DNA of 64,000 nucleotides from Elusimicrobia bacterium CG_4_9_14_3_um_filter_62_55 (GTDB taxonomy: Bacteria > Elusimicrobiota > Elusimicrobia > UBA1565): the NCBI GenBank assembly GCA_002790095.1, contig PFUL01000087.1, positions 20,094 through 84,093 on the forward strand. Reading direction: 5' to 3'. Made by a program: the position numbers and the translations under genes. Below are positions 1-64,000 of the stretch, piece by piece. Position 1 is the first letter of the stretch; each line of letters starts with the position of its first letter. The notes below the pieces were generated by a model. It ran no database searches. It was not told the origin of the DNA and worked only from the letters and a program-made list of their open reading frames with translations.

Positions 1-480
1 TCGGTAGGGCTCGGCGGCTGGGAAATGGAGGTGACTCAACTTCGTGATCGCGTGGCGCGTAAGTTCGTCGATAACCCCTTCTGAGGATTCTCCGCCGTGC
101 ATATGCGCGATTGGAATTCGCAGCAGAGCGGCGGCCGTGCAGCCCGCGAGCAGTTCATAGCGGTCCCCGAGGCAGAGGAGAAGATCGGGACGCATGCGGT
201 GAAGCGTTTGCGCGAACGCGCTGGTTCCCGCCGCGACCGCATTCGCGACCGCGAGATCGTCATCGGCTGCGGGTGTTGTGTCGATGCGCGCGTCGACGGT
301 AAACCCGTCTTCGAGAATCGCGGTTTCCGTCGCTCCGCGCGCGGGATCAAGATGGGAACCGCAGGTCAGCAACAGCAATTCAAAGTCGGCGGCGTCCTTC
401 AGGGCGCGGAGGGTCCAGTACAGGAGTCCGTAATCGGCCCGCGAAGTCGTCACGACGGCGACGCGGCGGGTCGCGCTCAT
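1..480 (-). CDS. neuC: UDP-GlcNAc 2-epimerase (hydrolysing), NeuC/LegG type, partial
   Basis: The gene starts at ATG 480 on the minus strand and runs off the left edge, so about 160 N-terminal residues are visible. The protein opens with VAVVTTSRADYG, then has CLGDRYE, HMHGGE and DELTRHAITKLSHLHF, which are hallmark blocks of NeuC-family hydrolysing 2-epimerases. These enzymes make free ManNAc, or a 2,4-diacetamido analogue, from the UDP sugar as the substrate for NeuB. Its ATG overlaps the neuB stop (ATGA), so it is translationally coupled as the last visible gene of the leftward operon. Sialic versus legionaminic substrate cannot be told from this fragment. Family is secure; substrate is inferred. 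Confidence 0.92.
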   Translation of the reverse strand, partial: MSATRRVAVVTTSRADYGLLYWTLRALKDAADFELLLLTCGSHLDPARGATETAILEDGFTVDARIDTTPAADDDLAVANAVAAGTSAFAQTLHRMRPDLLLCLGDRYELLAGCTAAALLRIPIAHMHGGESSEGVIDELTRHAITKLSHLHFPAAEPYR

Positions 481-1496
481 ATGTCCTCCAGACGCAGAGG
501 GGCGTCCGTTTCGAGGTCTCGCTTGAGTTCGCGTCCGAGGAATTGTTCGAGGTCTTTTGGGGGGGCGCCGGTCCCCGGTCGTTTGACCGCGATGTCGGTG
601 CGCGCGAGCTTCCGGCCGGCCGTCAGCGGCCTCGCGGCCACCAGACTCTTACGCGCGGCGATGCGGGTATCTGCTTCGCACGGGGCGGGTTGCTTGACGC
701 CGTCGCCGAGCGCGGATTCGACCTCGCGGATGCCGCGTACCATCGCCGCAAAATCGGCTGGTTCGATCGACGCGCGGTGATCTGGTCCGGGGAGAGTCTT
801 ATCAAGCGTGAAATGTTTTTCGATGACGCGGGCGCCGCGCGCCGCCGCCGCTATCGGGATGGCGAGGCCGGTCGAGTGGTCTGAAAAACCGACGGGCAGG
901 CCAAAACGATCTCGGAGCGCGTCCATCGCGCGAAGATTCGTCTGTTCCGGGGGAGCGGGATATTGCGAAACGCAGTGGAGCAGTGTAAGTTCGGATCCGC
1001 CCGCCTCGTGATACCAGGTGACCGCCTCGGCTACTTCACCGAGCGTGCTCATCCCCGTGGACAGCAACAGCGGCAGCTTCTTTCGCGCGACATGTTCGAG
1101 CAAGGGCTTGTTTGTGAGTTCGCCCGATCCGAGTTTGAGCCTGGAGACTCCGAGGGCTTCGAGCATGTCCGCGCTGCGTTCGTCGAACGGCGATGAGAGG
1201 AACTCAACGCCCGCTTCGCGGCAGCGGTCGCGCAACGCTTCGTGGTCCTTGTCGGAGAGCCGTAGGCGGCGCAGCATCTCGCGCTGCGACTCGTCGGGTG
1301 CGGTGGTTTCTTTCTGGTAGGCGGCTTTATCGGCGCCTTCGACCGCAAGCGCGTCGGGGTCGAAGGTCTGAAACTTTACGGCGTCGGCGCCGGCTTCCAC
1401 CGCGGCGGCGACGAGACGTTCGGCGGTCGAGAGGTCTCCGTTGTGATTGACGCCCGCTTCGGCGATGATGAGGATTTGTGTTTCGGAGTTTTTCAT
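477..1496 (-). CDS. neuB: N-acetylneuraminate/legionaminate synthase (NeuB family)
   Basis: A 339-residue protein of normal NeuB length. It condenses phosphoenolpyruvate with an N-acyl hexosamine to form a nine-carbon nonulosonic acid. Visible family blocks are EAGVNHNGD near the N-terminus, AVKFQTF, SSPFDERSADML, KLGSGEL, LLSTGMST, LLHCVSQYPAP, GFSDHS and IEKHFTLD, followed by a C-terminal SAF-like antifreeze domain with ARKSLVAA. The open frame continues upstream, but ATG 1496 immediately precedes the conserved start, and it overlaps the stop of the upstream glycosyltransferase gene by 4 nt. Neighbours neuC, a CMP-sugar synthetase, an SDR and a Gfo/Idh enzyme support nonulosonate synthesis. 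NeuB, LegI and PseI subtypes are not separated with certainty here. Confidence 0.95.
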   Translation of the reverse strand: MKNSETQILIIAEAGVNHNGDLSTAERLVAAAVEAGADAVKFQTFDPDALAVEGADKAAYQKETTAPDESQREMLRRLRLSDKDHEALRDRCREAGVEFLSSPFDERSADMLEALGVSRLKLGSGELTNKPLLEHVARKKLPLLLSTGMSTLGEVAEAVTWYHEAGGSELTLLHCVSQYPAPPEQTNLRAMDALRDRFGLPVGFSDHSTGLAIPIAAAARGARVIEKHFTLDKTLPGPDHRASIEPADFAAMVRGIREVESALGDGVKQPAPCEADTRIAARKSLVAARPLTAGRKLARTDIAVKRPGTGAPPKDLEQFLGRELKRDLETDAPLRLEDI

Positions 1497-2794
1497 GATC
1501 GCCGCGAGGCGGCCTCCCGCGAGTTGCGTTCCCAGTTCTCGGCGACGAAAGCGGCGCAGAGGGATCCCCGGGATGACTCCAGCCGCGACGCGATCCTGTA
1601 TCGGTTGAGGATGTCGCTGAAGGGGTCGCTGAGTATCGCTGTCGATAGGATTTTCCTGCCCTGGAGTACGCGGCCATGGTTGAACCGCCGTTGGCCTTCG
1701 CTCACATCGGATCGAGGCGATTGGAGGAACTCCTCGACCATGGCTAGAATCTCCTCGGGAGAATTCTCGTACATCTCGTAGTCGGCTCCCAGACGCAGGA
1801 AATATTGCGCCTCCCACGGTTCTTCGAGAAGCTCCTGAAGGGACAGGAATCGGTTCCGGCTCTTCGAGTATACATGCTTGATAAGCCCAAGATCCCCTTC
1901 GCGCGGGGGGTAGGCAAAAGTCCAGATGTGCATGTTCGCCAGCAGCATCGGCTTTTGAAACAGGAGGGCGGCGTCCATGATCCCCGATGGGAGTCCGAAG
2001 AAAAATCGGCACTCGCGCAGTAGATGCATGTCGAGGAGATCGCTCTTGAGGGATGTGTGAGGGTAGTCGATGACGCGTTTTAGGCGCGGCAAGGGCTTCA
2101 TCGTTGAATCTCCCATGCGGATAACCCACCCGCCACGGGCGGTGATGGTCTTGATCGCCGGGATGTAATTGAGGATGTCGGCGTTGCGGCAGGCCGAACT
2201 CGCGTGATCGTTGTGAAACCCGCCCTCACGGACATGGAGGCAGGCGAACCAGGCATCGTCGGGAAGTCCGAGTTCGCGCCGTAGAGAGGTTGCTCGCGCT
2301 TCGTCCGATTCCGGGAGGGATACAGGCAGCGGCGCGTTAAGCTGCCGTTCCCAGTCCAGGGCGGCCACGCATTCCCAGGAAAACGACCCCGCTGTTCCTG
2401 GGGGCTGCCAAAGCGTTTCCGACCCGAGGAACGGATAGGTCCAACGGTCGTCGAAGCCGCCTCCGAATACTCTGCGCACGACCAGGTTCAGCGCGCGCAG
2501 GGGAAGATAAAAGAGCGTGAGCGCGAGTCGTCCAAGCAGGGTCACGGGGTGTCTCGCGCCGAACACGCGGTGGGGGGATTCGATGGAGAACAACGCTCGG
2601 TTCGTGAGCCGGAAACGGAGCTTCCAGGGAAGTTCGAACGGGACGAGAAGCAGCAGCTTCTTTCCGTCCCGCCGCGCCTTTAATAGTCCGAAGTAAATCT
2701 GCTCGGCGGCGTTGCCGACCGCGTAGACATGCGGGCAGAGCAGCGTCCAAGGCGAGCAGCGGAAGAGGGCGGCGAGCGCGCGTGAGAATCCCAT
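1493..2794 (-). CDS. putative glycosyltransferase, TIGR04372-like
   Basis: A 433-residue protein. The N-terminal third is hydrophobic/amphipathic and basic (residues about 1-115). The C-terminal part has CLHVREGGFHND, RNADILNYIPAIK, GGWVIRMGD, KSDLLDMHLL and FFFGLPSGIMDAALL. As I recall, this set marks the TIGR04372 putative glycosyltransferase family found in O-antigen and surface-glycan loci. It sits between neuB and an SDR in the nonulosonate operon, which suggests transfer of a nonulosonate or neighbouring sugar. A second member of the same family lies at 13931-15157. Family assignment rests on remembered motifs; donor and acceptor are unknown. Confidence 0.7.
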   Translation of the reverse strand: MGFSRALAALFRCSPWTLLCPHVYAVGNAAEQIYFGLLKARRDGKKLLLLVPFELPWKLRFRLTNRALFSIESPHRVFGARHPVTLLGRLALTLFYLPLRALNLVVRRVFGGGFDDRWTYPFLGSETLWQPPGTAGSFSWECVAALDWERQLNAPLPVSLPESDEARATSLRRELGLPDDAWFACLHVREGGFHNDHASSACRNADILNYIPAIKTITARGGWVIRMGDSTMKPLPRLKRVIDYPHTSLKSDLLDMHLLRECRFFFGLPSGIMDAALLFQKPMLLANMHIWTFAYPPREGDLGLIKHVYSKSRNRFLSLQELLEEPWEAQYFLRLGADYEMYENSPEEILAMVEEFLQSPRSDVSEGQRRFNHGRVLQGRKILSTAILSDPFSDILNRYRIASRLESSRGSLCAAFVAENWERNSREAASRRS

Positions 2795-2797
2795 GGG

Positions 2798-3589
2798 CTA
2801 CCAGGCGGTATAGCCCCCATCTACCACGAGGTTGTGGCCGGTTACATAGGCCGAGGCCGCGGAACAGAGGTAGGCGACCGCCCCTTTAAAATCTTCCTCG
2901 CGGGCCATTCGGTTCAGCGGTGTTCGACTTTTGTAGCGTGACACAAATACGGTCGGCTGTCGACGCGCAATCCCTCCGGGGGAAATGGCGTTGACCCGGA
3001 TTCGCGGGGCGAGCGTCGTCGCGAGGTGGCGCGTGAGCTGCAAGAGGCCTCCCTTCGAGGCGCCGTAGCCCATCGGACTCTGCATCTTCGTCCCTTTGTA
3101 CAGCGCGGGATCGGGGCCGACGAGGCCGTGCGTCGAGGCGACGAGGAGGATCGCTCCGCCGGGGTGCTTGGCTAGCGCGGTTCGGCACTCACGGGTAAGG
3201 ACGAACGCGGAGGTCAGGTTGACCGACAGCGAGTTCGCGAACGCCTCGGCCGATTGTTTCGCGAACGGCTCAGCCCAGCCGGGTCGTTTCGAGTCGCCGG
3301 TGAAGGCGGCCGTGTGGATGAGGATATCGAGCCCGCCTAGTCGGCCTATCGCGGCGCGGGCCGCCGCGGCCGTCTCCTCCGCGTCGGTTAGATCGCAGCC
3401 GATTCCGAATGCGCGGCGGCCGAGGGCCTTCGCACCCGCGCGCGAAGCTGCTTCTAGGCGGTCAAGAACGGCGACGCGGCAGCCGAGTTCTGCCAAGGCT
3501 TCGCAGGCCGCGGTGCCGAGATGCCCCGCACCCCCTGCGACGAGCGCGGTCCGACCGGAGAGGTCGAGGAGTCGTTGGATCGATTTCAC
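2798..3589 (-). CDS. short-chain dehydrogenase/reductase, PtmA-like
   Basis: A 263-residue classical SDR. The Rossmann motif is GGAGHLG near residue 16, the active-site Tyr-Lys pair is in MGYGASKGG, and the C-terminus ends GHNLVVDGGYTAW. I chose GTG 3589 because it overlaps the upstream stop (GTGA) and has a strong GGAGG six bases before it; ATG 3607 in the same frame is an alternative. Its position beside the CMP-nonulosonate synthetase matches ptmA next to ptmB in Campylobacter flagellin-glycan loci (from memory). It probably reduces or modifies the nonulosonate precursor or an attached substituent. The substrate is inferred. Confidence 0.85.
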   Translation of the reverse strand: MKSIQRLLDLSGRTALVAGGAGHLGTAACEALAELGCRVAVLDRLEAASRAGAKALGRRAFGIGCDLTDAEETAAAARAAIGRLGGLDILIHTAAFTGDSKRPGWAEPFAKQSAEAFANSLSVNLTSAFVLTRECRTALAKHPGGAILLVASTHGLVGPDPALYKGTKMQSPMGYGASKGGLLQLTRHLATTLAPRIRVNAISPGGIARRQPTVFVSRYKSRTPLNRMAREEDFKGAVAYLCSAASAYVTGHNLVVDGGYTAW

Positions 3590-4329
3590 CGGCGTTCCTC
3601 CAGCCATGGGAGTTTTAGAAATCCGCCTCGGATCAGCGCGTCGGTACGGGCGAACTGCTCGGGCGTGTCTATCGAAACGGCCTGGCTTTCCGGCGTCTCG
3701 AACGCGAGATGCCGCCCGGCACCGCGCCAGGACGGGCTTTCTCTCACGAATCGGGTTCGCCACGCGTAGAGTAGTCCGTTGATGCGCAGGATGCGCGGGG
3801 CGTCCTGCCGTCGTTGGATTCCGACGGCGCGATCATCGAGATCTTCCATCCAGCCGTTCTTCTCGAGCACACCGTGCCAGACCGGATTGAAATCGGGCTG
3901 GGACACCGAAACGATGCCGTCGGCTTCGGGCGAACCGGCGAGTCGTTTAAGCGCTTTTGTCACTTGCTCGGGAGATCGCGTCGGGGAGGTCGGATCGAGC
4001 AAGAGCAGGAAATCAAAAGACCGCTTGAGGGCTTCACAGGTGGTTTCCAGAGCGTGGCGCAGGACGGGCCACATAGGCGTCTCATCGCCGGCGAGTTCAG
4101 CGGGCCGAAGGCCGAACACGGAGGCGCCGAAGTCTTCGGCGGTTTCCCGGATATTGGGGGAGTCGGTGCTGACGACGCAGGCGTCGATTTCCGGCAGCGA
4201 CCGGGCGAGCAGGATCGAATGAGCGATGAGCGGCAGGCCCGCGAGCTTGCGGAGGTTCTTGTCGGGCAGGCCCCGCGATTTCCCCCGTGCGGGGATGACG
4301 GCGACCGTCGTCGGTCTTGCGACGTTCAT
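3586..4329 (-). CDS. neuA: acylneuraminate cytidylyltransferase family (CMP-nonulosonate synthetase)
   Basis: A 247-residue nucleotidyltransferase that activates a nonulosonic acid with CTP. The N-terminal signature VAVIPARGKSRGLPDKNLRK contains the nucleotide-binding loop. Further family blocks are SIL, VVSTDSPNI, LLLDPTSPTRSPE and the C-terminal DTPEQF. The length matches NeuA/LegF/PtmB proteins. ATG 4329 overlaps the stop of the upstream oxidoreductase by 4 nt, and the stop overlaps the SDR start. Together with NeuB and NeuC it completes synthesis of a CMP-activated sugar for export or transfer. The specific sugar (sialic, legionaminic or related) cannot be fixed from sequence alone. Confidence 0.9.
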   Translation of the reverse strand: MNVARPTTVAVIPARGKSRGLPDKNLRKLAGLPLIAHSILLARSLPEIDACVVSTDSPNIRETAEDFGASVFGLRPAELAGDETPMWPVLRHALETTCEALKRSFDFLLLLDPTSPTRSPEQVTKALKRLAGSPEADGIVSVSQPDFNPVWHGVLEKNGWMEDLDDRAVGIQRRQDAPRILRINGLLYAWRTRFVRESPSWRGAGRHLAFETPESQAVSIDTPEQFARTDALIRGGFLKLPWLEERR

Positions 4330-5339
4330 CGCACCACCTCGGCGCGAGCCCCGGTTTCCGAGGAGCGGCGTGCGGCGTCGCAGATCGCAAGTGCCGCGAC
4401 CCCGTCGGCGATCGGCGCGGGGCGATCCGGAGATGCCTCCGCGTCGATCCAGGATCGAATTTGAGCCTCGTAAGCGTGTTCTAGGTCGGATTCCACTGAA
4501 ATATCGGGCAAAGCGCGGTTCTTAACCGTTAACCGGATCGTCCCAGCCAGGGCGTCCCAAAATAATTCGCCCGACTTGCCAACAATAGCCGCCCGCCGTG
4601 TAGGCGGGCGCGTCAGATAATCGAGTCCGACGCGGACGCGGCATCCCGTCGGGGCAGTCCACGCGAGATCGGCGCGTTCCTCGGCCTCGATTCCGAGAAC
4701 GCCGTCGTTGAAGAGTGAAGCCTCGACGCTTTCGGGCCAGCCGAAGAGCCAGCCCGCGTAGTCGATTTCGTGAATCAGATCACGCAGGACTCCCCCGTCT
4801 TCGGCGCGGGCGCTGTACGATGAGAGGTATGGTCGATCGGGCCTCCAATCCGGAAGATAGGAGCGGCATTCGATAAAAGCCGAGGAAACCGGGCCGATTT
4901 CGGGGAGCAGGGAGCGCAGGCGCAACAGCCCCTCGCTGTAGCGGAGTACGCACGCCACGCGAGCGTCCTCTCCCAGACGATCAGCGGCTTCGAGAATCCT
5001 GGCGGCGCCGTCGGCGTCGGCCGCGGCCGGCTTTTCGATGAGGGCCTTCATGCCCAGTGATAAAGCCCGCAGCGCGTCATCCGGATGGCGCAGGGTCTCG
5101 GTCGCGATCACCGCGCGATCGGATCCCATCGACCGGGCCTCCTCAAGCGAGGAGGCGGTGGTCCAGCCCTCCTCGCGCAGTGGTCCGATGCGCTCGGGAC
5201 GGATCGGAACCGCGATCGGGGGCAGCGGACATACTCTCCGCAGAGCGGTAAGATGGCGTTTCCCGATGCTGCCCGTTCCAAGGACCGTAATGGGGGCGGT
5301 CCCGCGTCCCGTGGAGGAGGATGAGGAGGGGGAGATCAT
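4326..5339 (-). CDS. Gfo/Idh/MocA-family oxidoreductase, PtmF-like
   Basis: A 337-residue NAD(P)-dependent oxidoreductase. After a Ser-rich lead it has the Rossmann motif VLGTGSIGKRHL (residues about 19-30), then the typical AVIATET and KALIEKPAA; the EKP motif is diagnostic of the family. DLIHEIDYAGWLFG fits the catalytic Asp/His region. It is the first gene of the leftward nonulosonate operon. A weak promoter can be drawn 13 nt upstream and no clear Shine-Dalgarno is seen, so the first about 15 residues are uncertain. A Gfo/Idh enzyme occupies the comparable ptmF position in Campylobacter legionaminate loci (recollection). Substrate unknown. Confidence 0.85.
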   Translation of the reverse strand: MISPSSSSSTGRGTAPITVLGTGSIGKRHLTALRRVCPLPPIAVPIRPERIGPLREEGWTTASSLEEARSMGSDRAVIATETLRHPDDALRALSLGMKALIEKPAAADADGAARILEAADRLGEDARVACVLRYSEGLLRLRSLLPEIGPVSSAFIECRSYLPDWRPDRPYLSSYSARAEDGGVLRDLIHEIDYAGWLFGWPESVEASLFNDGVLGIEAEERADLAWTAPTGCRVRVGLDYLTRPPTRRAAIVGKSGELFWDALAGTIRLTVKNRALPDISVESDLEHAYEAQIRSWIDAEASPDRPAPIADGVAALAICDAARRSSETGARAEVVR

Positions 5340-5351
5340 GCGATGCTGGAA

Positions 5352-5382
5352 ATTATCCCATATATTTAAAAAAGAGTTACAA
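5352..5382 (-). promoter_or_regulatory. possible promoter of the leftward nonulosonate operon
   Basis: On the minus strand there is a -35-like TTGTAA (5382-5377) and a -10-like GATAAT (5357-5352), separated by 19 nt. The -10 ends only 12 nt before the first start codon, implying a very short leader. The spacing is long, so this is a weak call. The AT-rich patch is the only non-coding DNA between the divergent operons. Confidence 0.35.
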
Positions 5383-5400
5383 TCTTCCGATGGGACTATG

Positions 5401-5429
5401 TTGCAATCTTGACTAAATTACTCTATAAT
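5401..5429 (+). promoter_or_regulatory. sigma70-type promoter of the 5471-9612 operon
   Basis: TTGCAA at 5401-5406 and TATAAT at 5424-5429 are spaced by exactly 17 nt. This is a strong housekeeping-type promoter that would start transcription near 5436, about 35 nt before the first gene. A GAGGTGAT follows at 5435 but lies too far upstream of ATG 5471 to act as its ribosome binding site. Confidence 0.75.
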
Positions 5430-5470
5430 GACGGAGAGGTGATTTCCCCCTGCTCCTCATCGGATTTTCC

Positions 5471-5785
5471 ATGGAAAATAAAACATTAAATTACGATGCA
5501 CTCGTAGCTGAATATCAGGATAATTTGACCAGCAAGCTGCGCGGATTTGGATCCAGCTGCGACTTCCTCGAGCTGTGGGTTCACGATGAGGATGACGATT
5601 TGAGCCTGGCCGGCATGATCGAATCTGCTAAGGCCAGCGGGGTTTCCTTGTTTTCGCTCACGATGAGCGGGGGTACGGCCGGGCGCGTCGATTTTGATCG
5701 GGTTCGTAAGATCGTTGAGGGTTTTGCGACCCTGGCGGTGGCCGAAGAGGCGGACGGTACGCGCATCGAGGTGAGCATCCGATGA
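5471..5785 (+). CDS. unrecognised 104-residue protein, first gene of radical SAM operon
   Basis: A 104-residue acidic soluble protein with no signal peptide or membrane segment. It has a predicted alternating alpha/beta pattern, a DEDDDLSL stretch near residue 40 and FSLTMSGGTAGRVDF near residue 60. I do not recognise the family. It follows a strong promoter, overlaps the next gene by 4 nt (ATGA), and is evidently co-transcribed with a radical SAM/SPASM enzyme. No Shine-Dalgarno precedes ATG 5471, so the start is moderately uncertain. An accessory role to the radical SAM enzyme is inferred only from linkage. Confidence 0.7.
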   Translation: MENKTLNYDALVAEYQDNLTSKLRGFGSSCDFLELWVHDEDDDLSLAGMIESAKASGVSLFSLTMSGGTAGRVDFDRVRKIVEGFATLAVAEEADGTRIEVSIR

Positions 5786-6507
5786 CCGGTGAAAAGACGC
5801 TGGCGGCGGTGTACCGCAAGGGCCTTGAACGGGCGGCCGCCGCAGAGTCGCGCGAGGGGACCTTGGTTGAGAACGGGGGAATTCGCTTGTCGGCGGTACT
5901 CGATGGCGTGACGCTCGAGGCCTCGGTTGAATCCCGATCTGGCCGGATTTGCAAAGCGGTTCACCATGGGGCGCTGGGTGATTTACGGACAATGCTCAAC
6001 GAGCTTTGCGATCTCATCATCGGCGCGACTCCGATCGAATGCGCCGACCACGGGGCGATCCATCTTGAGTGGCGGCTGCGCGACCACGACGCGGCGCGAC
6101 CCCAATCGGGCGTCGCGCTTCCGGCGAATTCGGGCGCCGAATTCACATTTGTTCGCTCGCTTTGCCGCGGTATTTTCGAAGACTACGCGGCGAAAGGCGG
6201 CGATGCGAAGCTTGAGAATTTTTTTGTTCGCCCACCCGCGAAGGAATGGAGGCGCGCGTCCGCCGATGAGCGGCGCGAGAAGATTCTTGGAGCGCTCCAG
6301 GCGTCCGGTCGGTTTCGGATGGACGGCGTTTCCTACTCCCCCTCGAGCGGGGCGGTGCGGATCGTTTTCGTGTTCGACGATTCCTGGTCGACCGACGCGG
6401 CGCAGCGGTTTTTGATGCGCGCGGAAATGCTTCTGCGCGACCAGGTCGAGCCGGCGCTGCACCTCTATACCGCCGAACGGGAAGACGCGAATAAACTCAG
6501 GCGGTAA
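5782..6507 (+). CDS. unrecognised 241-residue protein, partner of radical SAM enzyme
   Basis: A 241-residue soluble protein with no membrane segment. The middle part contains LCDLIIGATPIECADHGAIH, with clustered Cys and His; it faintly recalls NifU/IscU-type scaffolds, but I would not assign that. The C-terminal half (YSPSSGAVRIVFVFDDSW and following) looks like a second small alpha/beta domain. It overlaps its upstream neighbour by 4 nt and lies 13 nt before the radical SAM gene, so the three form one operon. Function unknown; a substrate-presenting or substrate protein for the SPASM enzyme is possible. Confidence 0.75.
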   Translation: MTGEKTLAAVYRKGLERAAAAESREGTLVENGGIRLSAVLDGVTLEASVESRSGRICKAVHHGALGDLRTMLNELCDLIIGATPIECADHGAIHLEWRLRDHDAARPQSGVALPANSGAEFTFVRSLCRGIFEDYAAKGGDAKLENFFVRPPAKEWRRASADERREKILGALQASGRFRMDGVSYSPSSGAVRIVFVFDDSWSTDAAQRFLMRAEMLLRDQVEPALHLYTAEREDANKLRR

Positions 6508-6520
6508 AGGGAGAAAATTC

Positions 6521-7642
6521 ATGTCCGGAATGACCGACCACGCCGAGTTGATCCTCGATGGAACGAAAATCGAGTGGTACCGCGACCGCATCGAGGCGTG
6601 GGAGCGCGGCGAGAAAATCGCTCCCATCACCATCGACATGGCGTTGACGCGGGCCTGCAACTTTGCGTGCGAATACTGCTACGCGATGCTGCAGGAGAAC
6701 GACCGCAAGTCGATTACCAAACAGGTGATGACCGACTTCATGGACGACTGTGCGGAGATCGGCGTGAAGGGGGTCAGTTTCGTTTCCGACGGCGAGAGTA
6801 CGATTGCGCCGTCGTTTGTCCACGCGACGCAGCACGGCGCCAAGCGCGGGCTGTCGATCGCGGTCGGGACGAACGGTTTCGTTCTCCACGGGCGCAAGCT
6901 CGAGGAAATTCTTCCTCACATGACCTATGTGCGCATCAACATCACTGCCGGAGAGCGGGGCCGTTATTCCGAGATCATGGGCGTCAAGCCGGAATATTTC
7001 GACCGCATCAAGGACAACATTCGTGAGATGGTCGCGATAAAGAAGCGCGACAATCTGCCTGTCACGATCGGGATGCAGATGGTGCTGATGCCCCAGTATG
7101 AGGATCAGATCCTTCCACTGGCGCGTCTTGGAAAGGAATTGCGGGCCGACTACCTTGTTATCAAGCACTGTAGTGATAATGAAGATGGTGATCTCGGCGT
7201 GGATTACGGGGGCTACAAGCGTCTTTACGATCTGCTCCGAGAGGCCGAGGCGCTTTCCGATGAGGAATATGCGGTCAAGGTTAAGTGGTCCAAGATAGCC
7301 GCAGAGGGGAAGCGTTCCTACCAGCGCTGCTATGGGCCGCCGTTCATGATCCAGCTTTCGGGTTCCGGCCTCGTGGCGCCGTGCGGGATGCTGTTCAATG
7401 AGAAGTACAAGAAGTTTCACATCGGCAACATCGTCGACAACCGGTTCAAGGACATCTGGAACAGCGACAAGTATTGGGAAGTGATGAGTTACTTGGCCGG
7501 GCCGAATTTCAACGCTCAGCAGATGTGCGGAAGTCTGTGCCTTCAGCATAAGGTTAATGAGTATCTCGACGCGTATCAAAAGGGCCGGGTGCAGTTGCGC
7601 GACCCCGAAGGCTCCGTTCCGGAGCACCTCTCGTTCGTGTAG
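6521..7642 (+). CDS. radical SAM/SPASM-domain enzyme
   Basis: A 373-residue protein. The radical SAM cluster motif CNFACEYC (Cys46, Cys50, Cys53) follows a short N-terminal extension, and SDGESTIAP and VGTNGF are typical of the TIM barrel. The C-terminus has Cys in QRCYGPP, VAPCGMLFN and MCGSLC plus HIGNIVDNRFKDIWNSDKY, a SPASM-type auxiliary-cluster region. A GGGAGAAA ribosome site precedes ATG 6521. SPASM enzymes modify peptides, proteins or small molecules. Here it is embedded in a glycan island with two unrecognised upstream genes and an ABC exporter downstream. Substrate unknown; a sugar- or protein-maturation role are both open. Confidence 0.88.
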   Translation: MSGMTDHAELILDGTKIEWYRDRIEAWERGEKIAPITIDMALTRACNFACEYCYAMLQENDRKSITKQVMTDFMDDCAEIGVKGVSFVSDGESTIAPSFVHATQHGAKRGLSIAVGTNGFVLHGRKLEEILPHMTYVRINITAGERGRYSEIMGVKPEYFDRIKDNIREMVAIKKRDNLPVTIGMQMVLMPQYEDQILPLARLGKELRADYLVIKHCSDNEDGDLGVDYGGYKRLYDLLREAEALSDEEYAVKVKWSKIAAEGKRSYQRCYGPPFMIQLSGSGLVAPCGMLFNEKYKKFHIGNIVDNRFKDIWNSDKYWEVMSYLAGPNFNAQQMCGSLCLQHKVNEYLDAYQKGRVQLRDPEGSVPEHLSFV

Positions 7643-7648
7643 GTAGTC

Positions 7649-7822
7649 ATGCGAATTCTTCTCTGTACGGTCCCGGTCTGGGCGGAGCGCGATCCCATGC
7701 AGGTGAAGTTCCGTCCGCAGCCCTGGGAGCGTGAGGCGCTTTCGGGCTGTGCGCACCCGGCCTGGAGGTGCGCGCTGTGGCGGAGTTGGCGTCAGGGACC
7801 GGAAAGAGTCCCGCCGCGATGA
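7649..7822 (+). CDS. 57-residue ORF, possible remnant or small coupled gene
   Basis: ATG 7649 lies 6 nt after the radical SAM stop, and the stop overlaps the ABC exporter start as ATGA, the coupling typical of true genes here. The product starts MRILLCTVPVWAERDPMQ, which resembles the opening of B12-binding radical SAM proteins. After codon about 32 another frame reads a plausible continuation (GLEVRAVAEL) into the exporter frame. It may therefore be a decayed gene left by an internal deletion or frameshift. A genuine small protein, even a substrate of the preceding enzyme, is an alternative. Confidence 0.4.
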   Translation: MRILLCTVPVWAERDPMQVKFRPQPWEREALSGCAHPAWRCALWRSWRQGPERVPPR

Positions 7823-9612
7823 AGCCGGGGCTGGCCCGTTCTATTTTCCGGTATGTGATCCCGGGGCAGCGTCGTCAGTTCGCGCTGCTGCTCGGCGTCA
7901 GCTTGATGGGCGGGTTCGTCGAGCTTCTCGGGGTTTCGACGGTCTACCCGTTCCTTTCGCTGCTGGCGAAGCCGTCCTTGGTGCGGGAACAGGAAATTTT
8001 GAGCGTGCTGTTCCGTCGGGGCGGCTACGTGACGGAGCGCGCGTTCATCTTCGATCTGGGCGTCGTGGCGGTATGCTGCTTCCTCTTCGCTAACCTGTTT
8101 CTCTATTTCAAGAACGCGCTCCTCATTCGGTTTTCCTACTCGCAGATGTCGAGGTTGTCGGTCAATCTGCTGAAGCATTATCTGAGCAAGCCCTACAGCT
8201 ATTTCAGCGACCATAATTCGGGCCAGATCGCGAAGGACATCCTGATCCAGTCCGACGCGGTGGCTAACGGGATTCTGTTCTCTTGGCTTACCTTGCTGTC
8301 CGAGTCGGTGATCCTGTGCACGCTGATCTCGCTCGTCCTTGTGATCGATGTGAAGACGGGGGTGTTGATGGCCGCGCTGCTGGGCGGGCTCGTGTTCGGG
8401 GTGTATTCTTCGGTGCGGCGGAGCATCTACACCTTGGGACGCCGCAGCGACGAGGCGAACAGTCGGCGCTTCACCTACTGCCTCGAGGCGCTCGGGGCGA
8501 TCAAGCAGATCAAGGCGGCGCAAAAAGAGGAATTCTTCTGCCGCGCGTTCGAGCCCCACGCGAAGGACTTCGCCGACGCCTACATTCGCGTCGGCGTGAT
8601 CCAGGCGTTCCCGACCTACTTCGTGCAGGGCGTTACGGCCTCGTTCATCATAGGACTCGGTCTATTTCACATGCATATGGGCCGTCCCCTGGAGACGATC
8701 CTCCCGATCCTGACTCTGTATGTTGTCGCCGGCTATCGTCTGATGCCGTCGCTGATGCGTTTTTCCGGAGCGCTCTCCGTGCTGCGCCAAAACCGCGCCG
8801 TCTTCGACAATGTGATCTCGGTGCTCTCATCCGCTCCGCCGCCCGCCGCGGTCGAGGACAGGGGGGCGCCCGTGCTGCGGGGAGCGGTCCGCCTCGAGGG
8901 CGTGCGCTTCGGCTATCCGGGGATGTTGAAGCCCGTGTTCGGCGGGTTGACGCTGGAACTGCCCGCGGGGGAAGTCACCGCGGTTGTCGGGAGCTCCGGG
9001 GCCGGCAAAACGACGCTCGTGGACATTTTGCTTGGATTGCTCCCGGTAGACGAGGGAAGAATCCTAGTCGGCGGAGCGCCGTTGAATCCGGCGGGCCTTT
9101 CCCGCTGGCGACGGGGAGTCGGCTACATTCCGCAGTCGGTTTTTCTGTTGGACGGCACGATTGCGGAGAACATCGCATTCGGAATTCCCCGTGAGCGGGT
9201 GGATGAGGCGCGGGTTCGCGCGGCTGTGAAGATGGCGCGCCTGGAGGAGTTTGTCGCCTCGCTCCCCGACGGCCTGGATACGCGCGTCGGAGAGCGAGGC
9301 GCCAAGATCAGCGGCGGCCAACTGCAGCGTATCGGGATCGCCCGCGCGCTTTATCCGGGTCCGGCCGTTCTGCTGATGGACGAATCGACGAGCGCACTGG
9401 ACGGCGCGACCGAGCGGGGGATCGTCGGCACGATCCGGAAATTGGCGAAGGGCCGCGTGATTGTGATGATCGCGCACCGCAGCACGACGATTCGTGAATG
9501 TGACCGAATTCTGCTTTTAGAGGGCGGGAGCGTCGTCGATGAAGGCGACTATGAGTCGCTGGCGGCGAGGAGCCCGCGGTTCGTCGAGCTCATGTCGCAC
9601 CAACCCGGCTGA
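7819..9612 (+). CDS. ABC-type exporter, fused membrane and ATPase domains (MsbA/PglK-like)
   Basis: A 597-residue half-transporter. About six membrane segments lie in residues 1-310, starting LLLGVSLMGGFVELLG. The ATPase domain follows with Walker A GSSGAGKTT (near 392), signature SGGQLQRIGIARAL (near 497), Walker B VLLMDEST (near 515) and the H-loop in MIAHRSTT. ATG 7819 was chosen over the in-frame GTG 7768 because it overlaps the upstream stop and begins at the conserved region. In a glycan island the likely cargo is a lipid-linked oligosaccharide, as for PglK or MsbA, but adjacency to a radical SAM/SPASM gene also allows a modified peptide. It converges with the downstream minus-strand gene, overlapping by 23 nt. 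Confidence 0.9.
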   Translation: MKPGLARSIFRYVIPGQRRQFALLLGVSLMGGFVELLGVSTVYPFLSLLAKPSLVREQEILSVLFRRGGYVTERAFIFDLGVVAVCCFLFANLFLYFKNALLIRFSYSQMSRLSVNLLKHYLSKPYSYFSDHNSGQIAKDILIQSDAVANGILFSWLTLLSESVILCTLISLVLVIDVKTGVLMAALLGGLVFGVYSSVRRSIYTLGRRSDEANSRRFTYCLEALGAIKQIKAAQKEEFFCRAFEPHAKDFADAYIRVGVIQAFPTYFVQGVTASFIIGLGLFHMHMGRPLETILPILTLYVVAGYRLMPSLMRFSGALSVLRQNRAVFDNVISVLSSAPPPAAVEDRGAPVLRGAVRLEGVRFGYPGMLKPVFGGLTLELPAGEVTAVVGSSGAGKTTLVDILLGLLPVDEGRILVGGAPLNPAGLSRWRRGVGYIPQSVFLLDGTIAENIAFGIPRERVDEARVRAAVKMARLEEFVASLPDGLDTRVGERGAKISGGQLQRIGIARALYPGPAVLLMDESTSALDGATERGIVGTIRKLAKGRVIVMIAHRSTTIRECDRILLLEGGSVVDEGDYESLAARSPRFVELMSHQPG

Positions 9613-10699
9613 AGAAAGCCTCGATCCGCGCGATCACGAAATCGATGTCCGCGTCGGACAGTCCTTGGTGGACGGGGAGGCTCAACATTCGCCCGGATGC
9701 CGCCTCGCAAACAGGAAAGCCTCCTTTCTTGAAGCCCAGTGGGGCGGCGGTCTCTTGAAGATGGATCGGGATGGGGTAGTGGATGCCCGTCCCGATGCCG
9801 TCCGCATCGAGAGCGCTTTGTAGTTCGTCTCGCCGGTCCGTCTGAATTACGAAGGTGTGGTAGACGCACCGGGCGTCGCTCATTGGTTCGGGGACGGCAA
9901 CGACGCCGCGGAGTCCGTCGCAGTAGCGGCGGGCGTTCGCTATTCTCCTGCGCGTCCAATTCTCGAGATGGTTCAGCTTAACATTGAGCACCGCGGCCTG
10001 CATCGTATCGAGCCGACTGTTGAAGCCCCATCGGCGGGACTCGTTTCTGTTTTTGAGCCCGATGTTGCGCAATTCCACGAGCGCTTCACGGAGGGCGTCG
10101 TCGTCGGTGGTCACCGCGCCCGCGTCCCCGCAGGCGTTGAGCGTTTTCAAGGGGTGGAGGCTGAAGCAGCCGGCGTCGCCGAGAGCCCCCGACTTCACGC
10201 CTCGGTACTCGGCTCCTATGGCTTGGGCGGCGTCCTCGATGATCTTCAGGCCGTGATTTTTCGCGAGCGCGCGAAGGGGATCCATGTCGGCGGGGCGTCC
10301 GGTCAGGTGCACGGGCATGATCGCCTTCGTGCGCGGCGTAATCGCCTTGGCGACTTCCGCCGGGTCGATGTTTAGATCCGGTCGGATGTCGGCGAATACG
10401 GGCGTCGCTCCGGCCGCGATGATCGTCGAGGCGCTCGCGAGAAAGGAGTTGGGAGCCGTAATCACCTCGTCCCCCGGGCCGATGCTGTATGCCTTCATTA
10501 CAAGAAAGAGGGCGTCCGTCCCGGAGTTCAGGCCGATCGCGTTCTTCGTGCCGCAGTATTCGGCCAGGCGTTTCTCAAATTCGGCGACCGCGCCGCCGAG
10601 GATGAAATCCCCGCGATCCAAGACGCCTTCGAGGGCCGCGAGAAGCTCCGCTTTGAGCGGGGCGTGCTGAGCCGGCAGATCGACATAGGGAATCTTCAT
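9590..10699 (-). CDS. DegT/DnrJ/EryC1 PLP-dependent sugar aminotransferase
   Basis: A 369-residue sugar aminotransferase of normal length. It starts MKIPYVDLPAQHAPLK. It has LNSGTDAL, GPGDEVITAPNSFLA, the PLP-site IIEDAAQAIG, and the Schiff-base lysine in SLHPLKTLNACGDAG. The end includes HYPIPIHLQE and LPVHQGLSDADI. ATG 10699 overlaps the stop of the next aminotransferase by 4 nt. These enzymes aminate keto-sugar nucleotides, and two in tandem downstream of NAD-dependent epimerases suggest synthesis of one or two amino sugars for the surface glycan. The 3' end overlaps the convergent ABC exporter gene. Confidence 0.93.
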   Translation of the reverse strand: MKIPYVDLPAQHAPLKAELLAALEGVLDRGDFILGGAVAEFEKRLAEYCGTKNAIGLNSGTDALFLVMKAYSIGPGDEVITAPNSFLASASTIIAAGATPVFADIRPDLNIDPAEVAKAITPRTKAIMPVHLTGRPADMDPLRALAKNHGLKIIEDAAQAIGAEYRGVKSGALGDAGCFSLHPLKTLNACGDAGAVTTDDDALREALVELRNIGLKNRNESRRWGFNSRLDTMQAAVLNVKLNHLENWTRRRIANARRYCDGLRGVVAVPEPMSDARCVYHTFVIQTDRRDELQSALDADGIGTGIHYPIPIHLQETAAPLGFKKGGFPVCEAASGRMLSLPVHQGLSDADIDFVIARIEAFFSRVGAT

Positions 10700-11826
10700 T
10701 TGCCGTAGAATCCGCGCAGCGTCTCGATCGCGTAGGATATTTCGTCTTCGGTCAGGTATGCGTGCGACGGAAGGGTTACGATGGAGTCGCAATCCCGTTC
10801 CGTTTTCGGAAAATCGCCTTTCTTGCAGCCGAGATGCGCGCACGCCTTTTGGTAGGGAAGGGGGATCGGGTAGTGGATTTTTGCCTCCACGCCGTTCTCT
10901 TGGAGATGCCTTAGGAGCCCGTCCCGGTCTTTGACGCGAAGCATGTAGAGATGATACACATGGCGAATGTGCGCCGATCGGCGAGGGATGTCGATGAGCC
11001 CCTCAAGGTCTCTGAGGGCATCGTCGTAGCGGCGGGCGGCTGCGATGCGCCTATCCGTGACCGCCGCGACATCGTCGATCATTCGCAGAGCGACGACCGC
11101 CTGGAAGGTGTCCATGCGGCTGTTGTAGCCGAAGATTTCGACCTCGTCGCGGCTCTTGAAGCCGTGGTTACGCAGGAGAGCGATTTTTGCGGCGAGTTCG
11201 TCCGAATTCGTCGTGATCATCCCACCGTCGGACCACACATTAAGATTCTTCAGAGGATGGAAGCTGAATCCGCCGGCGTCGCCAATGGAACCCGCCTTTC
11301 TGTTTTTATAGGCGCCGTCGATTGCGCAGCAGGAGTCCTCGATGACTTTAAGGCCTTTCGCGTTCGCAATCTCGAGGATTCGGTCCATGTCCGGGGCATT
11401 ACCCGTGAACCAAACCGGCATGATCGCCTTGGTTTTCGGGGTGATCGCGGCCTCGATTCTGTCTGCGTCGATCGTGAATTCATCGTTGACATCCACGAAT
11501 ACCGGGGTGGCCCCGCTCTGCGCGATCGAACCCGCGGTCGCGATGAAGGTCTCCGCGCAGGTAATGACCTCGTCTCCCGGGCCGACACCGAGTCCTTTGA
11601 GCGAGAGGAAAAGAGCGTCGGTTCCGGAATTGACGCCCAGCGCGTGCTTCGCACCTTCGTGAGCCGCGAATTTCCGCTCGAATTCAACGAGGCTCTTGCC
11701 GAGAGTGAAATCGCCTGAGACGACAAATCGTTTGAGATCCTCAAATATCGTGTCGGTCAGCGTGGGAGACTCGCCCGGTCCGGAAACGGCGAACTGGCGT
11801 TCAAGGTATGAGAACGGGACTTTCAT
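10696..11826 (-). CDS. DegT/DnrJ/EryC1 PLP-dependent sugar aminotransferase
   Basis: A 376-residue paralogue of the following aminotransferase. Landmarks are MKVPFSYLERQF, VNSGTDALFLSL, GPGDEVITCAETFIA, VIEDSCCAIDG and SFHPLKNLNVWSDGG with the PLP lysine. ATG 11826 is preceded by GAGGAG seven bases upstream, although the frame is open further 5'. The substitution of SCCAI for the usual AAQAI shows it has diverged from its neighbour, consistent with a different keto-sugar. It is coupled by 4-nt overlap to the downstream aminotransferase and lies 11 nt after the E1 beta gene. Confidence 0.93.
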   Translation of the reverse strand: MKVPFSYLERQFAVSGPGESPTLTDTIFEDLKRFVVSGDFTLGKSLVEFERKFAAHEGAKHALGVNSGTDALFLSLKGLGVGPGDEVITCAETFIATAGSIAQSGATPVFVDVNDEFTIDADRIEAAITPKTKAIMPVWFTGNAPDMDRILEIANAKGLKVIEDSCCAIDGAYKNRKAGSIGDAGGFSFHPLKNLNVWSDGGMITTNSDELAAKIALLRNHGFKSRDEVEIFGYNSRMDTFQAVVALRMIDDVAAVTDRRIAAARRYDDALRDLEGLIDIPRRSAHIRHVYHLYMLRVKDRDGLLRHLQENGVEAKIHYPIPLPYQKACAHLGCKKGDFPKTERDCDSIVTLPSHAYLTEDEISYAIETLRGFYGK

Positions 11827-11837
11827 AAGAAATCTCC

Positions 11838-12893
11838 TCAAAAGGGACCGGTGAACGAACCGTGCGGGACATCCGGCGGAATGGTCCGGGGTTCCCGTTC
11901 GGGGGTTTCCCCTGCGCGCCCTAGCATCGCGAGAATCGCGTCTTCGAGATGGTCCGATGTCGGATAGTAGAGATTCGCCAACGCCGGCGTCGAGGGGACC
12001 GCGCAGTCCGGGAGCGCGATCCGGCGGGGCGGACATTTGAGCGCGTCGAACGCTTCCTCGGTGACTTTGGCCACGATTTCGGCGGAGAAGCCGCATGTCA
12101 CCCACGCGGTGTCGGCTGCGACGAGTCGTCCGGTTTTGCGTACCGACGCGAGAATTGTCTGCGCGTCGTACGGGCGCAGCGAGCGCAGATCGATGACCTC
12201 GACATCCACTCCCATCGGTTCGAGATGCTTCGCGGCGCGCATCGCTTCCAGCGTCATGTAGCCGCACGCGACGATGGTCGCGTCCGAGCCTTCGCGGGCG
12301 ATGCGGGCTTTCCCGATTGGAGTCCGATACATCCCCTCGGGGACTTCGTCTTCGATGTTGTGGATCCAGCGGTACTCAATGAAAATGGTGGGGGCGTCGT
12401 CTTCGATCGCCGAAATCAAAAGACCTTTCGCGTCTGCGGGAGTCGCAGGGATGACGACCTTGATGCCGGGCACATGGGCGAACCATGCCTGCAGGCTTTG
12501 GGAGTGCTGGGTTCCTTGGCCCCAGCCCCGTCCGACGATCGCCCGGACGGTTAGAGGAACGCGCATCTTCCCGCCGAACATGTAATGCCACTTCGCCGCT
12601 TGGTTGGTCAGTTGTTCCATCGCCAAGGTCAGGAAGTCGATTCGCTGATGCACCATGATCGGTCGCTGGCCCACGATCGCCGAGCCGATCGCCACGCCGG
12701 TCATTCCGTTTTCGGATGTCGGCATGTCCATCGCGCGGCCGGGGCCGAATTTTTTATGGAGGTCGAGCGTCGTGCCGAAAACCCCTCTGGGGTCGGGGAC
12801 CCCCAGGCCCATCACATATGTGGACGGGTCATCTTGGAGTTTCAGTTCCAGCGCTTCCCGGATCGCTTCTGAGGCCTTTAGGCGACGGGTCAC
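11838..12893 (-). CDS. TPP-dependent dehydrogenase E1 beta-like subunit
   Basis: A 351-residue protein resembling the beta subunit of pyruvate/branched-chain/acetoin dehydrogenase E1. Landmarks are MPTSENGMTGVAIGSAI, AAKWHYMFGGKMRVPLTVRA, GQGTQHSQSLQAWFAHVPG, VVIPATPADAKGLL and the C-terminal transketolase-like region ending DVEVIDLRSLRPYD. The GTG 12893 start overlaps the alpha-gene stop (GTGA). No E2 or E3 gene is nearby, so this pair is probably not a conventional 2-oxoacid dehydrogenase complex. Its place among sugar genes suggests a decarboxylation or C2-transfer step in glycan precursor synthesis. That role is inferred. Confidence 0.9.
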   Translation of the reverse strand: MTRRLKASEAIREALELKLQDDPSTYVMGLGVPDPRGVFGTTLDLHKKFGPGRAMDMPTSENGMTGVAIGSAIVGQRPIMVHQRIDFLTLAMEQLTNQAAKWHYMFGGKMRVPLTVRAIVGRGWGQGTQHSQSLQAWFAHVPGIKVVIPATPADAKGLLISAIEDDAPTIFIEYRWIHNIEDEVPEGMYRTPIGKARIAREGSDATIVACGYMTLEAMRAAKHLEPMGVDVEVIDLRSLRPYDAQTILASVRKTGRLVAADTAWVTCGFSAEIVAKVTEEAFDALKCPPRRIALPDCAVPSTPALANLYYPTSDHLEDAILAMLGRAGETPEREPRTIPPDVPHGSFTGPF

Positions 12894-13897
12894 GACGGCT
12901 CCGGATACACATGGCGCAGGAGTTCTTCGGGGCCGGGGTATGGGCTTTCCTTGGCAAACCGGAAGGCGTCGTCGACCTCGGCCTTTATCTCAGATTCCAT
13001 CTTGGCCACCGCGGGCTCGTCGAGAAGATTCTCTTCAAGGAGGCGCTTGAGATTGTTCTCCACCGGGCAGCGCTTTCGCCAGCTTTCGTATTCTTCCTCG
13101 GTCCGGTAGCCGATGTCGTTGTCGAAGTTCGGTCCGCAGTGCTCGCGCCAGCGATAGGTTTGGAATTCGAGGAAGGTCGGACCGTCTCCGCGTCGGGCTT
13201 TATTCACCGCGTAGCGTGAAAGTCCGACGACGGTTTCGATGTCGTTTCCGTTCGCCTGAATGCCTTCGACGCCGTGTCCCTCGGCGACGCGGTAGACCGG
13301 CCGGCCTTCGGGTTGGCGGACGCGCAACGGCGAGTAGACTGAGAAGAAATTGTTCTCGCAAAAGAAAACGCAGGGGAGCTTCATCAGCGAGGCGAAGTTG
13401 ATTGCCTCGTGGAAAGCGCCTTCTTCGGTCGCACCCTCGCCGAAGAAGATCGCGGTGACCTTGCTCTCTCCGCGCTGCTGAAACCCGAGTGCGGTGCCGA
13501 CGGCGATCGGGATCGTCGCTCCGACGATCGGCGTAGCGCCGAGGAATCCGGCCGCTACATCGACGAAGTGCATCGATCCGCCTTTCCCGACACTGCAGCC
13601 CGTGATGCGCCCGTATAGCTCCGCGACCATTGATCGCATGTTCCCGCCCTTCGCGAGATAATGCGCGTGGGAGCGATGGGTGCTCATCGCCGCATCTCCC
13701 GGGCGGAGCGCCGCGCAGGCGCCGACCGCGGGAGCCTCCTGGCCGATGCTTAGATGGACGGGACAGCGCATTTCCTGTTCCGGATAGCGCTCCACGATCC
13801 GCTCCTCGAGTCGGCGGATGCGCAGCATCTCGCGGAAGAGGGAAACCCGTTCGGCGGAGCTCAATTCGGCCTTGTTGTTGGCGGCGGCGGTCGTCAT
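12890..13897 (-). CDS. TPP-dependent dehydrogenase E1 alpha-like subunit
   Basis: A 335-residue E1 alpha subunit. It shows RRLEERIVERY, CPVHLSIGQEAPAVG, the THRSHAHYLAKGG block, GSMHFVD, and the TPP/Mg motif FFGEGATEEGAFHEAINFA followed by CENNFF. The subunit is complete and forms an overlapping pair with the beta gene. It lies 33 nt after the upstream glycosyltransferase-like gene, in the same operon as sugar epimerases and aminotransferases. A standard central-metabolism role is less likely because lipoyl-acyltransferase and lipoamide dehydrogenase genes are absent from the window. Substrate unknown. Confidence 0.92.
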   Translation of the reverse strand: MTTAAANNKAELSSAERVSLFREMLRIRRLEERIVERYPEQEMRCPVHLSIGQEAPAVGACAALRPGDAAMSTHRSHAHYLAKGGNMRSMVAELYGRITGCSVGKGGSMHFVDVAAGFLGATPIVGATIPIAVGTALGFQQRGESKVTAIFFGEGATEEGAFHEAINFASLMKLPCVFFCENNFFSVYSPLRVRQPEGRPVYRVAEGHGVEGIQANGNDIETVVGLSRYAVNKARRGDGPTFLEFQTYRWREHCGPNFDNDIGYRTEEEYESWRKRCPVENNLKRLLEENLLDEPAVAKMESEIKAEVDDAFRFAKESPYPGPEELLRHVYPEPS

Positions 13898-13930
13898 GGA
13901 CGGATTCTACAAACTTTTGAGTTGAGGGGA

Positions 13931-15157
13931 TTACCCGAGAAGAGTCCGGTGGCGCCGGAGAAACGCGGCCCCGACCCGGCAGGGGAAGCCGTGGATGCGG
14001 TGGCCTTTCGGAAACAGGGCGCGGTATCGTTCCTGGAGCTCTTCGTCCTCGGGAGCGGGCTTCCAGGCCCCGTCGAGACGGTCGTTCATTTCGAGCGCCA
14101 GTTCGAGGATTTCTTCGGCGGTATTTTCAATGGGGACGATCCCGGCCTCGGCATAGCGCGATCCCTGGTACCAGCGATCCGCCCCGGAGTCGACGAGTTC
14201 CCGAAACGGGATCGGATCGCCGCTGGAGGCGCGCCGGTAGAGCTTCGGCGTGAAGATATCCCGGCGGCTCAGCGGGACGGTTCCCAGCGGCGTGAAATTC
14301 GCAGCTGCGATCGGGACATCGAAAATTTGCGCGACGCAGAAAATTCCAGCGGTGTTGCCCAGAAAGAATTTACAGCGCGCCGAAAGATAGATATCGCCGA
14401 AGTCCGTCCGGTGGCGCTCGGCGTACGCGACGATGCCGGGAGAGGGCGTGTCTAGACGTTTCGCGACTAGGTGCCCCATCCGCACGGCGGTCAGTCCCTT
14501 CTCGACGAGCGTGCGCGCGGCGGGGAGGTAATTCTCGATCTCGCAGTCGCGGTAATCGTGAGTGGACCATTCCCGGCGCGATGCGTACGCATGGACGCTG
14601 TCCAGATAGACGGGGTCCCGGGCATGAAAGCAGACGAACGGAGCCCCATCCTCAATCCCCATTGATTTTAGCAGCCGACGGCCGCGCCGCTCCTCATCTG
14701 GAGTAAAGGAGAGCTGGGCGGGGATATCGTTAAATTCCCGGTATTGGTTGGGGTCGAAGCCGCGGTCGAGACGGATTTCGTGAGGCCCTCCCGCGATGCG
14801 GGGAAGAACTCCGCGTCGAAAAAAGACGCCTGCGAGCGGAAAGCGAATGATGGTCAGGCGCCTGCGGATCATGCGCAGCAGATGTTCGTTGGCCGGTCGT
14901 CCGCTGAAAATCACGGGAAGATCGTCGGAGGGTTCGCTGCCGAGTTCTCGCGCGCGAAGGTAGGTCTCGGTATTGATCGTCAGATGACCGATGCGGCCGT
15001 GGATCAGCAGGCCGAGGCGAATCCGCCGAACCGGTGCCGCTAGCCGTACCATCGCGTATACCATCCAGCCGCAGACCCAGAACGCCGGAGTCAGTAGTGC
15101 GGATGCCGCGTTTCCGAGGATGAGGCGGAGGCGGCTGAGCATCGCTTCAGGATTCAT
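13931..15157 (-). CDS. putative glycosyltransferase, TIGR04372-like
   Basis: A 408-residue protein with an N-terminal membrane-associated stretch (about residues 12-40) and then HGRIGHLTINTETYLR. Later it carries FVCFHARDPVYLDS, YRDCEIENYLPAARTLVEKG, TAVRMGHL and FFLGNTAGIFCVAQIF. These correspond block by block to the protein at 1493-2794, so I place both in the TIGR04372-like family (recollected). It sits between the E1 alpha gene and the kinase/cytidylyltransferase fusion in the second leftward glycan operon. It probably transfers one of the sugars made by this operon; donor and acceptor are unknown. Confidence 0.7.
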   Translation of the reverse strand: MNPEAMLSRLRLILGNAASALLTPAFWVCGWMVYAMVRLAAPVRRIRLGLLIHGRIGHLTINTETYLRARELGSEPSDDLPVIFSGRPANEHLLRMIRRRLTIIRFPLAGVFFRRGVLPRIAGGPHEIRLDRGFDPNQYREFNDIPAQLSFTPDEERRGRRLLKSMGIEDGAPFVCFHARDPVYLDSVHAYASRREWSTHDYRDCEIENYLPAARTLVEKGLTAVRMGHLVAKRLDTPSPGIVAYAERHRTDFGDIYLSARCKFFLGNTAGIFCVAQIFDVPIAAANFTPLGTVPLSRRDIFTPKLYRRASSGDPIPFRELVDSGADRWYQGSRYAEAGIVPIENTAEEILELALEMNDRLDGAWKPAPEDEELQERYRALFPKGHRIHGFPCRVGAAFLRRHRTLLG

Positions 15158-15166
15158 GGAGCCCCG

Positions 15167-16687
15167 CTATTTCAGCAGAGTTTGGATGAATTTATAGAGC
15201 GCGACCTGTTCGATCGATTCACGGTTTCCCACGACGCCTACGGCCATCGCCCCGACGCAATTCCCGATGAAGCAGAGGAGGTCCGGCGGCATTCGCTTGT
15301 AGGCGCAGGGGGAAGTGGCGGCGAAAAGCGTGTCGCCGGCTCCTACCCGGTCGACGACTTTCGTCGCCAGCGCGGGGGCGCTGACCCATCCGTCGTCGGT
15401 GTGGGCGATCGTTCCGTTTCCGCCGCGGCTGACGAGGAAGATGCGGGTGCCGAGCTTCTTTTGAAGGGCTGCGGCAAGCGTCGGAATTTCCCCGTACTTG
15501 TCGCGCGTCGCGAGCCGCAGTTCCGGCTCGTCGATTGCCACATAATCGGCCCTGTCGTAGCGAGTAACCGTATTGTAGCCGAGATTCGCGGAATTCGCCT
15601 GCGTGTTAAGCGCCAGAAACTTTCCGCAGCCGCTGAGCAGCTTGCGGGCCGCGGGCGTGATGAGGCCGTGGCCGAAATCGTTAACGATAATGAGATCGTG
15701 CAGGGGAATTTCCCGGTTCAGCGAGGCGAGGAATTGCCGTTCCTCCTCTTCTCCGATTGGGGTATCGACGAGATATTGGATCTCGAACATCTTGGTCATG
15801 AACGTGGATTCGATGAAGCGGCGCTTGCGGACGGTCGGGCGATCCGTCGTAATTAAGGCCTCCATCCGGACATTGCTTCGGAGCTTGCTCTTCAGGAAGC
15901 GCCGTTCCCAATCGTTTTCGCCCGTCGCGGAAAGAAGCGTCACCGTTTCGCAGAACGCTGCGGCGTGATTGGCCGTTGCCAGCGCGCCCCCGCCAAAATG
16001 TTCCTGCGACTCGTAGACGGTCGAAACGATTGGAGATTTCGTGGGTTTGCCGACGGGGTTTGCGTATGTGTATTGGTCTAGAATCGTTTCGCCGACGACT
16101 AGGATTTTCAGGCTTCGAAGGTCGTCGAGGGAGGCGATGATTTTGTCGGAGCCGTGATCCGCTGCGATTCTCTTTAGATACTTCTGCGTTTCCATCGGGT
16201 ACGCATTAAAAAAACGGTTGATCAACTCGCTCGAGCTGGAGGTGAATCCGTCGGTGAAATAGAGGCTGCCGCCGCATTCCTTGACGGCGCGCTCCTCCTC
16301 GCCGATCTTCCCCGTCAGATCCCGTTGGGGATCGGCGTAATCGCTCCCCTTGATGTAGAAGTCGGGCCGGACTTGACGGATCGCGGCCGTGGCCGTCGGA
16401 CTCTCGTTGAGGACGACATAATCCACATATTCGATCGCGGCCAGGGTTTCGACGCGCAGGCCTTCATGAAAAACGGGGCGTCCCGGTCCCTTATTGACGA
16501 AGCGGTCGGGGGTGACTGTGACGACAAGGATGTCCGCCGACTTGCGCGCCTGTTTCAAATGGACGATGTGTCCGGGGTGAACCAGGTCGAATACGCCGTG
16601 GCAATGCGCGATCTTGCGTCCCGCGGCGCGTTCCTTGTCGAGCGCTGCCCGAATCTCGGAAAGTTTTTTAATCTTCGCTTCGCTCAT
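15167..16687 (-). CDS. fused cytidylyltransferase-PfkB sugar kinase (RfaE/HldE-like, reversed order)
   Basis: A 506-residue fusion. Residues about 1-165 are a cytidylyltransferase-like domain with HCHGVFDLVHPGH and IKGSDY. Residues about 185-506 are a PfkB-type kinase with ILVVGETILDQY, EHFGGGALATANHAA, VSRGGNGT and the anion-hole motif VVDRVGAGDTLFAA. HldE of enterobacteria has the kinase first and the nucleotidyltransferase second, so the order is reversed here. ATG 16687 overlaps the upstream epimerase stop by 4 nt; the open frame further 5' is the epimerase gene's shadow. Likely it phosphorylates a sugar and activates it as a nucleotide sugar. Heptose versus another sugar is undecided. 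Confidence 0.88.
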   Translation of the reverse strand: MSEAKIKKLSEIRAALDKERAAGRKIAHCHGVFDLVHPGHIVHLKQARKSADILVVTVTPDRFVNKGPGRPVFHEGLRVETLAAIEYVDYVVLNESPTATAAIRQVRPDFYIKGSDYADPQRDLTGKIGEEERAVKECGGSLYFTDGFTSSSSELINRFFNAYPMETQKYLKRIAADHGSDKIIASLDDLRSLKILVVGETILDQYTYANPVGKPTKSPIVSTVYESQEHFGGGALATANHAAAFCETVTLLSATGENDWERRFLKSKLRSNVRMEALITTDRPTVRKRRFIESTFMTKMFEIQYLVDTPIGEEEERQFLASLNREIPLHDLIIVNDFGHGLITPAARKLLSGCGKFLALNTQANSANLGYNTVTRYDRADYVAIDEPELRLATRDKYGEIPTLAAALQKKLGTRIFLVSRGGNGTIAHTDDGWVSAPALATKVVDRVGAGDTLFAATSPCAYKRMPPDLLCFIGNCVGAMAVGVVGNRESIEQVALYKFIQTLLK

Positions 16688-17694
16688 GACTTCTTGGCGG
16701 AGAGGTTGTCGAACCAGACCTTCGTCGCTTCCTGGATGGTTTCGGGCGTCCAGACCGGCGCGCTTTCCCAGTCTCGGATGTGGTTGAGCATCTTCTTGAC
16801 GCCGTCCTCGAAACTGATCTGGGGCTCCCACCCCAGGACTTCCCGGATCAGCGCGGTGTCGGCGAAGGTGCAGTCAGGCTCTCCCGGGCGCTTCGGGATG
16901 TAGGTTTTCTCTCCGCCGAGGAGTTCGACGAGGCGGTTGACGCTGTATGTGCCTCCGGAGCCGACATTCAGTATCCGGTCGCGCACATCCTCGCGTTCGG
17001 CGGCGCGTACGATCGCGGCGGCGACATCGGCGACATAGGTGAAGTCCCGGGTTTGCGTTCCGTCGCCGACGATGGTAAGCGGTCGACCCTTGAGTTTTTG
17101 AGCCAGGAACACGCCGAACACCGCGCCGTAGGTTCCGGAAGTGCGCGCGCGGGGGCCGTAGACATTGAAGAATCGAAGCGATATGTAGGGGAGACCGTAG
17201 ACTTTTCCCCAATGCTGGACGAGTTGTTCTCCGAGATTTTTCGTTAACGCGTACGGATATTCCGGCCGGATTTCAGCGGTTTCGGGGGTCGGCGTGCGGT
17301 CCGGGATGCCGTAGCACGAGGAGGAAGCGGCGTAGATAAAGCGTTTGACCTGCGCGGCTCGCGCGGCTTCCAGAACGCATTCGGTGCCAACCACATTGGC
17401 CCGGAAATAGTCGGTCGGCCGCTCGATCGAGGGCACGATGTCGGCCAGAGCGGCAAGATGGAACACCCAGTCGACGCCGTCGAAGGCGGGGCGGACGGCG
17501 TCGAAATCGGCCACATCGGCTTCAACGAACGTGAACCGCGGGTTTTCCATCGCCGAGGAGAGATTCTGTCGGCGGCCGTTGGCGAGGTTGTCTATGGCGA
17601 TGACCTCGTGGCTGTCGGCTAGCAACCGGTCGACGAGGTGGCTTCCGATGAAGCCGGCCCCTCCGGTGACGAGCGCCTTCCGAACGCCGCTCAT
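16684..17694 (-). CDS. NAD-dependent sugar epimerase/dehydratase (extended SDR)
   Basis: A 336-residue extended SDR. The NAD motif [14 protein letters not shown] occurs at residues 10-23, the catalytic triad YPYALTKN contains the Tyr and Lys, and [12 protein letters not shown] is typical of UDP-glucose 4-epimerase-like enzymes. ATG 17694 overlaps the upstream paralogue stop by 4 nt. It supplies keto or epimerised nucleotide sugars for the two aminotransferases downstream. The exact activity (4-epimerase, 4,6-dehydratase) is not resolved by the visible motifs. Confidence 0.92.
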
Positions 17695-18695
17695 GCGGCT
17701 TTGGCGGCGCCGAGATCCTTCATCGTTCGCACATTGAAATAACGGGCGTCGTCGAGACTGTTGGGGATGCGGCCTTCTTTAAAGGCTCTGCAGAGGTCGG
17801 CGACGGCTTCCGGCACGGTGTGGCGCGGCGAAAATCCGAGTTCCTTCGCAATGAGCTTCGATGAGACATGGTAGGAGCGGTTGTCGTCGGTCGGGCTTGT
17901 CTTGATGGTGACCGGACCGCGGTCCGGGCACTCCCGTTCGACGGTTTCTTTGACCATGTTCGCGAGCTCGGTGACCGTATGGTTCTCGTAGCCCGCGTTG
18001 AAGATGCGCCCGTCGATTTTTTCCGCGGGCATCGAGAGAAGTTCGACATAGAGGTCGGTGATGTCCTCGATGTGGATGTTCGGACGCTGCTGGTCGCCCC
18101 CAAATACCGTGATTTCTCCCTTGTTGTAAGCAAGGTTCGTGAGAATGTTGACGACGAGATCTAGGCGAAGTCTCGGTGAATAGCCGCAAATCGTCGCGGG
18201 GCGGATCGTCACCGCCGTGAAGCCCGGCTTTTTCATCCGAGCAAGGACTTCCTCGCACATCGCCTTGAATTTGGAGTAGTCGGTCAACGGCTTCAACGGG
18301 TGCGTCTCGTCGACATTAGGCGCTTCGCTAACGCCGTAGACGGAACTCGAAGAGGCGTAGATGAACCGCCGGACTCCGGCGTCCTGGCTGGCCTTCACCA
18401 TCGGCTCGAAGCAGTCGAAATTAATCGACTTCCCAAGTGAGGGGTCGAGTTCGAAGCTCGGGTCGTTGGAGATGCAGGCGAGGTGGATGACGGCGTCTGC
18501 GCCCTTCACGGCCTGGGAGAACGCCGCGGTATCGCGGATGTCGGCTTTAACGACGGTTAGGTTTGGATGCTTCGGCAGCACGCGTTCACCGAAGTACATG
18601 ATGTCGTAGGCGACAACATCGTGGCCTTGATCGAGCAGCTTTTGAGTGAGGACGCAGCCAGCATAGCCCGCCGCTCCGGTTACAAGAATTTTCAT
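17691..18695 (-). CDS. NAD-dependent sugar epimerase/dehydratase (extended SDR)
   Basis: A 334-residue extended SDR with [14 protein letters not shown] at the N-terminus, [10 protein letters not shown], the active-site segment [14 protein letters not shown] (Tyr and Lys) and [15 protein letters not shown]. The last block recalls enzymes such as heptose/6-deoxy sugar epimerases rather than GalE. It is the promoter-proximal gene of the second leftward glycan operon and is coupled to the next epimerase by a 4-nt overlap. No good Shine-Dalgarno is visible before ATG 18695. The product sugar is not known. Confidence 0.92.
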
Positions 18696-18755
18696 AGTAA
18701 TTTGGGAAATAGGTCCTCTGCGGTAGGGATATAGGAAAAAAAGTCTGAGAATATT

Positions 18756-19550
18756 TTAGAAAACTCGTTTAGGACGGTCAAGACGGACTGAGGCGGGCGC
18801 CTCTAGGTAGAGCAGATATTCCACATTCCCCTTAGGCCCTTTCGCCGGCGATTCGATTATGCCTAACTCGCGCAGGCCAAGGTCTTTTGCGCAGGCGCGC
18901 ACCCGTTCGATCGCCTGCCGCCGGAAGGACTCTTCCCGCACCACCCCCTTGGGGACTTTCTTCGGCTCCAGCTCGAACTGCGGCTTTACGAGGACGATCA
19001 ATTCGCAGGGGTGCGCGAGCACCGCGAGCGCCGGCGGCAGCGCCTTGGTCAGCGAGATGAAGGAGACATCGGCGACGAGCAGGTCGGGGGCCGCGCCGCC
19101 GAGCAGTTCCGGCGTGAGGTCGCGCGCGTGGGTTTTTTCCAGCGAGACGACTCGGGGATCGGCTTTGAGTTTCAGATCGAGCTGCGCCGTCCCCACATCC
19201 ACGGCGAAGACCGTCGCCGCGCCGCGCTGCAGCAGGCAGTCGGTGAATCCGCCGGTGGACGCGCCGAGATCGAGCGCCACGCGCCCTTCCACTTCGACGG
19301 GAAATGCGTCCAACGCCGCTCGAAGCTTCAGTCCGCCGCGAGAGACGAACGGGACGGCGTCTTCCAGAATCTCGATAGGCGCGTCCTCGGAGACGGATTG
19401 TCCCGCCTTGGGGCGGTCGACATTTTTCAGGCGCACCTTGCCGGCCATCACCGCAGCCTGGGCTTTGGAGCGCGTCGCGAAAAGCCCGCGGTCGACGAGG
19501 ATCTGGTCGAGGCGGAGTTTCGGCGCCTTTTTTTGTTTTTGCCGCGTCAT
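18756..19550 (-). CDS. tlyA: TlyA-family rRNA 2'-O-methyltransferase / hemolysin-like
   Basis: A 264-residue protein. The N-terminal S4 RNA-binding domain (about residues 12-65) starts LRLDQILVDRGLFATRSKAQ. It is followed by VSRGGLKL and the FtsJ-like methyltransferase with SAM motif LDLGASTGGFTDCLLQ and VADVSFISL. TlyA methylates ribose of cytidines in 16S/23S rRNA. Length and motif order match the family. It directly follows, with no gap, the nucleotidyltransferase-like gene. It ends 60 nt before the start of the glycan operon on the same strand, so read-through is possible. Confidence 0.93.
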   Translation of the reverse strand: MTRQKQKKAPKLRLDQILVDRGLFATRSKAQAAVMAGKVRLKNVDRPKAGQSVSEDAPIEILEDAVPFVSRGGLKLRAALDAFPVEVEGRVALDLGASTGGFTDCLLQRGAATVFAVDVGTAQLDLKLKADPRVVSLEKTHARDLTPELLGGAAPDLLVADVSFISLTKALPPALAVLAHPCELIVLVKPQFELEPKKVPKGVVREESFRRQAIERVRACAKDLGLRELGIIESPAKGPKGNVEYLLYLEAPASVRLDRPKRVF

Positions 19551-20084
19551 CTAGGCCGTAAAATTTTCCACGGCGCGGCGGAAGGTAGCGGGGTCGAGCG
19601 CGGGATACTTATAAAGGGAAGGTTCGATATCCGCGAACAATTCCAAAAGCCGCTCATTGCTGATGAAGCCGCGTTCCCGCATCGCGCGGGCGTCCTCCAT
19701 GTCTTGATCGGATCCGCGGGCGATTTTAGATAGCGCTTGCGCGTAGAAGTCGTAATGCCGGAAGGTGACCGACCCTTCCGTCGCGATGAACGGGCTCCGT
19801 TCTTCCCAGCCGGGGAGCGGCGGAATGAAATGATCGGGAGCCGCAAGTTCGACATTGAGCTGGAGGGATTCCTTGATGCGGGGCAACGCGCGGAGCAGTT
19901 CGTCGTTCTCCGGCTGGAGGGTGATATCCGCGTCGAGGGTGGAATTCCGCCATCCATGCAGAACCGCCGTTGCGCCGCCGGTCAGGTAGACCGTCGTGGG
20001 GGTATTGGTCGCCTTGCCGAGTTCGGCCATGAATCGGCGCAGGCGTTCGGCGTCGGCTATTTCACGCATGCGGCGGCGGAGCAA
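19551..20084 (-). CDS. nucleotidyltransferase-fold protein (DUF6036-like)
   Basis: A 177-residue protein. YLTGGATAVLHGWRNSTLDADI has the glycine-rich loop and paired acidic residues of a minimal nucleotidyltransferase fold, and YDFYAQALSKIARGSDQDMED follows. I associate it with DUF6036-type proteins (recollection), which often sit in two-gene toxin-antitoxin-like pairs. Its start overlaps the small upstream gene by 28 nt; ATG 20069 is an alternative start. It abuts tlyA without a gap. Whether it transfers nucleotides to a target is unknown. Confidence 0.75.
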   Translation of the reverse strand: MLRRRMREIADAERLRRFMAELGKATNTPTTVYLTGGATAVLHGWRNSTLDADITLQPENDELLRALPRIKESLQLNVELAAPDHFIPPLPGWEERSPFIATEGSVTFRHYDFYAQALSKIARGSDQDMEDARAMRERGFISNERLLELFADIEPSLYKYPALDPATFRRAVENFTA

Positions 20085-20323
20085 TAGCTGTCGATTCTTT
20101 TTTGAAGCGCGTTGAAGCGGGAGTGGGCGCCGTCACCGTACTTTTCGGCCAAGAGTGCGTACAGGCGCTCCCGGGGGTTCGCGATCGGAGCTGTGATGGA
20201 GTGCCCGAGCTTCTTCAGGCGCTGCGAAAATGAGGAAACGAGAAGGCTTTCCACGGTCGTTTCTCCGTTCCCCAACGCGCGAACGCCTTCTTGAACCAAA
20301 TCTTCTCCGGGGAGTCGCTCCAT
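20057..20323 (-). CDS. small hypothetical protein, partner of nucleotidyltransferase-like gene
   Basis: An 88-residue basic, helix-rich protein with SFSQRLKKLGHSI and RERLYALLAEKYGDGAHSRF, ending in a Cys-containing tail (SYCSAAACVK). It overlaps the nucleotidyltransferase-like gene by 28 nt, indicating co-translation. The small basic helical partner plus a nucleotidyltransferase resembles an antitoxin-toxin or MNT/HEPN-like arrangement, but no HEPN motif is visible. Function not assigned. Confidence 0.6.
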   Translation of the reverse strand: MERLPGEDLVQEGVRALGNGETTVESLLVSSFSQRLKKLGHSITAPIANPRERLYALLAEKYGDGAHSRFNALQKRIDSYCSAAACVK

Positions 20324-20351
20324 ACCAGCAGTTTAGCAGGAAGTTTGTATG

Positions 20352-20390
20352 GGGGACAGTCCCCGATGTCTTCGTTGAGTTCAGTGCAGC
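20352..20390. repeat. short repeat, left copy, with 13-nt palindrome
   Basis: It begins with the palindromic GGGGACAGTCCCC (20352-20364), then TGTCTT, TGAGTT and AGTGC blocks. The same order recurs at 21607-21642. The two copies bracket the DUF4143 ATPase gene, and the left copy runs into its 3' end. Confidence 0.7.
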
Positions 20391-21559
20391 TTGAGGCCGG
20401 CCGGCGAGACGATTTGCCAATGCTCCGTCAGTGCTGCGGATTCTATTTCTCCGCTTAGCGAGACAACTTGACCTTGCTCCCAGTTCGGCCCGGAGATGGA
20501 GGCCAGAGGGACCAAATCCCTGGGCTTTGGCCGCCCCATCTTGACTTCAATCGGGAAACAGCGGCCTGCAATTTCAACGAGGAAATCGATCTCCTGTCCG
20601 TCTCGGGTTCGCCAGAAGTGGATATCCGCCTCCTGCAGGCGATGACGCAGTCTTCGATAGATTTCTCCGAAGACATGCGTTTCGAAGGCGGCTCCCCCCA
20701 TCGGCCCTAGGCGCAGGGCCTCCGAGTCACGCCAACCCGCCAGGTGAGCGCAGAGCCCCATGTCCAGGAAATAGAGTTTCGAACTCTTGATGAGCCGTTT
20801 TGTCCGGTTCGTGTGATAGGGCCTCACGAGCTTAATGAGAAAGCTGTCCTCCAGAAGACTCAGCCAATTCTTCGCCGTCACGGCGGAAATTCCCGCGTCT
20901 CTGGCCAGGTGATCGAAATTTACCACCGAGGCGGTGCGCAGGGCGCACATCTTCAGGAATATCTCGAATTCGCGGCGCTTTTCGATGCGCAGAAGCTCCC
21001 GCACATCGCGTTCGATGTAGGTTTGCGTATAACTTGAGAGGTAAAGTTCGCGGGCATCCGCAGCCGCCGTCTGGGAGAGTTTGGGGAACGTCGTTTGCAA
21101 TATCTTTTTGAAATAAGCGGAAGGCGAGAGGGAACGGATTTTCTTCTCTTCATCGGAAAGTCCGAAGAGGTTGATGATGGCGACTCTTCCGGCCAGGGTT
21201 TCTTTGACCCCTTCCATGACGGAGAAATCCTGCGACCCCGTCAGCCAGACGGCTCCAGGACCGGGGTCGCGGTCGGCTAATCTCTTAATTGGACTGAGCA
21301 GTTGGGGAGCGAATTGAATTTCATCGATGAGCAGCGGCGCTTCGAGTCCTCGCATGAACAATTCGGGATCCTGATTGGCTCGGGCCCGGACATCAAGGTT
21401 ATCGAGATCCACAAAGTTGCGTTTCCCGGCGCAGCGCTTCAGCAAGGAGCTCTTGCCGACCTGTCGTGGTCCGAGCAGCAGCCATACCGGGAAGAGTCGC
21501 AGTGCGGGCGCGGGCGGTGTCAGAAAGTCTTCCAGGGTGCGGGGAATCCATTTTGGCAT
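20381..21559 (-). CDS. DUF4143-type AAA ATPase
   Basis: A 392-residue ATPase. Walker A is LLGPRQVGKSS and Walker B APLLIDEIQFAP in the first 110 residues. A winged-helix-like middle region carries SAVTAKNWLSLLEDSF, and the C-terminal DUF4143 part has FWRTRDGQEIDFLVE, which is nuclease-fold-like. I chose ATG 21559 (MPKW) because a promoter with its -10 ends exactly 6 nt upstream, implying a leaderless message; ATG 21586 is an in-frame alternative that would sit inside that promoter. The gene is an isolated unit between two copies of a short repeat, consistent with horizontal spread. Biological role unknown. Confidence 0.88.
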   Translation of the reverse strand: MPKWIPRTLEDFLTPPAPALRLFPVWLLLGPRQVGKSSLLKRCAGKRNFVDLDNLDVRARANQDPELFMRGLEAPLLIDEIQFAPQLLSPIKRLADRDPGPGAVWLTGSQDFSVMEGVKETLAGRVAIINLFGLSDEEKKIRSLSPSAYFKKILQTTFPKLSQTAAADARELYLSSYTQTYIERDVRELLRIEKRREFEIFLKMCALRTASVVNFDHLARDAGISAVTAKNWLSLLEDSFLIKLVRPYHTNRTKRLIKSSKLYFLDMGLCAHLAGWRDSEALRLGPMGGAAFETHVFGEIYRRLRHRLQEADIHFWRTRDGQEIDFLVEIAGRCFPIEVKMGRPKPRDLVPLASISGPNWEQGQVVSLSGEIESAALTEHWQIVSPAGLKLH

Positions 21560-21594
21560 ATCTAAAGTATGCTTTAGATTTGCCATAAACGCAA
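21560..21594 (-). promoter_or_regulatory. leaderless promoter with overlapping palindrome for DUF4143 gene
   Basis: Minus-strand TTGCGT (21594-21589), 17 nt, CATACT (21571-21566), then 6 nt to ATG 21559. The -10 lies inside a perfect 20-nt palindrome (21560-21579; arms ATCTAAAG and CTTTAGAT around 4 nt). The palindrome could be an operator for autoregulation. Confidence 0.6.
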
Positions 21595-21606
21595 CTGCGA
21601 AGCCTC

Positions 21607-21642
21607 GGGGACAGTCCCCTCTGTCTTGGCTGAGTTTGTGCT
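21607..21642. repeat. short repeat, right copy, with 13-nt palindrome
   Basis: GGGGACAGTCCCC at 21607-21619, then TGTCTT, TGAGTT and GTGC blocks. It is in the same orientation as the copy at 20352-20390, about 1.25 kb away. Together they bracket the DUF4143 gene and its promoter. Confidence 0.7.
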
Positions 21643-21690
21643 GACAGATCGGACATTGACAGCGTTTGGGGGGGCTCTTATACTTCGGGG

Positions 21691-21960
21691 GTGGCGTTTC
21701 GGATTCTTGCTTTGTTCGTCCTCCCCCTATATTTTTCGGGCTGTGCAACGATCTGGTATGAGGACACGGCCTATTACAAGAAGGAATTGGAGATTTGCTC
21801 GAACCGGGGGCTGTCGGCGAAGTCCTGCCGGGAGGAGTGGGGGTGCGATCGCTTTATGTCTCAGGGGCAATGCGGGCGTCATATGAGGAAGGAGTGGAAG
21901 GCGATCGAGGCGGAAAATGAGGAGTCTTTCGCCGGGGATCGTTATCAAGGAAGGATGTGA
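21691..21960 (+). CDS. small Cys-rich lipoprotein
   Basis: An 89-residue product from GTG 21691. A hydrophobic signal (residues 2-17) ends in YFSGC, a lipobox-like site, so the mature protein is probably a small lipoprotein. The remainder has CSNRGLSAKSCREEWGC and GQCGRH, a spaced-cysteine pattern. The next gene encodes a relative with the matching MSEKSC segment, so the two are probably ancient duplicates. The start codon and stop overlap as GTGA. Function unknown. Confidence 0.65.
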   Translation: MAFRILALFVLPLYFSGCATIWYEDTAYYKKELEICSNRGLSAKSCREEWGCDRFMSQGQCGRHMRKEWKAIEAENEESFAGDRYQGRM

Positions 21961-22277
21961 AGAAGGTCGAGCGGCTGTTGCTTCTTGGATTTATGCTGTT
22001 CGCTTCGGGCTGCATCAATTGCTACGAACTGGTTCTTCAGGACGTGGATAGTTTCTGCGAACTGGCACCTTCGATCGCGCAATACGATCAGTGCATCATG
22101 GGATATGGGTGTCGGCGGGGGATGAGCGAAAAGAGCTGTGGAAAGCTGATGAGTCGGAAAATGTCTCCCGAAAGGATCAGGGAGATCTCTCGCAGCAAGA
22201 GCCTTCGTTGCTCCTGGAAGTTTTGCCGGCGAAATCCGTCGAAGTGTTCGTATTCCCGCAGGTTTCTAAATAAGTAG
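21957..22277 (+). CDS. small Cys-rich lipoprotein, paralogue of the preceding gene
   Basis: A 106-residue product. It has a signal peptide with LLLLGFMLFASGC as a clear lipobox, then CINCYELVL and spaced cysteines through YGCRRGMSEKSCGKLM, ending in a strongly basic tail (CSYSRRFLNK). GTG 21957 overlaps the stop of the upstream paralogue by 4 nt, so the pair is co-translated. Probably periplasm-facing and disulfide-containing. It precedes the receptor-kinase gene by about 100 nt, which contains a separate promoter. Function unknown. Confidence 0.65.
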   Translation: MKKVERLLLLGFMLFASGCINCYELVLQDVDSFCELAPSIAQYDQCIMGYGCRRGMSEKSCGKLMSRKMSPERIREISRSKSLRCSWKFCRRNPSKCSYSRRFLNK

Positions 22278-22311
22278 GTTTTTAAATCATTTTTCTATTA
22301 AACAAAGACCC

Positions 22312-22340
22312 TTGACGGGTTAAGACCGCCCTTATACCCT
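22312..22340 (+). promoter_or_regulatory. probable promoter of the TPR/Ser-Thr kinase gene
   Basis: TTGACG at 22312-22317 is a good -35. The best -10 is TACCCT at 17-nt spacing (22335-22340), or TATACC at 15-nt spacing. Transcription would begin about 30 nt before ATG 22376. Confidence 0.5.
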
Positions 22341-22375
22341 GTGCATAGACCGTGATTTCACACGGAGTGCGAATT

Positions 22376-24943
22376 ATGCAAACCCTAACGATTTTGAAGC
22401 TTAGAGCCGTTATTCCAGCGATCATCTTTGCGGGGCTATTCCCGATTTCGACCCTTGCCGAGGGGGATATGGGGCATCAGTCGGACGCCTATAATCCCCC
22501 GAAATATGAGGAAAAGGATCCGGGGAAGATCAATAAGGATTTCAACAAGCAACTCGATGATGCCTTCAAGAATAAAGGCCGTTTCGGCGGCGATACTAAC
22601 CTGAATCTTGACCAGATCAAGAAGGACGCCGGGAGCATGCCCGATGACGCAAAGATCGCTTTCATCGAAGCGATGATGGCCAAGGATCAAATGTGGGGAC
22701 ACCACGGTGACGGGCGGCGTCATGGCGGGGATTGGGCTCACCATAATGATTTGGCGAAGGAACAATTTCGGAGCCACCAAATCGCGCAGTTCAAGAAAAT
22801 CGCCGCGTACGACCAAAGCTTGGCCGGCGAGCTGATTTCAGTGAGTTTCCCGCCGCAAATGGCCGCCCGGTATTCCCAGGCGGTCGGAATTGGAGGTGGG
22901 AACACCGGATCGAGCGGCGGTTCGGCGACGCGTCCCGGAGACGATTTTGCGCGGCGGGTCGGGCAGGAGTTTCCCGGAAATTCGGACGCTCAGCGATCGG
23001 TCGGCGATTACTTCCGCGATACGGACAGGCCTGGAGATGCGGCGGATCATTATCGGCGCGCGGCTGATTTGAATCCGCGGGATCCAAGGGCATATGCCGG
23101 CCTCGCTCAGTCGTTGGCCCAACCCGAAATCGGCGACTGGCAAGGCGCTGTTGAGGCCGGCCAGGCCGCGCTCGCGATGGGAAACCGCGATCCCGGGCTT
23201 ATCGCGACGATGCGAATGGCGCAGCAGCGCATGGGCGCCGACGGGACCGCGCGCGGTTCGAGCGCGGCGGATTTCGGGGCGGCGCAAGGAAAGCCGTTCT
23301 CGGATTTCAAGGCGGCCGATAAAAAACTCGCCGAGCGCCGGGATTATTCCGCGGCTCCGACGGAGCGTCAGCGGGCGGAAAGCGCGATGGTGGAAAACGC
23401 GCTGATCAACGCGAAGAACGCCGAACGATTGGTCAACGCCGATCCGCGCCAGGCGATCCGTCTCGCCGATGCGGCGCTCAAGAGCATGCCGGAATCCGCG
23501 CGGGCGCATTACGCGAAGGCGAAGGCTTACATGTCGATGAAGGACTTCCAGCACGCGCTGGAGTCCATCAACGAGGCGATCCGCTACGGAAAGCGGGGCG
23601 ATCGCTCCCGATTGCTGACCGACAAGTCGAAAATCCTGAACCGGATGGGCCGTTTCCGCGAAGCGATCAAGACCGCCAAGGACGCGATCGCCGCCAACGC
23701 CTCGAACGCGCACGCCTACGCGCAGGCTTCCTGGGCGTTCGCCGGAGAGCGCGCTCCGACAGAGTCGTTGGAGATGATGCGCCGCGCGGCGAATCTCGAC
23801 CCGAACTATCAGCGGCATCTCGCGGCGATGAACGCTTTGCCCGAAGACGGGGACTTGCTCGCTCTGTTCACCGGCGAGCCGTCGTCTAAAGAGGAGGCCG
23901 GGAGCGCCGCGCCGGCGGACCATTCCATTTTCAAGAACAAGAAGACCTTCTGGTGGCTTGCGCTCGCGGCCGCGATCGTCTTCTTGGGCGTCGGCCTGAT
24001 CGGCGCGGTGTCCGATTCCTTTAAAGACACGATCCGCAGGCAGATCTCCGCCTCCGCGGCTCCGGCCGTGCAGACCTCCGGAGCGTTCGAGGGAATGAGC
24101 GGCGCGGAAGCGGGCCAACGGGTGCGCGACGAATTCTTGGGCGGAACCCACCGCATCGAGGGACAGATCGGCGCCGGCGGCATGGGAGTCGTTTACAAGG
24201 GACATGACACCGCGCTGGACCGGCCGGTCGCGATCAAGAAGATGCGCGAGGAGATCCGTTCGGATCCGCGTGAGCGCGAACGCTTCCTTAAGGAGGCTCG
24301 CACCGTCGCGGCGCTGCGCACGCCGAACATCGTCGAGATTTACCAAATCCTCGAACAGGGTCAGGACGTGTTCCTGGTGTTCGAATTCGTCTCCGGCAAG
24401 ACGATCTCGCAGTTGATCCATGAAAGCAAGCGGATGTCGCTGCGGGACTCTTTGAGCATAATCCGCGGCGTGGCCGCGGCGTTGGACTTCGCGCACGCGA
24501 AGGGCGTGATCCACCGCGATCTGAAGCCCTCGAACGTGATGATCAGCGACGAGGGGGACATCAAGGTGATGGACTTCGGCGTCGCCCGGCAGGCGAAGGA
24601 ATCCGTGTCCCGCATGTCGATGACGAACACGGTCGTGGGAACCCCCCCGTATATGGCGCCCGAACAGGAGCAGGGCATGGTTCGCAAGGAAAGCGACGTG
24701 TTCGCGCTTGCGGTGTGTCTCTATGAAATGGTGACCGGTGAATTGCCGTACCGGGGAGTCGGAGCGGGGATGCTTATGGCGAAGATGAATCAGACCTACG
24801 CCCCGGCGTCGAAGATCGTCCCCGGACTTCCCGCGGAATTCGACTCCGTCATGGCGAAGGGGCTCGAACCCGATCCGGATAAGCGTTGGAAAAAGGCCGG
24901 CGAGTTCGTGCGGGCCATCGAGATGATGGTGCCGGTGGCCTGA
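22376..24943 (+). CDS. membrane Ser/Thr protein kinase with N-terminal periplasmic TPR region
   Basis: An 855-residue protein. A signal peptide (residues 1-28, ending STLA) is followed by a Gly/Asp/His-rich segment and then TPR-like repeats (about 205-500). One membrane span lies at about 522-545 (WWLALAAAIVFLGVG). A C-terminal Hanks-type kinase follows with GAGGMGVVYKG (near 599), the VAIKKM lysine, HRDLKPSN (near 712), DFGVAR (near 732) and GTPPYMAPEQ. All catalytic residues are present. Most bacterial kinases place the kinase first, so this order gives an outside-in receptor: TPR sensor in the periplasm, kinase in the cytoplasm. GGAG precedes ATG 22376. Ligand and targets are unknown. Confidence 0.9.
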   Translation: MQTLTILKLRAVIPAIIFAGLFPISTLAEGDMGHQSDAYNPPKYEEKDPGKINKDFNKQLDDAFKNKGRFGGDTNLNLDQIKKDAGSMPDDAKIAFIEAMMAKDQMWGHHGDGRRHGGDWAHHNDLAKEQFRSHQIAQFKKIAAYDQSLAGELISVSFPPQMAARYSQAVGIGGGNTGSSGGSATRPGDDFARRVGQEFPGNSDAQRSVGDYFRDTDRPGDAADHYRRAADLNPRDPRAYAGLAQSLAQPEIGDWQGAVEAGQAALAMGNRDPGLIATMRMAQQRMGADGTARGSSAADFGAAQGKPFSDFKAADKKLAERRDYSAAPTERQRAESAMVENALINAKNAERLVNADPRQAIRLADAALKSMPESARAHYAKAKAYMSMKDFQHALESINEAIRYGKRGDRSRLLTDKSKILNRMGRFREAIKTAKDAIAANASNAHAYAQASWAFAGERAPTESLEMMRRAANLDPNYQRHLAAMNALPEDGDLLALFTGEPSSKEEAGSAAPADHSIFKNKKTFWWLALAAAIVFLGVGLIGAVSDSFKDTIRRQISASAAPAVQTSGAFEGMSGAEAGQRVRDEFLGGTHRIEGQIGAGGMGVVYKGHDTALDRPVAIKKMREEIRSDPRERERFLKEARTVAALRTPNIVEIYQILEQGQDVFLVFEFVSGKTISQLIHESKRMSLRDSLSIIRGVAAALDFAHAKGVIHRDLKPSNVMISDEGDIKVMDFGVARQAKESVSRMSMTNTVVGTPPYMAPEQEQGMVRKESDVFALAVCLYEMVTGELPYRGVGAGMLMAKMNQTYAPASKIVPGLPAEFDSVMAKGLEPDPDKRWKKAGEFVRAIEMMVPVA

Positions 24944-24990
24944 TTTAGTCTTCTCCTTTAAATTTCGATGTTTATTTCCATGGCGGATCC

Positions 24991-25019
24991 TTGCCGCCCG
25001 GGGGCTTGTCTGTTATACT
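24991..25019 (+). promoter_or_regulatory. promoter of ssrA
   Basis: TTGCCG (24991-24996) and TATACT (25014-25019) are separated by 17 nt. The -10 ends 8 nt before the mature tmRNA 5' end, so the RNA may need little or no 5' trimming. Confidence 0.75.
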
Positions 25020-25027
25020 GAGTCGAC

Positions 25028-25386
25028 GGGGGTGACTAGCTTCGACAGGATGGTCGCTCTCTGACGGTCGCAGGCCCTGGTTGGCCGAATCCAGGTAAAA
25101 ATTCGTCCAAAAACATAAAAGCCAATACACAACTGGCCTGGGCCACCGCCTAACCCGCGGTAGGTTCACATCGACCCTCCAACGCCCGCTAAGAGGGACC
25201 CGATGTCAACTAGCGGACTGGGCGATTCTTCGCGCGCTTCGTCGAAGGAACGCCGAGACTTAACGGAGCTGGGCACGGGATACTGGTTCGGCGGTTTTCC
25301 CGCGTCGAGACTTAAGCCGAACTAAGCCTGTAGTGGCCTCAGGGACGTTATTCTGGACGCGGGTGCGAATCCCGCCACCTCCACCA
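25028..25386 (+). ncRNA. ssrA: transfer-messenger RNA (tmRNA)
   Basis: A one-piece tmRNA of 359 nt. The 5' end GGGGGTGACTAGCTTCGACA and the 3' end with GGACGCGGGTGCGAATCCCG, CACCTCC, discriminator A and encoded CCA form the alanine-tRNA-like domain. The acceptor arms pair over seven positions with one G-U at position 3, and the T-loop is recognisable. The tag reading frame begins at 25121. It rescues stalled ribosomes together with SmpB, which is not in this window. The downstream diguanylate cyclase gene begins only 65 nt later on the same strand. Confidence 0.97.
25121..25153 (+). other. tmRNA proteolysis-tag reading frame
   Basis: The resume codon GCC is preceded by ATAAAA, aligning with the pre-resume element of E. 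coli tmRNA. The frame encodes ANTQLAWATA followed by TAA, so with the tRNA-borne alanine the tag is AANTQLAWATA. The end ATA differs from the usual LAA or VAA terminus that ClpXP recognises. Confidence 0.8.
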
Positions 25387-25451
25387 TTTTGGTGGCAGCC
25401 TCTCGCGCGGCAGCGCCGCGCGAGGGGAGCGGGGCGGAGGCAATCGACCGG

Positions 25452-26777
25452 ATGCTCGCGAGACGCAACCTGACTCTTCTCGGATCGATTGTCGCGTACG
25501 GCGCGGTCTCCGCCGCGCTTTTTCTGTTTCCCGGCCGGGAACTCGCGGTCTTTCCTTTCTACATCGCCATCTTCCTGTGGAACGACCTTCGTCGCGAAGA
25601 AGAGGCTCAAGTGATCTTCGCGTTTCTTGTGCTCGCCGCGGCGGCCGTCGTGCTCGCCCGCGCTTCCGGCGATACGGCGCGCGTCGCCATCGCCTGCGAA
25701 GCGGTCGGGGCGCTTCTCTTGTGCTTCGCGATGACGGGACACCGGAATCGTTTCGCGCACACCCGAGGGAACTGGCTGAACAAGATCGACCGGCTCGACG
25801 CTCAAATCCGCGACGGGGACCGGGAGCTCCGGTTCTACAACACCTACGAGAGTTCCGCGGTGGGGCAGATCCGTCTGCGCCGGGACATGGTGCAGGCGGC
25901 GAAGAGCCTCGGAACGACGATGAACGCCGAAGAGGTGCAGAAGCGGTTGTTGAGAATCGTCGAAGGCCGTTACGCGGGGGCGAAGGCGCAGATTCTTCCG
26001 GGCACCCCGAAGGATCCTATGGTCGATTGGTCGGTGCGGACGCATTCGCCGGTGCTGATCAAGGACATGAACCTCGAGGACCGTTTCGGGCCGCGTTCGC
26101 GCGATCACGCTTTTCGTTCCGCCCTGGTCGTTCCGATCCAGGTTCGTCATCAGGCGTATGGGTTTCTCAAGCTCTACGGGGCGCAGCCGAATCAGTTCGG
26201 CAGCGACGATATGCGCACCGTCGATCTGTTCGCCACGTTGGCGTCGCTGACGCTCGAAAACATTCAGCTCTACAGCGAAGCCCATAACCTTGCGGCGCAC
26301 GACAGCCTGACGCAGTTGGTGACCCAGCGGGTGTTCCGGACCCGCCTGAAGGATGAAATCCTGCGCGCCGGAAGAAGTCAGACCCCGCTCGCGCTGATCA
26401 TGAGCGACATCGATCATTTCAAACACTACAACGACACCTACGGCCATCAGGCCGGCGACGAACTGCTTAGGACGGTCGCTCGCGTCCTGACCAAGCACAC
26501 GCGTCCGGTCGACGTCGTCGCCCGATACGGCGGAGAAGAGTTTACGATCATCCTTCCCAATACCCTGCAGGAAACGGCGGCGGATCTCGCCGAGCGGATC
26601 CGCGCGGCCGTTGCGGCGGAGCCTTTCGTCTTCCAGGGTCAGCGGACCTCCGTGACGATGAGTTTCGGCGTCGCGGCGTTCCCCAAGGACGCGACCTCCC
26701 AAACCCAATTGATTCGGACCGCCGATGAGCGTCTTTACGCGTCCAAGCGCAACGGCCGCAATCAGGTGACCGGATAA
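25452..26777 (+). CDS. membrane-associated GAF-GGDEF diguanylate cyclase with I-site
   Basis: A 441-residue protein. Two or three membrane segments lie in the first 90 residues, then a coiled stretch, a GAF-like sensor region (about 140-275) and a GGDEF domain. The active-site loop is RYGGEEF (near 358) with the metal site DIDHFKHYND. The RPVD tetrad five residues before GGEEF is a product-inhibition I-site, so feedback by c-di-GMP is predicted. ATG 25452 has GGCGGAGG upstream; the frame also opens at TTG 25389, inside the tmRNA terminator zone, which I reject. It lies next to a second GGDEF gene with no gap. Confidence 0.9.
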   Translation: MLARRNLTLLGSIVAYGAVSAALFLFPGRELAVFPFYIAIFLWNDLRREEEAQVIFAFLVLAAAAVVLARASGDTARVAIACEAVGALLLCFAMTGHRNRFAHTRGNWLNKIDRLDAQIRDGDRELRFYNTYESSAVGQIRLRRDMVQAAKSLGTTMNAEEVQKRLLRIVEGRYAGAKAQILPGTPKDPMVDWSVRTHSPVLIKDMNLEDRFGPRSRDHAFRSALVVPIQVRHQAYGFLKLYGAQPNQFGSDDMRTVDLFATLASLTLENIQLYSEAHNLAAHDSLTQLVTQRVFRTRLKDEILRAGRSQTPLALIMSDIDHFKHYNDTYGHQAGDELLRTVARVLTKHTRPVDVVARYGGEEFTIILPNTLQETAADLAERIRAAVAAEPFVFQGQRTSVTMSFGVAAFPKDATSQTQLIRTADERLYASKRNGRNQVTG

Positions 26778-28082
26778 ATGGCGACGCTCGCGATTTTGTT
26801 CGCGGTCGCCGCGCTGGGTCCCGCGGCGGGGCTTTGGCTTTCCTGGCCGTCTCGCCGATGGGCCGCCGACGCCGGGGTGGCCGTATCGGCCGCGTGCTGG
26901 CTGGCGGCGGCCGTGCTGTTGGACCCGGGTCTGCGCGGATCCTGGCTGATCTCCGGAGCCGTTTTGATCGCGGCGGGAATCTACATCCGTTTCGCGATCG
27001 GCCGCGACGCGGCGGACACGGCGCTGCTCGCGAACCGTCTCTCGAAGCGCGAAAAGGACCGCACCGCGATTTTCGCGAATCTTAAGGCGGCGAAGGAACG
27101 CAGCCGCGACATCGAGGTCGAGCAGCGCGAAGTGCTCGCTCTGTACGGGATGGTCAAGGGCTTGTCGGAAGCGATGACGTGGGCGGATCTGCGCCCGAAG
27201 TTGGAGATCGCGGTTTCCCAGTATCTGCGCGTCGAAACTTTCGCGATGTACGTCGTCTCCGGCGGAGAAGACGTGCCCCTTCGTCCGTTGGTGCGGCGCC
27301 GGATCGGCAACGGTCTCGGAAGTTCGTGGGAGACGGTCGCCCGCCATCTTCAGGAGCGCGGCGTCTCCCTCACGGTCCCGCACGTCATCGAAGGCTCGGT
27401 TCCCGCCGTCGCTTTGCCGGTGTTCGAGGCCCAGAAGCTCATGGGGTATTTCTACGCCCGCATCCCGGCGGATCGCGAGCCGGAGCAGTTCCTCGCGAAG
27501 GCGCAGTCTTTCGTGGACGAGATTTCTTTCGCGTTCCAGCGCATCGGACTCTTTCAGGAGGTCGAAAAGCGCTCGCGCATCGACGGGTTGACCGGCGTAT
27601 TCCGGCGCGGCGTTTTCGACGAGAAGCTCGGCGAGGAATTCCTCCGGGCAAAGACTTTTAAGACCACCTTCTGCGTGATGATCCTTGACATCGACAAGTT
27701 CAAGGATTTGAATGATAGCTACGGACATCCGTTCGGAGACACGGTCCTTCAGCGGGTCGGAGAGATTCTGCGGGAAAGCGTGTACGAGACGGACGTCGTC
27801 GCGCGCTACGGAGGCGAGGAGTTCGCGATTCTTCTCCCGCGGGCGGAACCCGAGGGCGTGCTCCGGAAGGCGGAAGTGATCCGCAGCGCGATCGAGGCGG
27901 AAGTCTTCGAACTCGCGATGAAGCGGATTCAAGTGACGATTTCAACCGGCGTCGCTCATTACCCGCGCGACGGGAAGACGGCGGACTCGATCGTGAAGCA
28001 GGCGGACCAGGCGCTGTACCACGCTAAGGAAAGCGGGCGCAATCGCGTCGTGGACATCGAAGAGATGCGGAAGGCAAAATGA
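26778..28082 (+). CDS. membrane GGDEF diguanylate cyclase lacking I-site
   Basis: A 434-residue protein. Two or three N-terminal membrane segments (residues 1-75) precede a coiled coil (about 85-120), a GAF-like region (about 125-265) and a GGDEF domain with DIDKFKDLND and RYGGEEFAILLP. At the I-site position it has YETD instead of RxxD, so product inhibition is probably lost, unlike its neighbour. It starts immediately after the stop of the first cyclase and overlaps sppA by 4 nt. The pair may form an operon-encoded regulated and unregulated set of c-di-GMP synthases. No EAL phosphodiesterase is in the window. Confidence 0.9.
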   Translation: MATLAILFAVAALGPAAGLWLSWPSRRWAADAGVAVSAACWLAAAVLLDPGLRGSWLISGAVLIAAGIYIRFAIGRDAADTALLANRLSKREKDRTAIFANLKAAKERSRDIEVEQREVLALYGMVKGLSEAMTWADLRPKLEIAVSQYLRVETFAMYVVSGGEDVPLRPLVRRRIGNGLGSSWETVARHLQERGVSLTVPHVIEGSVPAVALPVFEAQKLMGYFYARIPADREPEQFLAKAQSFVDEISFAFQRIGLFQEVEKRSRIDGLTGVFRRGVFDEKLGEEFLRAKTFKTTFCVMILDIDKFKDLNDSYGHPFGDTVLQRVGEILRESVYETDVVARYGGEEFAILLPRAEPEGVLRKAEVIRSAIEAEVFELAMKRIQVTISTGVAHYPRDGKTADSIVKQADQALYHAKESGRNRVVDIEEMRKAK

Positions 28083-29218
28083 ACGAAGAACCTTGGAACC
28101 CGAATCCCGACCCGGAGTCGACTGAGCGCAATCGCGAGGAAGCGCCGCCTCCGGACGCCGTCGGAGGGCGGCCGAACGAACCCGCCGCGTGGGAAAACGC
28201 CGCCGATTCGGCCTCGCTGGAGCCGACGCCGAGGCGCCGCCGCGCCGCGCAGGCGATCATCGGGTTGTACGCCCTTTCTCTGCTCGCCGCGGGGGTCGTC
28301 CTGTGGCGGATAAGCTCGGGGGAAAAGGAAACGGTCGCGGCCGAAGGCGACTCGGCGGTCAAGAAGCTCTCGAAGTCGATCCTGGCGACGGGCAAGGACA
28401 AGCAGTACGTCGCCGTCGTCAATATCGACGGCGCGATTTACGCGGGGGACGGGCGCAAGTGGGGCCGCGGCGCCTCCAATTGGCGCAAGAAGATCGAGAA
28501 GCTCGCCGAAAAGGACGAGGTCAAGGCGATCGTTTTGTCGATCAATTCCCCGGGAGGAAGCGTCGGTTCGGTGCAGGATATTTACAGCGCCATCCAGCGG
28601 ATCAAACGGGAAACGGGAAAACCCTTCGTCGCGCAATTGGGCGACGTGGCGGCCTCCGGAGGGTACTACCTCGCGGCGGCCTGCGATAAAGTCGTGGCGC
28701 ATCCGGGGACCTTGGTGGGTTCGATCGGGGTTATTTTCTCCAAGACCAACGTAGAGGGTCTGCTGTCGAAAATCGGCGTAAAATCGGGCGCGATCAAGTC
28801 GGGAAAAATGAAGGACATCGGGTCGATGTCTAGGCCGATGACCGAGGAAGAGCGAAAGCTGCTTCAGGGCCTGATCGACAACGCCTACGGTCAATTTCTG
28901 ACCGCCGTGGCCGATGGGCGGGGAATGTCCAAAGAGGAAGTCCGTCCGCATGCCGACGGACGCATCTTCACGGGAGAGCAGGCGTTGGGCGTTCATTTGA
29001 TCGACCGACTCGGCGATTTTCACGACGCGGTCGCGTTGGCGGGCGAATTGGCGGGGATCCAGGGAAAGCCGCAGATTCTTCCGGAAGGGGATTCGTTGGC
29101 CGGGATTATGGAGATGCTCGATATGCGCCTGAACCTCGCGCTGGACGCGCGTTGGTCGGTGCTGCGGGAAGTCGGATTGAACGGGCATTCCGGTTTGGAA
29201 TACCGGTGGAGCCACTGA
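28079..29218 (+). CDS. sppA: signal peptide peptidase SppA (S49 family)
   Basis: A 379-residue single-domain SppA. A Pro/Glu-rich cytoplasmic head (1-55) precedes one membrane anchor (AIIGLYALSLLAAGVVLW). The S49 core has VLSINSPGGSVGSVQ and GDVAASGGYYLAAACDKVVA with nucleophile Ser193, then GSIGVIF and SGKMKDIGS with the presumed catalytic lysine. The protease would face the periplasm and degrade cleaved signal peptides. The short form assembles as an octamer in Bacillus. It overlaps the upstream cyclase stop by 4 nt and is followed 4 nt later by a membrane-protein gene. Confidence 0.93.
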   Translation: MNEEPWNPNPDPESTERNREEAPPPDAVGGRPNEPAAWENAADSASLEPTPRRRRAAQAIIGLYALSLLAAGVVLWRISSGEKETVAAEGDSAVKKLSKSILATGKDKQYVAVVNIDGAIYAGDGRKWGRGASNWRKKIEKLAEKDEVKAIVLSINSPGGSVGSVQDIYSAIQRIKRETGKPFVAQLGDVAASGGYYLAAACDKVVAHPGTLVGSIGVIFSKTNVEGLLSKIGVKSGAIKSGKMKDIGSMSRPMTEEERKLLQGLIDNAYGQFLTAVADGRGMSKEEVRPHADGRIFTGEQALGVHLIDRLGDFHDAVALAGELAGIQGKPQILPEGDSLAGIMEMLDMRLNLALDARWSVLREVGLNGHSGLEYRWSH

Positions 29219-29222
29219 AACG

Positions 29223-29813
29223 ATGACTCAGCCCGCCGCCAACGGCATCGAGTTGTTTTATGATTTCGTCGACCGCCCCGAACGGGCGGCGGCGACCGCG
29301 GCGTCCCGCCCGCCCGTCGCCTTCGGCGTGCTCGCCTACTGCGTGGGCGCGGGGACTCTGTTTTTGGCGCAGGCGATTTCGGGAGGCGCCTGGCTGGGAA
29401 CAACCTGGTTTTCCTTGATGATGCTCTGCGTGTGGAATCTCGCCTTCGGGATTCTCATCACGGCGCTCGTGCACGTGTTCGCGGACGGAATGGGGGGACG
29501 GGGCGGCGTGATCCCGATGTTTGTGATGCTCGGCTACAGCGAATTGGGTTGGGGGCTGGCGGTGCCGGCGTCCTTGATCGCGCTGGCGTTGTTTCCGGGC
29601 TCCGCCTGGCTGCGCATGGCGACGGTCTCTTTTGTCGGCGTGATCGTATTTTCGCTGAAGGTCCGCTCGATCCGGCTGAATTACGGATTCTCTCGCCTGC
29701 AGGCCGCGCTTTCGCTCGCCGCGCCCTACGCGACGCTCGCGGCCGTCGCGGCCCTCGGCGTCGGCGGGATGATCTGGGCGTTCGTTTCCGTCATCACCAA
29801 GGCCGTCGCGTGA
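29223..29813 (+). CDS. multi-span membrane protein, Yip1-like
   Basis: A 196-residue hydrophobic protein with about five membrane spans. Blocks such as FFDFVDRPERA-type lead sequence, VAFGVLAYCVGAGTLFLAQA, MMLCVWNLAFGILITALVH and VFADGMGGRG are reminiscent of Yip1-domain proteins, but this is only a resemblance. It lies between sppA and nnrE, overlapping nnrE by 4 nt. Function unknown; an envelope or trafficking-type role is plausible for the family. Confidence 0.7.
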   Translation: MTQPAANGIELFYDFVDRPERAAATAASRPPVAFGVLAYCVGAGTLFLAQAISGGAWLGTTWFSLMMLCVWNLAFGILITALVHVFADGMGGRGGVIPMFVMLGYSELGWGLAVPASLIALALFPGSAWLRMATVSFVGVIVFSLKVRSIRLNYGFSRLQAALSLAAPYATLAAVAALGVGGMIWAFVSVITKAVA

Positions 29814-30520
29814 AAACGCCGATTCCCGATGTTTGGGAAGGGTATCGGGTCGTGACGCCCGCGCGCATGGCGGAGATCGACCGCAAGGCGATTGAAAAAT
29901 ACGGCATTCCCGCCTTCGAACTCATGGAGAAAGCCGGAACGGCCGTCGCCGCGGAGACGGCCCGCTTCGTCGCAGGCCTCGGGGAGTCCCTCGAAGGGAC
30001 GATGGTGAGTGTGTGCTGCGGCCGCGGCAACAACGGCGGGGACGGGCTGGTCGCGGCGCGCAAGCTCAAGCAGCGCGGCGCGGAAGTGATGGTGTTCATC
30101 ATGCCGCCGAAGCGTCAGACCTCCTACGGCCGCGAGGTTTCCGAAAATCTCAATAAGGCGAACGCGGCCGGGGTTTCCGTCCACGAGGTCTCCGAGGAAC
30201 TCGTGGAACTCGACGTGCGTCTGCGTTCCTCGGTGGTCATCCTCGACGCGCTTCTGGGAACGGGCGCCAGCGGAAAACCCGCGGGCTTCGTCCACCGGAT
30301 GATCCAGCGGATGATGAAGGCGGGAAAGCCTGTTTTATCCATCGACATCCCCTCGGGGCTCAACGGCGAGACCGGACATCACAGCGGGGTCATCGTCACG
30401 GCCGCCGAAACCTTCGCCTTGGGCCTGCCCAAACGCGGTCTGCTGGCGGAGCCGGCGAAACGCTATGTGGGGACGCTTCGCGTGCTCGATATCGGGTTTC
30501 CGAGCGAGCTGCTCGCGTGA
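29810..30520 (+). CDS. nnrE: NAD(P)H-hydrate epimerase (YjeF_N)
   Basis: A 236-residue stand-alone YjeF N-terminal domain. It epimerises damaged R-NAD(P)HX to the S form for repair. Landmarks are [36 protein letters not shown] and [13 protein letters not shown]. The GTG 29810 start overlaps the upstream stop (GTGA); the longer open frame 5' of it is out of context. Most relatives are fused to an ADP-dependent dehydratase (NnrD), which is absent here and must be encoded elsewhere. It overlaps the following PPIase gene by 4 nt. Confidence 0.92.
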
Positions 30521-31143
30521 TCCGAACCGCCTGGGTTTTCGTTCTCGCTCTCGCGGCGGGGTGCTCTTCGGCGGGCAAGCGCGGCGCGGCGAGTCTCGAT
30601 TTGCCGGGAATGGGGAAGTCCGATCTCTCGGGGCTTTACGCCGTGCTTGAAACGAGCGCCGGAGACATCGAGATCCGTTTGTTTAAGGACGAAGCCCCGA
30701 AGACCGTGGAAAATTTCGTCGGCCTGGCGAAAGGAGAGAAATCGTGGACCGATCCGCGAAGCCGCGCGCAAACGCGTCGGCCGTTCTACGACGGCACGCT
30801 GTTTCATCGCGTGATTCCGGGATTCATGATTCAAGGGGGGGATCCGACCGGGACCGGGGCGGAGGGGCCGGGATTCGCCTTTCCCGATGAATTCGCTCCG
30901 GGGAGAGCCTTTTCCAAGCCTGGAATGGTGGCGATGGCGAACACGGGCCCTGATTCCAACGGGAGTCAGTTCTTCATTACGCTCTCCCCGACTCCGTGGC
31001 TCGACAACCGGCACACCATTTTCGGAGAAGTGGTCCGCGGGTTGGAAGTCGCGGAGGGCATCGCGGCTTCCCCCCGCAACGCGGCGGACCGGCCCTACGA
31101 GGACCGGATTCTAAAGCGGGTGCGCATCGAGGAGCGCGGATGA
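30517..31143 (+). CDS. cyclophilin-type peptidyl-prolyl isomerase, lipoprotein
   Basis: A 208-residue product with a short signal and lipobox LALAAGCSS, then a cyclophilin domain. Landmarks are [50 protein letters not shown] and [13 protein letters not shown]. It should be an envelope-anchored foldase. The GTG 30517 start overlaps nnrE, and the stop overlaps the MBL-fold gene (ATGA), so nnrE, this gene and the MBL gene are translated as a unit. Confidence 0.92.
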
Positions 31144-31817
31144 AGCGGGTCGCGGAAAATCTTTTTTTGCTCGAGTCCTCCCGAACGAACGTATTTCTCG
31201 TTGTGGGGACGAAGGACCTGACGATGGTCGATACCGGCGACGTACCGTCGGTGCCGGAGCTTCTGGCCGAAATGGCCGACAACGGCTTTTATTGGAACGA
31301 CGTCGGACGCGTCGTGATCTCTCATGCGGACCCCGAAAGCGCGGGCGGCCTTTCGTTGCTCCTAAAGGCCCGGCCGGTGCGCGTGTTCGCGCACCCGGAG
31401 GACATCGGGGTCCTGACGGGGGCCCGGCCGGTTCCCGAGCCGGACGGGTACTTCGCGAAGCGCAGGCGCAGGAAGGCGTTTCCGTTCGAGCCCGTCGAGT
31501 CTGTGATCCCCGCCGAACCCGGCATCCCGCCGACGGGTTTCCCGCACTGGCAGGTTTTGTTCACCCCCGGCCATACGAAGGGTTCTCTGTCTTTTTACGA
31601 TCCGGTCAAGCAGATACTGATTTGCGGGGACTTGCTCACGAACGCCGGGGGCGTCCTCGCGTTGGACGCCGCCCCGTGCGACGCGGCGCTGCTGCGCAAA
31701 TCCGCCGAGGCCGTCGCGAAGATGGACGTGGACATTCTTTGCCCGTCCCGGGGGCCGATTCTCCGCGGCGGGGCGTTTCGCTTCATCGAGAAGCTGTTGG
31801 ATTCTCCGGAGACTTAA
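31140..31817 (+). CDS. metallo-beta-lactamase-fold protein with altered metal site
   Basis: A 225-residue MBL-fold protein, starting [14 protein letters not shown] at ATG 31140, which overlaps the PPIase stop. [20 protein letters not shown] and LICGDLL match conserved MBL positions. The first metal motif reads [13 protein letters not shown] instead of the usual H-x-H-x-D-H, so two ligands are changed. It may bind metal differently, as in the oxygen-binding diiron relatives whose motif I recall as HxDxD-like, or be a non-catalytic member. It converges with tilS, overlapping by 4 nt. Confidence 0.8.
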
Positions 31818-32542
31818 GAGAACTTTTCACGCGCGTCCGCGGCGATCGCCGCCACGCCGCGTTTAAAGCCGGGACGCCGTCTCTCCAGCAAGGGAAGCAC
31901 GCGGCGGCGCAGCCAATTGCGGGTATGCGCTTCATCCCGGTTGCTCGCGTCGGTGCGATAACGCAGCCGGTAGCTCCCGCAGTAGGTCAGGATTTCATCC
32001 CGGGTGAGCGCGAGAAGAGGTCGGATCAGACGAATCCGGGAGCCTTTCTTCAGCGGGCGGACGGGCGCGATCCCGCCGAGGCCCTTCGCGGATTTTCCGC
32101 GCAAGAGGTGCAGCAGCACCGTTTCGACCTGGTCGTCGAGATGGTGGCCGGTGGCGACCGCGCCGCAGCCGAGTTTCCGCGCGATCCGCTCGAGGGCTCG
32201 GTAGCGGAGCTTGCGTCCGGCGTCTTCCAGCGAACGGCGCTCGCCCGCGGCGGTCTCCCGCACGGGGAGCGCTTCCATTAGAAAGGGCAAACCAAGTTTC
32301 GCGCTCAGGCTGCGGACGAAATTCGCGTCCCGGTCGGCGGCCTTGCCGCGCAGTCCGTGGTGGAAGTGGACGACCGTCGCGGCGATCTTTTTCCCTGCAG
32401 CCAGCCGCGACAGGTAATGCGCCAGGCAGACCGAGTCGGCTCCGCCGGAAACGGCGACCAGCACGCGGATCTCCGGGGTGAGTAAGCGTTCTTCGCGATT
32501 GAACGACGCTAAGCGAGAGAGCAGGGCTTTGGGCGGAGGCAT
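31814..32542 (-). CDS. tilS: tRNA(Ile)-lysidine synthase, short form
   Basis: The product is 242 residues from ATG 32542. The PP-loop ATPase signature VLVAVSGGADSVCLAHYL is followed by VHFHHGLRGKAADRD, the ATGHHLDDQVET block and RPLLALTRDEI. It modifies C34 of tRNA-Ile2 to lysidine. It ends about where the core domain ends, so the C-terminal substrate-binding domains of longer TilS proteins are missing; short TilS proteins are known in several lineages. TTG 32557, overlapping the upstream DUF4143 stop, is an alternative start. Confidence 0.88.
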   Translation of the reverse strand: MPPPKALLSRLASFNREERLLTPEIRVLVAVSGGADSVCLAHYLSRLAAGKKIAATVVHFHHGLRGKAADRDANFVRSLSAKLGLPFLMEALPVRETAAGERRSLEDAGRKLRYRALERIARKLGCGAVATGHHLDDQVETVLLHLLRGKSAKGLGGIAPVRPLKKGSRIRLIRPLLALTRDEILTYCGSYRLRYRTDASNRDEAHTRNWLRRRVLPLLERRRPGFKRGVAAIAADAREKFS

Positions 32543-32553
32543 TTTAAGAGTCG

Positions 32554-33711
32554 TCAAAAGATCTCAAGGATTCGGTCGATGGGGAGTGCTCGAACGCCCG
32601 GACTGAGAGTCGATCCCGCTGCATCGACGCCTCCCGGATGAACGACGACTTTCTTGGTCCTATACCGGTGAACCGCCTTGGCAAGACGATCCAATGCCCC
32701 CGTCATTTCCGGACGGAGGGTACGGGTGGCCTTGGCTTCCAGGAGCGTCAGCGTCCCTGGAGCCGTGGGGACTACGAAATCCACCTCCAGACCCTGCTGG
32801 TCCCGAAAGCAGAACAGTTCGCGGCGCAGCCCCCGATTCACCTGGGCCTTAACGATTTCCGACGCGACGAATCCTTCAAACAACGGCCCGTGGAAAGGAG
32901 AGCGGGGTATGAGGGTTGGTGAGTCGATTCCCAAAAGATGGCATGCCAATCCGGAGTCCAGGAAATAGAGTTTTGGGGATTTTACTAGGCGTTTTCCAAA
33001 ATTTTCAAAAAAGGGGGAAACCAGGATAATTTGTCCGGTCACCTCCAGGATGTTCAACCAGCTTGATACTGTCGGTACCGAAACACCCAGAGGCGCCGCC
33101 AACGAAGTTCTGTTCACGAACTGACCGATGCGGCTCGCGAGTAAGGATAGGAAGCGGCGGAAGGTTCCGAGGTCCCGGATCGCCGCCATGGAACGAACAT
33201 CCCGTTCCAAATAGGTTTGTAGATAGGAGCGAAACCATAAAGACCCGTTTCGTTTAGCGGAAAGGACTTCGGGGAATCCACCTGAAATCAGCGAGACCTT
33301 CGGGCTTTCCTCCCGTGACAGCGGCAAGAGCTGCAGCACCGCGGCTCTCCCCGCCATGGATTCGGTGACTCCTCGCATCAGTGGGGCTTCCTGGGATCCC
33401 GTGATCAGCCATTGCCCCTTAAGGGACGGCTTTTTGTCTATCAGGGTACGCACGTAGTTGAGCAGTTCAGGCGCGTTTTGGATTTCATCGAGGATCACCG
33501 GTCTGGGGGTCTGCTCGAGAAACGACCGGGGGTCGGCTCGCACCCGCGACGCGATGTCGGGATCTTCGATCAATCGGTATGCGGTCTTGGGAAAGAGGCG
33601 ACGCAATAGGGTCGTCTTGCCTGCGCGCCGCGGACCGGTTAAGATAAGGGCCGGGAAATTCCGTGCGGCCCTTTTGATCTCTCCTTGAAGCAGGCGCGGC
33701 ACAAATCGCAT
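32554..33711 (-). CDS. DUF4143-type AAA ATPase
   Basis: A 385-residue ATPase with Walker A LTGPRRAGKTTLL, Walker B RPVILDEIQNAPE, WLITGSQEAPLM as sensor region, a helix-turn-helix-like LGVSVPTVSSWLNILE, and the DUF4143 C-terminal FCFRDQQGLEVDFVV. It is a paralogue of the protein at 20381-21559 with the same domain order. ATG 33711 begins 6 nt after a consensus -10 box, so the message is probably leaderless. It has inserted, or sits, directly upstream of tilS. Biological role unknown. Confidence 0.88.
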   Translation of the reverse strand: MRFVPRLLQGEIKRAARNFPALILTGPRRAGKTTLLRRLFPKTAYRLIEDPDIASRVRADPRSFLEQTPRPVILDEIQNAPELLNYVRTLIDKKPSLKGQWLITGSQEAPLMRGVTESMAGRAAVLQLLPLSREESPKVSLISGGFPEVLSAKRNGSLWFRSYLQTYLERDVRSMAAIRDLGTFRRFLSLLASRIGQFVNRTSLAAPLGVSVPTVSSWLNILEVTGQIILVSPFFENFGKRLVKSPKLYFLDSGLACHLLGIDSPTLIPRSPFHGPLFEGFVASEIVKAQVNRGLRRELFCFRDQQGLEVDFVVPTAPGTLTLLEAKATRTLRPEMTGALDRLAKAVHRYRTKKVVVHPGGVDAAGSTLSPGVRALPIDRILEIF

Positions 33712-33746
33712 TTGAGTATTATAAAGTCAAAGTTTAAATTACTCAA
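33712..33746 (-). promoter_or_regulatory. leaderless consensus promoter with flanking inverted repeat
   Basis: Minus-strand TTGAGT (33746-33741), 17 nt, TATAAT (33723-33718), then 6 nt to ATG 33711. The promoter is bracketed by inverted arms TTGAGTA (33746-33740) and TACTCAA (33718-33712), a likely operator for self-regulation. Confidence 0.75.
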
Positions 33747-33808
33747 TAGCCGAAGGGTAGGCGTAGGCCCCTCCGGGCTTTGGCGGGCGCGCCGATTTGA
33801 GGCCCTTA

Positions 33809-33839
33809 TTGCGGGAAAAGCCTGGAAAATGTTTATAAT
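33809..33839 (+). promoter_or_regulatory. possible promoter of the response-regulator gene
   Basis: TATAAT at 33834-33839 is a perfect -10. The best -35 is TTGCGG at 33809-33814 with a long 19-nt spacer. A GAGAGGA ribosome site follows before ATG 33871. Confidence 0.5.
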
Positions 33840-33870
33840 GACGCCGACGACTCCATAGAGAGGAAATCGC

Positions 33871-34254
33871 ATGGCGAAGAAAATCCTGGTTGTCGATGAC
33901 GAACCCGAAATGCTGAACCTGATCCGGTTCACGCTGGAGCAGGGGCAATACGACGTGGTCACCTGCGACTCGGGGCGAAACGCGTGGAATGCGATCATCG
34001 ACAACAAGCCGGATCTCCTGCTCTTGGACGTCATGCTGCCCGGTATCGACGGCTACTCGCTCCAGATCAAGATCTCCCAGGACGAGGCCACAAAAGAAAT
34101 TCCGATCATCGTCATGACGGCGCTTGAGCCGTCCCGCACTCTGTTCAAGAAATTCGAACAGGTGAAGGGATTTATGACGAAGCCCTTTAAAACCGACGCC
34201 CTGATGGCGAAGGTCGAGGAATTGATCGGAAAGGCCTCCGACTCTCCGAGTTGA
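33871..34254 (+). CDS. single-domain response regulator (receiver only)
   Basis: A 127-residue receiver domain without an output domain. The acidic pocket is VVDDEPE (Asp9, Asp10), the phosphoacceptor is Asp53 in LLLLDVMLPG, the switch Thr lies in VMTALEP, and the lysine is in FMTKPFKTD. GAGAGGA lies upstream of ATG 33871. Receiver-only proteins act as phosphorelay intermediates or CheY-like outputs. No kinase is adjacent; the nearest kinase with a receiver is at 46231-47868. It precedes fixCX by about 50 nt, which may be incidental. Confidence 0.92.
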   Translation: MAKKILVVDDEPEMLNLIRFTLEQGQYDVVTCDSGRNAWNAIIDNKPDLLLLDVMLPGIDGYSLQIKISQDEATKEIPIIVMTALEPSRTLFKKFEQVKGFMTKPFKTDALMAKVEELIGKASDSPS

Positions 34255-34305
34255 CCTGATTTGACGTGAGCGGAGCCGCCCGTCCTGGGAAGGGGGCTTC
34301 CCGCG

Positions 34306-35610
34306 ATGTCCGAAGAAGTAGACAAGTTTGACGCGATCGTCGTCGGCGCCGGTCCAGCCGGTCTCTCCGCCGCGATCGTCATGGCGCGGGCCGGTCTTAA
34401 CGTCGTCGTGCTGGAGCGCGGGGAATATCCCGGCGCCAAGAACGTTCAAGGCGCGGTGCTCTACTCGAAGATGCTCCATGAAATCGTCCCCGACTTCTGG
34501 AAGGAGCCCGTCCCTCCGGTCGAGCGGGCGGTCGTCGAGCAGAAGGCCTGCATCACGACCGACGATTCCTACATCACCGTCGGCTACCGGTCCAAAAAAT
34601 TTCTCGAGGGTGTTCCGAACTGCTACACCATCATCCGGACCCAGTTCGACCAATGGTACGCGAAGAAGGCCGAAGAGGCCGGAGCGGAGGTTTTTACCGG
34701 GGTAAAAGTCGAGGACGTTGTCCGCAAAGACGGCAAGATTTGCGGCGTTAAGACCGCCGAGGGGGACGAACTTCTCGCGGACGTGGTGATCGCCTGCGAC
34801 GGCGTCAATTCGATCATCGCCCAGAAGGCCGGTTTTATCGACGAGTTGAAGTCTTCGGAAGTGGCGCTCGGCGCGAAAGAAGTCCTGGCGCTTCCGGCGG
34901 AGAAGATCGAGGACCGCTTCTCTTTGGAAAAGGGAGAGGGCGCGACGATGGAGGTATTCGGATCCATCACGCTCGGAATGCTCGGCTATGTGTTCATTTA
35001 TACGAACAAGGAGTCCTTGGCGTTGGGCGTCGGCTGCAAGTTGTCCGACTATCAGAGGACCGGAATTCGTCCCTCGGAGCATCTCGAAATCGCGAAGAAG
35101 CACCCGTACATCAAGAAGCTGATCGAGGGATCCAAGCCGCTGGAATATTCGGCGCATTTGATTCCGGAAGGCGGGTACAAGTCGATGCCGCCCTTGGCGA
35201 AGGACGGGTTCTTGATCGCGGGCGACGCGGCTCAGATGGTCAACGCCGCCTATCGCGAAGGCTCCAACCTGGCGATGACCGCGGGAAAACTCGCCGGAGA
35301 AACCGTCATCGAGGCCAAGAAGCGGGGCGACTTCAGCGAAGCCTCGCTTTCCGAGTACCGAACGAAGCTGGAGAATTCCTACGTCCTTGCGGATCTCGAA
35401 GATGTGAAGGATCTTGAGGAGCATATCGAGAACAGCGACGGCTTCATGGAGTTCTATCCGAAGCTGGCGTGCGAGTTGGCGCAGATGCGCTTCTCGGCCG
35501 ATGGGGAGCCTAAGCGGCATCACCTGAAGACGGCGATCGGCATGGTGCGCAAGCGCGGCTTTTTTAAAGTCGCGAAGGATCTGTTCCCGCTCAGGAAGGT
35601 GGCGCTGTGA
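34306..35610 (+). CDS. fixC: FixC-type electron transfer flavoprotein:quinone oxidoreductase
   Basis: A 434-residue flavoprotein. The FAD motif is AIVVGAGPAGLSAAIVMARAG. GEYPGAKNVQGAV, LLADVVIACDGVNS and LIAGDAAQMVNAAYREGSN are typical of FixC/ETF-QO. It takes electrons from an electron-transfer flavoprotein and, with FixX, passes them to quinone or, in bifurcating systems, towards ferredoxin. The fixX gene overlaps its 3' end by 4 nt. The partner ETF genes fixA and fixB are not in this window, so the electron donor must be encoded elsewhere. Confidence 0.93.
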   Translation: MSEEVDKFDAIVVGAGPAGLSAAIVMARAGLNVVVLERGEYPGAKNVQGAVLYSKMLHEIVPDFWKEPVPPVERAVVEQKACITTDDSYITVGYRSKKFLEGVPNCYTIIRTQFDQWYAKKAEEAGAEVFTGVKVEDVVRKDGKICGVKTAEGDELLADVVIACDGVNSIIAQKAGFIDELKSSEVALGAKEVLALPAEKIEDRFSLEKGEGATMEVFGSITLGMLGYVFIYTNKESLALGVGCKLSDYQRTGIRPSEHLEIAKKHPYIKKLIEGSKPLEYSAHLIPEGGYKSMPPLAKDGFLIAGDAAQMVNAAYREGSNLAMTAGKLAGETVIEAKKRGDFSEASLSEYRTKLENSYVLADLEDVKDLEEHIENSDGFMEFYPKLACELAQMRFSADGEPKRHHLKTAIGMVRKRGFFKVAKDLFPLRKVAL

Positions 35611-35927
35611 CCGAACATAACCCCGCCGTCGAAAAGGGAACCGTCGAGGAAAAGCTCGGAACGCTGGATTGGAAGAAATATTCCGAGACCCACATCACGC
35701 TCAAGGACGTTTCCGAGAGTTCTCCCTGCGCGACGGAATGCGATTCGAAGCCCTGCGTGACGATCTGTCCCGCGAAGGTCTATGAGTGGGAGCATGAGCA
35801 GAGGAAGGTGCTTGTCGCCTACGAGAACTGCATCGAATGCGGCGCCTGCCGGATGCTGTGCCCGTTCGACAATATCACCTGCGACTGGCCGCCGGCCGGT
35901 CACGGAATTAAGTATAAGTACGGCTGA
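35607..35927 (+). CDS. fixX: FixX-type ferredoxin-like protein
   Basis: A 106-residue protein with the GTG 35607 start overlapping fixC (GTGA). The cysteines in CVTICPAKVY and CIECGACRMLCPFDNI bind a [4Fe-4S] cluster as in the ferredoxin domain of ETF-QO. It ends in GHGIKYKYG, a conserved FixX tail. It works as the iron-sulfur partner of FixC in electron transfer to the quinone pool. Confidence 0.93.
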   Translation: MTEHNPAVEKGTVEEKLGTLDWKKYSETHITLKDVSESSPCATECDSKPCVTICPAKVYEWEHEQRKVLVAYENCIECGACRMLCPFDNITCDWPPAGHGIKYKYG

Positions 35928-35999
35928 ACCGTTGCTTCAATTCAGTAGGACTCCGGGGAGCGCGGCCGAGGGCCGCATGCGAGGAGCAGGGAGAGAATA

Positions 36000-36416
36000 A
36001 TGAAAAAAGTACTTTTATTGGCTGCGGTTTTTGTGGTCGGCTCGATCGGGATGGCCCGTGCGGAATCTCAGGCCGATGCCGAATTTCTGGGCGTGGCGAA
36101 GTGCAAAATGTGCCACATGAAGCAGTTTAAGACCTGGGAAAACTCGAAGCACGCGAAGACTTTCGAAGCGCTTCAGGGAGACGAGGTCAAGAATCCGGAT
36201 TGTTTGAAATGCCACACGACCGGTCTCAAGGCCGACGGGACTTTCGTGGATAAGGGTACTTCCTGCGAGGCCTGCCACGGAGCGGGCAGTCTGCACATGA
36301 AGGCGAAGAAGGAAGACAAGAAATCCTTGATCACCCGAAAGCCGATTTCTTGCGCGAACTGCCACAACCCTCACATCAGCCGCAAGATGATGGCCGAGGA
36401 GATGCGCAAGAAGTAG
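36000..36416 (+). CDS. small tetraheme c-type cytochrome, c554-like
   Basis: A 138-residue secreted protein. The signal peptide is residues 1-21 (LLLAAVFVVGSIGMARA). Four CxxCH heme sites follow: CKMCH, CLKCH, CEACH and CANCH. AKCKMCHMKQFKTW and CEACHGAGSLH are like the cytochrome c554/c-prime family. AGGGAGAG lies just upstream of ATG 36000. It is probably a periplasmic electron carrier or terminal reductase component. Its position 72 nt after fixX suggests a respiratory link to the quinone pool, which is inferred. Maturation would need a cytochrome c assembly system not seen here. Confidence 0.92.
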   Translation: MKKVLLLAAVFVVGSIGMARAESQADAEFLGVAKCKMCHMKQFKTWENSKHAKTFEALQGDEVKNPDCLKCHTTGLKADGTFVDKGTSCEACHGAGSLHMKAKKEDKKSLITRKPISCANCHNPHISRKMMAEEMRKK

Positions 36417-36467
36417 GTCTTTCCCTCTTGGTCGCTTCAGGATCCCTCCTCCGGCTATGCCGGAGAA

Positions 36468-36707
36468 ATGATTCCGCTGGGCACGGTGGAGGAAAAACTC
36501 CACAAGGCGCTCGGCGTCCTGCAGACCGGATTCGAAGGATCCCCCGAGGATCTCCTCGCGCGCGTGGAGGGGCTGCCGCGCGTGTGGACGCCTAGAAGTT
36601 CGATGTTCTTTGAGATCGACGCGTTTCCCGTTTTGGGGACGGGAAAGTCGGATTTGAAGGCGCTCCAGTCGTTGGCCGACGAACTCGGCGGAGATCCTCC
36701 CGACTGA
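36468..36707 (+). CDS. small hypothetical protein
   Basis: A 79-residue soluble protein from ATG 36468, preceded by CCGGAGAA as ribosome site. It has LGTVEEKLHKALGVLQTGF and TPRSSMFFEIDAFPVLGTG, with no Cys, signal peptide or membrane segment. It lies between the cytochrome gene and a convergent envelope-protein gene. Codon usage resembles its neighbours, so it is probably real, but I do not recognise the family. Confidence 0.55.
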   Translation: MIPLGTVEEKLHKALGVLQTGFEGSPEDLLARVEGLPRVWTPRSSMFFEIDAFPVLGTGKSDLKALQSLADELGGDPPD

Positions 36708-36719
36708 TCCGACCCCGCG

Positions 36720-38012
36720 CTACTTGCCGAAGTAGTAGACGAGTCCGAGCAGCAGTTGGGGGGACTTCACGCTTCCCGAGGCGTTTTTTCCGTCGAGCGC
36801 GCTGCTGCGGTAGCGGAACTCCAGCGTTGTGTCGAGCGTCGGCAGCGAGCGCATCGCGGCGCCGAAACCGAACGAAAAGGCGGTTCCCAAGGACTTTCCG
36901 CCGTCGATCTTGAATTCCTCGATTCCGCCCATAAAAGAAATGAAGGGAGTGATGGGTTTCTGTTGAAGCAAGGCCATCCGTACGAGCAGGTCGATGGCAA
37001 GCGAGGACGCTCCGGAATAGCCGGTTTTCGTCAAACTGCCGCCGAGGGATAGAGTTTCGTTGACGCCGAGCAGCCCCCCCGCGATGAAGACCTTGCCGCC
37101 GCCGAGGGAATTGCCTCCGTGTTTTGCGGCGACGGGAACGCCGAATTGGACGACCGCGCGATAGGGGTTCCCGTACCACTGGTTCATGCCCCCGTGCTGC
37201 GAGACGTCCTTTTCCACGACTTCTTCGATCAGCGGCCGAATCATCGACAGGCGCTTGGAATAGTATTCGTCCGTGGAATCCTGCCCGGACGACGCCAGCG
37301 TCATCGTTTTGAGCATCGTCAGGTATCCGCCGCGAAACCGGTCGAACGCGTCGACCCGGGCTTCGTAGTGGACGAGGAAGGCTCCATCCGCCGTGGGAAC
37401 GAAGATCATCTCGTTGTATCGGCGCTGCCGCCGCTTGCCGAAGAGGTAGCGCCCGCCGTAAAGATGCGTGGAAAAGCGCGCGCGGCTGCCGTAAAGGGAT
37501 CCGATCTTTACCGTGTCCAAAGTGTGGGAGTCCTCGATCGAACCCTGTTCCCGCAGCCACCGACGCAGTTCTCCGGGCTCGCGGTAGAGGCGGTGCCCTT
37601 TGGGCGCAAAACGAACGGTGCAGGATGCGTCGCCTTTATCGGGAACGTACTGAACTCCCGCTTCCACGGCCACCGGTCCTTTCCACGTCAGCGGAGTTTC
37701 AAACGCGAATCGCGCCCCGGCGTATTTTCCGGGGCTCGCCGACGACGCGGGAACGGCGGCGGGAAGCGGGGTCGGGGAAGAGGGCTGCGCGAATTTCGCG
37801 GGGCGCGGCGCCTTCCGTTTCGGCGGCGTCTTGCGCGTGCGGACGGGTTTCTTGGAGCGCGGCGCTCGCTTTGGTTTCGAGTCGGGAGTCGGCAGGGACG
37901 GCGGCGCCTCCAATCCCGGAAGGCCGGTCAAATCGGCTCCCCGCGTCGCTGCGGGAGCCGCGAGCGTGAGCCCGAGCGCCAGGATCGCCGTGAAGGCGCC
38001 CCGAAATCTCAT
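36720..38012 (-). CDS. secreted protein with basic Pro-rich linker and barrel-like C-terminus
   Basis: A 430-residue protein. The signal peptide is residues 1-25 (AILALGLTLAAPAATRGA). A Lys/Arg/Pro-rich low-complexity linker covers about 40-90. A middle domain contains YAGARFAFETPLTWKGPVAV and RALIFLV-like strands. The C-terminal 150 residues show alternating hydrophobic strands such as ISFMGGIEEFKIDGGKS and end LLLGLVYYFGK, like an outer-membrane beta-barrel. It is probably an envelope protein. It is convergent with the small gene upstream. I do not recognise a named family. Confidence 0.7.
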   Translation of the reverse strand: MRFRGAFTAILALGLTLAAPAATRGADLTGLPGLEAPPSLPTPDSKPKRAPRSKKPVRTRKTPPKRKAPRPAKFAQPSSPTPLPAAVPASSASPGKYAGARFAFETPLTWKGPVAVEAGVQYVPDKGDASCTVRFAPKGHRLYREPGELRRWLREQGSIEDSHTLDTVKIGSLYGSRARFSTHLYGGRYLFGKRRQRRYNEMIFVPTADGAFLVHYEARVDAFDRFRGGYLTMLKTMTLASSGQDSTDEYYSKRLSMIRPLIEEVVEKDVSQHGGMNQWYGNPYRAVVQFGVPVAAKHGGNSLGGGKVFIAGGLLGVNETLSLGGSLTKTGYSGASSLAIDLLVRMALLQQKPITPFISFMGGIEEFKIDGGKSLGTAFSFGFGAAMRSLPTLDTTLEFRYRSSALDGKNASGSVKSPQLLLGLVYYFGK

Positions 38013-38058
38013 GCCGTTAGGGTAAAGAGATCGCAGAAGGGGGTCCAGACCATAGTTG

Positions 38059-38937
38059 TTACAGCCAGGCCGCGCCCCGAACGCCGGAGCTGTCTCCGAA
38101 GCGGGCTTTCAGTAGGCGGGTTCGGGGAATTCCGGTGAAGACGAAATCGCCCCAGAGGCTGGGGACGCGTTCGTACAGAAAATCGATATTCGAAACGCCT
38201 CCGCCGAGAACGATCACGTGAGGATCGAGGACATTGATGATCGAGGCCAAACCGCGGGCGAGACGATGGGCGTAGCGGTCGAGCGCGGACTGCGCCGCGG
38301 CGTCGCCCATGCGCGCCTGCGAATCGATTTCATCTCCTTGAAGCCCGCCCCCGTGATCCCGTTCGAGGCCGGGACCGGAAAGGAACTGCTCGATGCAGCC
38401 GCGCTTGCCGCAGTAGCATTCGGGCCCGGGGCGTTCGTGATCCTTGGGCCAGGGCAGCGGGTTGTGTCCCCATTCTCCCGCGATTCGGTTGGGGCCGTCG
38501 AGGGTTTTGCCGTTTACGACGATTCCGCCGCCGACCCCCGTCCCGAGGATCGCGCCGAATACGATGGGCGCTCCGGACGCCGCCCCGTCCGTCGCCTCGG
38601 AAAGAGCGAAGCAGTCGGCGTCGTTGGCCAGGCGAACGGGTCGGTTCAGCGCTTTTCGCAAATCCTCATCGAGCGGCCGTCCGATGAGGCAGGTCGAGTT
38701 CGAGTTTTGAACGAGTCCGCTGTCGGGGGCCAGCGATCCCGGCATTCCGATCCCGATATGGGGGGCCTTGCCTCCGGCACGGGACTCCAGGGATTGCACG
38801 AGGCGGCGCAGCGCGTCGAGAGTTCCTTCGTAATCGCCTTTCGGCGTGGCCGCGCGGCCCCGGGCGAGTTCCTCTCCGGAATCGGAGAGCACGAGCGCTT
38901 CGATCTTGGTCCCGCCGAGGTCGACTCCGACGCGCAC
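38059..38937 (-). CDS. ROK-family sugar kinase
   Basis: A 292-residue ROK kinase from GTG 38937, with GGTGGAG upstream. The ATP motif is VGVDLGGTKIEALVL, then IGMPGSL, ANDADCFALSEA, GTGVGGGIVVNG and GEWGHNPLPWP, and the zinc motif CYCGKRGCIEQFLSGPGL. These fit glucokinase/fructokinase/N-acetylglucosamine kinase members. It is complete. It follows the LhgO gene on the same strand by 54 nt. The sugar specificity is not certain, though the E-x-G-H motif favours glucose-type sugars. Confidence 0.92.
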   Translation of the reverse strand: MRVGVDLGGTKIEALVLSDSGEELARGRAATPKGDYEGTLDALRRLVQSLESRAGGKAPHIGIGMPGSLAPDSGLVQNSNSTCLIGRPLDEDLRKALNRPVRLANDADCFALSEATDGAASGAPIVFGAILGTGVGGGIVVNGKTLDGPNRIAGEWGHNPLPWPKDHERPGPECYCGKRGCIEQFLSGPGLERDHGGGLQGDEIDSQARMGDAAAQSALDRYAHRLARGLASIINVLDPHVIVLGGGVSNIDFLYERVPSLWGDFVFTGIPRTRLLKARFGDSSGVRGAAWL

Positions 38938-38991
38938 GCGTTACTCCACCGCGTCGAGTACGACTGAAATCGACAGAAGGATCATCGTCGG

Positions 38992-40092
38992 CTATTCTAG
39001 GAAACCGGCGACGCGTTCGGCCACCGCCCAAGAGGCCGTCAGGCCGGGGGATTCGATGCCGATGCAGTTGACCCAGCCGGGAAATCCCTTTGCCGATTCC
39101 TCTTCGACTACAAAATCACGAAAACCGCCTTCGGGGCCGGAGAGTTTCGGTCGGATCCCGGCCGTGTCCGGAAGCAGATCGGAGATCTCCGGCCCCGACC
39201 AGTACCGGGACACGGCCTCGCGGAAGGCGGCCGCGCGCTCCCCGGGAACCTCGTAATCAATCGCGTCGACGAACTGCGTGTCGGGTCCCAGGCGAACGCG
39301 GCCTTCCCGGTCCATGGTCAGATGAATCCCAAGGCCGTGCCGGACCGGAACCGGGTAAACCAAGCGGGGAATTCGGATTTCGCCCCGCACGCGAAAGTAA
39401 TGACCCTTGCACCAAAAGAGGCGGTAGCCTGACGCGTCCGCGTCGAAACCGGCCATCTCGGCGACCTTATCGGCATGCAGGCCGGCCGCGTTGACGACCG
39501 ATCGCGCGAGCACGCGTTCGTCGTTTTCACCAAAGGCCAGGATGTAGCCGTCTTTCACGCGTTCGACCGCGGTCAGCGCGTTCGAGAATAGAAACATCGC
39601 GCCGTTCTCCTCCGCCCGGGCGTGGTAGTACGCCATCAAGTCCTCGCTGTCGAGGATTCCCGATTCGGGACACCACAGCGCGGCGACGGCCTTCAGTTGA
39701 GGGATTTCGCGCCGGGCTCGCGCTCCGTCGATCAAGGCGATTCCTTCCGCGCCCGATTCGGCGGCGCGCGCGCGGATTTGTTCGAGACGGGCCGTTTCCT
39801 CGGCGTCTACGGCGACGATGAATTTCCCGGTCTTTTTGATGAAGAGTTCGGGATGCTTCTCCCTGAGCGCGTACAGTGCGCGCCGCCCTTCGTGACAAAG
39901 TCGGCTCTTGAGGCTTCCGGGAGGATAGTAGATCCCCGCGTGGATCACCTCGCTGTTTCGGCTGGAGGTTTCGACGCCGTAGCGGCGATGGCGCTCGAGA
40001 ACGACGACGGTCCGTTCGGGTTTGGAAAGCCGCGCGGCGACCGCGAGTCCGACGACTCCCGATCCGACGACTGCGACATCGGCTTTTTCCAT
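38992..40092 (-). CDS. lhgO: L-2-hydroxyglutarate oxidase/dehydrogenase (LhgO-like)
   Basis: A 366-residue FAD-dependent oxidoreductase of the DAO family. The FAD motif is DVAVVGSGVVGLAVAARLS. Further blocks are SSRNSEVIHAGIYYPPGSLK, VNAAGLHADKVAEMAG and GIRPKLSGPEGGFRDFVVE, followed by GIESPGLTASWAVAE. This set matches LhgO/YgaF, which oxidises L-2-hydroxyglutarate and delivers electrons to the membrane quinone. The start directly abuts the preceding Omp85-type gene with no spacer. Confidence 0.9.
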   Translation of the reverse strand: MEKADVAVVGSGVVGLAVAARLSKPERTVVVLERHRRYGVETSSRNSEVIHAGIYYPPGSLKSRLCHEGRRALYALREKHPELFIKKTGKFIVAVDAEETARLEQIRARAAESGAEGIALIDGARARREIPQLKAVAALWCPESGILDSEDLMAYYHARAEENGAMFLFSNALTAVERVKDGYILAFGENDERVLARSVVNAAGLHADKVAEMAGFDADASGYRLFWCKGHYFRVRGEIRIPRLVYPVPVRHGLGIHLTMDREGRVRLGPDTQFVDAIDYEVPGERAAAFREAVSRYWSGPEISDLLPDTAGIRPKLSGPEGGFRDFVVEEESAKGFPGWVNCIGIESPGLTASWAVAERVAGFLE

Positions 40093-41409
40093 CTAGAAGG
40101 AGTAGTTGATGTCCATGAAGACGCTGGGGCCTTCCTGGCCGAATCCGAGATCGATCGAACCGACGACCTGGGGCCGCGCGACCGCGCGCAGGGCGACCCC
40201 GTAGGCCGGCCGCAGATAGCGGCTTGCGACGCGTCCCGGCGTGCTGAAAACGGTCCCTACTCCGAAAAAGGGAGCGACCTCCAACTCAACGGTGACGCCG
40301 GTGACCGTCGCGTCGTAGACGGTGAGACGCTGCTCCACCGTCGCGACTCCCATCCCCCGGTCGATGTAGCGGCCCTCTCCGTACGCCCGCAGCGTTTCCT
40401 TTCCTCCCAGCGTCGAGAGCAGGTAGAAAGGAGCCTTCCCTAGCAGTTGTTCGTACTTGAACCGGGCGGCCGTCGTGCCGAATCGGCGATTTTCCCAAGG
40501 TTGAAACCGTCGCAGATCGATTCCGTATCGTTGGAAGACGAATTCGCTTCCCAGTTCCTTCTGCGCGTTTTCGATCAGGAATTTAAGATAGGACCCTTTG
40601 GACGTCGTGACCGCGCTGTCCCTGGTATCGAAGTCGACGAAAAGTTGAAACCGGGAATCCTGGTGGAAGTGCGTCGGCGAGAACGCGGGAAAGCGGGTTT
40701 CGATGGAGGGCAGCGTATCAAAAACTCCCGGCGCGATGCGTTCCCCGGCCATGTAGTGCGCGAAGTTGAACTTCCAGTCGCTCTCTTCGAAAATCGGGAT
40801 TCCCAGGCGGCAGAAGTATCCGATGGTCTTGCGCGTGAAATTTGTTTCTTGGGATTCGTGCGTGTCCGGACCCACGCCGAAAAAACGTTTCGAGCCGTCG
40901 ACGTCGAAGGCGAGGCGCGCGCTCAGCGCGAGGCCGCGGCCAAGGAAATCGAGATCCTCCATCTCCCCGATGACGTCCTGATTTTGATTTCCGGAGAGGG
41001 CCGCGCGGACGAAGTAGTTGGCCTTGTCGTTGGGATACCAGTAGTAGCGCATCGTTGCTTCGGTCTTGAAGGTCGGGTTGAAGGTCAAGGACGGAGCGAG
41101 AATGTGCTCAATGCGCCGGCTCGCGGGCTGCACGACATAGATCGGCATCACGCCGTAGGTCGTGCCTTTGTTGGGGTCCGTGTCCACGATGGGTAAAGCG
41201 ATGAACATGCCGTTGGGCACTTGGTGGATCATCATGCGCACGGCCAGGGGTTGGGATTTCTCCGGCTTCTTCTGCAGGGATTCGGGGAGTTCCTTAGGCG
41301 GACGCGGATCCTTGCCGCCGCCGACGAACGGCTTGGCGGTGGGCTGCGCAAAGGCGTGGGCTGCCAACGCGAGCGCGAGCAAAGAGGCGAGGGGGAGACG
41401 GCCCTTCAC
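40093..41409 (-). CDS. Omp85/BamA-type surface-antigen barrel without POTRA domains
   Basis: A 438-residue outer-membrane protein. The signal peptide is residues 1-21 (LASLLALALAAHAFA). After about 60 residues of Pro/Lys-rich linker the protein is strand-rich, with GGKETLRAYGEGRYIDRG as the conserved surface-antigen element and a barrel-signal C-terminus VFMDINYSF ending in Phe. No POTRA repeats are visible, so it is a short Omp85/D15-like barrel rather than BamA itself. The substrate or transport function is unknown. It is in line with lhgO and queG on the minus strand. Confidence 0.82.
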   Translation of the reverse strand: MKGRLPLASLLALALAAHAFAQPTAKPFVGGGKDPRPPKELPESLQKKPEKSQPLAVRMMIHQVPNGMFIALPIVDTDPNKGTTYGVMPIYVVQPASRRIEHILAPSLTFNPTFKTEATMRYYWYPNDKANYFVRAALSGNQNQDVIGEMEDLDFLGRGLALSARLAFDVDGSKRFFGVGPDTHESQETNFTRKTIGYFCRLGIPIFEESDWKFNFAHYMAGERIAPGVFDTLPSIETRFPAFSPTHFHQDSRFQLFVDFDTRDSAVTTSKGSYLKFLIENAQKELGSEFVFQRYGIDLRRFQPWENRRFGTTAARFKYEQLLGKAPFYLLSTLGGKETLRAYGEGRYIDRGMGVATVEQRLTVYDATVTGVTVELEVAPFFGVGTVFSTPGRVASRYLRPAYGVALRAVARPQVVGSIDLGFGQEGPSVFMDINYSF

Positions 41410-41413
41410 GACC

Positions 41414-42454
41414 CTATCTTATCAATTGCGCCAGACTCCAGCGCGCCTGCTCGGCGAGAACGGCGTCGTCGTGCCGAGCGTAGCGTTCGAGGGAGTTCCG
41501 GTGGGCGGGATCTTTTGAATTCCCCATCACAAGCAAAGCGTTGCGGACGAGGGCGGCCCATCCGGTTCTGCGCAGCGGAGTTCCCTTAAACCGGAGATGG
41601 AACTCTTCAGGAGTCATGGCGACGATTTCCTCGGGATCGAGGCGGGGGGGGAGACGCGCTTCGAAAACGCGCGCCTCTTTGGCGAAGCGATTCCACGGAC
41701 AGGCTTCCTGACACGCGTCGCACCCGAACAGCCAATCCCCGTGTCCTTCGCGAAAGGCTTCGGGAATGGGTTTTTTCCGATGCTCCACTGTGAAATAGGC
41801 GACGCAGCGAGAGGCGTCCAGGACGCGAGCTTCCGCAAACGCGTCGGTCGGGCAGGCGTCGAGACAGCGACGGCAGCTTCCGCAGTGATCGGAGACCGGC
41901 GTATCCGGCGCGAGTTCCCGGTCCAGCGCCATCCCGGCGAGCAGGAAATAGGAGCCGGCTTTGCGTGAAAGCAGCATCGTATTTTTTCCCACCCACCCCA
42001 GCCCCGCCGCGCGCGCGTAGAGTCTTTCAAGCAGGGGACTGGTGTCGACGAACGGCTTTGCCGCGGTTCCGGGCCAACGCTCGGAGCACCAGCGGGCTGC
42101 GTCGCGCATGATTTCCTTAAGCGTGTCGTGGTAGTCCGGAGGTCGGGCATAGGCCGCCAGCCGTCCGGTTCCCGGCAGCTCCGGCGCGTCGTCCGGGATG
42201 CGGTAGCTGAACGCGGCGACCGCGACCGAGCGGGCCTCGGGAAACCAGGCGCGCACGTCGGCGCGCGCCTGGGGGTCGCGCTCCATATAGCCCATTGCGC
42301 CGTGCATCCCTTTTTTAAGCCAGCGCTCAAGCGCGGCCCCGTCGGGAGGGCGATCGTCGGCGAGAGACGCGGGGGCGATCCCGACGTGATCGGCTCCGAG
42401 CGCGAGCAGGCGCTCGCGGAGCGCGGCGGCGTCGCGTTCGGCCTCCGTGGTCAG
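41414..42454 (-). CDS. queG: epoxyqueuosine reductase
   Basis: A 346-residue enzyme, iron-sulfur and cobalamin dependent, that performs the last step of queuosine tRNA modification. Visible blocks are GHARYDARADYHDTLK-like KEIM, PLLERLYARAAGLGWVGKNT, and the two cluster motifs CGSCRRCLDACPT and CDACQEACPWN, then HEAT-like LVRNALLVMGNS. No ATG, GTG or TTG is well placed. CTG 42454 overlaps the greA stop as CTGA and starts directly at the homologous region, so I propose a CTG start. A frame extension further 5' is the shadow of greA. Confidence 0.85.
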   Translation of the reverse strand: MTTEAERDAAALRERLLALGADHVGIAPASLADDRPPDGAALERWLKKGMHGAMGYMERDPQARADVRAWFPEARSVAVAAFSYRIPDDAPELPGTGRLAAYARPPDYHDTLKEIMRDAARWCSERWPGTAAKPFVDTSPLLERLYARAAGLGWVGKNTMLLSRKAGSYFLLAGMALDRELAPDTPVSDHCGSCRRCLDACPTDAFAEARVLDASRCVAYFTVEHRKKPIPEAFREGHGDWLFGCDACQEACPWNRFAKEARVFEARLPPRLDPEEIVAMTPEEFHLRFKGTPLRRTGWAALVRNALLVMGNSKDPAHRNSLERYARHDDAVLAEQARWSLAQLIR

Positions 42455-42924
42455 ACGGCGGCTTCCGTCTTCAGGATGTTGAAGGTTTTTTCCCCGGCGG
42501 GGAGAGCGACCGTGACCTGTTCTCCGACCTTGTGTCCGAGGAGGCCTTGGGCGAGCGGGGACTCCACTGAAATCTTCCCGGCGGTAGGATCGGATTCGGT
42601 CGCGCCGACGAGAATCCACGCCATCTTCGCCTTGGAATGGGCGTCCTCGAGGGAAACCTTAACTCCGATCTGCACCTCGCCTTCCCTTATTTGCAGATCG
42701 TCGATCATGCGGGCCGAGGAGAGCTGAATCTTGATCTCGTTGACGCGGTTCATCAAGGAGCCCATTTTCTCTTTAGCGGCGTGATATTCCGCGTTTTCCT
42801 TAAGGTCGCCCTTTTCACGGGCTTCTTCGATGTCCTTGGTGAGTTTCCCTTTCTGCATCGTCAATTCTTCAAGTTCTTTAGAGAGCTTGGTAAAGCCCGC
42901 GCGGCTCATATAGGTTTCAGGCAT
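42451..42924 (-). CDS. greA: transcription elongation factor GreA
   Basis: A 157-residue protein of normal GreA length. It has the N-terminal coiled coil (residues about 10-75) with GFTKLSKELEELTMQK and the basic-acidic tip region DLKENAEYHAAKE. The C-terminal FKBP-like domain has WILVGATESDPTAGKISVES and SPLAQGLLGHKVGE. It rescues backtracked RNA polymerase. ATG 42924 follows GGAGGTAG; a longer frame upstream runs through the leader. Its stop overlaps the proposed queG CTG start. A terminator-like hairpin sits in its leader. Confidence 0.95.
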   Translation of the reverse strand: MPETYMSRAGFTKLSKELEELTMQKGKLTKDIEEAREKGDLKENAEYHAAKEKMGSLMNRVNEIKIQLSSARMIDDLQIREGEVQIGVKVSLEDAHSKAKMAWILVGATESDPTAGKISVESPLAQGLLGHKVGEQVTVALPAGEKTFNILKTEAAV

Positions 42925-42960
42925 CGGAGCTACCTCCGCGATACGGAAATCGATGCTGCA

Positions 42961-42987
42961 AAGAAAACGCCCCCCATGGGGGGGCGT
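42961..42987 (-). terminator. terminator-like attenuator hairpin in the greA leader
   Basis: On the minus strand a 9-bp stem ACGCCCCCC/GGGGGGCGT with a 3-nt loop is followed directly by TTTTCTTT. It lies between the promoter (-10 at 42991-42996) and ATG 42924, so it would stop part of the greA transcripts. An E. coli greA leader terminator (GraL) is the known parallel. Confidence 0.7.
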
Positions 42988-42990
42988 CAA

Positions 42991-43018
42991 ATTATAGCAG
43001 GATAGTTCCTCGATGCAA
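42991..43018 (-). promoter_or_regulatory. promoter of greA
   Basis: Minus-strand TTGCAT (43018-43013) and TATAAT (42996-42991) with a 16-nt spacer. The predicted start is just before the attenuator hairpin. Confidence 0.75.
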
Positions 43019-43080
43019 GGGCGACTTTACTCCAAGTTTCCATAGTTTGGCCGACTGAACGGCGTTCTCTTTCGCCCTCC

Positions 43081-43181
43081 GGAAGCTGTGAAAAAATCCC
43101 CTTTTTAGCCTATCTGTCGCAGCCGCTCCGTCGAGAGAAATTCGTCGACTTCGCCAAATAGGGGATTTTTTCACAGCTTCC
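43081..43181. repeat. long inverted repeat, hairpin of unknown origin
   Basis: A 22-nt arm at 43081-43102 (starting GGAAGCTGTGAAAAAATCCC) is perfectly inverted at 43160-43181, with 57 nt between. The interior has a small GTCGA/TCGAC stem. It is in the non-coding DNA between greA and the peptide-signalling cassette. It may be a MITE-like or REP-like element, or a bidirectional terminator remnant. Confidence 0.7.
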
Positions 43182-43306
43182 CGTGGGCGATGCTCGAAGT
43201 TTTGTGCTTTTTGAATCGTTTTCTGATCAAAACTCCCTCCTCAGAGTAGGCCACTTGGGTCGGCTTCTAGGGGCTAATCGTCCCTGGAGCGGATAGGTTC
43301 TCCCGA

Positions 43307-43312
43307 TATACT
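43307..43312 (+). promoter_or_regulatory. possible -10 element before the structured leader
   Basis: TATACT fits a -10 box and would start transcription at about 43319, just before the first stem of the leader. No convincing -35 is seen at 16-18 nt spacing, so an activator-dependent promoter is possible. Confidence 0.35.
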
Positions 43313-43322
43313 GGGTATAGGT

Positions 43323-43430
43323 CACCCTGTAACCGTCGGAATTGGCCGGCGGGCATCCACCGATAGACCTTAAGCTATCGTCACCAGGGAAGGCGTCGGC
43401 TCGTAGAGCCGATACGTTTCTCTGCGACGC
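43323..43430 (+). ncRNA. predicted structured leader RNA upstream of the radical SAM/peptide cassette
   Basis: Several nested pairings are visible. An outer CCCTG (43325-43329)/CAGGG (43385-43389) encloses the hairpin CGATAG/CTATCG (43361-43366, 43375-43380). Next is GCGTCG (43393-43398)/CGACGC (43425-43430) enclosing GCTC-GTA-GAGC (43399-43409). It ends 12 nt before ATG 43443 and no Shine-Dalgarno is visible. I could not match it to a known riboswitch class. Confidence 0.45.
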
Positions 43431-43442
43431 GCTTGAACGACG

Positions 43443-44495
43443 ATGATATCCGCTCTCTTCAGAAGATTGCAGAATCGAATCGAAAACTTCTTACTGAATT
43501 CTGTGGGGAGTCAGAGGACGCTTGTCGCTCAGTTTGACATTACGAACGCCTGCAACTTGAGGTGCGTCCATTGCTACCACCCGCACCACTCAAACCGGGA
43601 CGGAATTGGCCTGCCGGAGTGGAAGAAAATCATTGAAGAGTACTCCGGATTGATGGGGAAACTCCGGCTCGCTCCGTCCTTCGTCTTGTGCGGCGGGGAG
43701 CCGCTTCTAAGCCCGTTCTTGATTCCGATCTTGGACGAGTTGAGTGGCCGCTGGTCCGACGCCCGGATCGCGATCACGACCAATGGGACTCCTCTCGACC
43801 GCGCGATGGTGCGGAGGCTGTCCCGGTACAATACGGCGTTTCAGATTTCTCTCGATGGCCCTGACGCGATCCGCCACGATGCGGTCCGAGGCAGCGGCGC
43901 TTTCGATGCGGCGATGTCGGGGCTGGCTGCGCTGCAGGAGGCGGGACGAAACGCCCGATTTCTGGCAGTCCTTTCGGAAAGATCATCGCATTGGATTGCT
44001 GACTTCTTTGCCGAAGCCGGCAAGCGCCGTGCGGAAGCAATGAATTTCGTTCGCTTTATTTCGCAAGGGGTTGGTCGCGGTTATCGTGAACAGGGGAGGG
44101 ACCGGCCCTTGGGTCCAGTCGAACTGCAGGAAGCGATGACGCGAGTGGCCCGCCTTTCCCGCGAATCAGGCATTCATACGAATACGAATCAACCGCTTTA
44201 CGCCTTGGTCGATCCCGCGCTCGGAGCTCACGGTCAAATGGGCTTTCAGGGAGTGATTGTAGACTATCGTGGCAGGCTCAAGGTTTCGAGTCGCACGGAT
44301 TTCTTCCTGGGAAATATTCTCGAAGAGGGGCTCGAAAATCTATTTTTAAATCATCCGATTATGAAATCTCTCCGATCGGCAAGGATCGAAGGGTGTCATG
44401 GTTGTGTATACTATTCTCGTTGCGGTGGCGATCGGAATTCTTCCTTCGCGGAGTTTGGAAGTTTCCTGAAGAAAGATCCCGGGTGTTGGATTTGA
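43443..44495 (+). CDS. radical SAM enzyme with SPASM-type C-terminal cluster
   Basis: A 350-residue protein. The radical SAM motif CNLRCVHC (Cys37, Cys41, Cys44) follows FDITNA. GGEPLLSP and AITTNGT are standard barrel elements and ISLDGPDAIRHD follows. The C-terminal cysteines have the pattern CX2CX5CX20C (GCHGCVYYSRCGG to PGCW), a SPASM-like auxiliary cluster. The next gene, 23 nt downstream, encodes a small Sec-exported peptide, its obvious candidate substrate. The two genes after that encode an orphan peptide-binding protein and a sensor kinase. Modification chemistry is unknown. The ATG has no good ribosome site; translation may be controlled by the leader. Confidence 0.88.
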   Translation: MISALFRRLQNRIENFLLNSVGSQRTLVAQFDITNACNLRCVHCYHPHHSNRDGIGLPEWKKIIEEYSGLMGKLRLAPSFVLCGGEPLLSPFLIPILDELSGRWSDARIAITTNGTPLDRAMVRRLSRYNTAFQISLDGPDAIRHDAVRGSGAFDAAMSGLAALQEAGRNARFLAVLSERSSHWIADFFAEAGKRRAEAMNFVRFISQGVGRGYREQGRDRPLGPVELQEAMTRVARLSRESGIHTNTNQPLYALVDPALGAHGQMGFQGVIVDYRGRLKVSSRTDFFLGNILEEGLENLFLNHPIMKSLRSARIEGCHGCVYYSRCGGDRNSSFAEFGSFLKKDPGCWI

Positions 44496-44518
44496 CCCGT
44501 AGCGATGGAGTGGAAACA

Positions 44519-44671
44519 ATGGGTAAGTGCAGGAAATTGATCCTTCTGATTTTAACAATCGTTCCATTGGCGTCGGTGTCGTTTGCCGCTCAGGCAGGAA
44601 TGATCGATCGGCCCGTCGCGGGTGGCGACGGGGATACTGGCGACGGCGGCTCTTCGCCGAGCTATCTTTAA
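44519..44671 (+). CDS. candidate radical-SAM substrate: 50-residue Sec-exported Gly/Asp-rich peptide
   Basis: A 50-residue peptide. Residues 1-26 are a good Sec signal (KLILLILTIVPLASVSFA, cleavage after AQA). The mature part GMIDRPVAGGDGDTGDGGSS plus PSYL is small, Gly/Asp/Ser-rich and has a C-terminal Tyr. ATG 44519 has GGAG 9 nt upstream. It is placed between the radical SAM gene and the orphan binding protein. No Cys lies in the mature part, so thioether crosslinks are excluded. The organisation resembles rSAM-RiPP precursors, e.g. the GRRM system, which also has an orphan binding protein (recollection). Precursor status is inferred. Confidence 0.65.
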   Translation: MGKCRKLILLILTIVPLASVSFAAQAGMIDRPVAGGDGDTGDGGSSPSYL

Positions 44672-44701
44672 GCGATAAGTCGCCTCCCCTTCTATACCCG
44701 G

Positions 44702-46234
44702 ATGAAGGGCCGCGCAGCGGTTCTCTTTGTTTTCTCGGCCGTTCTATTCGGAATCTTCCGATCCTATCAGCGCGGCATGCCTCTAAAAGTATTATCGGTT
44801 GGAATCACTGAAGATTGGGGAGCTTTGCACCCCGCGCTGCAGCATTCGGCCTACGGCGACGCCGTCCTTCTCAATCAGTTCGAGCCCTTGGTTCGCATGA
44901 GCCGGAACGGGGTCATCGAACCACTTGCCGCTTCGTCGTGGGAAATTTCTGAGGACCAAAAGACGTTTCGGTTCCAGATCGATTCCAAGCGGCGCTTCTC
45001 CGACGGAACTCCTCTGGCTGCGGCTGATTTTAAGAAGTCATGGGAGGAAGGGCTTCGGCTCAATCCGATTTCGGCCAACAAGTCAGGTATGGATATTCTC
45101 TCCAGCGTTGCCGGATTTTTGGAAAGGGGAAAGAGCGGCGAAATTTCGGGAATCCGGACGCCTGCGCGCGACATTCTGGAGGTCGAGTTTTCGAAGCCGA
45201 TGCGCCGAATTTTGGAGTATTTGCGCGGTGTCCGGTATGCGGCGTTTCGTCAATCCGAAGGGAAGTTGTCCGGTACGGGCGCCTTCATAATCGAAGAGGC
45301 GGACTTCGGAATTAAGATGATCCCCAACGCTTACTTCCAGGGAGAAGGCGCTTCCACCCTGCCGGTTGTAATGCGCCGGGTTCCCTCTGAGGATGTCGCC
45401 GAAAGCCTGCGCTCCGGTTCGGTCGACGGAGTGCTGTATGCATCGACGAAGGATATTCCGGATTGTGATTCAGATGGGGAGTCGACGATCCGCTGCGCCT
45501 TCGGCCAGGAATCCGCTCACGGCATGGTCGCTTTAAACGGCCTTCCGGGGCGTGTTTTTGCGGATGAAAACAATCGGATCGCAGCGCAATTTATCATCTT
45601 GTCAGAATTGGCGAAAGCGGTTCCGGACGCGCTCCAAACAAACCATTTTTCGGTCGATCCCCAGGCTTTCCTGAAATTTCAGGCGGGTCGACTAGAGGAA
45701 GATCAGGCGGTGGAGTTGGTCGGCATGGGAGAATCGCATGTGAACCGGTTGCGTGAGGTTTCCAAGAAGTCGCCTCTTAAGGTCGTCGGGAGCCGCGACT
45801 GCCTGTGGCTCATCGCTTTGCTTCGCGAAGCCGGTATTGTCGTTTCCGAGGATTCGGGGAAAATAGAATTTAACGACGCGCTTGCGATCATCTACAAGAC
45901 GCATGATGCCGACATGCTGCTCGGGCGATTCTCTGTCGGAAATGGCGACCCGGACAGCCTCTACCACATACTGGGACGCGACGGGGCAATCAGAAGCCCG
46001 ATGATGGCGAGGGCGCGCGTTGAGGAACTTATGGAGGAGGGTAGGAGCATCTTGGAGGCGGATAGGCTGGATCCGCATTATAGGAAGGTCTCTCGGGCTT
46101 TGCTGCAATCCGTTCCGTTCGTTCATCTTGGATACAGTTTCGAGACCATCGCCTACAATTTCGCCCGGGTGAGTGTCTCCGATAGTTTCGAAAGTCGAAA
46201 CAGCAACCGCGTCACGATCTTCGAACCGCGGTGA
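44702..46234 (+). CDS. orphan family-5 extracellular solute (peptide)-binding protein
   Basis: A 510-residue protein of the SBP_bac_5 (OppA/DppA-like) fold. The N-terminal hydrophobic segment (AAVLFVFSAVLFGIF) has no lipobox Cys, so it is probably anchored or Sec-cleaved. VLSVGITEDWGALHPALQHS and FEPLVRMSRNGVIEPLAASS start the domain, and RFSDGTPLAAADFKKSWEEG is the characteristic motif. No permease or ATPase gene is nearby, so it is not part of an uptake transporter here. Its gene overlaps the kinase gene by 4 nt, suggesting that it presents a peptide, perhaps the neighbouring one, to the kinase. Confidence 0.87.
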   Translation: MKGRAAVLFVFSAVLFGIFRSYQRGMPLKVLSVGITEDWGALHPALQHSAYGDAVLLNQFEPLVRMSRNGVIEPLAASSWEISEDQKTFRFQIDSKRRFSDGTPLAAADFKKSWEEGLRLNPISANKSGMDILSSVAGFLERGKSGEISGIRTPARDILEVEFSKPMRRILEYLRGVRYAAFRQSEGKLSGTGAFIIEEADFGIKMIPNAYFQGEGASTLPVVMRRVPSEDVAESLRSGSVDGVLYASTKDIPDCDSDGESTIRCAFGQESAHGMVALNGLPGRVFADENNRIAAQFIILSELAKAVPDALQTNHFSVDPQAFLKFQAGRLEEDQAVELVGMGESHVNRLREVSKKSPLKVVGSRDCLWLIALLREAGIVVSEDSGKIEFNDALAIIYKTHDADMLLGRFSVGNGDPDSLYHILGRDGAIRSPMMARARVEELMEEGRSILEADRLDPHYRKVSRALLQSVPFVHLGYSFETIAYNFARVSVSDSFESRNSNRVTIFEPR

Positions 46235-47868
46235 TTAAGCTGCGAAGGTGGGTCGACGGAAACGTGCGTCGCCCTCTGGCGGCGGCGGCGATCGTCGTTG
46301 TCGTACTCCAGGTGGCTAGCGCCTCCGTCTTGCTCGTCCGCGACCGCGACGCACACGATAGAGCCATCGAGCAGGTTGTCGAGGCCGCGCGATTCGGAAT
46401 TCAGCAGCACAACAGGCCCCTCATTGATTCGGCACTGTCGTCCGCGCTACACTCGGGCCGTTTTGCGTTCATCGGCTTGTGCGGCCGGAAAGGCGCGGAG
46501 CTCGTTTTTCCGCCGCGAAGAGGAGACCCCTGCGCGGCTGAGCGGTCGTCGCCCTGGAGCGTCGTCGAACGGCGAAAACTCGCAGTAACTACCGACCATG
46601 CCCTGGTGTATGGGGTTCATCGATACCGGTTCTGGTTGCCGACGGCGGGGTTGGTTGCGATGAATTTCGGATTTCTGCTGGTCGCTGCCCGGATTTTGAT
46701 TCGGGCCGGACGCCGTTTTTCATTGGAAGTTCTTGATCCTCTCACGCTGGGAATTCATTCCGATATTCCGCTTGCTATCACGGAATTGGAAGAGTTGCGG
46801 ATGCGCAACCGCGAATACTTGGCAATGAGCCAAAGGCAGGCGGTCGCATCGGCGATGATGGAAATTAGCACACAGGTGGCTCATGATATCCGCTCTCCGT
46901 TGGCGGCTCTGAAAGCTGCGATATCCGGTCAGAATCCCGATGGAGAGTCACGGGGGGGGCTCATTGGCGCGGCGATTGAAAGGATCGCGTCTATCGCCGA
47001 AGACCTTTTGGCGCGTTCACGAGATGGCGTTGAGAATGCGGCGGCGCTTCCTGCGCGAGTTGAGGAAAGGACGTCGTGCGTCGTTCCGGATTGCGTGGAG
47101 GGATTGTTGGCGGAAAAGAGGATTGGCCTCGGGAATGGAACGCGAATCGACTTAGAGTGGGCCCGGGGAGCGCATGACAGCGACCTCGTCGTACGAGTCG
47201 GACCGGCGGTTATGAAGAGGGTGTTTTCGAATATCATCCAAAACGCGATCGAGGCGCTGGACGGGCGGGGAACCATGTCGATTCGAGGGTATCTGGAAGG
47301 TGCCATGGTCGTCTTGGAGTTTTCTGATACCGGCAAGGGAATTTCTCCCGATTTGTTGGGCCGAATAGCTGAAAAGGGAGTGACGCTCGGGAAAGAAGGC
47401 GGGAACGGCTTAGGTTTGTACCATGCGCGTCGGTGGAGCGAGTCCGAGGGGGGGGAGTTGACGATTCGCTCTCAACCGGGCGAAGGGACGACGATCGTTT
47501 TGAAAATCCCGCAAGAATCCGCTTTAAAGCGGTCGATCGGTGAAGACGCAAAAGGCGACTCCTGTTTGACGGTTTTGGTCGACGACGACGCGCTTGTGCG
47601 CATGGCGTGGAAGACAGCGGCAAAGCGAGCGGGCGCGGAGTTTCGCGCATTCGGAACCCCCGAGGCGTTCTTCGCCGGCGAGGTTCCGACCGACGCGGAG
47701 GTATGCGTCGATTGGCAGATTTCCAAGGGAGAGACCGCCGAAGCGTTTGTTTGGAAGCTGGCCGCGCGGGGCTATGCGAACGTCCGGATTACGACCGGGC
47801 ACGAGGCGAGAGAACTTCCTGCGCTTCCCGTGAAAACCGTCGTTGGCAAAGAGCCGCCCTGGGGCTAA
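46231..47868 (+). CDS. membrane hybrid sensor histidine kinase with compact receiver
   Basis: A 545-residue kinase from GTG 46231 (GTGA overlap). There is a membrane segment at about 12-35, a short periplasmic region (about 36-120) and a second segment at about 130-155 (FWLPTAGLVAMNFGFLLVAA). The H-box is QVAHDIRSPL with His218, the N box is NIIQNAIEAL, and G boxes are DTGKGIS and GNGLGLYH. Residues about 447-545 form a short receiver with VDDDALVRM and Asp494 (VCVDWQIS). The small periplasmic loop suits sensing through a partner such as the adjacent binding protein. No DNA-binding regulator is encoded alongside. Confidence 0.9.
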   Translation: MIKLRRWVDGNVRRPLAAAAIVVVVLQVASASVLLVRDRDAHDRAIEQVVEAARFGIQQHNRPLIDSALSSALHSGRFAFIGLCGRKGAELVFPPRRGDPCAAERSSPWSVVERRKLAVTTDHALVYGVHRYRFWLPTAGLVAMNFGFLLVAARILIRAGRRFSLEVLDPLTLGIHSDIPLAITELEELRMRNREYLAMSQRQAVASAMMEISTQVAHDIRSPLAALKAAISGQNPDGESRGGLIGAAIERIASIAEDLLARSRDGVENAAALPARVEERTSCVVPDCVEGLLAEKRIGLGNGTRIDLEWARGAHDSDLVVRVGPAVMKRVFSNIIQNAIEALDGRGTMSIRGYLEGAMVVLEFSDTGKGISPDLLGRIAEKGVTLGKEGGNGLGLYHARRWSESEGGELTIRSQPGEGTTIVLKIPQESALKRSIGEDAKGDSCLTVLVDDDALVRMAWKTAAKRAGAEFRAFGTPEAFFAGEVPTDAEVCVDWQISKGETAEAFVWKLAARGYANVRITTGHEARELPALPVKTVVGKEPPWG

Positions 47869-47938
47869 GTCCTTTCCGGCCTGATATGCGACCGCACCGG
47901 AGTTCATCGTCCGGTTTCAAGACGCGGTGACAGTCGCC

Positions 47939-48301
47939 TCAGTCGGTCAGGATCGACCCTTCCGCAAATCGCGCCCGGGCGGCGCCGGCCTCCCGCAGAA
48001 CCGGGACTTCGGACCGCTCCTTCTTGAGGACGTAATGGGCCCTCGCGTCGGGAGCGCTCCCCATCCCTTCGATCGCGGAGACGAAATCTCCGCTGAGGTC
48101 CATCGGATCGGCGAACTGCACGAGCACGCGCATGACGTCGCGGTGGGAGAGGCCGCTGCGGCTCTCGTGGCTGAAGGTCTTCGCGAATTTTTCGGCCCGC
48201 AGAACCGGATCCGTTTCGGCGGACGCCTCGGCGATGTCCCGCACCAGGCCGGCCGCTTCTACGCTCATTTTCCGCATCCAGGAGGCGGAGTCCGAGTCCA
48301 T
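47939..48301 (-). CDS. C-terminal part of a frameshifted gene
   Basis: A 120-residue segment from the first ATG (48301). Its frame stays open 5' through LEYDEGKAIEELQ up to the 3' end of the preceding ORF. Removing one base of the C5 run at 48344-48348 (G5 on the coding strand) joins the two frames without interruption (VKGRLEYDEG). It is therefore probably the distal end of one roughly 445-residue protein, not a separate gene. It contains RAEKFAKTFSHESRSGLSHR and has no recognised domain. A sequencing error, a true mutation or programmed slippage are all possible. Confidence 0.5.
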   Translation of the reverse strand: MDSDSASWMRKMSVEAAGLVRDIAEASAETDPVLRAEKFAKTFSHESRSGLSHRDVMRVLVQFADPMDLSGDFVSAIEGMGSAPDARAHYVLKKERSEVPVLREAGAARARFAEGSILTD

Positions 48302-48326
48302 CTGGAGCTCCTCGATCGCCTTTCCC

Positions 48327-49274
48327 TCATCGTATTCCAGGCGCCCCCTTCACGAGTCGCCCGTTGGCGGCGAGCCAGGCCGCCAATCCGCGGTCCCCGG
48401 GGGACGCGGCTCGGGCGAAGGCCTTGAGCACTTCCTCGGATCCAGCCGAGAGGGCGTCGGCCACGGCTTTGCGGTTCATGACCAAGGTGAACGACAGCCA
48501 GCCTTTGCGGTCGGCCGATTCCGAATTGGGGGCGTCGACGCTCCCGATTTCTACGGAGGGGGCCGCCGGCAGGAAGTCCCGCACCGGTATCGCCATCCCC
48601 GCCTTGGGGCCTTCGGGTCGGGCCGCTCCGGTGAGACGGAGGATGGAATTCGCGTCCTCGACGGCGTCTTCGACCGCCGACCGAGGAAGCCTCAGCATGC
48701 CGCGGTTGTTGACGTAAACCGCGATCGGCGCCTCGGCGGGCTTGCCGTTCGGGCGGTGGGTGATCGCGTCGAGGCTGCGGGATTCGAGGTCCTTGACCAA
48801 GGCCCCGAGGAAGGGCGCGTTGAAGTACTGGGCGTTCGGCGAGCGGGAGGCGTTGAAGAAGTAGTACTCGCCCTGCTCCCCGGTATAGCGCGTGACGTGG
48901 TCGCGGCCCAGCGAGTCCGAACGGTAATAACGGAAGAGCAGCGGAACGTTCAGTCCGAAGGATTCGGAGAGCGCTCCGTATTCGGAGAGCGCGGCGTAGT
49001 CGGGCTCCCCTAAAATGAGCGTGTTGTCGTTTTGAAACTCGTCGTAGGCGGCGCGCGTTTCCTCCGCGGAGGTTTTCGAGGTGGAGAGCCGCCGCGCGAG
49101 TTTGAACAGCACCTGGAGATTCCCTTTGACCGCCTCGGCCTGGGCGGGATCGGTGGGGTCGATCGTGTACTCCAGAATCACCCGCTTGCCGTCGGATTTC
49201 GCGCGTCCCCAGCTCAACGACGCGGAGACGTACTTGCGCAATTGGCGATTGGTCTGGGATTTGACGAACTTCAT
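48327..49274 (-). CDS. N-terminal part of a frameshifted gene of unknown function
   Basis: A 315-residue product from ATG 49274 with GGAGAGGG upstream. No signal peptide. It has RQLRKYVSASLSWGRAK, VILEYTIDPTDPAQ and VPLLFRYYRSDSLGRDH, then a region with IAVYVNNRGMLRLP. It terminates shortly after a C5/G5 run at 48344-48348, where the downstream frame continues the sequence. Immediately upstream lies a 26-bp hairpin repeat, so this end of the gene may have been reshaped by it. Function unknown. Confidence 0.6.
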   Translation of the reverse strand: MKFVKSQTNRQLRKYVSASLSWGRAKSDGKRVILEYTIDPTDPAQAEAVKGNLQVLFKLARRLSTSKTSAEETRAAYDEFQNDNTLILGEPDYAALSEYGALSESFGLNVPLLFRYYRSDSLGRDHVTRYTGEQGEYYFFNASRSPNAQYFNAPFLGALVKDLESRSLDAITHRPNGKPAEAPIAVYVNNRGMLRLPRSAVEDAVEDANSILRLTGAARPEGPKAGMAIPVRDFLPAAPSVEIGSVDAPNSESADRKGWLSFTLVMNRKAVADALSAGSEEVLKAFARAASPGDRGLAAWLAANGRLVKGAPGIR

Positions 49275-49304
49275 GAGAAATCCCTCTCCGGCGGTCGTAC
49301 GATG

Positions 49305-49378
49305 GTGTCAGGGCGTCACTTTGTCACTTTTGCATCGCTGACACTGATAGCGAAAGTGACAAAGTGACGCCCTGACAC
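49305..49378. repeat. hairpin repeat, perfect 26-bp arms (copy A)
   Basis: Arms 49305-49330 and 49353-49378 are perfect inverted complements, starting GTGTCAGGGCGTCACTTTGT. The 22-nt loop adds a CGCT/AGCG stem. Degenerate or partial copies occur at 50264-50335 and 50898-50932, so the three copies delimit the two toxin-antitoxin cassettes. Confidence 0.85.
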
Positions 49379-49443
49379 TCTGAGACACTCTGACTGATGG
49401 GGCGTCGCTCAGGCCATCTTCCGGGCGTAGAGCGAACCTCCCC

Positions 49444-49482
49444 TTGACGACTAACACTATGTGTGATATAATTCCTAGTGTT
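49444..49482 (+). promoter_or_regulatory. promoter and operator of the HigBA-like module
   Basis: TTGACG (49444-49449) and TATAAT (49467-49472) are spaced by 17 nt. The inverted arms AACACTA (49453-49459) and TAGTGTT (49476-49482) straddle the -10. This is an arrangement suited to autorepression by the antitoxin or the complex. Confidence 0.8.
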
Positions 49483-49493
49483 ACTACAGCGCA

Positions 49494-49829
49494 ATGATCC
49501 GAACCTTTGTTGAAATGACGGAATTCCGAAAGCGCGCCGACTCGATCGATGTCGATTTAGCTAGACAAATACAGAACTCCTTGCTTAAGCGTATTGACGG
49601 TGGCGATGTTATTCGTGGAACCGGGGGAATTCGAAAGCAACGATTTGCGGATGCGGGAAGAAACAAAGGGAAAAGAGGGGGGCTAAGATTTCTGTACCTA
49701 GATTTCCCTCATGTGGAAAAGACGTATTTGCTCTATCTGTATGGAAAGAGTGAGAAAGACGACATTTCGCAAGATGAAAAGAAGCAACTCCGTTCACTCG
49801 TTGATGTGCTTAAGAGGGAGGCTCGATAG
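49494..49829 (+). CDS. HigB2-type (RelE superfamily) toxin
   Basis: A 111-residue protein. The pattern DVIRGTGGIRKQRFADAGRNK plus GKRGGLRFLYL, YLLYLYGKSEKDDIS and DEKKQLRSLVD closely follows Vibrio cholerae HigB2, a RelE-like mRNA interferase. It is co-transcribed from a strong promoter, with the toxin first and the antitoxin second as in hig loci. The start ATG 49494 follows the operator by 11 nt with a weak ribosome site, which is usual for toxins. Complete and probably functional. Confidence 0.85.
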   Translation: MIRTFVEMTEFRKRADSIDVDLARQIQNSLLKRIDGGDVIRGTGGIRKQRFADAGRNKGKRGGLRFLYLDFPHVEKTYLLYLYGKSEKDDISQDEKKQLRSLVDVLKREAR

Positions 49830-49831
49830 TT

Positions 49832-50161
49832 ATGGCTAAGACGAAAATGGGGCAGGCCCTTATCCGGGGGCTCAAGGAAGCGATCGCCTACGAAAAGGGC
49901 GAGAAGAAGCTGCGTGCCGCGAAGATCGAAATTCCTGAACCTGCGCGCGAATGGAAGAAGAGGGAGATCGTCCAGCTGCGCAAGGAATGTTTGAAAGTGA
50001 GTCAGCCTGTCTTCGCGACCTGCCTAGGGGTCACTGTTTCTGCGGTGAGGGCTTGGGAGCAAGGACAAAAGTCTCCTGGTGGATCGGCGCGTCGTCTTCT
50101 CGAAGTGGTGGAGTTGGATCCCGAAGTCTTTCAAAAGCTCGCTCATGCGCGAATGACTTGA
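49832..50161 (+). CDS. HigA2-type XRE antitoxin
   Basis: A 109-residue protein. The N-terminal about 40 residues are Lys/Glu-rich and probably disordered toxin-binding, and the C-terminal part is an XRE helix-turn-helix (LRKECLKVSQPVFATCLGVT to AVRAWEQGQKSPGG). It follows the toxin by 2 nt. It should neutralise the toxin and bind the operator at 49453-49482. Confidence 0.87.
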   Translation: MAKTKMGQALIRGLKEAIAYEKGEKKLRAAKIEIPEPAREWKKREIVQLRKECLKVSQPVFATCLGVTVSAVRAWEQGQKSPGGSARRLLEVVELDPEVFQKLAHARMT

Positions 50162-50198
50162 GCTCGACTGCTTTGCTGACTTTGATCGCTGATCATTC

Positions 50199-50257
50199 TT
50201 AAAGGTCGTGCCGCGCTTCCTTTAAAGAGCGCATCAGGCTGCGGTAAAAGGACTCCA
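50199..50257 (-). pseudogene. duplicated fragment of the birA 3' end
   Basis: On the minus strand it reads ESFYRSLMRSLKEARHDL and a stop. This matches the end of the biotin ligase at 50937-51476 (EAFYRGLMRSLKEAWRGL); 48 of 58 bases agree. It has no start and is only 59 bp. It lies on the far side of the YefM/YoeB cassette from birA. Confidence 0.8.
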
Positions 50258-50263
50258 CAAAAC

Positions 50264-50335
50264 GGCGTCAGGCCGTCACTTTGTCCCTTTCGGGAAGTCG
50301 TCGGTCAAGAGTCGCAAAGTCACGCCCCGGCGTGC
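50264..50335. repeat. hairpin repeat, degenerate copy B
   Basis: The arm GTCACTTTGTCCC-type block near 50266-50283 pairs imperfectly (14 of 18) with 50314-50332. It is related to the perfect repeat at 49305-49378, with the same GTCACTTTGT core. It lies directly upstream of the YefM/YoeB promoter. Confidence 0.6.
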
Positions 50336-50337
50336 CC

Positions 50338-50368
50338 TTGACAAAACGTACGCTTTCCGGTACGTTTT
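50338..50368 (+). promoter_or_regulatory. promoter and operator of the YefM/YoeB-like module
   Basis: TTGACA (50338-50343) is a perfect -35. TACGTT (50361-50366) is a weak -10 at 17-nt spacing. The perfect inverted arms AAAACGTAC (50343-50351) and GTACGTTTT (50360-50368) form an operator over the promoter. Confidence 0.75.
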
Positions 50369-50383
50369 GGTCAGAGGCTCAAA

Positions 50384-50626
50384 ATGACCACCTTAACCGC
50401 CAGTATGGCCCGCGCGAAGCTGTACCAGCTGCTCGACCAGACGGCCGCCTCGCACGAGCCCGTCCAGATCACCGGAAAACGCTCCAACGCGATTTTGATT
50501 TCAGAGGACGATTGGCGGTCGATCCAGGAAACGCTGCATCTCCTTTCCATCCCCGGCATGCGCGAGTCCGTCCGCGCGGGCCTTAAGACGCCGATAAAGA
50601 AGTTGTCGAAGAAACTCCCCTGGTGA
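50384..50626 (+). CDS. YefM/Phd-family antitoxin
   Basis: An 80-residue protein. The N-terminal region MTTLTASMARAKLYQLLDQT with EPVQITGKRSNAILISEDDW is the conserved Phd/YefM DNA-binding fold. The C-terminal tail (KTPIKKLSKKLPW) is the toxin-binding part. It overlaps the toxin gene by 4 nt (GTGA). An AGAGG ribosome site precedes ATG 50384. It represses its own promoter through the palindrome at 50343-50368, by analogy. Confidence 0.88.
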   Translation: MTTLTASMARAKLYQLLDQTAASHEPVQITGKRSNAILISEDDWRSIQETLHLLSIPGMRESVRAGLKTPIKKLSKKLPW

Positions 50627-50886
50627 GTTGGGAACTGCGATTCACCAAGCAGGCCCAGAAGGACGCTAAAAAGTTGGCGGCTTCCGGTCTGAAAGCGAAG
50701 GCCGAGGTTCTGTTGGAGATACTGCGGAAAGACCCTCTGCGGAATCCTCCGCCGTTTGAGAATCTCGTCGGAGATTTGTCAGGCGCGTATTCCCGCAGAA
50801 TCAACATCCAGCATAGATTGGTCTATCAGATTCTAAACAAGGCCAAAATCGTCAAAGTAATCAGACTGTGGACGCATTACGAATAG
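50623..50886 (+). CDS. YoeB/Txe-family toxin (mRNA interferase)
   Basis: An 87-residue RelE-fold toxin. SWELRFTKQAQKDAKKLAAS, PFENLVGDLSGAYSRRINIQ and HRLVYQI, plus the C-terminal WTHYE with His-Tyr, match YoeB/Txe proteins that cleave mRNA at the ribosomal A site. The GTG 50623 start overlaps the antitoxin stop. A repeat copy begins 11 nt after the stop. Complete and probably functional. Confidence 0.88.
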   Translation: MSWELRFTKQAQKDAKKLAASGLKAKAEVLLEILRKDPLRNPPPFENLVGDLSGAYSRRINIQHRLVYQILNKAKIVKVIRLWTHYE

Positions 50887-50897
50887 TCGATGACGAT

Positions 50898-50932
50898 GCA
50901 AAAGTGACAAAGTGACACCCTGGCACTCTGAT
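50898..50932. repeat. hairpin repeat, partial copy C
   Basis: The block AAAGTGACAAAGTGAC and CCCTGGCACTCTGA match one arm of the repeat at 49305-49378. It lies just outside the birA 3' end and closes the YefM/YoeB cassette on the right. Only one arm is evident. Confidence 0.6.
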
Positions 50933-50936
50933 TCGC

Positions 50937-51476
50937 TTAAAGGCCCCGCCACGCTTCCTTTAAAGAGCGCATCAGACCCCGGTAGAAGGCCTCGAGGGGG
51001 ATCGGGCGGCAGGCGATCGACGCCAGAGAGGCGGCGTCCGGCAAAGACCGGGGGACGGCGTTGTTGACGTTGACTCCAACGCCGATCGCCACCCAGTCCA
51101 GCGAACTTCTGCCGCCGGAGGCTTCGATGAGAATCCCGGCGACCTTGCGCCAGCGGCCGTCCGCGCATAGCCCGAGGACGTCGTTGGGTTCCTTCACTTT
51201 CGTCTTTATCCCCGCGAGCGCGCCGACGGTTTTCGTCATGAGCCGTCCGGTATTGAGGCTGAAGCGGGCGAGATCGGGGGGACTCATGCGCGGGCGGAGC
51301 AAGACGGTGAAATAGAGTCCTCCGGGGCCGGAGGAAAAGCGGCGGTCCATGCGGCCTCGCCCGGCGCTTTGCCGGTCCGCGCGAACGACGGTCCAGGCCG
51401 GCGCTCCCGCTTGCGCGAGCACGCGGGAGCGCGTCTGCGTCGACGGGATCGATTTGAAGCGGTGGATCCTCTTCAT
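50937..51476 (-). CDS. birA: biotin--[acetyl-CoA-carboxylase] ligase, short form
   Basis: A 179-residue ligase. The biotinoyl-AMP motif ADRQSAGRGRMDRRFSSGPG is clear, then WRKVAGILIEASG with the catalytic Lys and VAIGVGVNVNN. It lacks the N-terminal DNA-binding domain (so no repressor function) and most of the C-terminal SH3-like domain. It biotinylates BCCP. Its ATG overlaps the NadC stop by 4 nt. A 59-bp duplicate of its 3' end is found at 50199-50257. Confidence 0.9.
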   Translation of the reverse strand: MKRIHRFKSIPSTQTRSRVLAQAGAPAWTVVRADRQSAGRGRMDRRFSSGPGGLYFTVLLRPRMSPPDLARFSLNTGRLMTKTVGALAGIKTKVKEPNDVLGLCADGRWRKVAGILIEASGGRSSLDWVAIGVGVNVNNAVPRSLPDAASLASIACRPIPLEAFYRGLMRSLKEAWRGL

Positions 51477-52312
51477 TCAAGCTTCATCGAAATGTCCACC
51501 GCCGGTGCGGAATGCGTCAGCCGGCCCACCGAGATCCGGTCGGGGCCGAGCCGGGCGAGCGCCGCGACCGACGCCAGCGCGACGCCGCCGGAAATTTCGA
51601 TTTCGGTTCGGGGGTTCGCGCGGCGGATTTTGGCGATCTGCCGGCGCAGCGCCGCCGGGTGCATGTTGTCGAGCATGATCAGGTCGGCTCCGAGCGCGAG
51701 CGCAAGTTCGACCTCGGCGGCGTTCGCCGCCTCGATTTCGATCTTGATCCGGGGTTTCCTGCGGCGGAAGGCCCGAACGCGTTCTTCAAGGTTTTCGCGG
51801 GCGGCCAGGTGATTGTCCTTGAGCATGACCATGTCGTGAAGTCCCATGCGGTGGTTTTTCCCGCCGCCGATGCGGACCGCGTATTTCGCCAGGGTGCGCC
51901 AACCGGGGAGCGTTTTTCGCGTGTCGTAGATCGACGCGCGCGTGCCCCGGGTTCTCTCGGCGAACGCCCGGGTGAGCGTCGCGATGCCGGAGAGGTGTTG
52001 GAGGAAGTTGAGGGCCGTTCGCTCCGCGCTCAGGATGGCGCGGCCTCCTGAAATTTCGGCGAGCGGAGTCCCTTTCGAAAAGGCGCCGCCTTCTTTCACG
52101 AGCCATGAAACGCGGGAACCGGGGGCCGCCCGGCGAAAGACCTCATCGACGAGGTCGCGGCCGCAGAGAACGCCGTTTTGCTTGGCGAGCAGCCGCGCCC
52201 GAAGCCGCGCGGACGGGGAGACGAAATGCAAAGTGGACAGATCTCCGTCGCGGCCGAGATCCTCGGCCAGCGCCTCGCGGACCTGTTTGCGGATCGAAGG
52301 GTCAATCTTCAC
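51473..52312 (-). CDS. nadC: nicotinate-nucleotide pyrophosphorylase (quinolinate phosphoribosyltransferase)
   Basis: A 279-residue enzyme that converts quinolinate and PRPP to nicotinate mononucleotide in NAD synthesis. Landmarks are EDLGRDGDLST, LLAKQNGVLCGRDL, ERTALNFLQHLSGIATL, DTRKTLPGWRTLAKYAVRIG, GGKNHRMGLHDMVMLKDNHL, IEIEAANAAEVE and EISGGV. The GTG 52312 start overlaps the uvrB 3' end by 11 nt. It is coupled with birA. No nadA/nadB in the window. Confidence 0.95.
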   Translation of the reverse strand: MKIDPSIRKQVREALAEDLGRDGDLSTLHFVSPSARLRARLLAKQNGVLCGRDLVDEVFRRAAPGSRVSWLVKEGGAFSKGTPLAEISGGRAILSAERTALNFLQHLSGIATLTRAFAERTRGTRASIYDTRKTLPGWRTLAKYAVRIGGGKNHRMGLHDMVMLKDNHLAARENLEERVRAFRRRKPRIKIEIEAANAAEVELALALGADLIMLDNMHPAALRRQIAKIRRANPRTEIEISGGVALASVAALARLGPDRISVGRLTHSAPAVDISMKLE

Positions 52313-54401
52313 GCGCTTTTCTCCTTTTTTCGAGCCGTCGCCGGGCGGCGCGCACGGGCGCGCTGGGTTTGCGGGATTTCCAGCGGGAAGTCCGGGGTTT
52401 AGCGGGACCGGTTTTGAGGCCCGTCATTTCGCGCAGTTCGAGCAATTGGTCGCGCAGCAGCGCGGCGAGTTCGAAATCGAGATTGTCGGCGGCTTCCGTC
52501 ATCTGTCTTTCGAGCGTCTCCATGAGGCGGGGGATGTTCTTTTTCGACAGCGGCGTCGTGCGGGCGGCGTCGTGCAGCAGGCGCAATCCCTCTCGCTTCG
52601 CGTCGCTTTGAAACTCGGCGAGGTCCGAAATCGCTTTGACCACCGTGCGGGGCGTGATGCCGTGTTTTTCGTTGTAGGCGGTCTGCTTCACGCGGCGACG
52701 CTCCATTTCCCCGAGCGCGCGGGACATCGACCCCGTGGTCTTGTCGCCGTAGAGCACGACCTCGCCGCCCACGTTTCTCGCCGCGCGACCGGCGATCTGG
52801 ATCAAGGTGGTTTCCGAGCGCAGGAAGCCCTCGTTGTCGGCGTCCAGGATCGCGACGAGGGACACTTCGGGGAGATCGAGTCCTTCGCGCAGCAGGTTGA
52901 TCCCGACCAGGACGTCGAAGGCGCCTTTTCGCAGGTCTTGGAGAATCTCCACGCGCGTGATCGTGTCGATGTCCGAGTGCAGATAGCGCACTTTCATCCC
53001 CTTCGTCGTCAGGAAGTCGCAAAGGTCTTCGGCCGTTCGTTTGGTCAAAGTCAGAACCAAGGCTCTTTCCTTTTTCTTCACGCGGGCTGAGATGCGTTCG
53101 AGCAGGTCGGTGATCTGTCCCTCGGTCGGCCGGACGATCACGGGGGGATCGACCAATCCCGTCGGGCGGATCACCTGCTCCACGATCAACCCGCCGCTTT
53201 GCTGGAGCTCGTAGGGCCCCGGCGTGGCGGACACGTAGATGGTTTGCGGGGAGACGGCGCGGAATTCGTCGAACTTCATCGGCCGGTTGTCGAGGGCCGA
53301 CGGCAGGCGGAATCCGAAATCCACCAAGGTTTGCTTGCGGGAGCGGTCTCCCTCGTACATCCCCCGAACCTGAGGAACGCTGACATGCGATTCATCGATG
53401 ATGAGAAGGAAGTCATCGGGAAAGTAGTCGAACAGGCAGGACGGGCGCGCTCCGGGCGGGCGTCCCGTCAGATGCCGGGAATAATTCTCCACGCCCGAAC
53501 AGAATCCGAGTTCGCGCAGCATCTCCATGTCGTAGCGCGTGCGCTGTTCGAGGCGTTGGGCTTCCAGGGCTTTTCCTTTCTTTTTCAGGATCGCGACGGT
53601 CTCTCGGAGTTCGGTCTCGATGGTTTCCAGGGCGCGTTCCAGTTCGGGGGGTTTGGTGACGAAGTGCTTCGCGGGAAAGATCAGGGCCCGCTCCAATTCC
53701 GCCGTCTTCTCACCGCTCAGCGGTTCGAACGCGTGGACGGAGTGAACGCCCTCGTCCCCGAGCGTGATCCGGATCGCCGTCTCTTCGTAGGCGGGGAAGA
53801 CGTCGACGATCGATCCCTTGACGCGAAACCGTCCGGGAGCGAATTCAACCTCGTTGCGCTCGTAGTGGCTTGCGACGAGACCCTCAAGCAGTTCACGGCG
53901 TCCGAGGCGCTTTCCGCGCTCGATTTCCAAACAATACGCCTTGTAGTTCTCCGGAGATCCGATGTTGTAGATGCACGAGACGGAGGCGACGACGATAACG
54001 TCGCGGCGCGAGAGAAGGGAACTCGTCGCCTTCAGTCTCAAGCGGTCGATGTGCTCGTTGATGGACGCGTCTTTTTCAATGTAGGTGTCGGTGGACGGAA
54101 CATACGCCTCGGGTTGATAGTAGTCGTAGTACGAGATGAAATACTCCACCGCGTTCTTCGGAAACAGCGCCTTGTACTCCGCGTACAATTGGGCGGCGAG
54201 AACCTTGTTGGGCGCGAGGATCAAGGCGGGACGATCCAGCGTTTCCAGCGCCTTGCCGACCGTAAAGGTTTTCCCGCTGCCGGTGACGCCCAAAAGGACC
54301 TGATGACGCCGCCCTTCGCGGATTCCCGCGACGAGCGCTTCTATGGCCCGCGGCTGATCTCCGGCCGGGGTGAAATCGGAGACGAGTTCAAAGGAGGACA
54401 T
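52302..54401 (-). CDS. uvrB: excinuclease ABC subunit B
   Basis: A 699-residue UvrB with all standard parts: FTPAGDQPRAIEAL, Walker A LLGVTGSGKT, the beta-hairpin YYDYYQPEAYVPSTDTYIEK, DESHVS, helicase motifs VATINLLREGLDLPEVSLVA and QIAGRAARN, and a C-terminal UVR motif (LERQMTEAADNLDFELAALL). The protein ends in an Arg/Lys tail. It recognises DNA damage together with UvrA. ATG 54401 was chosen; the upstream in-frame start at 54419 lacks a ribosome site. It overlaps nadC. Confidence 0.97.
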   Translation of the reverse strand: MSSFELVSDFTPAGDQPRAIEALVAGIREGRRHQVLLGVTGSGKTFTVGKALETLDRPALILAPNKVLAAQLYAEYKALFPKNAVEYFISYYDYYQPEAYVPSTDTYIEKDASINEHIDRLRLKATSSLLSRRDVIVVASVSCIYNIGSPENYKAYCLEIERGKRLGRRELLEGLVASHYERNEVEFAPGRFRVKGSIVDVFPAYEETAIRITLGDEGVHSVHAFEPLSGEKTAELERALIFPAKHFVTKPPELERALETIETELRETVAILKKKGKALEAQRLEQRTRYDMEMLRELGFCSGVENYSRHLTGRPPGARPSCLFDYFPDDFLLIIDESHVSVPQVRGMYEGDRSRKQTLVDFGFRLPSALDNRPMKFDEFRAVSPQTIYVSATPGPYELQQSGGLIVEQVIRPTGLVDPPVIVRPTEGQITDLLERISARVKKKERALVLTLTKRTAEDLCDFLTTKGMKVRYLHSDIDTITRVEILQDLRKGAFDVLVGINLLREGLDLPEVSLVAILDADNEGFLRSETTLIQIAGRAARNVGGEVVLYGDKTTGSMSRALGEMERRRVKQTAYNEKHGITPRTVVKAISDLAEFQSDAKREGLRLLHDAARTTPLSKKNIPRLMETLERQMTEAADNLDFELAALLRDQLLELREMTGLKTGPAKPRTSRWKSRKPSAPVRAARRRLEKRRKARED

Positions 54402-54458
54402 CGCCTTAGTAGTATACAAAAACCTTTATTTTGCTGATGAAAGCGTGTTCGGGTGTTC

Positions 54459-54528
54459 TATAATAGGGGCCTAAAGGCCTAATTCATAGTGGGTCCTGCG
54501 AGCCCTTCGTGGGCCCCCGATCGGCCCT
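54459..54528 (+). repeat. repeated promoter-leader module, copy 1
   Basis: TATAAT (54459-54464) is followed by the palindrome GGCCTAAAGGCC, then GTGGGTCC, GGGCCCCC and ATCGGCCCT blocks. The same blocks recur in order at 54947-55011. It lies about 50 nt before the gene at 54576 and would be its leader RNA. No good -35 is seen. Confidence 0.6.
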
Positions 54529-54575
54529 CGCCGCACGCAAATGCGGGGGTTAAAATGGAGCTGTAGGAGAATCAG

Positions 54576-54917
54576 ATGCTGTATTTTCGATTCATAATCT
54601 GCCTGGCCGCCGGTCTTTTCGGTTTGGCCCTCTTGATGAGTACGGTGATGGAATCCGTTCTCGTCGACTGGGATATGGCCTCGGACCTGCGGGCGTTCAT
54701 CGACCGGCTTTCCTCCCGAAACAAGCGTCGGTATGTGCTGATCGGGGACGGTCATGGTCAGATCCGCATCGGCCAGGCCCCGGTGACCCATCCCGCCAGA
54801 AGGGCGATGGAAAAGGAATTTCTGGCTTCGTCCGGACTCGCGGGGCTGCAGATTCCGGTTCCCCCTCCGGCGGGGCCGCCTCTGAAGCGTATCGATATTT
54901 TCGCTCCGAACGCCTGA
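54576..54917 (+). CDS. small membrane-anchored protein
   Basis: A 113-residue product. One N-terminal membrane anchor (FIICLAAGLFGLALLM, residues 6-21) precedes a basic middle part with RFIDRLSSRNKRRYVLIGDG-like charge pattern and a Pro-rich tail (PVPPPAGPPLKR). TAGGAG lies 7 nt before ATG 54576. It is preceded by promoter-leader module copy 1 and followed by copy 2. Function unknown. Confidence 0.65.
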   Translation: MLYFRFIICLAAGLFGLALLMSTVMESVLVDWDMASDLRAFIDRLSSRNKRRYVLIGDGHGQIRIGQAPVTHPARRAMEKEFLASSGLAGLQIPVPPPAGPPLKRIDIFAPNA

Positions 54918-54946
54918 TAAGAAACCATTATAAAATAAGGATAAAC

Positions 54947-55011
54947 TAATAGGCCCTAGGGCCTATTTTGTTGTGGGTCCCCTGAGTGAAATCGGGCCCC
55001 CCATCGGCCCT
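54947..55011 (+). repeat. repeated promoter-leader module, copy 2
   Basis: TAAT, the palindrome GGCCCTAGGGCC, then GTGGGTCCC, GGGCCCCCC and ATCGGCCCT are in the same order as 54459-54528. It precedes the small ORF at 55060 and the large secreted protein at 55218. Confidence 0.6.
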
Positions 55012-55059
55012 GAACCGGAAGGCGATCCTGCGCTACCGTAGTATGGAGAGGTGGTAGCC

Positions 55060-55200
55060 ATGAGCATTCGAACCCAGCCGTCACAGACAAATCCCATTCC
55101 CTCCGGCACCCGAGTCGTCTGGCGCAAGATCTCCGAGCCCCGTTCCTGGCTGTGCACGCGGCAGCGTCAGGTCTGGACCCTGTCGCCTTCGGACCGCTGA
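55060..55200 (+). CDS. 46-residue ORF with strong ribosome site
   Basis: ATG 55060 is preceded by GGAGAGGTGG. The product MSIRTQPSQTNPIPSGTRVV plus WRKISEPRSW and a basic tail has no signal or membrane segment. It ends 17 nt before the start of the large secreted protein. It may be a leader peptide coupled to that gene, or spurious. Confidence 0.35.
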   Translation: MSIRTQPSQTNPIPSGTRVVWRKISEPRSWLCTRQRQVWTLSPSDR

Positions 55201-55217
55201 ACGGGGGAGTCTCTTTG

Positions 55218-57908
55218 ATGCCGCGCCGTCCGATCTCCATCCTACTATCTGCCGCGCTCGCGGCGCTCGCGCCGGGTCTCGCTCCGTACGAGGCCTGGGC
55301 CGGCGTCGCCGTCCGGTCGGCCGGGACGGTTCGGGCGGGGGGAACTGCGGCGTTCGCCCCGGCTATGGGCGCGCCCGGTTCGCAAGGGATTTCTCCAATA
55401 GCCATCGCTCCGGGCGCGATGACCTCGTCCTTGCTCCTTCCCGACGCCGCGCTTTCGCTTTCCGTTTCCGATTCCCCGGCGGCCCCCGCCCGGGCGCTGC
55501 CCGCTTTGTCCGCTCCGCGCGCGCAATCCCCTGCGCCGGTCGCCGCACCCGCCCCGCCCGCGCGCATAGACCTTCGGACCGCCCCCGCGCGCGCGCCTCC
55601 GAGCGCGACCGCGACCGTCGCTTCCGGCGGTGGGGTGGTTCGGGAGGCGGAAACCCCGGACGCTCCGGTCTCTGAAAAAATCTCCTTGGCGGCCGCCTTC
55701 GGGCTGCAAAGCGTTCGATTCGACGGCGCTGCGCCGAGAGCGCCCGGGCGATTCGATCGGGATCCGGTCGTCGCCGGAGGAGGCGGACGGCTGTTCCGCC
55801 CGAATCTGCTGCGCGCAAACGGCGCCGCTTCGGATCGCGAACAGGCCTTCGACGCGGAATTCGAAATCGGTCCGGAGGCGATCTCCTCCGGAGTCGAAGA
55901 GCCTCGTCTCGACGGGACGCTCGACGCGTCCAAGTATCGCGTTCCGGCGGGGCTGAGGCTCAAGCGCGCGGGATTGCTCGCGCTGCATTACGCGGGGATC
56001 GCCGGCTTCGCTTCATTTCTGGCGATGGGGCTCGGTTGGGTTCCCGCGTTGGCGGGATTCGCGGCGGCGGCGGCGGCGGTCAAGGTCTCCAAGTTTTCCG
56101 CGGGGAACGGCGCCTCGGCGTTTCTGCCGGAGGGGACGACGGAGGCGGATCTTCTCGATCTGCGCGAAGACCTTATTCGCCAGCAGAACGGCGAAGCGTT
56201 CGATGAGAACGAGACCGCCGAACTCAACACGCGCAGCGAACCGCTGAACCGCTTCATGCAGTGGGCCGAGGGCGCCGCCCAGGTGCTGGTCACGCGGGCC
56301 GGTTTCGACGGCTACCACGCTCCGCGGTTGTGGTACAACGAATCCCACTCCGACCCCTACGCCGCGCACAGCTCCCTCGGGGATTTGGACCGCTCCAGCA
56401 GCGTTTACATCGGCGTCGGGTTTTTACTCCGGCCGCTGGGGGAAACCCTCGGCATGATGGCGCATGAGTTCGGACACCTCTTTCACGGCGACTACGGATT
56501 CCTCCGGGAGCGGTTCCGGCTGAACCCCGGCGGACAGGGCTTGCGCAACGGCGCGCGCTACGCGGTCGGCATCGGCGCGGTCGCGACGCTCGTTTCGGCG
56601 GCGCTCCTCGCCGCCTCGACCGCGATCCAGGGGGCGGCGGTTGCGGTCGACCCCGTCTCCGCCGCCGCCTCCTTGGGCTGGATCGCCGCCGCGTTCGCGA
56701 GCGCGTTCGCCGGTTTGATCGCGGGTTTCGGGGCGACGCGCCAGGACGAGTTCCGAGCGGACAACTTTTCGGCGTGGTTGACTCATCCGCAATGGTGGAT
56801 CTCCTGGCTTCGCATGAGGAAGGCGTCGCGCGAACGGGCCTTCGCGGCGGTGCCGGAAGAGTCGGTTCTTTCCCGCTGGTGGGACGCGCTGACCTCCACG
56901 CATCCGGATTACGATTCGCGGATTGCCTTCCTGCAGTCCCTCTCGCCCGGCAGGGACGCGATGGCGATTCCGGCGCTTCCGGCGGCGAATTCCATTCACG
57001 GGCTCAACGGGGAGACGCAGATCGTGCTGGAGGGGCTCGATCGCGACGCGCTTTCCGCATTGCAGGGGCTCTCCGGACCGTTCGAGGCGCAAGTGTTTTT
57101 CGTGGAAGACGGTGGAGCCTCAACGGGGCACAGCGTCGTTCGGGTTCATCGGACCGACCGCGCGATTCTCGATTCGACGCTCGACTCGAAGGCTGTCGAG
57201 GCCGTTCTCGCGGCGGTTCGTTCCGTCTACCCGGCGGCCGTGATGATTTCGGCCGAAACCAAACCCCACGCGGTTTTTCGCTGGACGCGGGCGAGTCCGA
57301 CGGCGCGGCGCGTCTTGCGCGCGCTGCAGGAATCGGACGTTCCGATTCGTTGGGATACGACGCTTGGAGCGGGAGACGCCCGGGGGGTGTTTCGTCCCGA
57401 CGGCGAGTCCGGTCCCGAGATTTTGATCAACCCGGCCGTTTTCTTCAAAGGATCCCCGAAGGCCCTGTTGGCCGTGATCGCGCACGAGGCGTATCACGCC
57501 CGGGTCTACGCGCACATGCGGGAACTCGGCATCGATTGGCTCTCGCTCGGCGGTTTGGAATTCGAACGGCTCGCCCACTCGACGGGCCTGCGCGTCTTCG
57601 CGGAGCTCGGCGGAGAGCGGCACGACGACATCGACGCCTATGACGGAGGGGAAGGGTATGTCGCGCAGTTCGAGCGTTGGCGGGCTCTCGACGAAAGCGC
57701 GCATCTCGAACACCTGCAGGCGGTCGGTTATGGGGCCTTTTCTCGGCTGAGCGCGCTGCGCGCGATGCCCGCGGAGGACCTAGCCGTGGAGCTCGGAATC
57801 GACGAGGATCCCGCGGTTACGGGCCGAAAGCTCGAAGCGCTTTGGCGGTTCTATCAAAGCGAGCGCGGCCGGGAATCCCGCTGGGGCCTATTCTCCTTCT
57901 TCCGATAG
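55218..57908 (+). CDS. large secreted protein with two HExxH zinc-peptidase motifs
   Basis: An 896-residue protein. The signal peptide (residues 1-28, LLSAALAALAPGLAPYEAWA) is followed by a long Ala/Pro/Val-rich low-complexity region (about 30-200). An M48-like domain comes next with HEFGHLFHGD (near 418) and the downstream RQDEFRADNF. It has membrane-like segments at about 265-290 and 455-520. The C-terminal part contains a second HEAYHARVY motif (near 757). Two zinc motifs in one chain are unusual. GGGGAG precedes ATG 55218. Substrate unknown; envelope proteolysis is a reasonable guess. Confidence 0.82.
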   Translation: MPRRPISILLSAALAALAPGLAPYEAWAGVAVRSAGTVRAGGTAAFAPAMGAPGSQGISPIAIAPGAMTSSLLLPDAALSLSVSDSPAAPARALPALSAPRAQSPAPVAAPAPPARIDLRTAPARAPPSATATVASGGGVVREAETPDAPVSEKISLAAAFGLQSVRFDGAAPRAPGRFDRDPVVAGGGGRLFRPNLLRANGAASDREQAFDAEFEIGPEAISSGVEEPRLDGTLDASKYRVPAGLRLKRAGLLALHYAGIAGFASFLAMGLGWVPALAGFAAAAAAVKVSKFSAGNGASAFLPEGTTEADLLDLREDLIRQQNGEAFDENETAELNTRSEPLNRFMQWAEGAAQVLVTRAGFDGYHAPRLWYNESHSDPYAAHSSLGDLDRSSSVYIGVGFLLRPLGETLGMMAHEFGHLFHGDYGFLRERFRLNPGGQGLRNGARYAVGIGAVATLVSAALLAASTAIQGAAVAVDPVSAAASLGWIAAAFASAFAGLIAGFGATRQDEFRADNFSAWLTHPQWWISWLRMRKASRERAFAAVPEESVLSRWWDALTSTHPDYDSRIAFLQSLSPGRDAMAIPALPAANSIHGLNGETQIVLEGLDRDALSALQGLSGPFEAQVFFVEDGGASTGHSVVRVHRTDRAILDSTLDSKAVEAVLAAVRSVYPAAVMISAETKPHAVFRWTRASPTARRVLRALQESDVPIRWDTTLGAGDARGVFRPDGESGPEILINPAVFFKGSPKALLAVIAHEAYHARVYAHMRELGIDWLSLGGLEFERLAHSTGLRVFAELGGERHDDIDAYDGGEGYVAQFERWRALDESAHLEHLQAVGYGAFSRLSALRAMPAEDLAVELGIDEDPAVTGRKLEALWRFYQSERGRESRWGLFSFFR

Positions 57909-57934
57909 CGGTCGGGCTCCGCGTCGGCAAATCC

Positions 57935-57940
57935 TATAAT
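57935..57940 (+). promoter_or_regulatory. possible leaderless -10 box before the GT39-like gene
   Basis: TATAAT ends 6 nt before ATG 57947, the same spacing as in the two DUF4143 promoters. No good -35 is seen, and no ribosome site precedes the ATG. Confidence 0.4.
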
Positions 57941-57946
57941 CCGGGA

Positions 57947-59671
57947 ATGTTTCGCGAGTACCCGCGCGCCGCGGCTGCCGCGGCCGTGCTTTGGCTGATG
58001 GGGGCGTTTTTCGGCGTTTCGTTCATTCGCTCCGCAGCGGCGACCTATGATGAGCCCGTTCACTTGGCGAGCGGGTATTCCTACTGGCTCCCCGGCCGCT
58101 ACCGATTGAACGTCTCGGATCATCCTCCGTTGGCGGAGATGTGGGCGGCCCTCCCGCTGTTGGCGATGAGGCCGGGGTTCAACCGCGCGCATCCGGACTG
58201 GATCCGGATGCGGCGCTACCCGTTCGCCGACGCGTTCCTCTATCAGAACCGCATCCCGCCCGGCATGATGCTCAACGCCGCGCGTCTCTTTTCATTTCTT
58301 ACGCTTTTCGCTGCGCTCGGCGCGATGTTGTTCGCGTGGGGGATGCGCCTGGGAGGCCCCGGCGCGGCGGTGGGCGCGGTGGGCGCGGCGGCGCTCACGC
58401 CCGTGTTGTTTTCAAATCTGGCCTTGGTGACGACGGACGGATTGCCGGCGGTCGCGTATTTCGCCGTTTTCTTTCTTCTCTCGGACCGGCCGTTGACCCG
58501 GCGGCGGTTCGCGGCGGCCGGGGCCGCCGCCGGAGCGGCGCTTGCGGCCAAATTCAGCATGATCGTTCTTCCCGTGTTCGCCGCGGGGATCCTGCTCGTG
58601 GACCGGGGAATGCTCGCGCGAGAGGCGCGGGAAGAGGTCGCGGGTTCGCGGGAATCCCGAAAGCGCAGGAAAGGCGAACGGCGCATCGCCGTTTCGGGTT
58701 TTGACTGGCCGGGTCTTCTTTTGGCCGCGGGCGTTTGCGCGGCGGTGATTGCGGCCGCGTACCGTGTCGCTCAGTTGGATTTGTTCTTCGAAGGGCTGCG
58801 TGCCACGCTTCGCCGTCTCGGCGGGGATCGCGCGTCGTATCTGATGGGGGCTCATTCGGTGAAGGGTTTCGCTTTGTATTTTCCGATCGCGCTTTCCGTG
58901 AAAACCCCGCTGGTTGTGTTGGGACTCGCCGTCGGCGCGGCGCTTGCGTGGGGACGCAAGCCCGATCGCCGGGTGCTGTGGGCGCTTCTGCCCGGGCTCG
59001 CCTATTTCGCAACGGCGTTGACGTCCAAGCTTCAGATCGGCGTGCGGCACTTGCTCCCGATGATGCCGTTTCTTTGTCTGTGGGCCGGATGCGCCTGGGG
59101 TCGATTATGGGACCGTGCCGGCGGCCTCAGAGCGATCGCCTGCGCGTCGGCGCTATGGTGTTTGGTTTCGGTCGGCTTGGTCCATCCGCATTATTTGGCG
59201 TACTTCAACGAAATCGCGGGGGGGATGAACGGAGGCCACCGTTGGCTCGCCGATTCCAACTTGGATTGGGGGCAGGATCTCGAAGGACTCGGCCGCCTGC
59301 TGCGCTCCATGGGCAGTCCGCCGATTTATCTTTCGTATTTCGGAGTCGCGGACCCCTCCGCTTACGGCATTCGCTTCGTCCCGATCGTCCGAAACTGGAA
59401 CGTTCCGCGGGAAGGCGACGCGGTGGACCCGGCCGCTTCAGGACGCGTTCTCTACGCGATTTCCGCGACGATGCGCGCGACGGTTTACGAACCCGATAAG
59501 ACGATGTTCGATTGGTTGAAGACTCGAACGCCGGCGGCGACGATCGGGGGAAGCCTGTTCCTGTACGATTTGACCCGCGATCCCGAGGCGCGCATGGAAT
59601 TGGCTCGTCTCGCCGTTCGCGCCGAGGCGCCCAACGCCGCTGGCCTCGCCCGGAGCCTCCTGTTACAATGA
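57947..59671 (+). CDS. GT39/PMT-like membrane glycosyltransferase
   Basis: A 574-residue multi-span protein. The first luminal loop has the acidic TYDEPVHLASGYSYW and SDHPPLAEMW, matching the catalytic DE motif region of family-39/ArnT/PMT-like enzymes. Many Ala/Gly-rich membrane spans follow to about residue 430, and then a soluble tail with GGHRWLADSNLDWGQDLEGL. Such enzymes use polyprenyl-phosphate sugars as donors. ATG 57947 fits the conserved start; the open frame 5' of it is the shadow of the upstream gene. The stop overlaps the next gene by 4 nt. Confidence 0.87.
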   Translation: MFREYPRAAAAAAVLWLMGAFFGVSFIRSAAATYDEPVHLASGYSYWLPGRYRLNVSDHPPLAEMWAALPLLAMRPGFNRAHPDWIRMRRYPFADAFLYQNRIPPGMMLNAARLFSFLTLFAALGAMLFAWGMRLGGPGAAVGAVGAAALTPVLFSNLALVTTDGLPAVAYFAVFFLLSDRPLTRRRFAAAGAAAGAALAAKFSMIVLPVFAAGILLVDRGMLAREAREEVAGSRESRKRRKGERRIAVSGFDWPGLLLAAGVCAAVIAAAYRVAQLDLFFEGLRATLRRLGGDRASYLMGAHSVKGFALYFPIALSVKTPLVVLGLAVGAALAWGRKPDRRVLWALLPGLAYFATALTSKLQIGVRHLLPMMPFLCLWAGCAWGRLWDRAGGLRAIACASALWCLVSVGLVHPHYLAYFNEIAGGMNGGHRWLADSNLDWGQDLEGLGRLLRSMGSPPIYLSYFGVADPSAYGIRFVPIVRNWNVPREGDAVDPAASGRVLYAISATMRATVYEPDKTMFDWLKTRTPAATIGGSLFLYDLTRDPEARMELARLAVRAEAPNAAGLARSLLLQ

Positions 59672-62600
59672 CCCCGGGATCCATGGAAGAACTCGAGCGT
59701 CGTTTGCGCGGCTGGCGCCGCGAGCGCTGGTGTGCGCTCTGGTCGGAGGGCGGGACGCGCTTCGCGGCCCTGCTCGCGGGGACTTTGCTCGCGCTTTTAT
59801 TCGTCGACCGCTATTTTCCGCTGCGTCAGGAACTGCGCTGGGCGGCGTTTTGGGCTGGGGCCTTCGCGTTCGTCGTCGTCGCGTGGCGGGAACTTCTCGC
59901 GCCGCTTCGCGCGCTTCGCGCGTCGCCGCTTTTGCGCGCGGTCGGGGAGCGCCATCTTGAACTGCGGGAGTATTTGCTCGGGGCCTGGGAACTCGGCTCC
60001 GGGGGCGATTTCACCGGAACCTCTCGAACGCTCGCGCGCGAGCACGTGAAGAGAACCGAAGCGCTTCTTCGGCGGACGGCGGACGGCGAAACCTTCCCGT
60101 GGAAGCCTTCGCGAACGGCCTCCCGACGATTCATGTCCGTCGCGGCCTGCTGGGCGATCGGCATTCCGGCGATGGGCGGGCGGCCTCAATTTCAGCGCAT
60201 CCTGGCGCCGTGGAAAGACGCCCGGCTCGAAGAACGTCTGAGCGTCCGTCCGGGCGACGCGCGCGTCCCGTGGGGGGAACCCGTCGAGATTTCCGCAGAG
60301 TGGACGGACGGTTCCGCCGCCGCGGTCCCCGGACTTCTGATTCGTTCGGGAGACCCGGGGTGGTCGAGCGGAGCGTGGGACCGCGCGGAAAGAGGACGAT
60401 TTTCGTTTGCCGTCCGGTCGGTGACCGCCGATTTCGAGTACCGGATCGAATACGAGGGGGCTCGCACGCGCGCCTACCGGATCACGCCGGTTCCGGCGCC
60501 GCGGCTTGAAGCCCTGAGCGCGCGGGTTCATCTGCCCGGAGGGTCCCAAGCGGCGCGGGAAATCGAGCTCGAGGGAAGCGGGCGCATCGCGGCGCTTCGC
60601 CGCAGTTGGGTCGTCGTTCGGGGCCGCGAGACGCGCCCGCTCGCCTCGGCCGGGCTCGAGGTGTCTTTTCTGGGTCAGCCCGTGGCGATGAAGGCGAAGG
60701 GGGGCGGGGAGTGGGAAGCCGGGTTTCCGCTCAATGAAGACGGGCGGGTCCGCATTCTCGTGGAAGCCCGGGACGGGGGAACCGATCCCGATCCCGTGAC
60801 CTACACGCTTCACGCGCTCGACGACGCGGCGCCGCGGGTCGAATTGCTCTCCCCGGTGTTCGAGTTGGAGATCAGCCGTCGGGAGACCCTGCCGGTCGCG
60901 TACGAGGCCGAGGACGATTACGGTCTCAGCGAATTGGCGTTGGTGTTCGAAACGCGCGGTCGGACGGGGGAGACGGTGATTCCGCTTAAGCGTTTCCGCG
61001 ACCGTCCGGGAAGTTATCTCGGCGATTTCGCGTGGGAGCTCGCCGATTTTCCGGTCGGTTCTACGCTGGATTTTCGGATCCGGGCGACCGACGACGCGCG
61101 GCCGAATCCGCAGACATCGGTCTCCGCGAAAGGGATCTTGCGGATCGTCGATTTCGAGTCCAACCACGCGAAAACGGCGATGCACTGGATGGGCGCGGAG
61201 GCGGCTCTGGAGCGGCTCGCTCAAAAGGAATCAGGCATGCGGGAGCTTCTCGACGCGCTTGAGAAAGCGGACCGCTCTCCCGAGTCCGCCGAGCGTCTCG
61301 CCGAGTCCGAGCGCTCCCTCGACGCCGAGTGGCAGGCGGCGATCGAACGGATGAACTCCCTTTCGGAGGCGATGCGCCAGGACGCGTACGCGAATCCGGG
61401 AATGAGCGAAGCGTCGGCGGCGATGAAGGACGCGTTGGAGTCGCTGCGGCGTCGTGAACGGGAACACGCGCGCCAAGCGGCGCGCGAGGGCAAGCTTGCG
61501 CAGGCGAGTCGGGAGCACGCGGAACTCGAGAAGAAGGTCCGCCGCGCCGGGCAGATGCTCAACGAGGGGCGTGAACTTCAGGCCATGCAGGATTTCTGGG
61601 GAGAGGCCCACCGCATGGAGCGGGCCGGGAAGGACATCAGCGGAGCGCTCGATCGGATGGCGCAGGAGGCGAAGAGCGGCGCGGCCCCCAGCGCCGAGCA
61701 AAAGCGCGCGCTCGACGAAGCCATGCGGAAGCTGCGCGAGCAGATCGAGTCGGTGCAGAAGGCGATCGGGGATCTCCCGCGCACGCCGCCCGAAACGGAG
61801 AGGGCCGAGCGGCGCAAGGTGTACTCCGTCCCCCTGCTCGGAGCGAAGGAGAAGATGGACGCCCTTCAGGAGGCGTTGGCGCGAGGCGACTACGAGGAAG
61901 CCGCCCGGATCGCGAAAAATCTAGCCGAGCAGCTGAAGCGGGTTCACGAGGCGATCGCGAAAGCGGCTCAGGATCAGGCGCGGAGCGGCGGCGGCGACTC
62001 CCCGAGCGGCCGTATGGAGGAAATCGCCTCACAATGGGCGGAGGCGCTGGCCGAACAGCAGAAGGGATTTCAAATGACGGACGCGCTCGAAAGCGCCAAG
62101 CTCGAAGAACGCATGGACGAACAAAAGAAGCTCCTCAAGCGTCTCGCCGCGATGCAGCGGGAGGCGCTCAAAGATGCGGCGCTCGCCGGACCCGCGATGC
62201 CCATCGACGCGATCGAGTGGATGCGCCGCACCTTGGAGGAACTCGACGCCGAAAAAATCCGGGAGGCGCCGGGGTTCTTAGGGAGGACGATCGCGCGTCT
62301 GGACGGGCAGGCGCGCCGTTTGCAATCCCAGGCGCCGGAATCGGCCGCCGGGCTTGCCGCGATCTCCGCGCGGGAATCGGAGATCCTCGACGCGTTAAAG
62401 CGCGGAGCGCCGGAGCCCTCGATGGGCGAACGACGGCTCTCCGAAATGTTCGCCGCGAGCGCCGTGCAAAAACAGGCGAGCCGGAAGACGGAGGCGCTGG
62501 ACGGGAAGATCGAGAGTCTCGAAAGCGATTTCGGCGTGATCCCCGGAGAGGCCCGAGAATCTTTGTCGAAGGCGCGTGCGGAGCAAGGCGAGGCGGAGCG

Positions 62601-62940
62601 CGCTTTGCGGGAACGCGATACCGCCGGCGCTCGGGGACATCAGCAAAAGGCGATCGAACATCTGTCCGAAGGGAAGGAGCAAATGGAACAGGCCCGGCAG
62701 CGGCAGAAGTCGATTTCTGAGGGTTCTGCGGGGCCGTTCCAAGGCGGGCGCGGCGTCGCGCGTCCCGCCGGGCGCGGAGGACGAACGGGGCAGGATACCG
62801 GCTTCGTTCCGCTCCCGGGAGCGGAAGAGTATCAGCCCCCGCGGAGGATTCGCGAAGAGGTCGAGAAATCGCTTCGCGAAAAGCGGCCCCGCGCGTTCGA
62901 CGACGCCGTGGACGAATATTTGAAGAGGATGTCCCAATGA
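59668..62940 (+). CDS. large DUF4175-like membrane protein with long coiled coil
   Basis: A 1090-residue product from ATG 59668 (ATGA overlap). Two or three N-terminal membrane segments (about 25-85 and 145-165) precede Ig-like beta-rich domains (about 180-480). A very long Arg/Glu/Ala-rich coiled coil (about 495-990) follows, then a Gly-rich stretch and a short C-terminal FDDAVDEYLKRMSQ. Layout resembles DUF4175/TIGR02302 proteins (recollection). Function unknown. It overlaps the CpXC-like gene by 4 nt. Confidence 0.75.
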   Translation: MTPGSMEELERRLRGWRRERWCALWSEGGTRFAALLAGTLLALLFVDRYFPLRQELRWAAFWAGAFAFVVVAWRELLAPLRALRASPLLRAVGERHLELREYLLGAWELGSGGDFTGTSRTLAREHVKRTEALLRRTADGETFPWKPSRTASRRFMSVAACWAIGIPAMGGRPQFQRILAPWKDARLEERLSVRPGDARVPWGEPVEISAEWTDGSAAAVPGLLIRSGDPGWSSGAWDRAERGRFSFAVRSVTADFEYRIEYEGARTRAYRITPVPAPRLEALSARVHLPGGSQAAREIELEGSGRIAALRRSWVVVRGRETRPLASAGLEVSFLGQPVAMKAKGGGEWEAGFPLNEDGRVRILVEARDGGTDPDPVTYTLHALDDAAPRVELLSPVFELEISRRETLPVAYEAEDDYGLSELALVFETRGRTGETVIPLKRFRDRPGSYLGDFAWELADFPVGSTLDFRIRATDDARPNPQTSVSAKGILRIVDFESNHAKTAMHWMGAEAALERLAQKESGMRELLDALEKADRSPESAERLAESERSLDAEWQAAIERMNSLSEAMRQDAYANPGMSEASAAMKDALESLRRREREHARQAAREGKLAQASREHAELEKKVRRAGQMLNEGRELQAMQDFWGEAHRMERAGKDISGALDRMAQEAKSGAAPSAEQKRALDEAMRKLREQIESVQKAIGDLPRTPPETERAERRKVYSVPLLGAKEKMDALQEALARGDYEEAARIAKNLAEQLKRVHEAIAKAAQDQARSGGGDSPSGRMEEIASQWAEALAEQQKGFQMTDALESAKLEERMDEQKKLLKRLAAMQREALKDAALAGPAMPIDAIEWMRRTLEELDAEKIREAPGFLGRTIARLDGQARRLQSQAPESAAGLAAISARESEILDALKRGAPEPSMGERRLSEMFAASAVQKQASRKTEALDGKIESLESDFGVIPGEARESLSKARAEQGEAERALRERDTAGARGHQQKAIEHLSEGKEQMEQARQRQKSISEGSAGPFQGGRGVARPAGRGGRTGQDTGFVPLPGAEEYQPPRRIREEVEKSLREKRPRAFDDAVDEYLKRMSQ

Positions 62941-63578
62941 GCATCAAAGCGACCGTTGAAACCCGCTGTCCGGGAGGCTGCGAGCCGATCGAAGCAGAGG
63001 TTTGGAGCTTCGTGCGCGGGGATCGCGACGAAAATCTGCGGGATCGCCTGCTGGTGGGCGAGTTGAATCTCACCCTCTGCGACGAGTGCGGCAAGCATTT
63101 CACGCCGGAAGCGACCTTGGTCTATTTGGATCCGACCGTCCATCTGCTCGCCTTCGTGTTTCCCGCAAGCTACGAAAAAGAGGCGGAGCGCTGGCGCGTG
63201 AAGATGGCGGAGGACTATCGCGCGATGCGCGAGGCGTACGGCGACGCGATGGCGGTTCAGATCGAACCCCTCCAGCTCTTTGGGCTCGACATGCTGACCT
63301 CGTTGCTGCGCAAGGAAGACGCTTTGGAAGACGAAGTCGAGGTCGCGGAGTACTTCTGCCGATCGCTTTCGCTTTCTACGGCGAAAATCCCCCGGGGTTT
63401 TACGCGTCCCCGGCATCTCCCCCGGATTCTGCCCTATGCGGGGTCCGCGTTTTCTCGGGAAGCGGCCGTTCGCGGCGTCGGGGCCCTTCTCAAGGCGAAC
63501 GACCGGCTGAGGGCGTTCGAGTCATGGCGATCGTATCTGGAATCCGACGAGCCGGATCCACCTCGGGAATCCCGATGA
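62937..63578 (+). CDS. CpXC-domain-like protein
   Basis: A 213-residue soluble protein. The N-terminal TRCPGGCEPIEAEVW and later LTLCDECGKHFTPEATLVYL supply two Cys pairs, like the metal-binding CpXC fold. The rest is helical with RVKMAEDYRAMREAYGD. It overlaps both its upstream and downstream genes by 4 nt. Function unknown; a small zinc-binding accessory protein is likely. Confidence 0.7.
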   Translation: MSIKATVETRCPGGCEPIEAEVWSFVRGDRDENLRDRLLVGELNLTLCDECGKHFTPEATLVYLDPTVHLLAFVFPASYEKEAERWRVKMAEDYRAMREAYGDAMAVQIEPLQLFGLDMLTSLLRKEDALEDEVEVAEYFCRSLSLSTAKIPRGFTRPRHLPRILPYAGSAFSREAAVRGVGALLKANDRLRAFESWRSYLESDEPDPPRESR

Positions 63579-64000
63579 AGCTCGCGGCCGCTGAAACACG
63601 CCGGATTCGGAGACTGTACGCCGCCTCCGAAACGACTGGAATCGCGGTCTACGCCGTGGGCGGCTGCGTTCGCGACGCTCTGCTTCGGCGTGCAACGCGG
63701 GACATCGACCTCGTCGTCGACGGCGACGTCGAGGCGCTCGCGCGAGCGGTTCAAGCCGATTCGGGAGGCAGTTTCGAGGTGTTCGATCGGTTCAAGACGG
63801 TGCGCTTTCGTTGGCCCGACGGGGGCCGGGTCGATCTCGCGCGAGCCCGGACCGAGCGTTATCCGAAGCCGGCGGCGCTTCCCGTGGTGCGGCCCGCTCC
63901 ATTCCCCGAGGATTTAAAGCGCCGCGACTTCACGATCAACGCGATGGCGCGGCGCGTGGTCCAAAACGGCCTCGGCCCGCTGATTGATCCGTTCGGAGGA
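63575..64000 (+). CDS. CCA-adding enzyme / poly(A) polymerase, partial
   Basis: 142 residues are visible before the right edge. The class-II nucleotidyltransferase motif AVGGCVRDALLRRATRDIDL has the catalytic acidic pair, and RRDFTINAMARR and DPFGG are typical of CCA tRNA nucleotidyltransferases and bacterial poly(A) polymerases. ATG 63575 overlaps the upstream stop (ATGA). The helical body and any HD domain lie outside the window, so CCA and poly(A) activities cannot be distinguished. Confidence 0.92.
   Translation, partial: MKLAAAETRRIRRLYAASETTGIAVYAVGGCVRDALLRRATRDIDLVVDGDVEALARAVQADSGGSFEVFDRFKTVRFRWPDGGRVDLARARTERYPKPAALPVVRPAPFPEDLKRRDFTINAMARRVVQNGLGPLIDPFGG

Follow-up and report, generated by a model that had tools for sequence, protein, structure and literature searches.

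Within a 64,000-nucleotide stretch of contig PFUL01000087.1 (hereafter the window) from Elusimicrobia bacterium CG_4_9_14_3_um_filter_62_55 (GCA_002790095.1), four genes encoding a radical SAM protein, a short signal-peptide-like peptide, a binding protein of the SBP_bac_5 family and a hybrid histidine kinase occur in the same orientation downstream of a structured leader RNA (Table 1). The binding protein and kinase genes overlap by 4 nt, the latter starting with GTG inside the previous stop. The locus outlined in the original prediction is real, and its parts lie at or within a base of the positions given there. Two points had to be amended: the leader, previously listed only as RNA, is a 2'-dG-II (2'-deoxyguanosine) riboswitch aptamer, and the Gly/Asp-rich tail is peculiar to the window's copy of the peptide, the conserved part being the C-region of the signal peptide and the residues just after it.

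Table 1. Features of the cassette in the window, with the sequence evidence for each.
Feature	Position	Strand	Length	Evidence
2'-dG-II riboswitch aptamer (RF03165)	43322..43392	+		Rfam covariance model 70.7 bits (gathering cut-off 60), E 4.2e-16, whole model 1-71, junction and loop consensus matched
Hairpin containing the 3' strand of aptamer helix P1 and competing with P1	43385..43424	+		Formed instead of P1 in the minimum-energy fold of the whole leader; no U-run in this copy
Radical SAM protein with SPASM-like C-terminus, putative peptide maturase	43443..44495	+	350 aa	PF04055 E 3.6e-19; CxxxCxxC (C37, C41, C44) and C318, C321, C327 and C348 invariant in 8 orthologues
Putative precursor peptide, signal-peptide-like with P-x-x-S/A-V/I-x-x-A region	44519..44671	+	50 aa	Peptide with this motif in 24 of 25 rSAM-peptide-SBP sets of two phyla
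Orphan SBP_bac_5 (OppA-like) binding protein with N-terminal hydrophobic segment	44702..46234	+		PF00496 E 2.7e-22; no OppC gene on the cassette contig
Hybrid histidine kinase: TM, periplasmic domain of about 100 aa, TM, HisKA, HATPase, receiver	46231..47868	+		HATPase_c E 7e-19, weak HisKA; divergent C-terminal receiver identified from the alignment with 17 cassette kinases, not by a Pfam match

The gene set is conserved in two phyla. A search of 196 genomes of the class showed that orthologues of the binding protein (38-48% identity) and of the radical SAM enzyme (50-57%) occur together in the same nine genomes and ten loci, always adjacent, thus the distribution of the cassette is patchy. 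In the ten loci a gap of 210-395 nt between both genes holds a short ORF with the same signature, and the kinase gene follows, in several cases overlapping the binding protein gene. Several kinase genes are cut by contig ends (loci L076, L078, L082 and L083), two enzyme genes are broken (a TGA in L081, a frameshift in L083) and the kinase ORF of L081 is split. A pattern scan of one genome per species added an Elusimicrobiales locus (L088) and three Bdellovibrionota loci; Collinsella and actinobacterial hits covered only part of the protein and were set aside. A class-wide search around one of these loci found relatives in 11 of 144 genomes. Of 12 further loci that were read, ten have the radical SAM gene, the gap and the binding protein in the same order, nine of them followed by a kinase and one (L242) cut before it, while L244 is cut upstream and L245 lacks the enzyme. 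Altogether, the set recurs in 10 Elusimicrobia loci, in L088 and in 13 Bdellovibrionota loci. In L088 the order is permuted to peptide-SBP-rSAM-HK, so that the genes stay together through rearrangement, and a second rSAM-peptide-SBP set is present. Pairwise distances of enzyme, binding protein and kinase correlate at r 0.77-0.86 (0 of 2000 permutations as high), as expected of a co-inherited cassette, although this test does not remove shared species history. A viral or plasmid origin was rejected, since no relative was confirmed in IMG/VR and the plasmid hits are generic binding proteins at or below 27% identity.

The 24 peptides recovered (12 per phylum) share [KR][KRH] near the N-terminus, a hydrophobic stretch and, with few exceptions, P-[IL]-x-[SA]-[VI]-[AS]-[FY]-A-[AS], in which the Pro and the penultimate Ala are invariant in all 24; no peptide ORF was found in locus L243. 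This is the pattern of a signal-peptidase I site with an unusually fixed C-region. Eleven of the 12 Elusimicrobial peptides continue with [QKR]-[SA]-[AS]-L just after it, whereas the window's own copy is diverged there and its predicted mature peptide has lost the SALSxAQI segment of its relatives. Most of the Bdellovibrionota peptides end in [AQT]-[LI]-S-[IAG] plus a few residues, for example SGALSIGGTF, and their resemblance to the Elusimicrobial SALSIAQI is suggestive only. As the hydrophobic segment and C-region are the most conserved part of the peptide, and the hydrophobic segment also dominates in the YcaO class described below, the short protein could instead be a membrane microprotein that stays attached and tunes the kinase or the binding protein. 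In this view the binding protein would sense environmental peptides, for example from lysed neighbors, and the enzyme would modify the microprotein or the kinase. This alternative is considered unlikely, as residues -3 and -1 of a signal-peptidase site are conserved ([AS]-x-A, the last Ala invariant in 24 of 24) and residues after it are conserved in Elusimicrobia.

The cysteine pattern of the enzyme fits a 4-Cys SPASM or twitch domain, the auxiliary cluster being inferred from sequence alone. No NCBIfam equivalog cut-off is reached, and the nearest solved sequences are SkfB and an anaerobic sulfatase-maturating enzyme, both peptide or protein modifiers. The parallel drawn in the original prediction with the GRRM/GrrA system, which combines a radical SAM/SPASM enzyme, a Gly-rich precursor and a binding protein without transporter, fails as membership: the enzyme scores 58.9 bits against a cut-off of 310 for GrrM (TIGR04261), no GRRM precursor or binding-protein model was reported, and here a hybrid kinase and a riboswitch belong to the set. 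The conserved short precursor gene next to a modifying enzyme, present in 24 of 25 sets and also in the YcaO and short-radical-SAM variants described below, is as in a RiPP maturation system. Pfam reported no PqqD domain in the four window proteins, and no RRE or PqqD gene was seen in the cassette, although such recognition elements are not universal among RiPP maturation systems. The similarity to SkfB of the sporulation killing factor, together with the fact that modified bacteriocins such as nisin induce their own kinases, would be compatible with a bacteriocin-like antimicrobial peptide which binding protein and kinase only sense to boost production or immunity. This possibility appears very unlikely, since no dedicated ABC exporter or immunity gene is apparent in the cassette, export looks Sec-type and the peptide tails are short and variable.

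The predicted structure of the binding protein (mean pLDDT 83) is closest to MppA, DppE and OppA, with PrgZ further down the list, and is that of peptide binders. Peptide binding is inferred from this predicted fold, as the alignment with OppA did not reach the C-terminal half and stopped before the region of the peptide-binding Asp of OppA. OppC was not detected in six of 14 cassette genomes (some of these are incomplete MAGs), so that the binding protein is an orphan sensor there; it occurs elsewhere in the genome in seven, and near the cassette only in genome G046, 2.4 kb upstream. The reading as an Opp operon was rejected by this OppC_N search and the contig positions. The SBP_bac_5 relatives also include NikA and metallophore binders, and the mycofactocin maturase model is among the best matches (99 bits) of the enzyme of locus L075, which raises the alternative that the peptide is the source of a small metallophore or redox cofactor, as in pyrroloquinoline quinone or mycofactocin. 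Binding protein and kinase would then monitor the return of the loaded compound, which is nutrient or redox sensing and not communication. This is also regarded as unlikely, because the cassette contains no other biosynthetic or uptake gene and no permease to import a loaded carrier, the enzyme is replaced by YcaO in sister operons, and the scores are far below every family cut-off.

Eighteen cassette kinases share a cytoplasmic core with the H box HDIRSPL in most (the H is kept but the box is diverged in two Bdellovibrionota proteins) and, in Elusimicrobia, a receiver ending in GKEPPW or close to it, while the periplasmic domains differ with the enzyme class. A fold search with the model of the sensor domain (mean pLDDT 80) gave no match below E 0.001; WalK, LapD-like and LuxQ (E 0.31) domains were among the weak matches. 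Sigma-54 response regulators lie next to the cassette in L077, L080 and L097 and are the most likely partners there.

The 2'-dG-II aptamer precedes seven of the 11 Elusimicrobial cassettes. It was not detected in the other four nor in any Bdellovibrionota cassette, and a search of the three Bdellovibrionota genomes first found gave none. The source genome has nine matches, seven over the gathering score, and the class is widespread in Elusimicrobia (75 of 196 class genomes), whereas it was placed in Bacteroidetes in a previous account, which does not mention cassettes of peptide, enzyme, binding protein and kinase (PMC8872408). At 88 of 125 sites examined a hairpin starting within the 3' strand of P1 runs straight into four or more U, against 4 of 125 when the downstream sequence is shuffled. 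Because the same strand cannot be in P1 and in the terminator, ligand binding should prevent termination, which indicates an ON switch. Six of seven cassette riboswitches show this arrangement; the window's copy keeps the competing hairpin without the U-run, thus its mechanism may differ or be decayed.

Twenty-eight of the 125 sites have this kinase core in the following 6 kb, including operons that keep peptide, binding protein and kinase but exchange the enzyme. In a first class it is replaced by YcaO, with the order peptide-SBP-YcaO-HK in L117, L165, L131, L179, L197, L203 and L205 and peptide-YcaO-SBP-HK in L188, L198 and L213. The YcaO assignment rests on PF02624 matches in L117 (E 7e-8) and L131 (E 1e-5) and in 8 of 9 further candidates (E 3e-7 to 2e-3, some below the gathering score), while L194 does not match. 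A second class, in eight loci, has a short radical SAM protein, a 62-68 aa peptide at the same position and a distant SBP-like protein (SBP link by hhalign, probability 68%, E 5e-5); in L201 the kinase is separated by one gene and L217 has an extra gene. No enzyme was called in the operon of L211, and L034 has a kinase core without these partners.

The cassette is best explained, with moderate confidence, as a self-contained modified-peptide sensing circuit gated by 2'-deoxyguanosine. In this model, when 2'-dG rises in the cell, plausibly from scavenged or degraded DNA, the riboswitch keeps P1 closed, the competing hairpin cannot form and the operon is transcribed. The radical SAM/SPASM-like enzyme would modify the short precursor, which would leave through Sec with signal-peptidase cleavage after the invariant Ala; the orphan binding protein would bind the processed peptide in the periplasm and dock on the small periplasmic domain of the hybrid kinase, changing its phosphorelay. 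The interpretation originally advanced, i.e., that the peptide is modified, exported, captured by the binding protein and reported to the kinase, is supported by these data. Two conditions that would have spoken against it, lack of conservation of the peptide gene or gene order and an adjacent oligopeptide permease operon in homologous loci, were examined and did not refute it. The sequences themselves establish the riboswitch aptamer, the conserved gene set, the peptide motif, the absence of a permease with the scope given above and the exchange of the enzyme, whereas selective recognition of 2'-dG, the modification and its target residue, export and the processed form, the identity of the ligand and its binding, docking, the kinase response and the output are inferred, in the absence of biochemistry. 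The swap of enzyme with retention of the other partners is the strongest sequence argument that the peptide is the enzyme's substrate and the binding protein's ligand.

Modified-peptide two-component signaling occurs in Agr, ComQXPA and lantibiotic autoinduction, where precursor, modifying enzyme and kinase are encoded in one locus; these systems are Gram-positive, the kinase binds the peptide directly, and they are not known to have a binding-protein adaptor or nucleoside riboswitch. Signaling from a binding protein to a hybrid kinase takes place in Vibrio CBP-ChiS, in which a periplasmic chitin-oligosaccharide-binding protein controls the kinase and the response includes natural transformation (PMC10208484). 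In that case the ligand is chitin oligosaccharide, ChiS binds DNA itself, and there is no precursor peptide, modifying enzyme or riboswitch. In Vibrio LuxP-LuxQ a periplasmic binding protein reports an autoinducer to a hybrid kinase, but AI-2 is not a peptide, LuxP is of another binding-protein class and the LuxQ fold match mentioned above is not significant. The enterococcal pheromone-binding OppA homologues PrgZ/TraC share the SBP_bac_5 fold, and PrgZ is among both sequence and fold matches, but they feed an Opp importer, whereas here there is no importer and a kinase instead. The combination of such a circuit with a 2'-dG riboswitch and interchangeable maturases was not found in the open literature searched, which did not extend to the primary 2'-dG-II papers (Weinberg 2017; Matyjasik and Batey 2019).

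If the model is true, it would add a route by which bacteria with an outer membrane could sense modified peptides, a physiological role for the little-understood 2'-dG-II riboswitches, and a source of enzyme-precursor pairs from three maturase classes with a built-in readout. It would also link DNA-derived nucleosides to peptide signaling in free-living Elusimicrobia, with a related cassette in the Bdellovibrio lineage. A broader reading is possible, although somewhat less likely than not: Elusimicrobia may use 2'-deoxyguanosine, a read-out of DNA breakdown by lysis or DNA uptake, as an intracellular trigger for a whole family of modified-peptide pheromone circuits with one shared kinase core and interchangeable maturases (radical SAM/SPASM, short radical SAM, YcaO), matching peptides, binding proteins and sensor domains. 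Relatives of the radical SAM/SPASM circuit occur in the Bdellovibrio lineage of predators. Such a family would be a periplasmic-binding-protein-based RiPP language for Gram-negative-type bacteria. Besides the kinase operons, the commonest 2'-dG-II gene sets encode secreted lipoproteins with large secreted proteins of unknown family, and two sites precede ComEC-type metallo-beta-lactamase domains, in line with the ComEC association reported for the riboswitch class (PMC8872408).

The most common gene pair occurring downstream of 2'-dG-II riboswitches (loci L037, L041-L045, L116, L118, L123, L128, L134, L146, L148 and L173) encodes a secreted or lipoprotein of about 250-320 aa together with a secreted protein of about 500 aa, and several show an HExxH motif. 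No significant Pfam family was detected in the five scanned, and on present evidence this pair looks like a DNA- or lysis-induced exported module. In two other loci (L046 and L133) the riboswitch is directly followed by proteins with a ComEC-type metallo-beta-lactamase domain, which scored 117 and 102 bits with TIGR00361, below the cut-off of this model (190). The aptamer was also found in front of a GTP cyclohydrolase II domain protein (L153; PF00925, E 5e-54) and, in L140 and L168, in front of a different radical SAM protein plus an APH-family phosphotransferase. In addition, a conserved protein of about 145 aa has its own 2'-dG-II riboswitch (L124, L159, L132, L164 and L169); this protein lies convergent to the cassette in L075, while in L076 and L179 it is inside the operon.

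Coordinates of additional features (L, locus; G000:C22, contig of the window's own genome)
Sequence	Positions	Feature
L046	1554-2633	ComEC-type domain protein
L133	316-1371	ComEC-type domain protein
L153	303-953	GTP cyclohydrolase II domain protein
L124	356-790	Conserved protein of about 145 aa
L140	451-2645	Radical SAM protein plus APH-family phosphotransferase
L080	9636-12670	Second SBP and kinase pair
G000:C22 (L178)	33429-34223	YcaO-type set
Window	43081-43181	Inverted repeat
Window	25028-25386	tmRNA gene

The window's own genome also has a YcaO-type set, with the order SBP then YcaO (L178), where no 2'-dG-II match was reported. In the cassette locus L080, a second SBP and kinase pair is located directly behind the first cassette and resembles the YcaO-class binding proteins rather than its neighbour.

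Within the window, a 22-bp perfect inverted repeat (GGAAGCTGTGAAAAAATCCCCT) spans about 100 bp between greA and the riboswitch. A second copy, 91 bases at 100% identity, fills the first 91 bases of contig C184. It may represent a MITE-like element or a repeat that broke the assembly. A tmRNA gene (138 bits) was also detected in the window.
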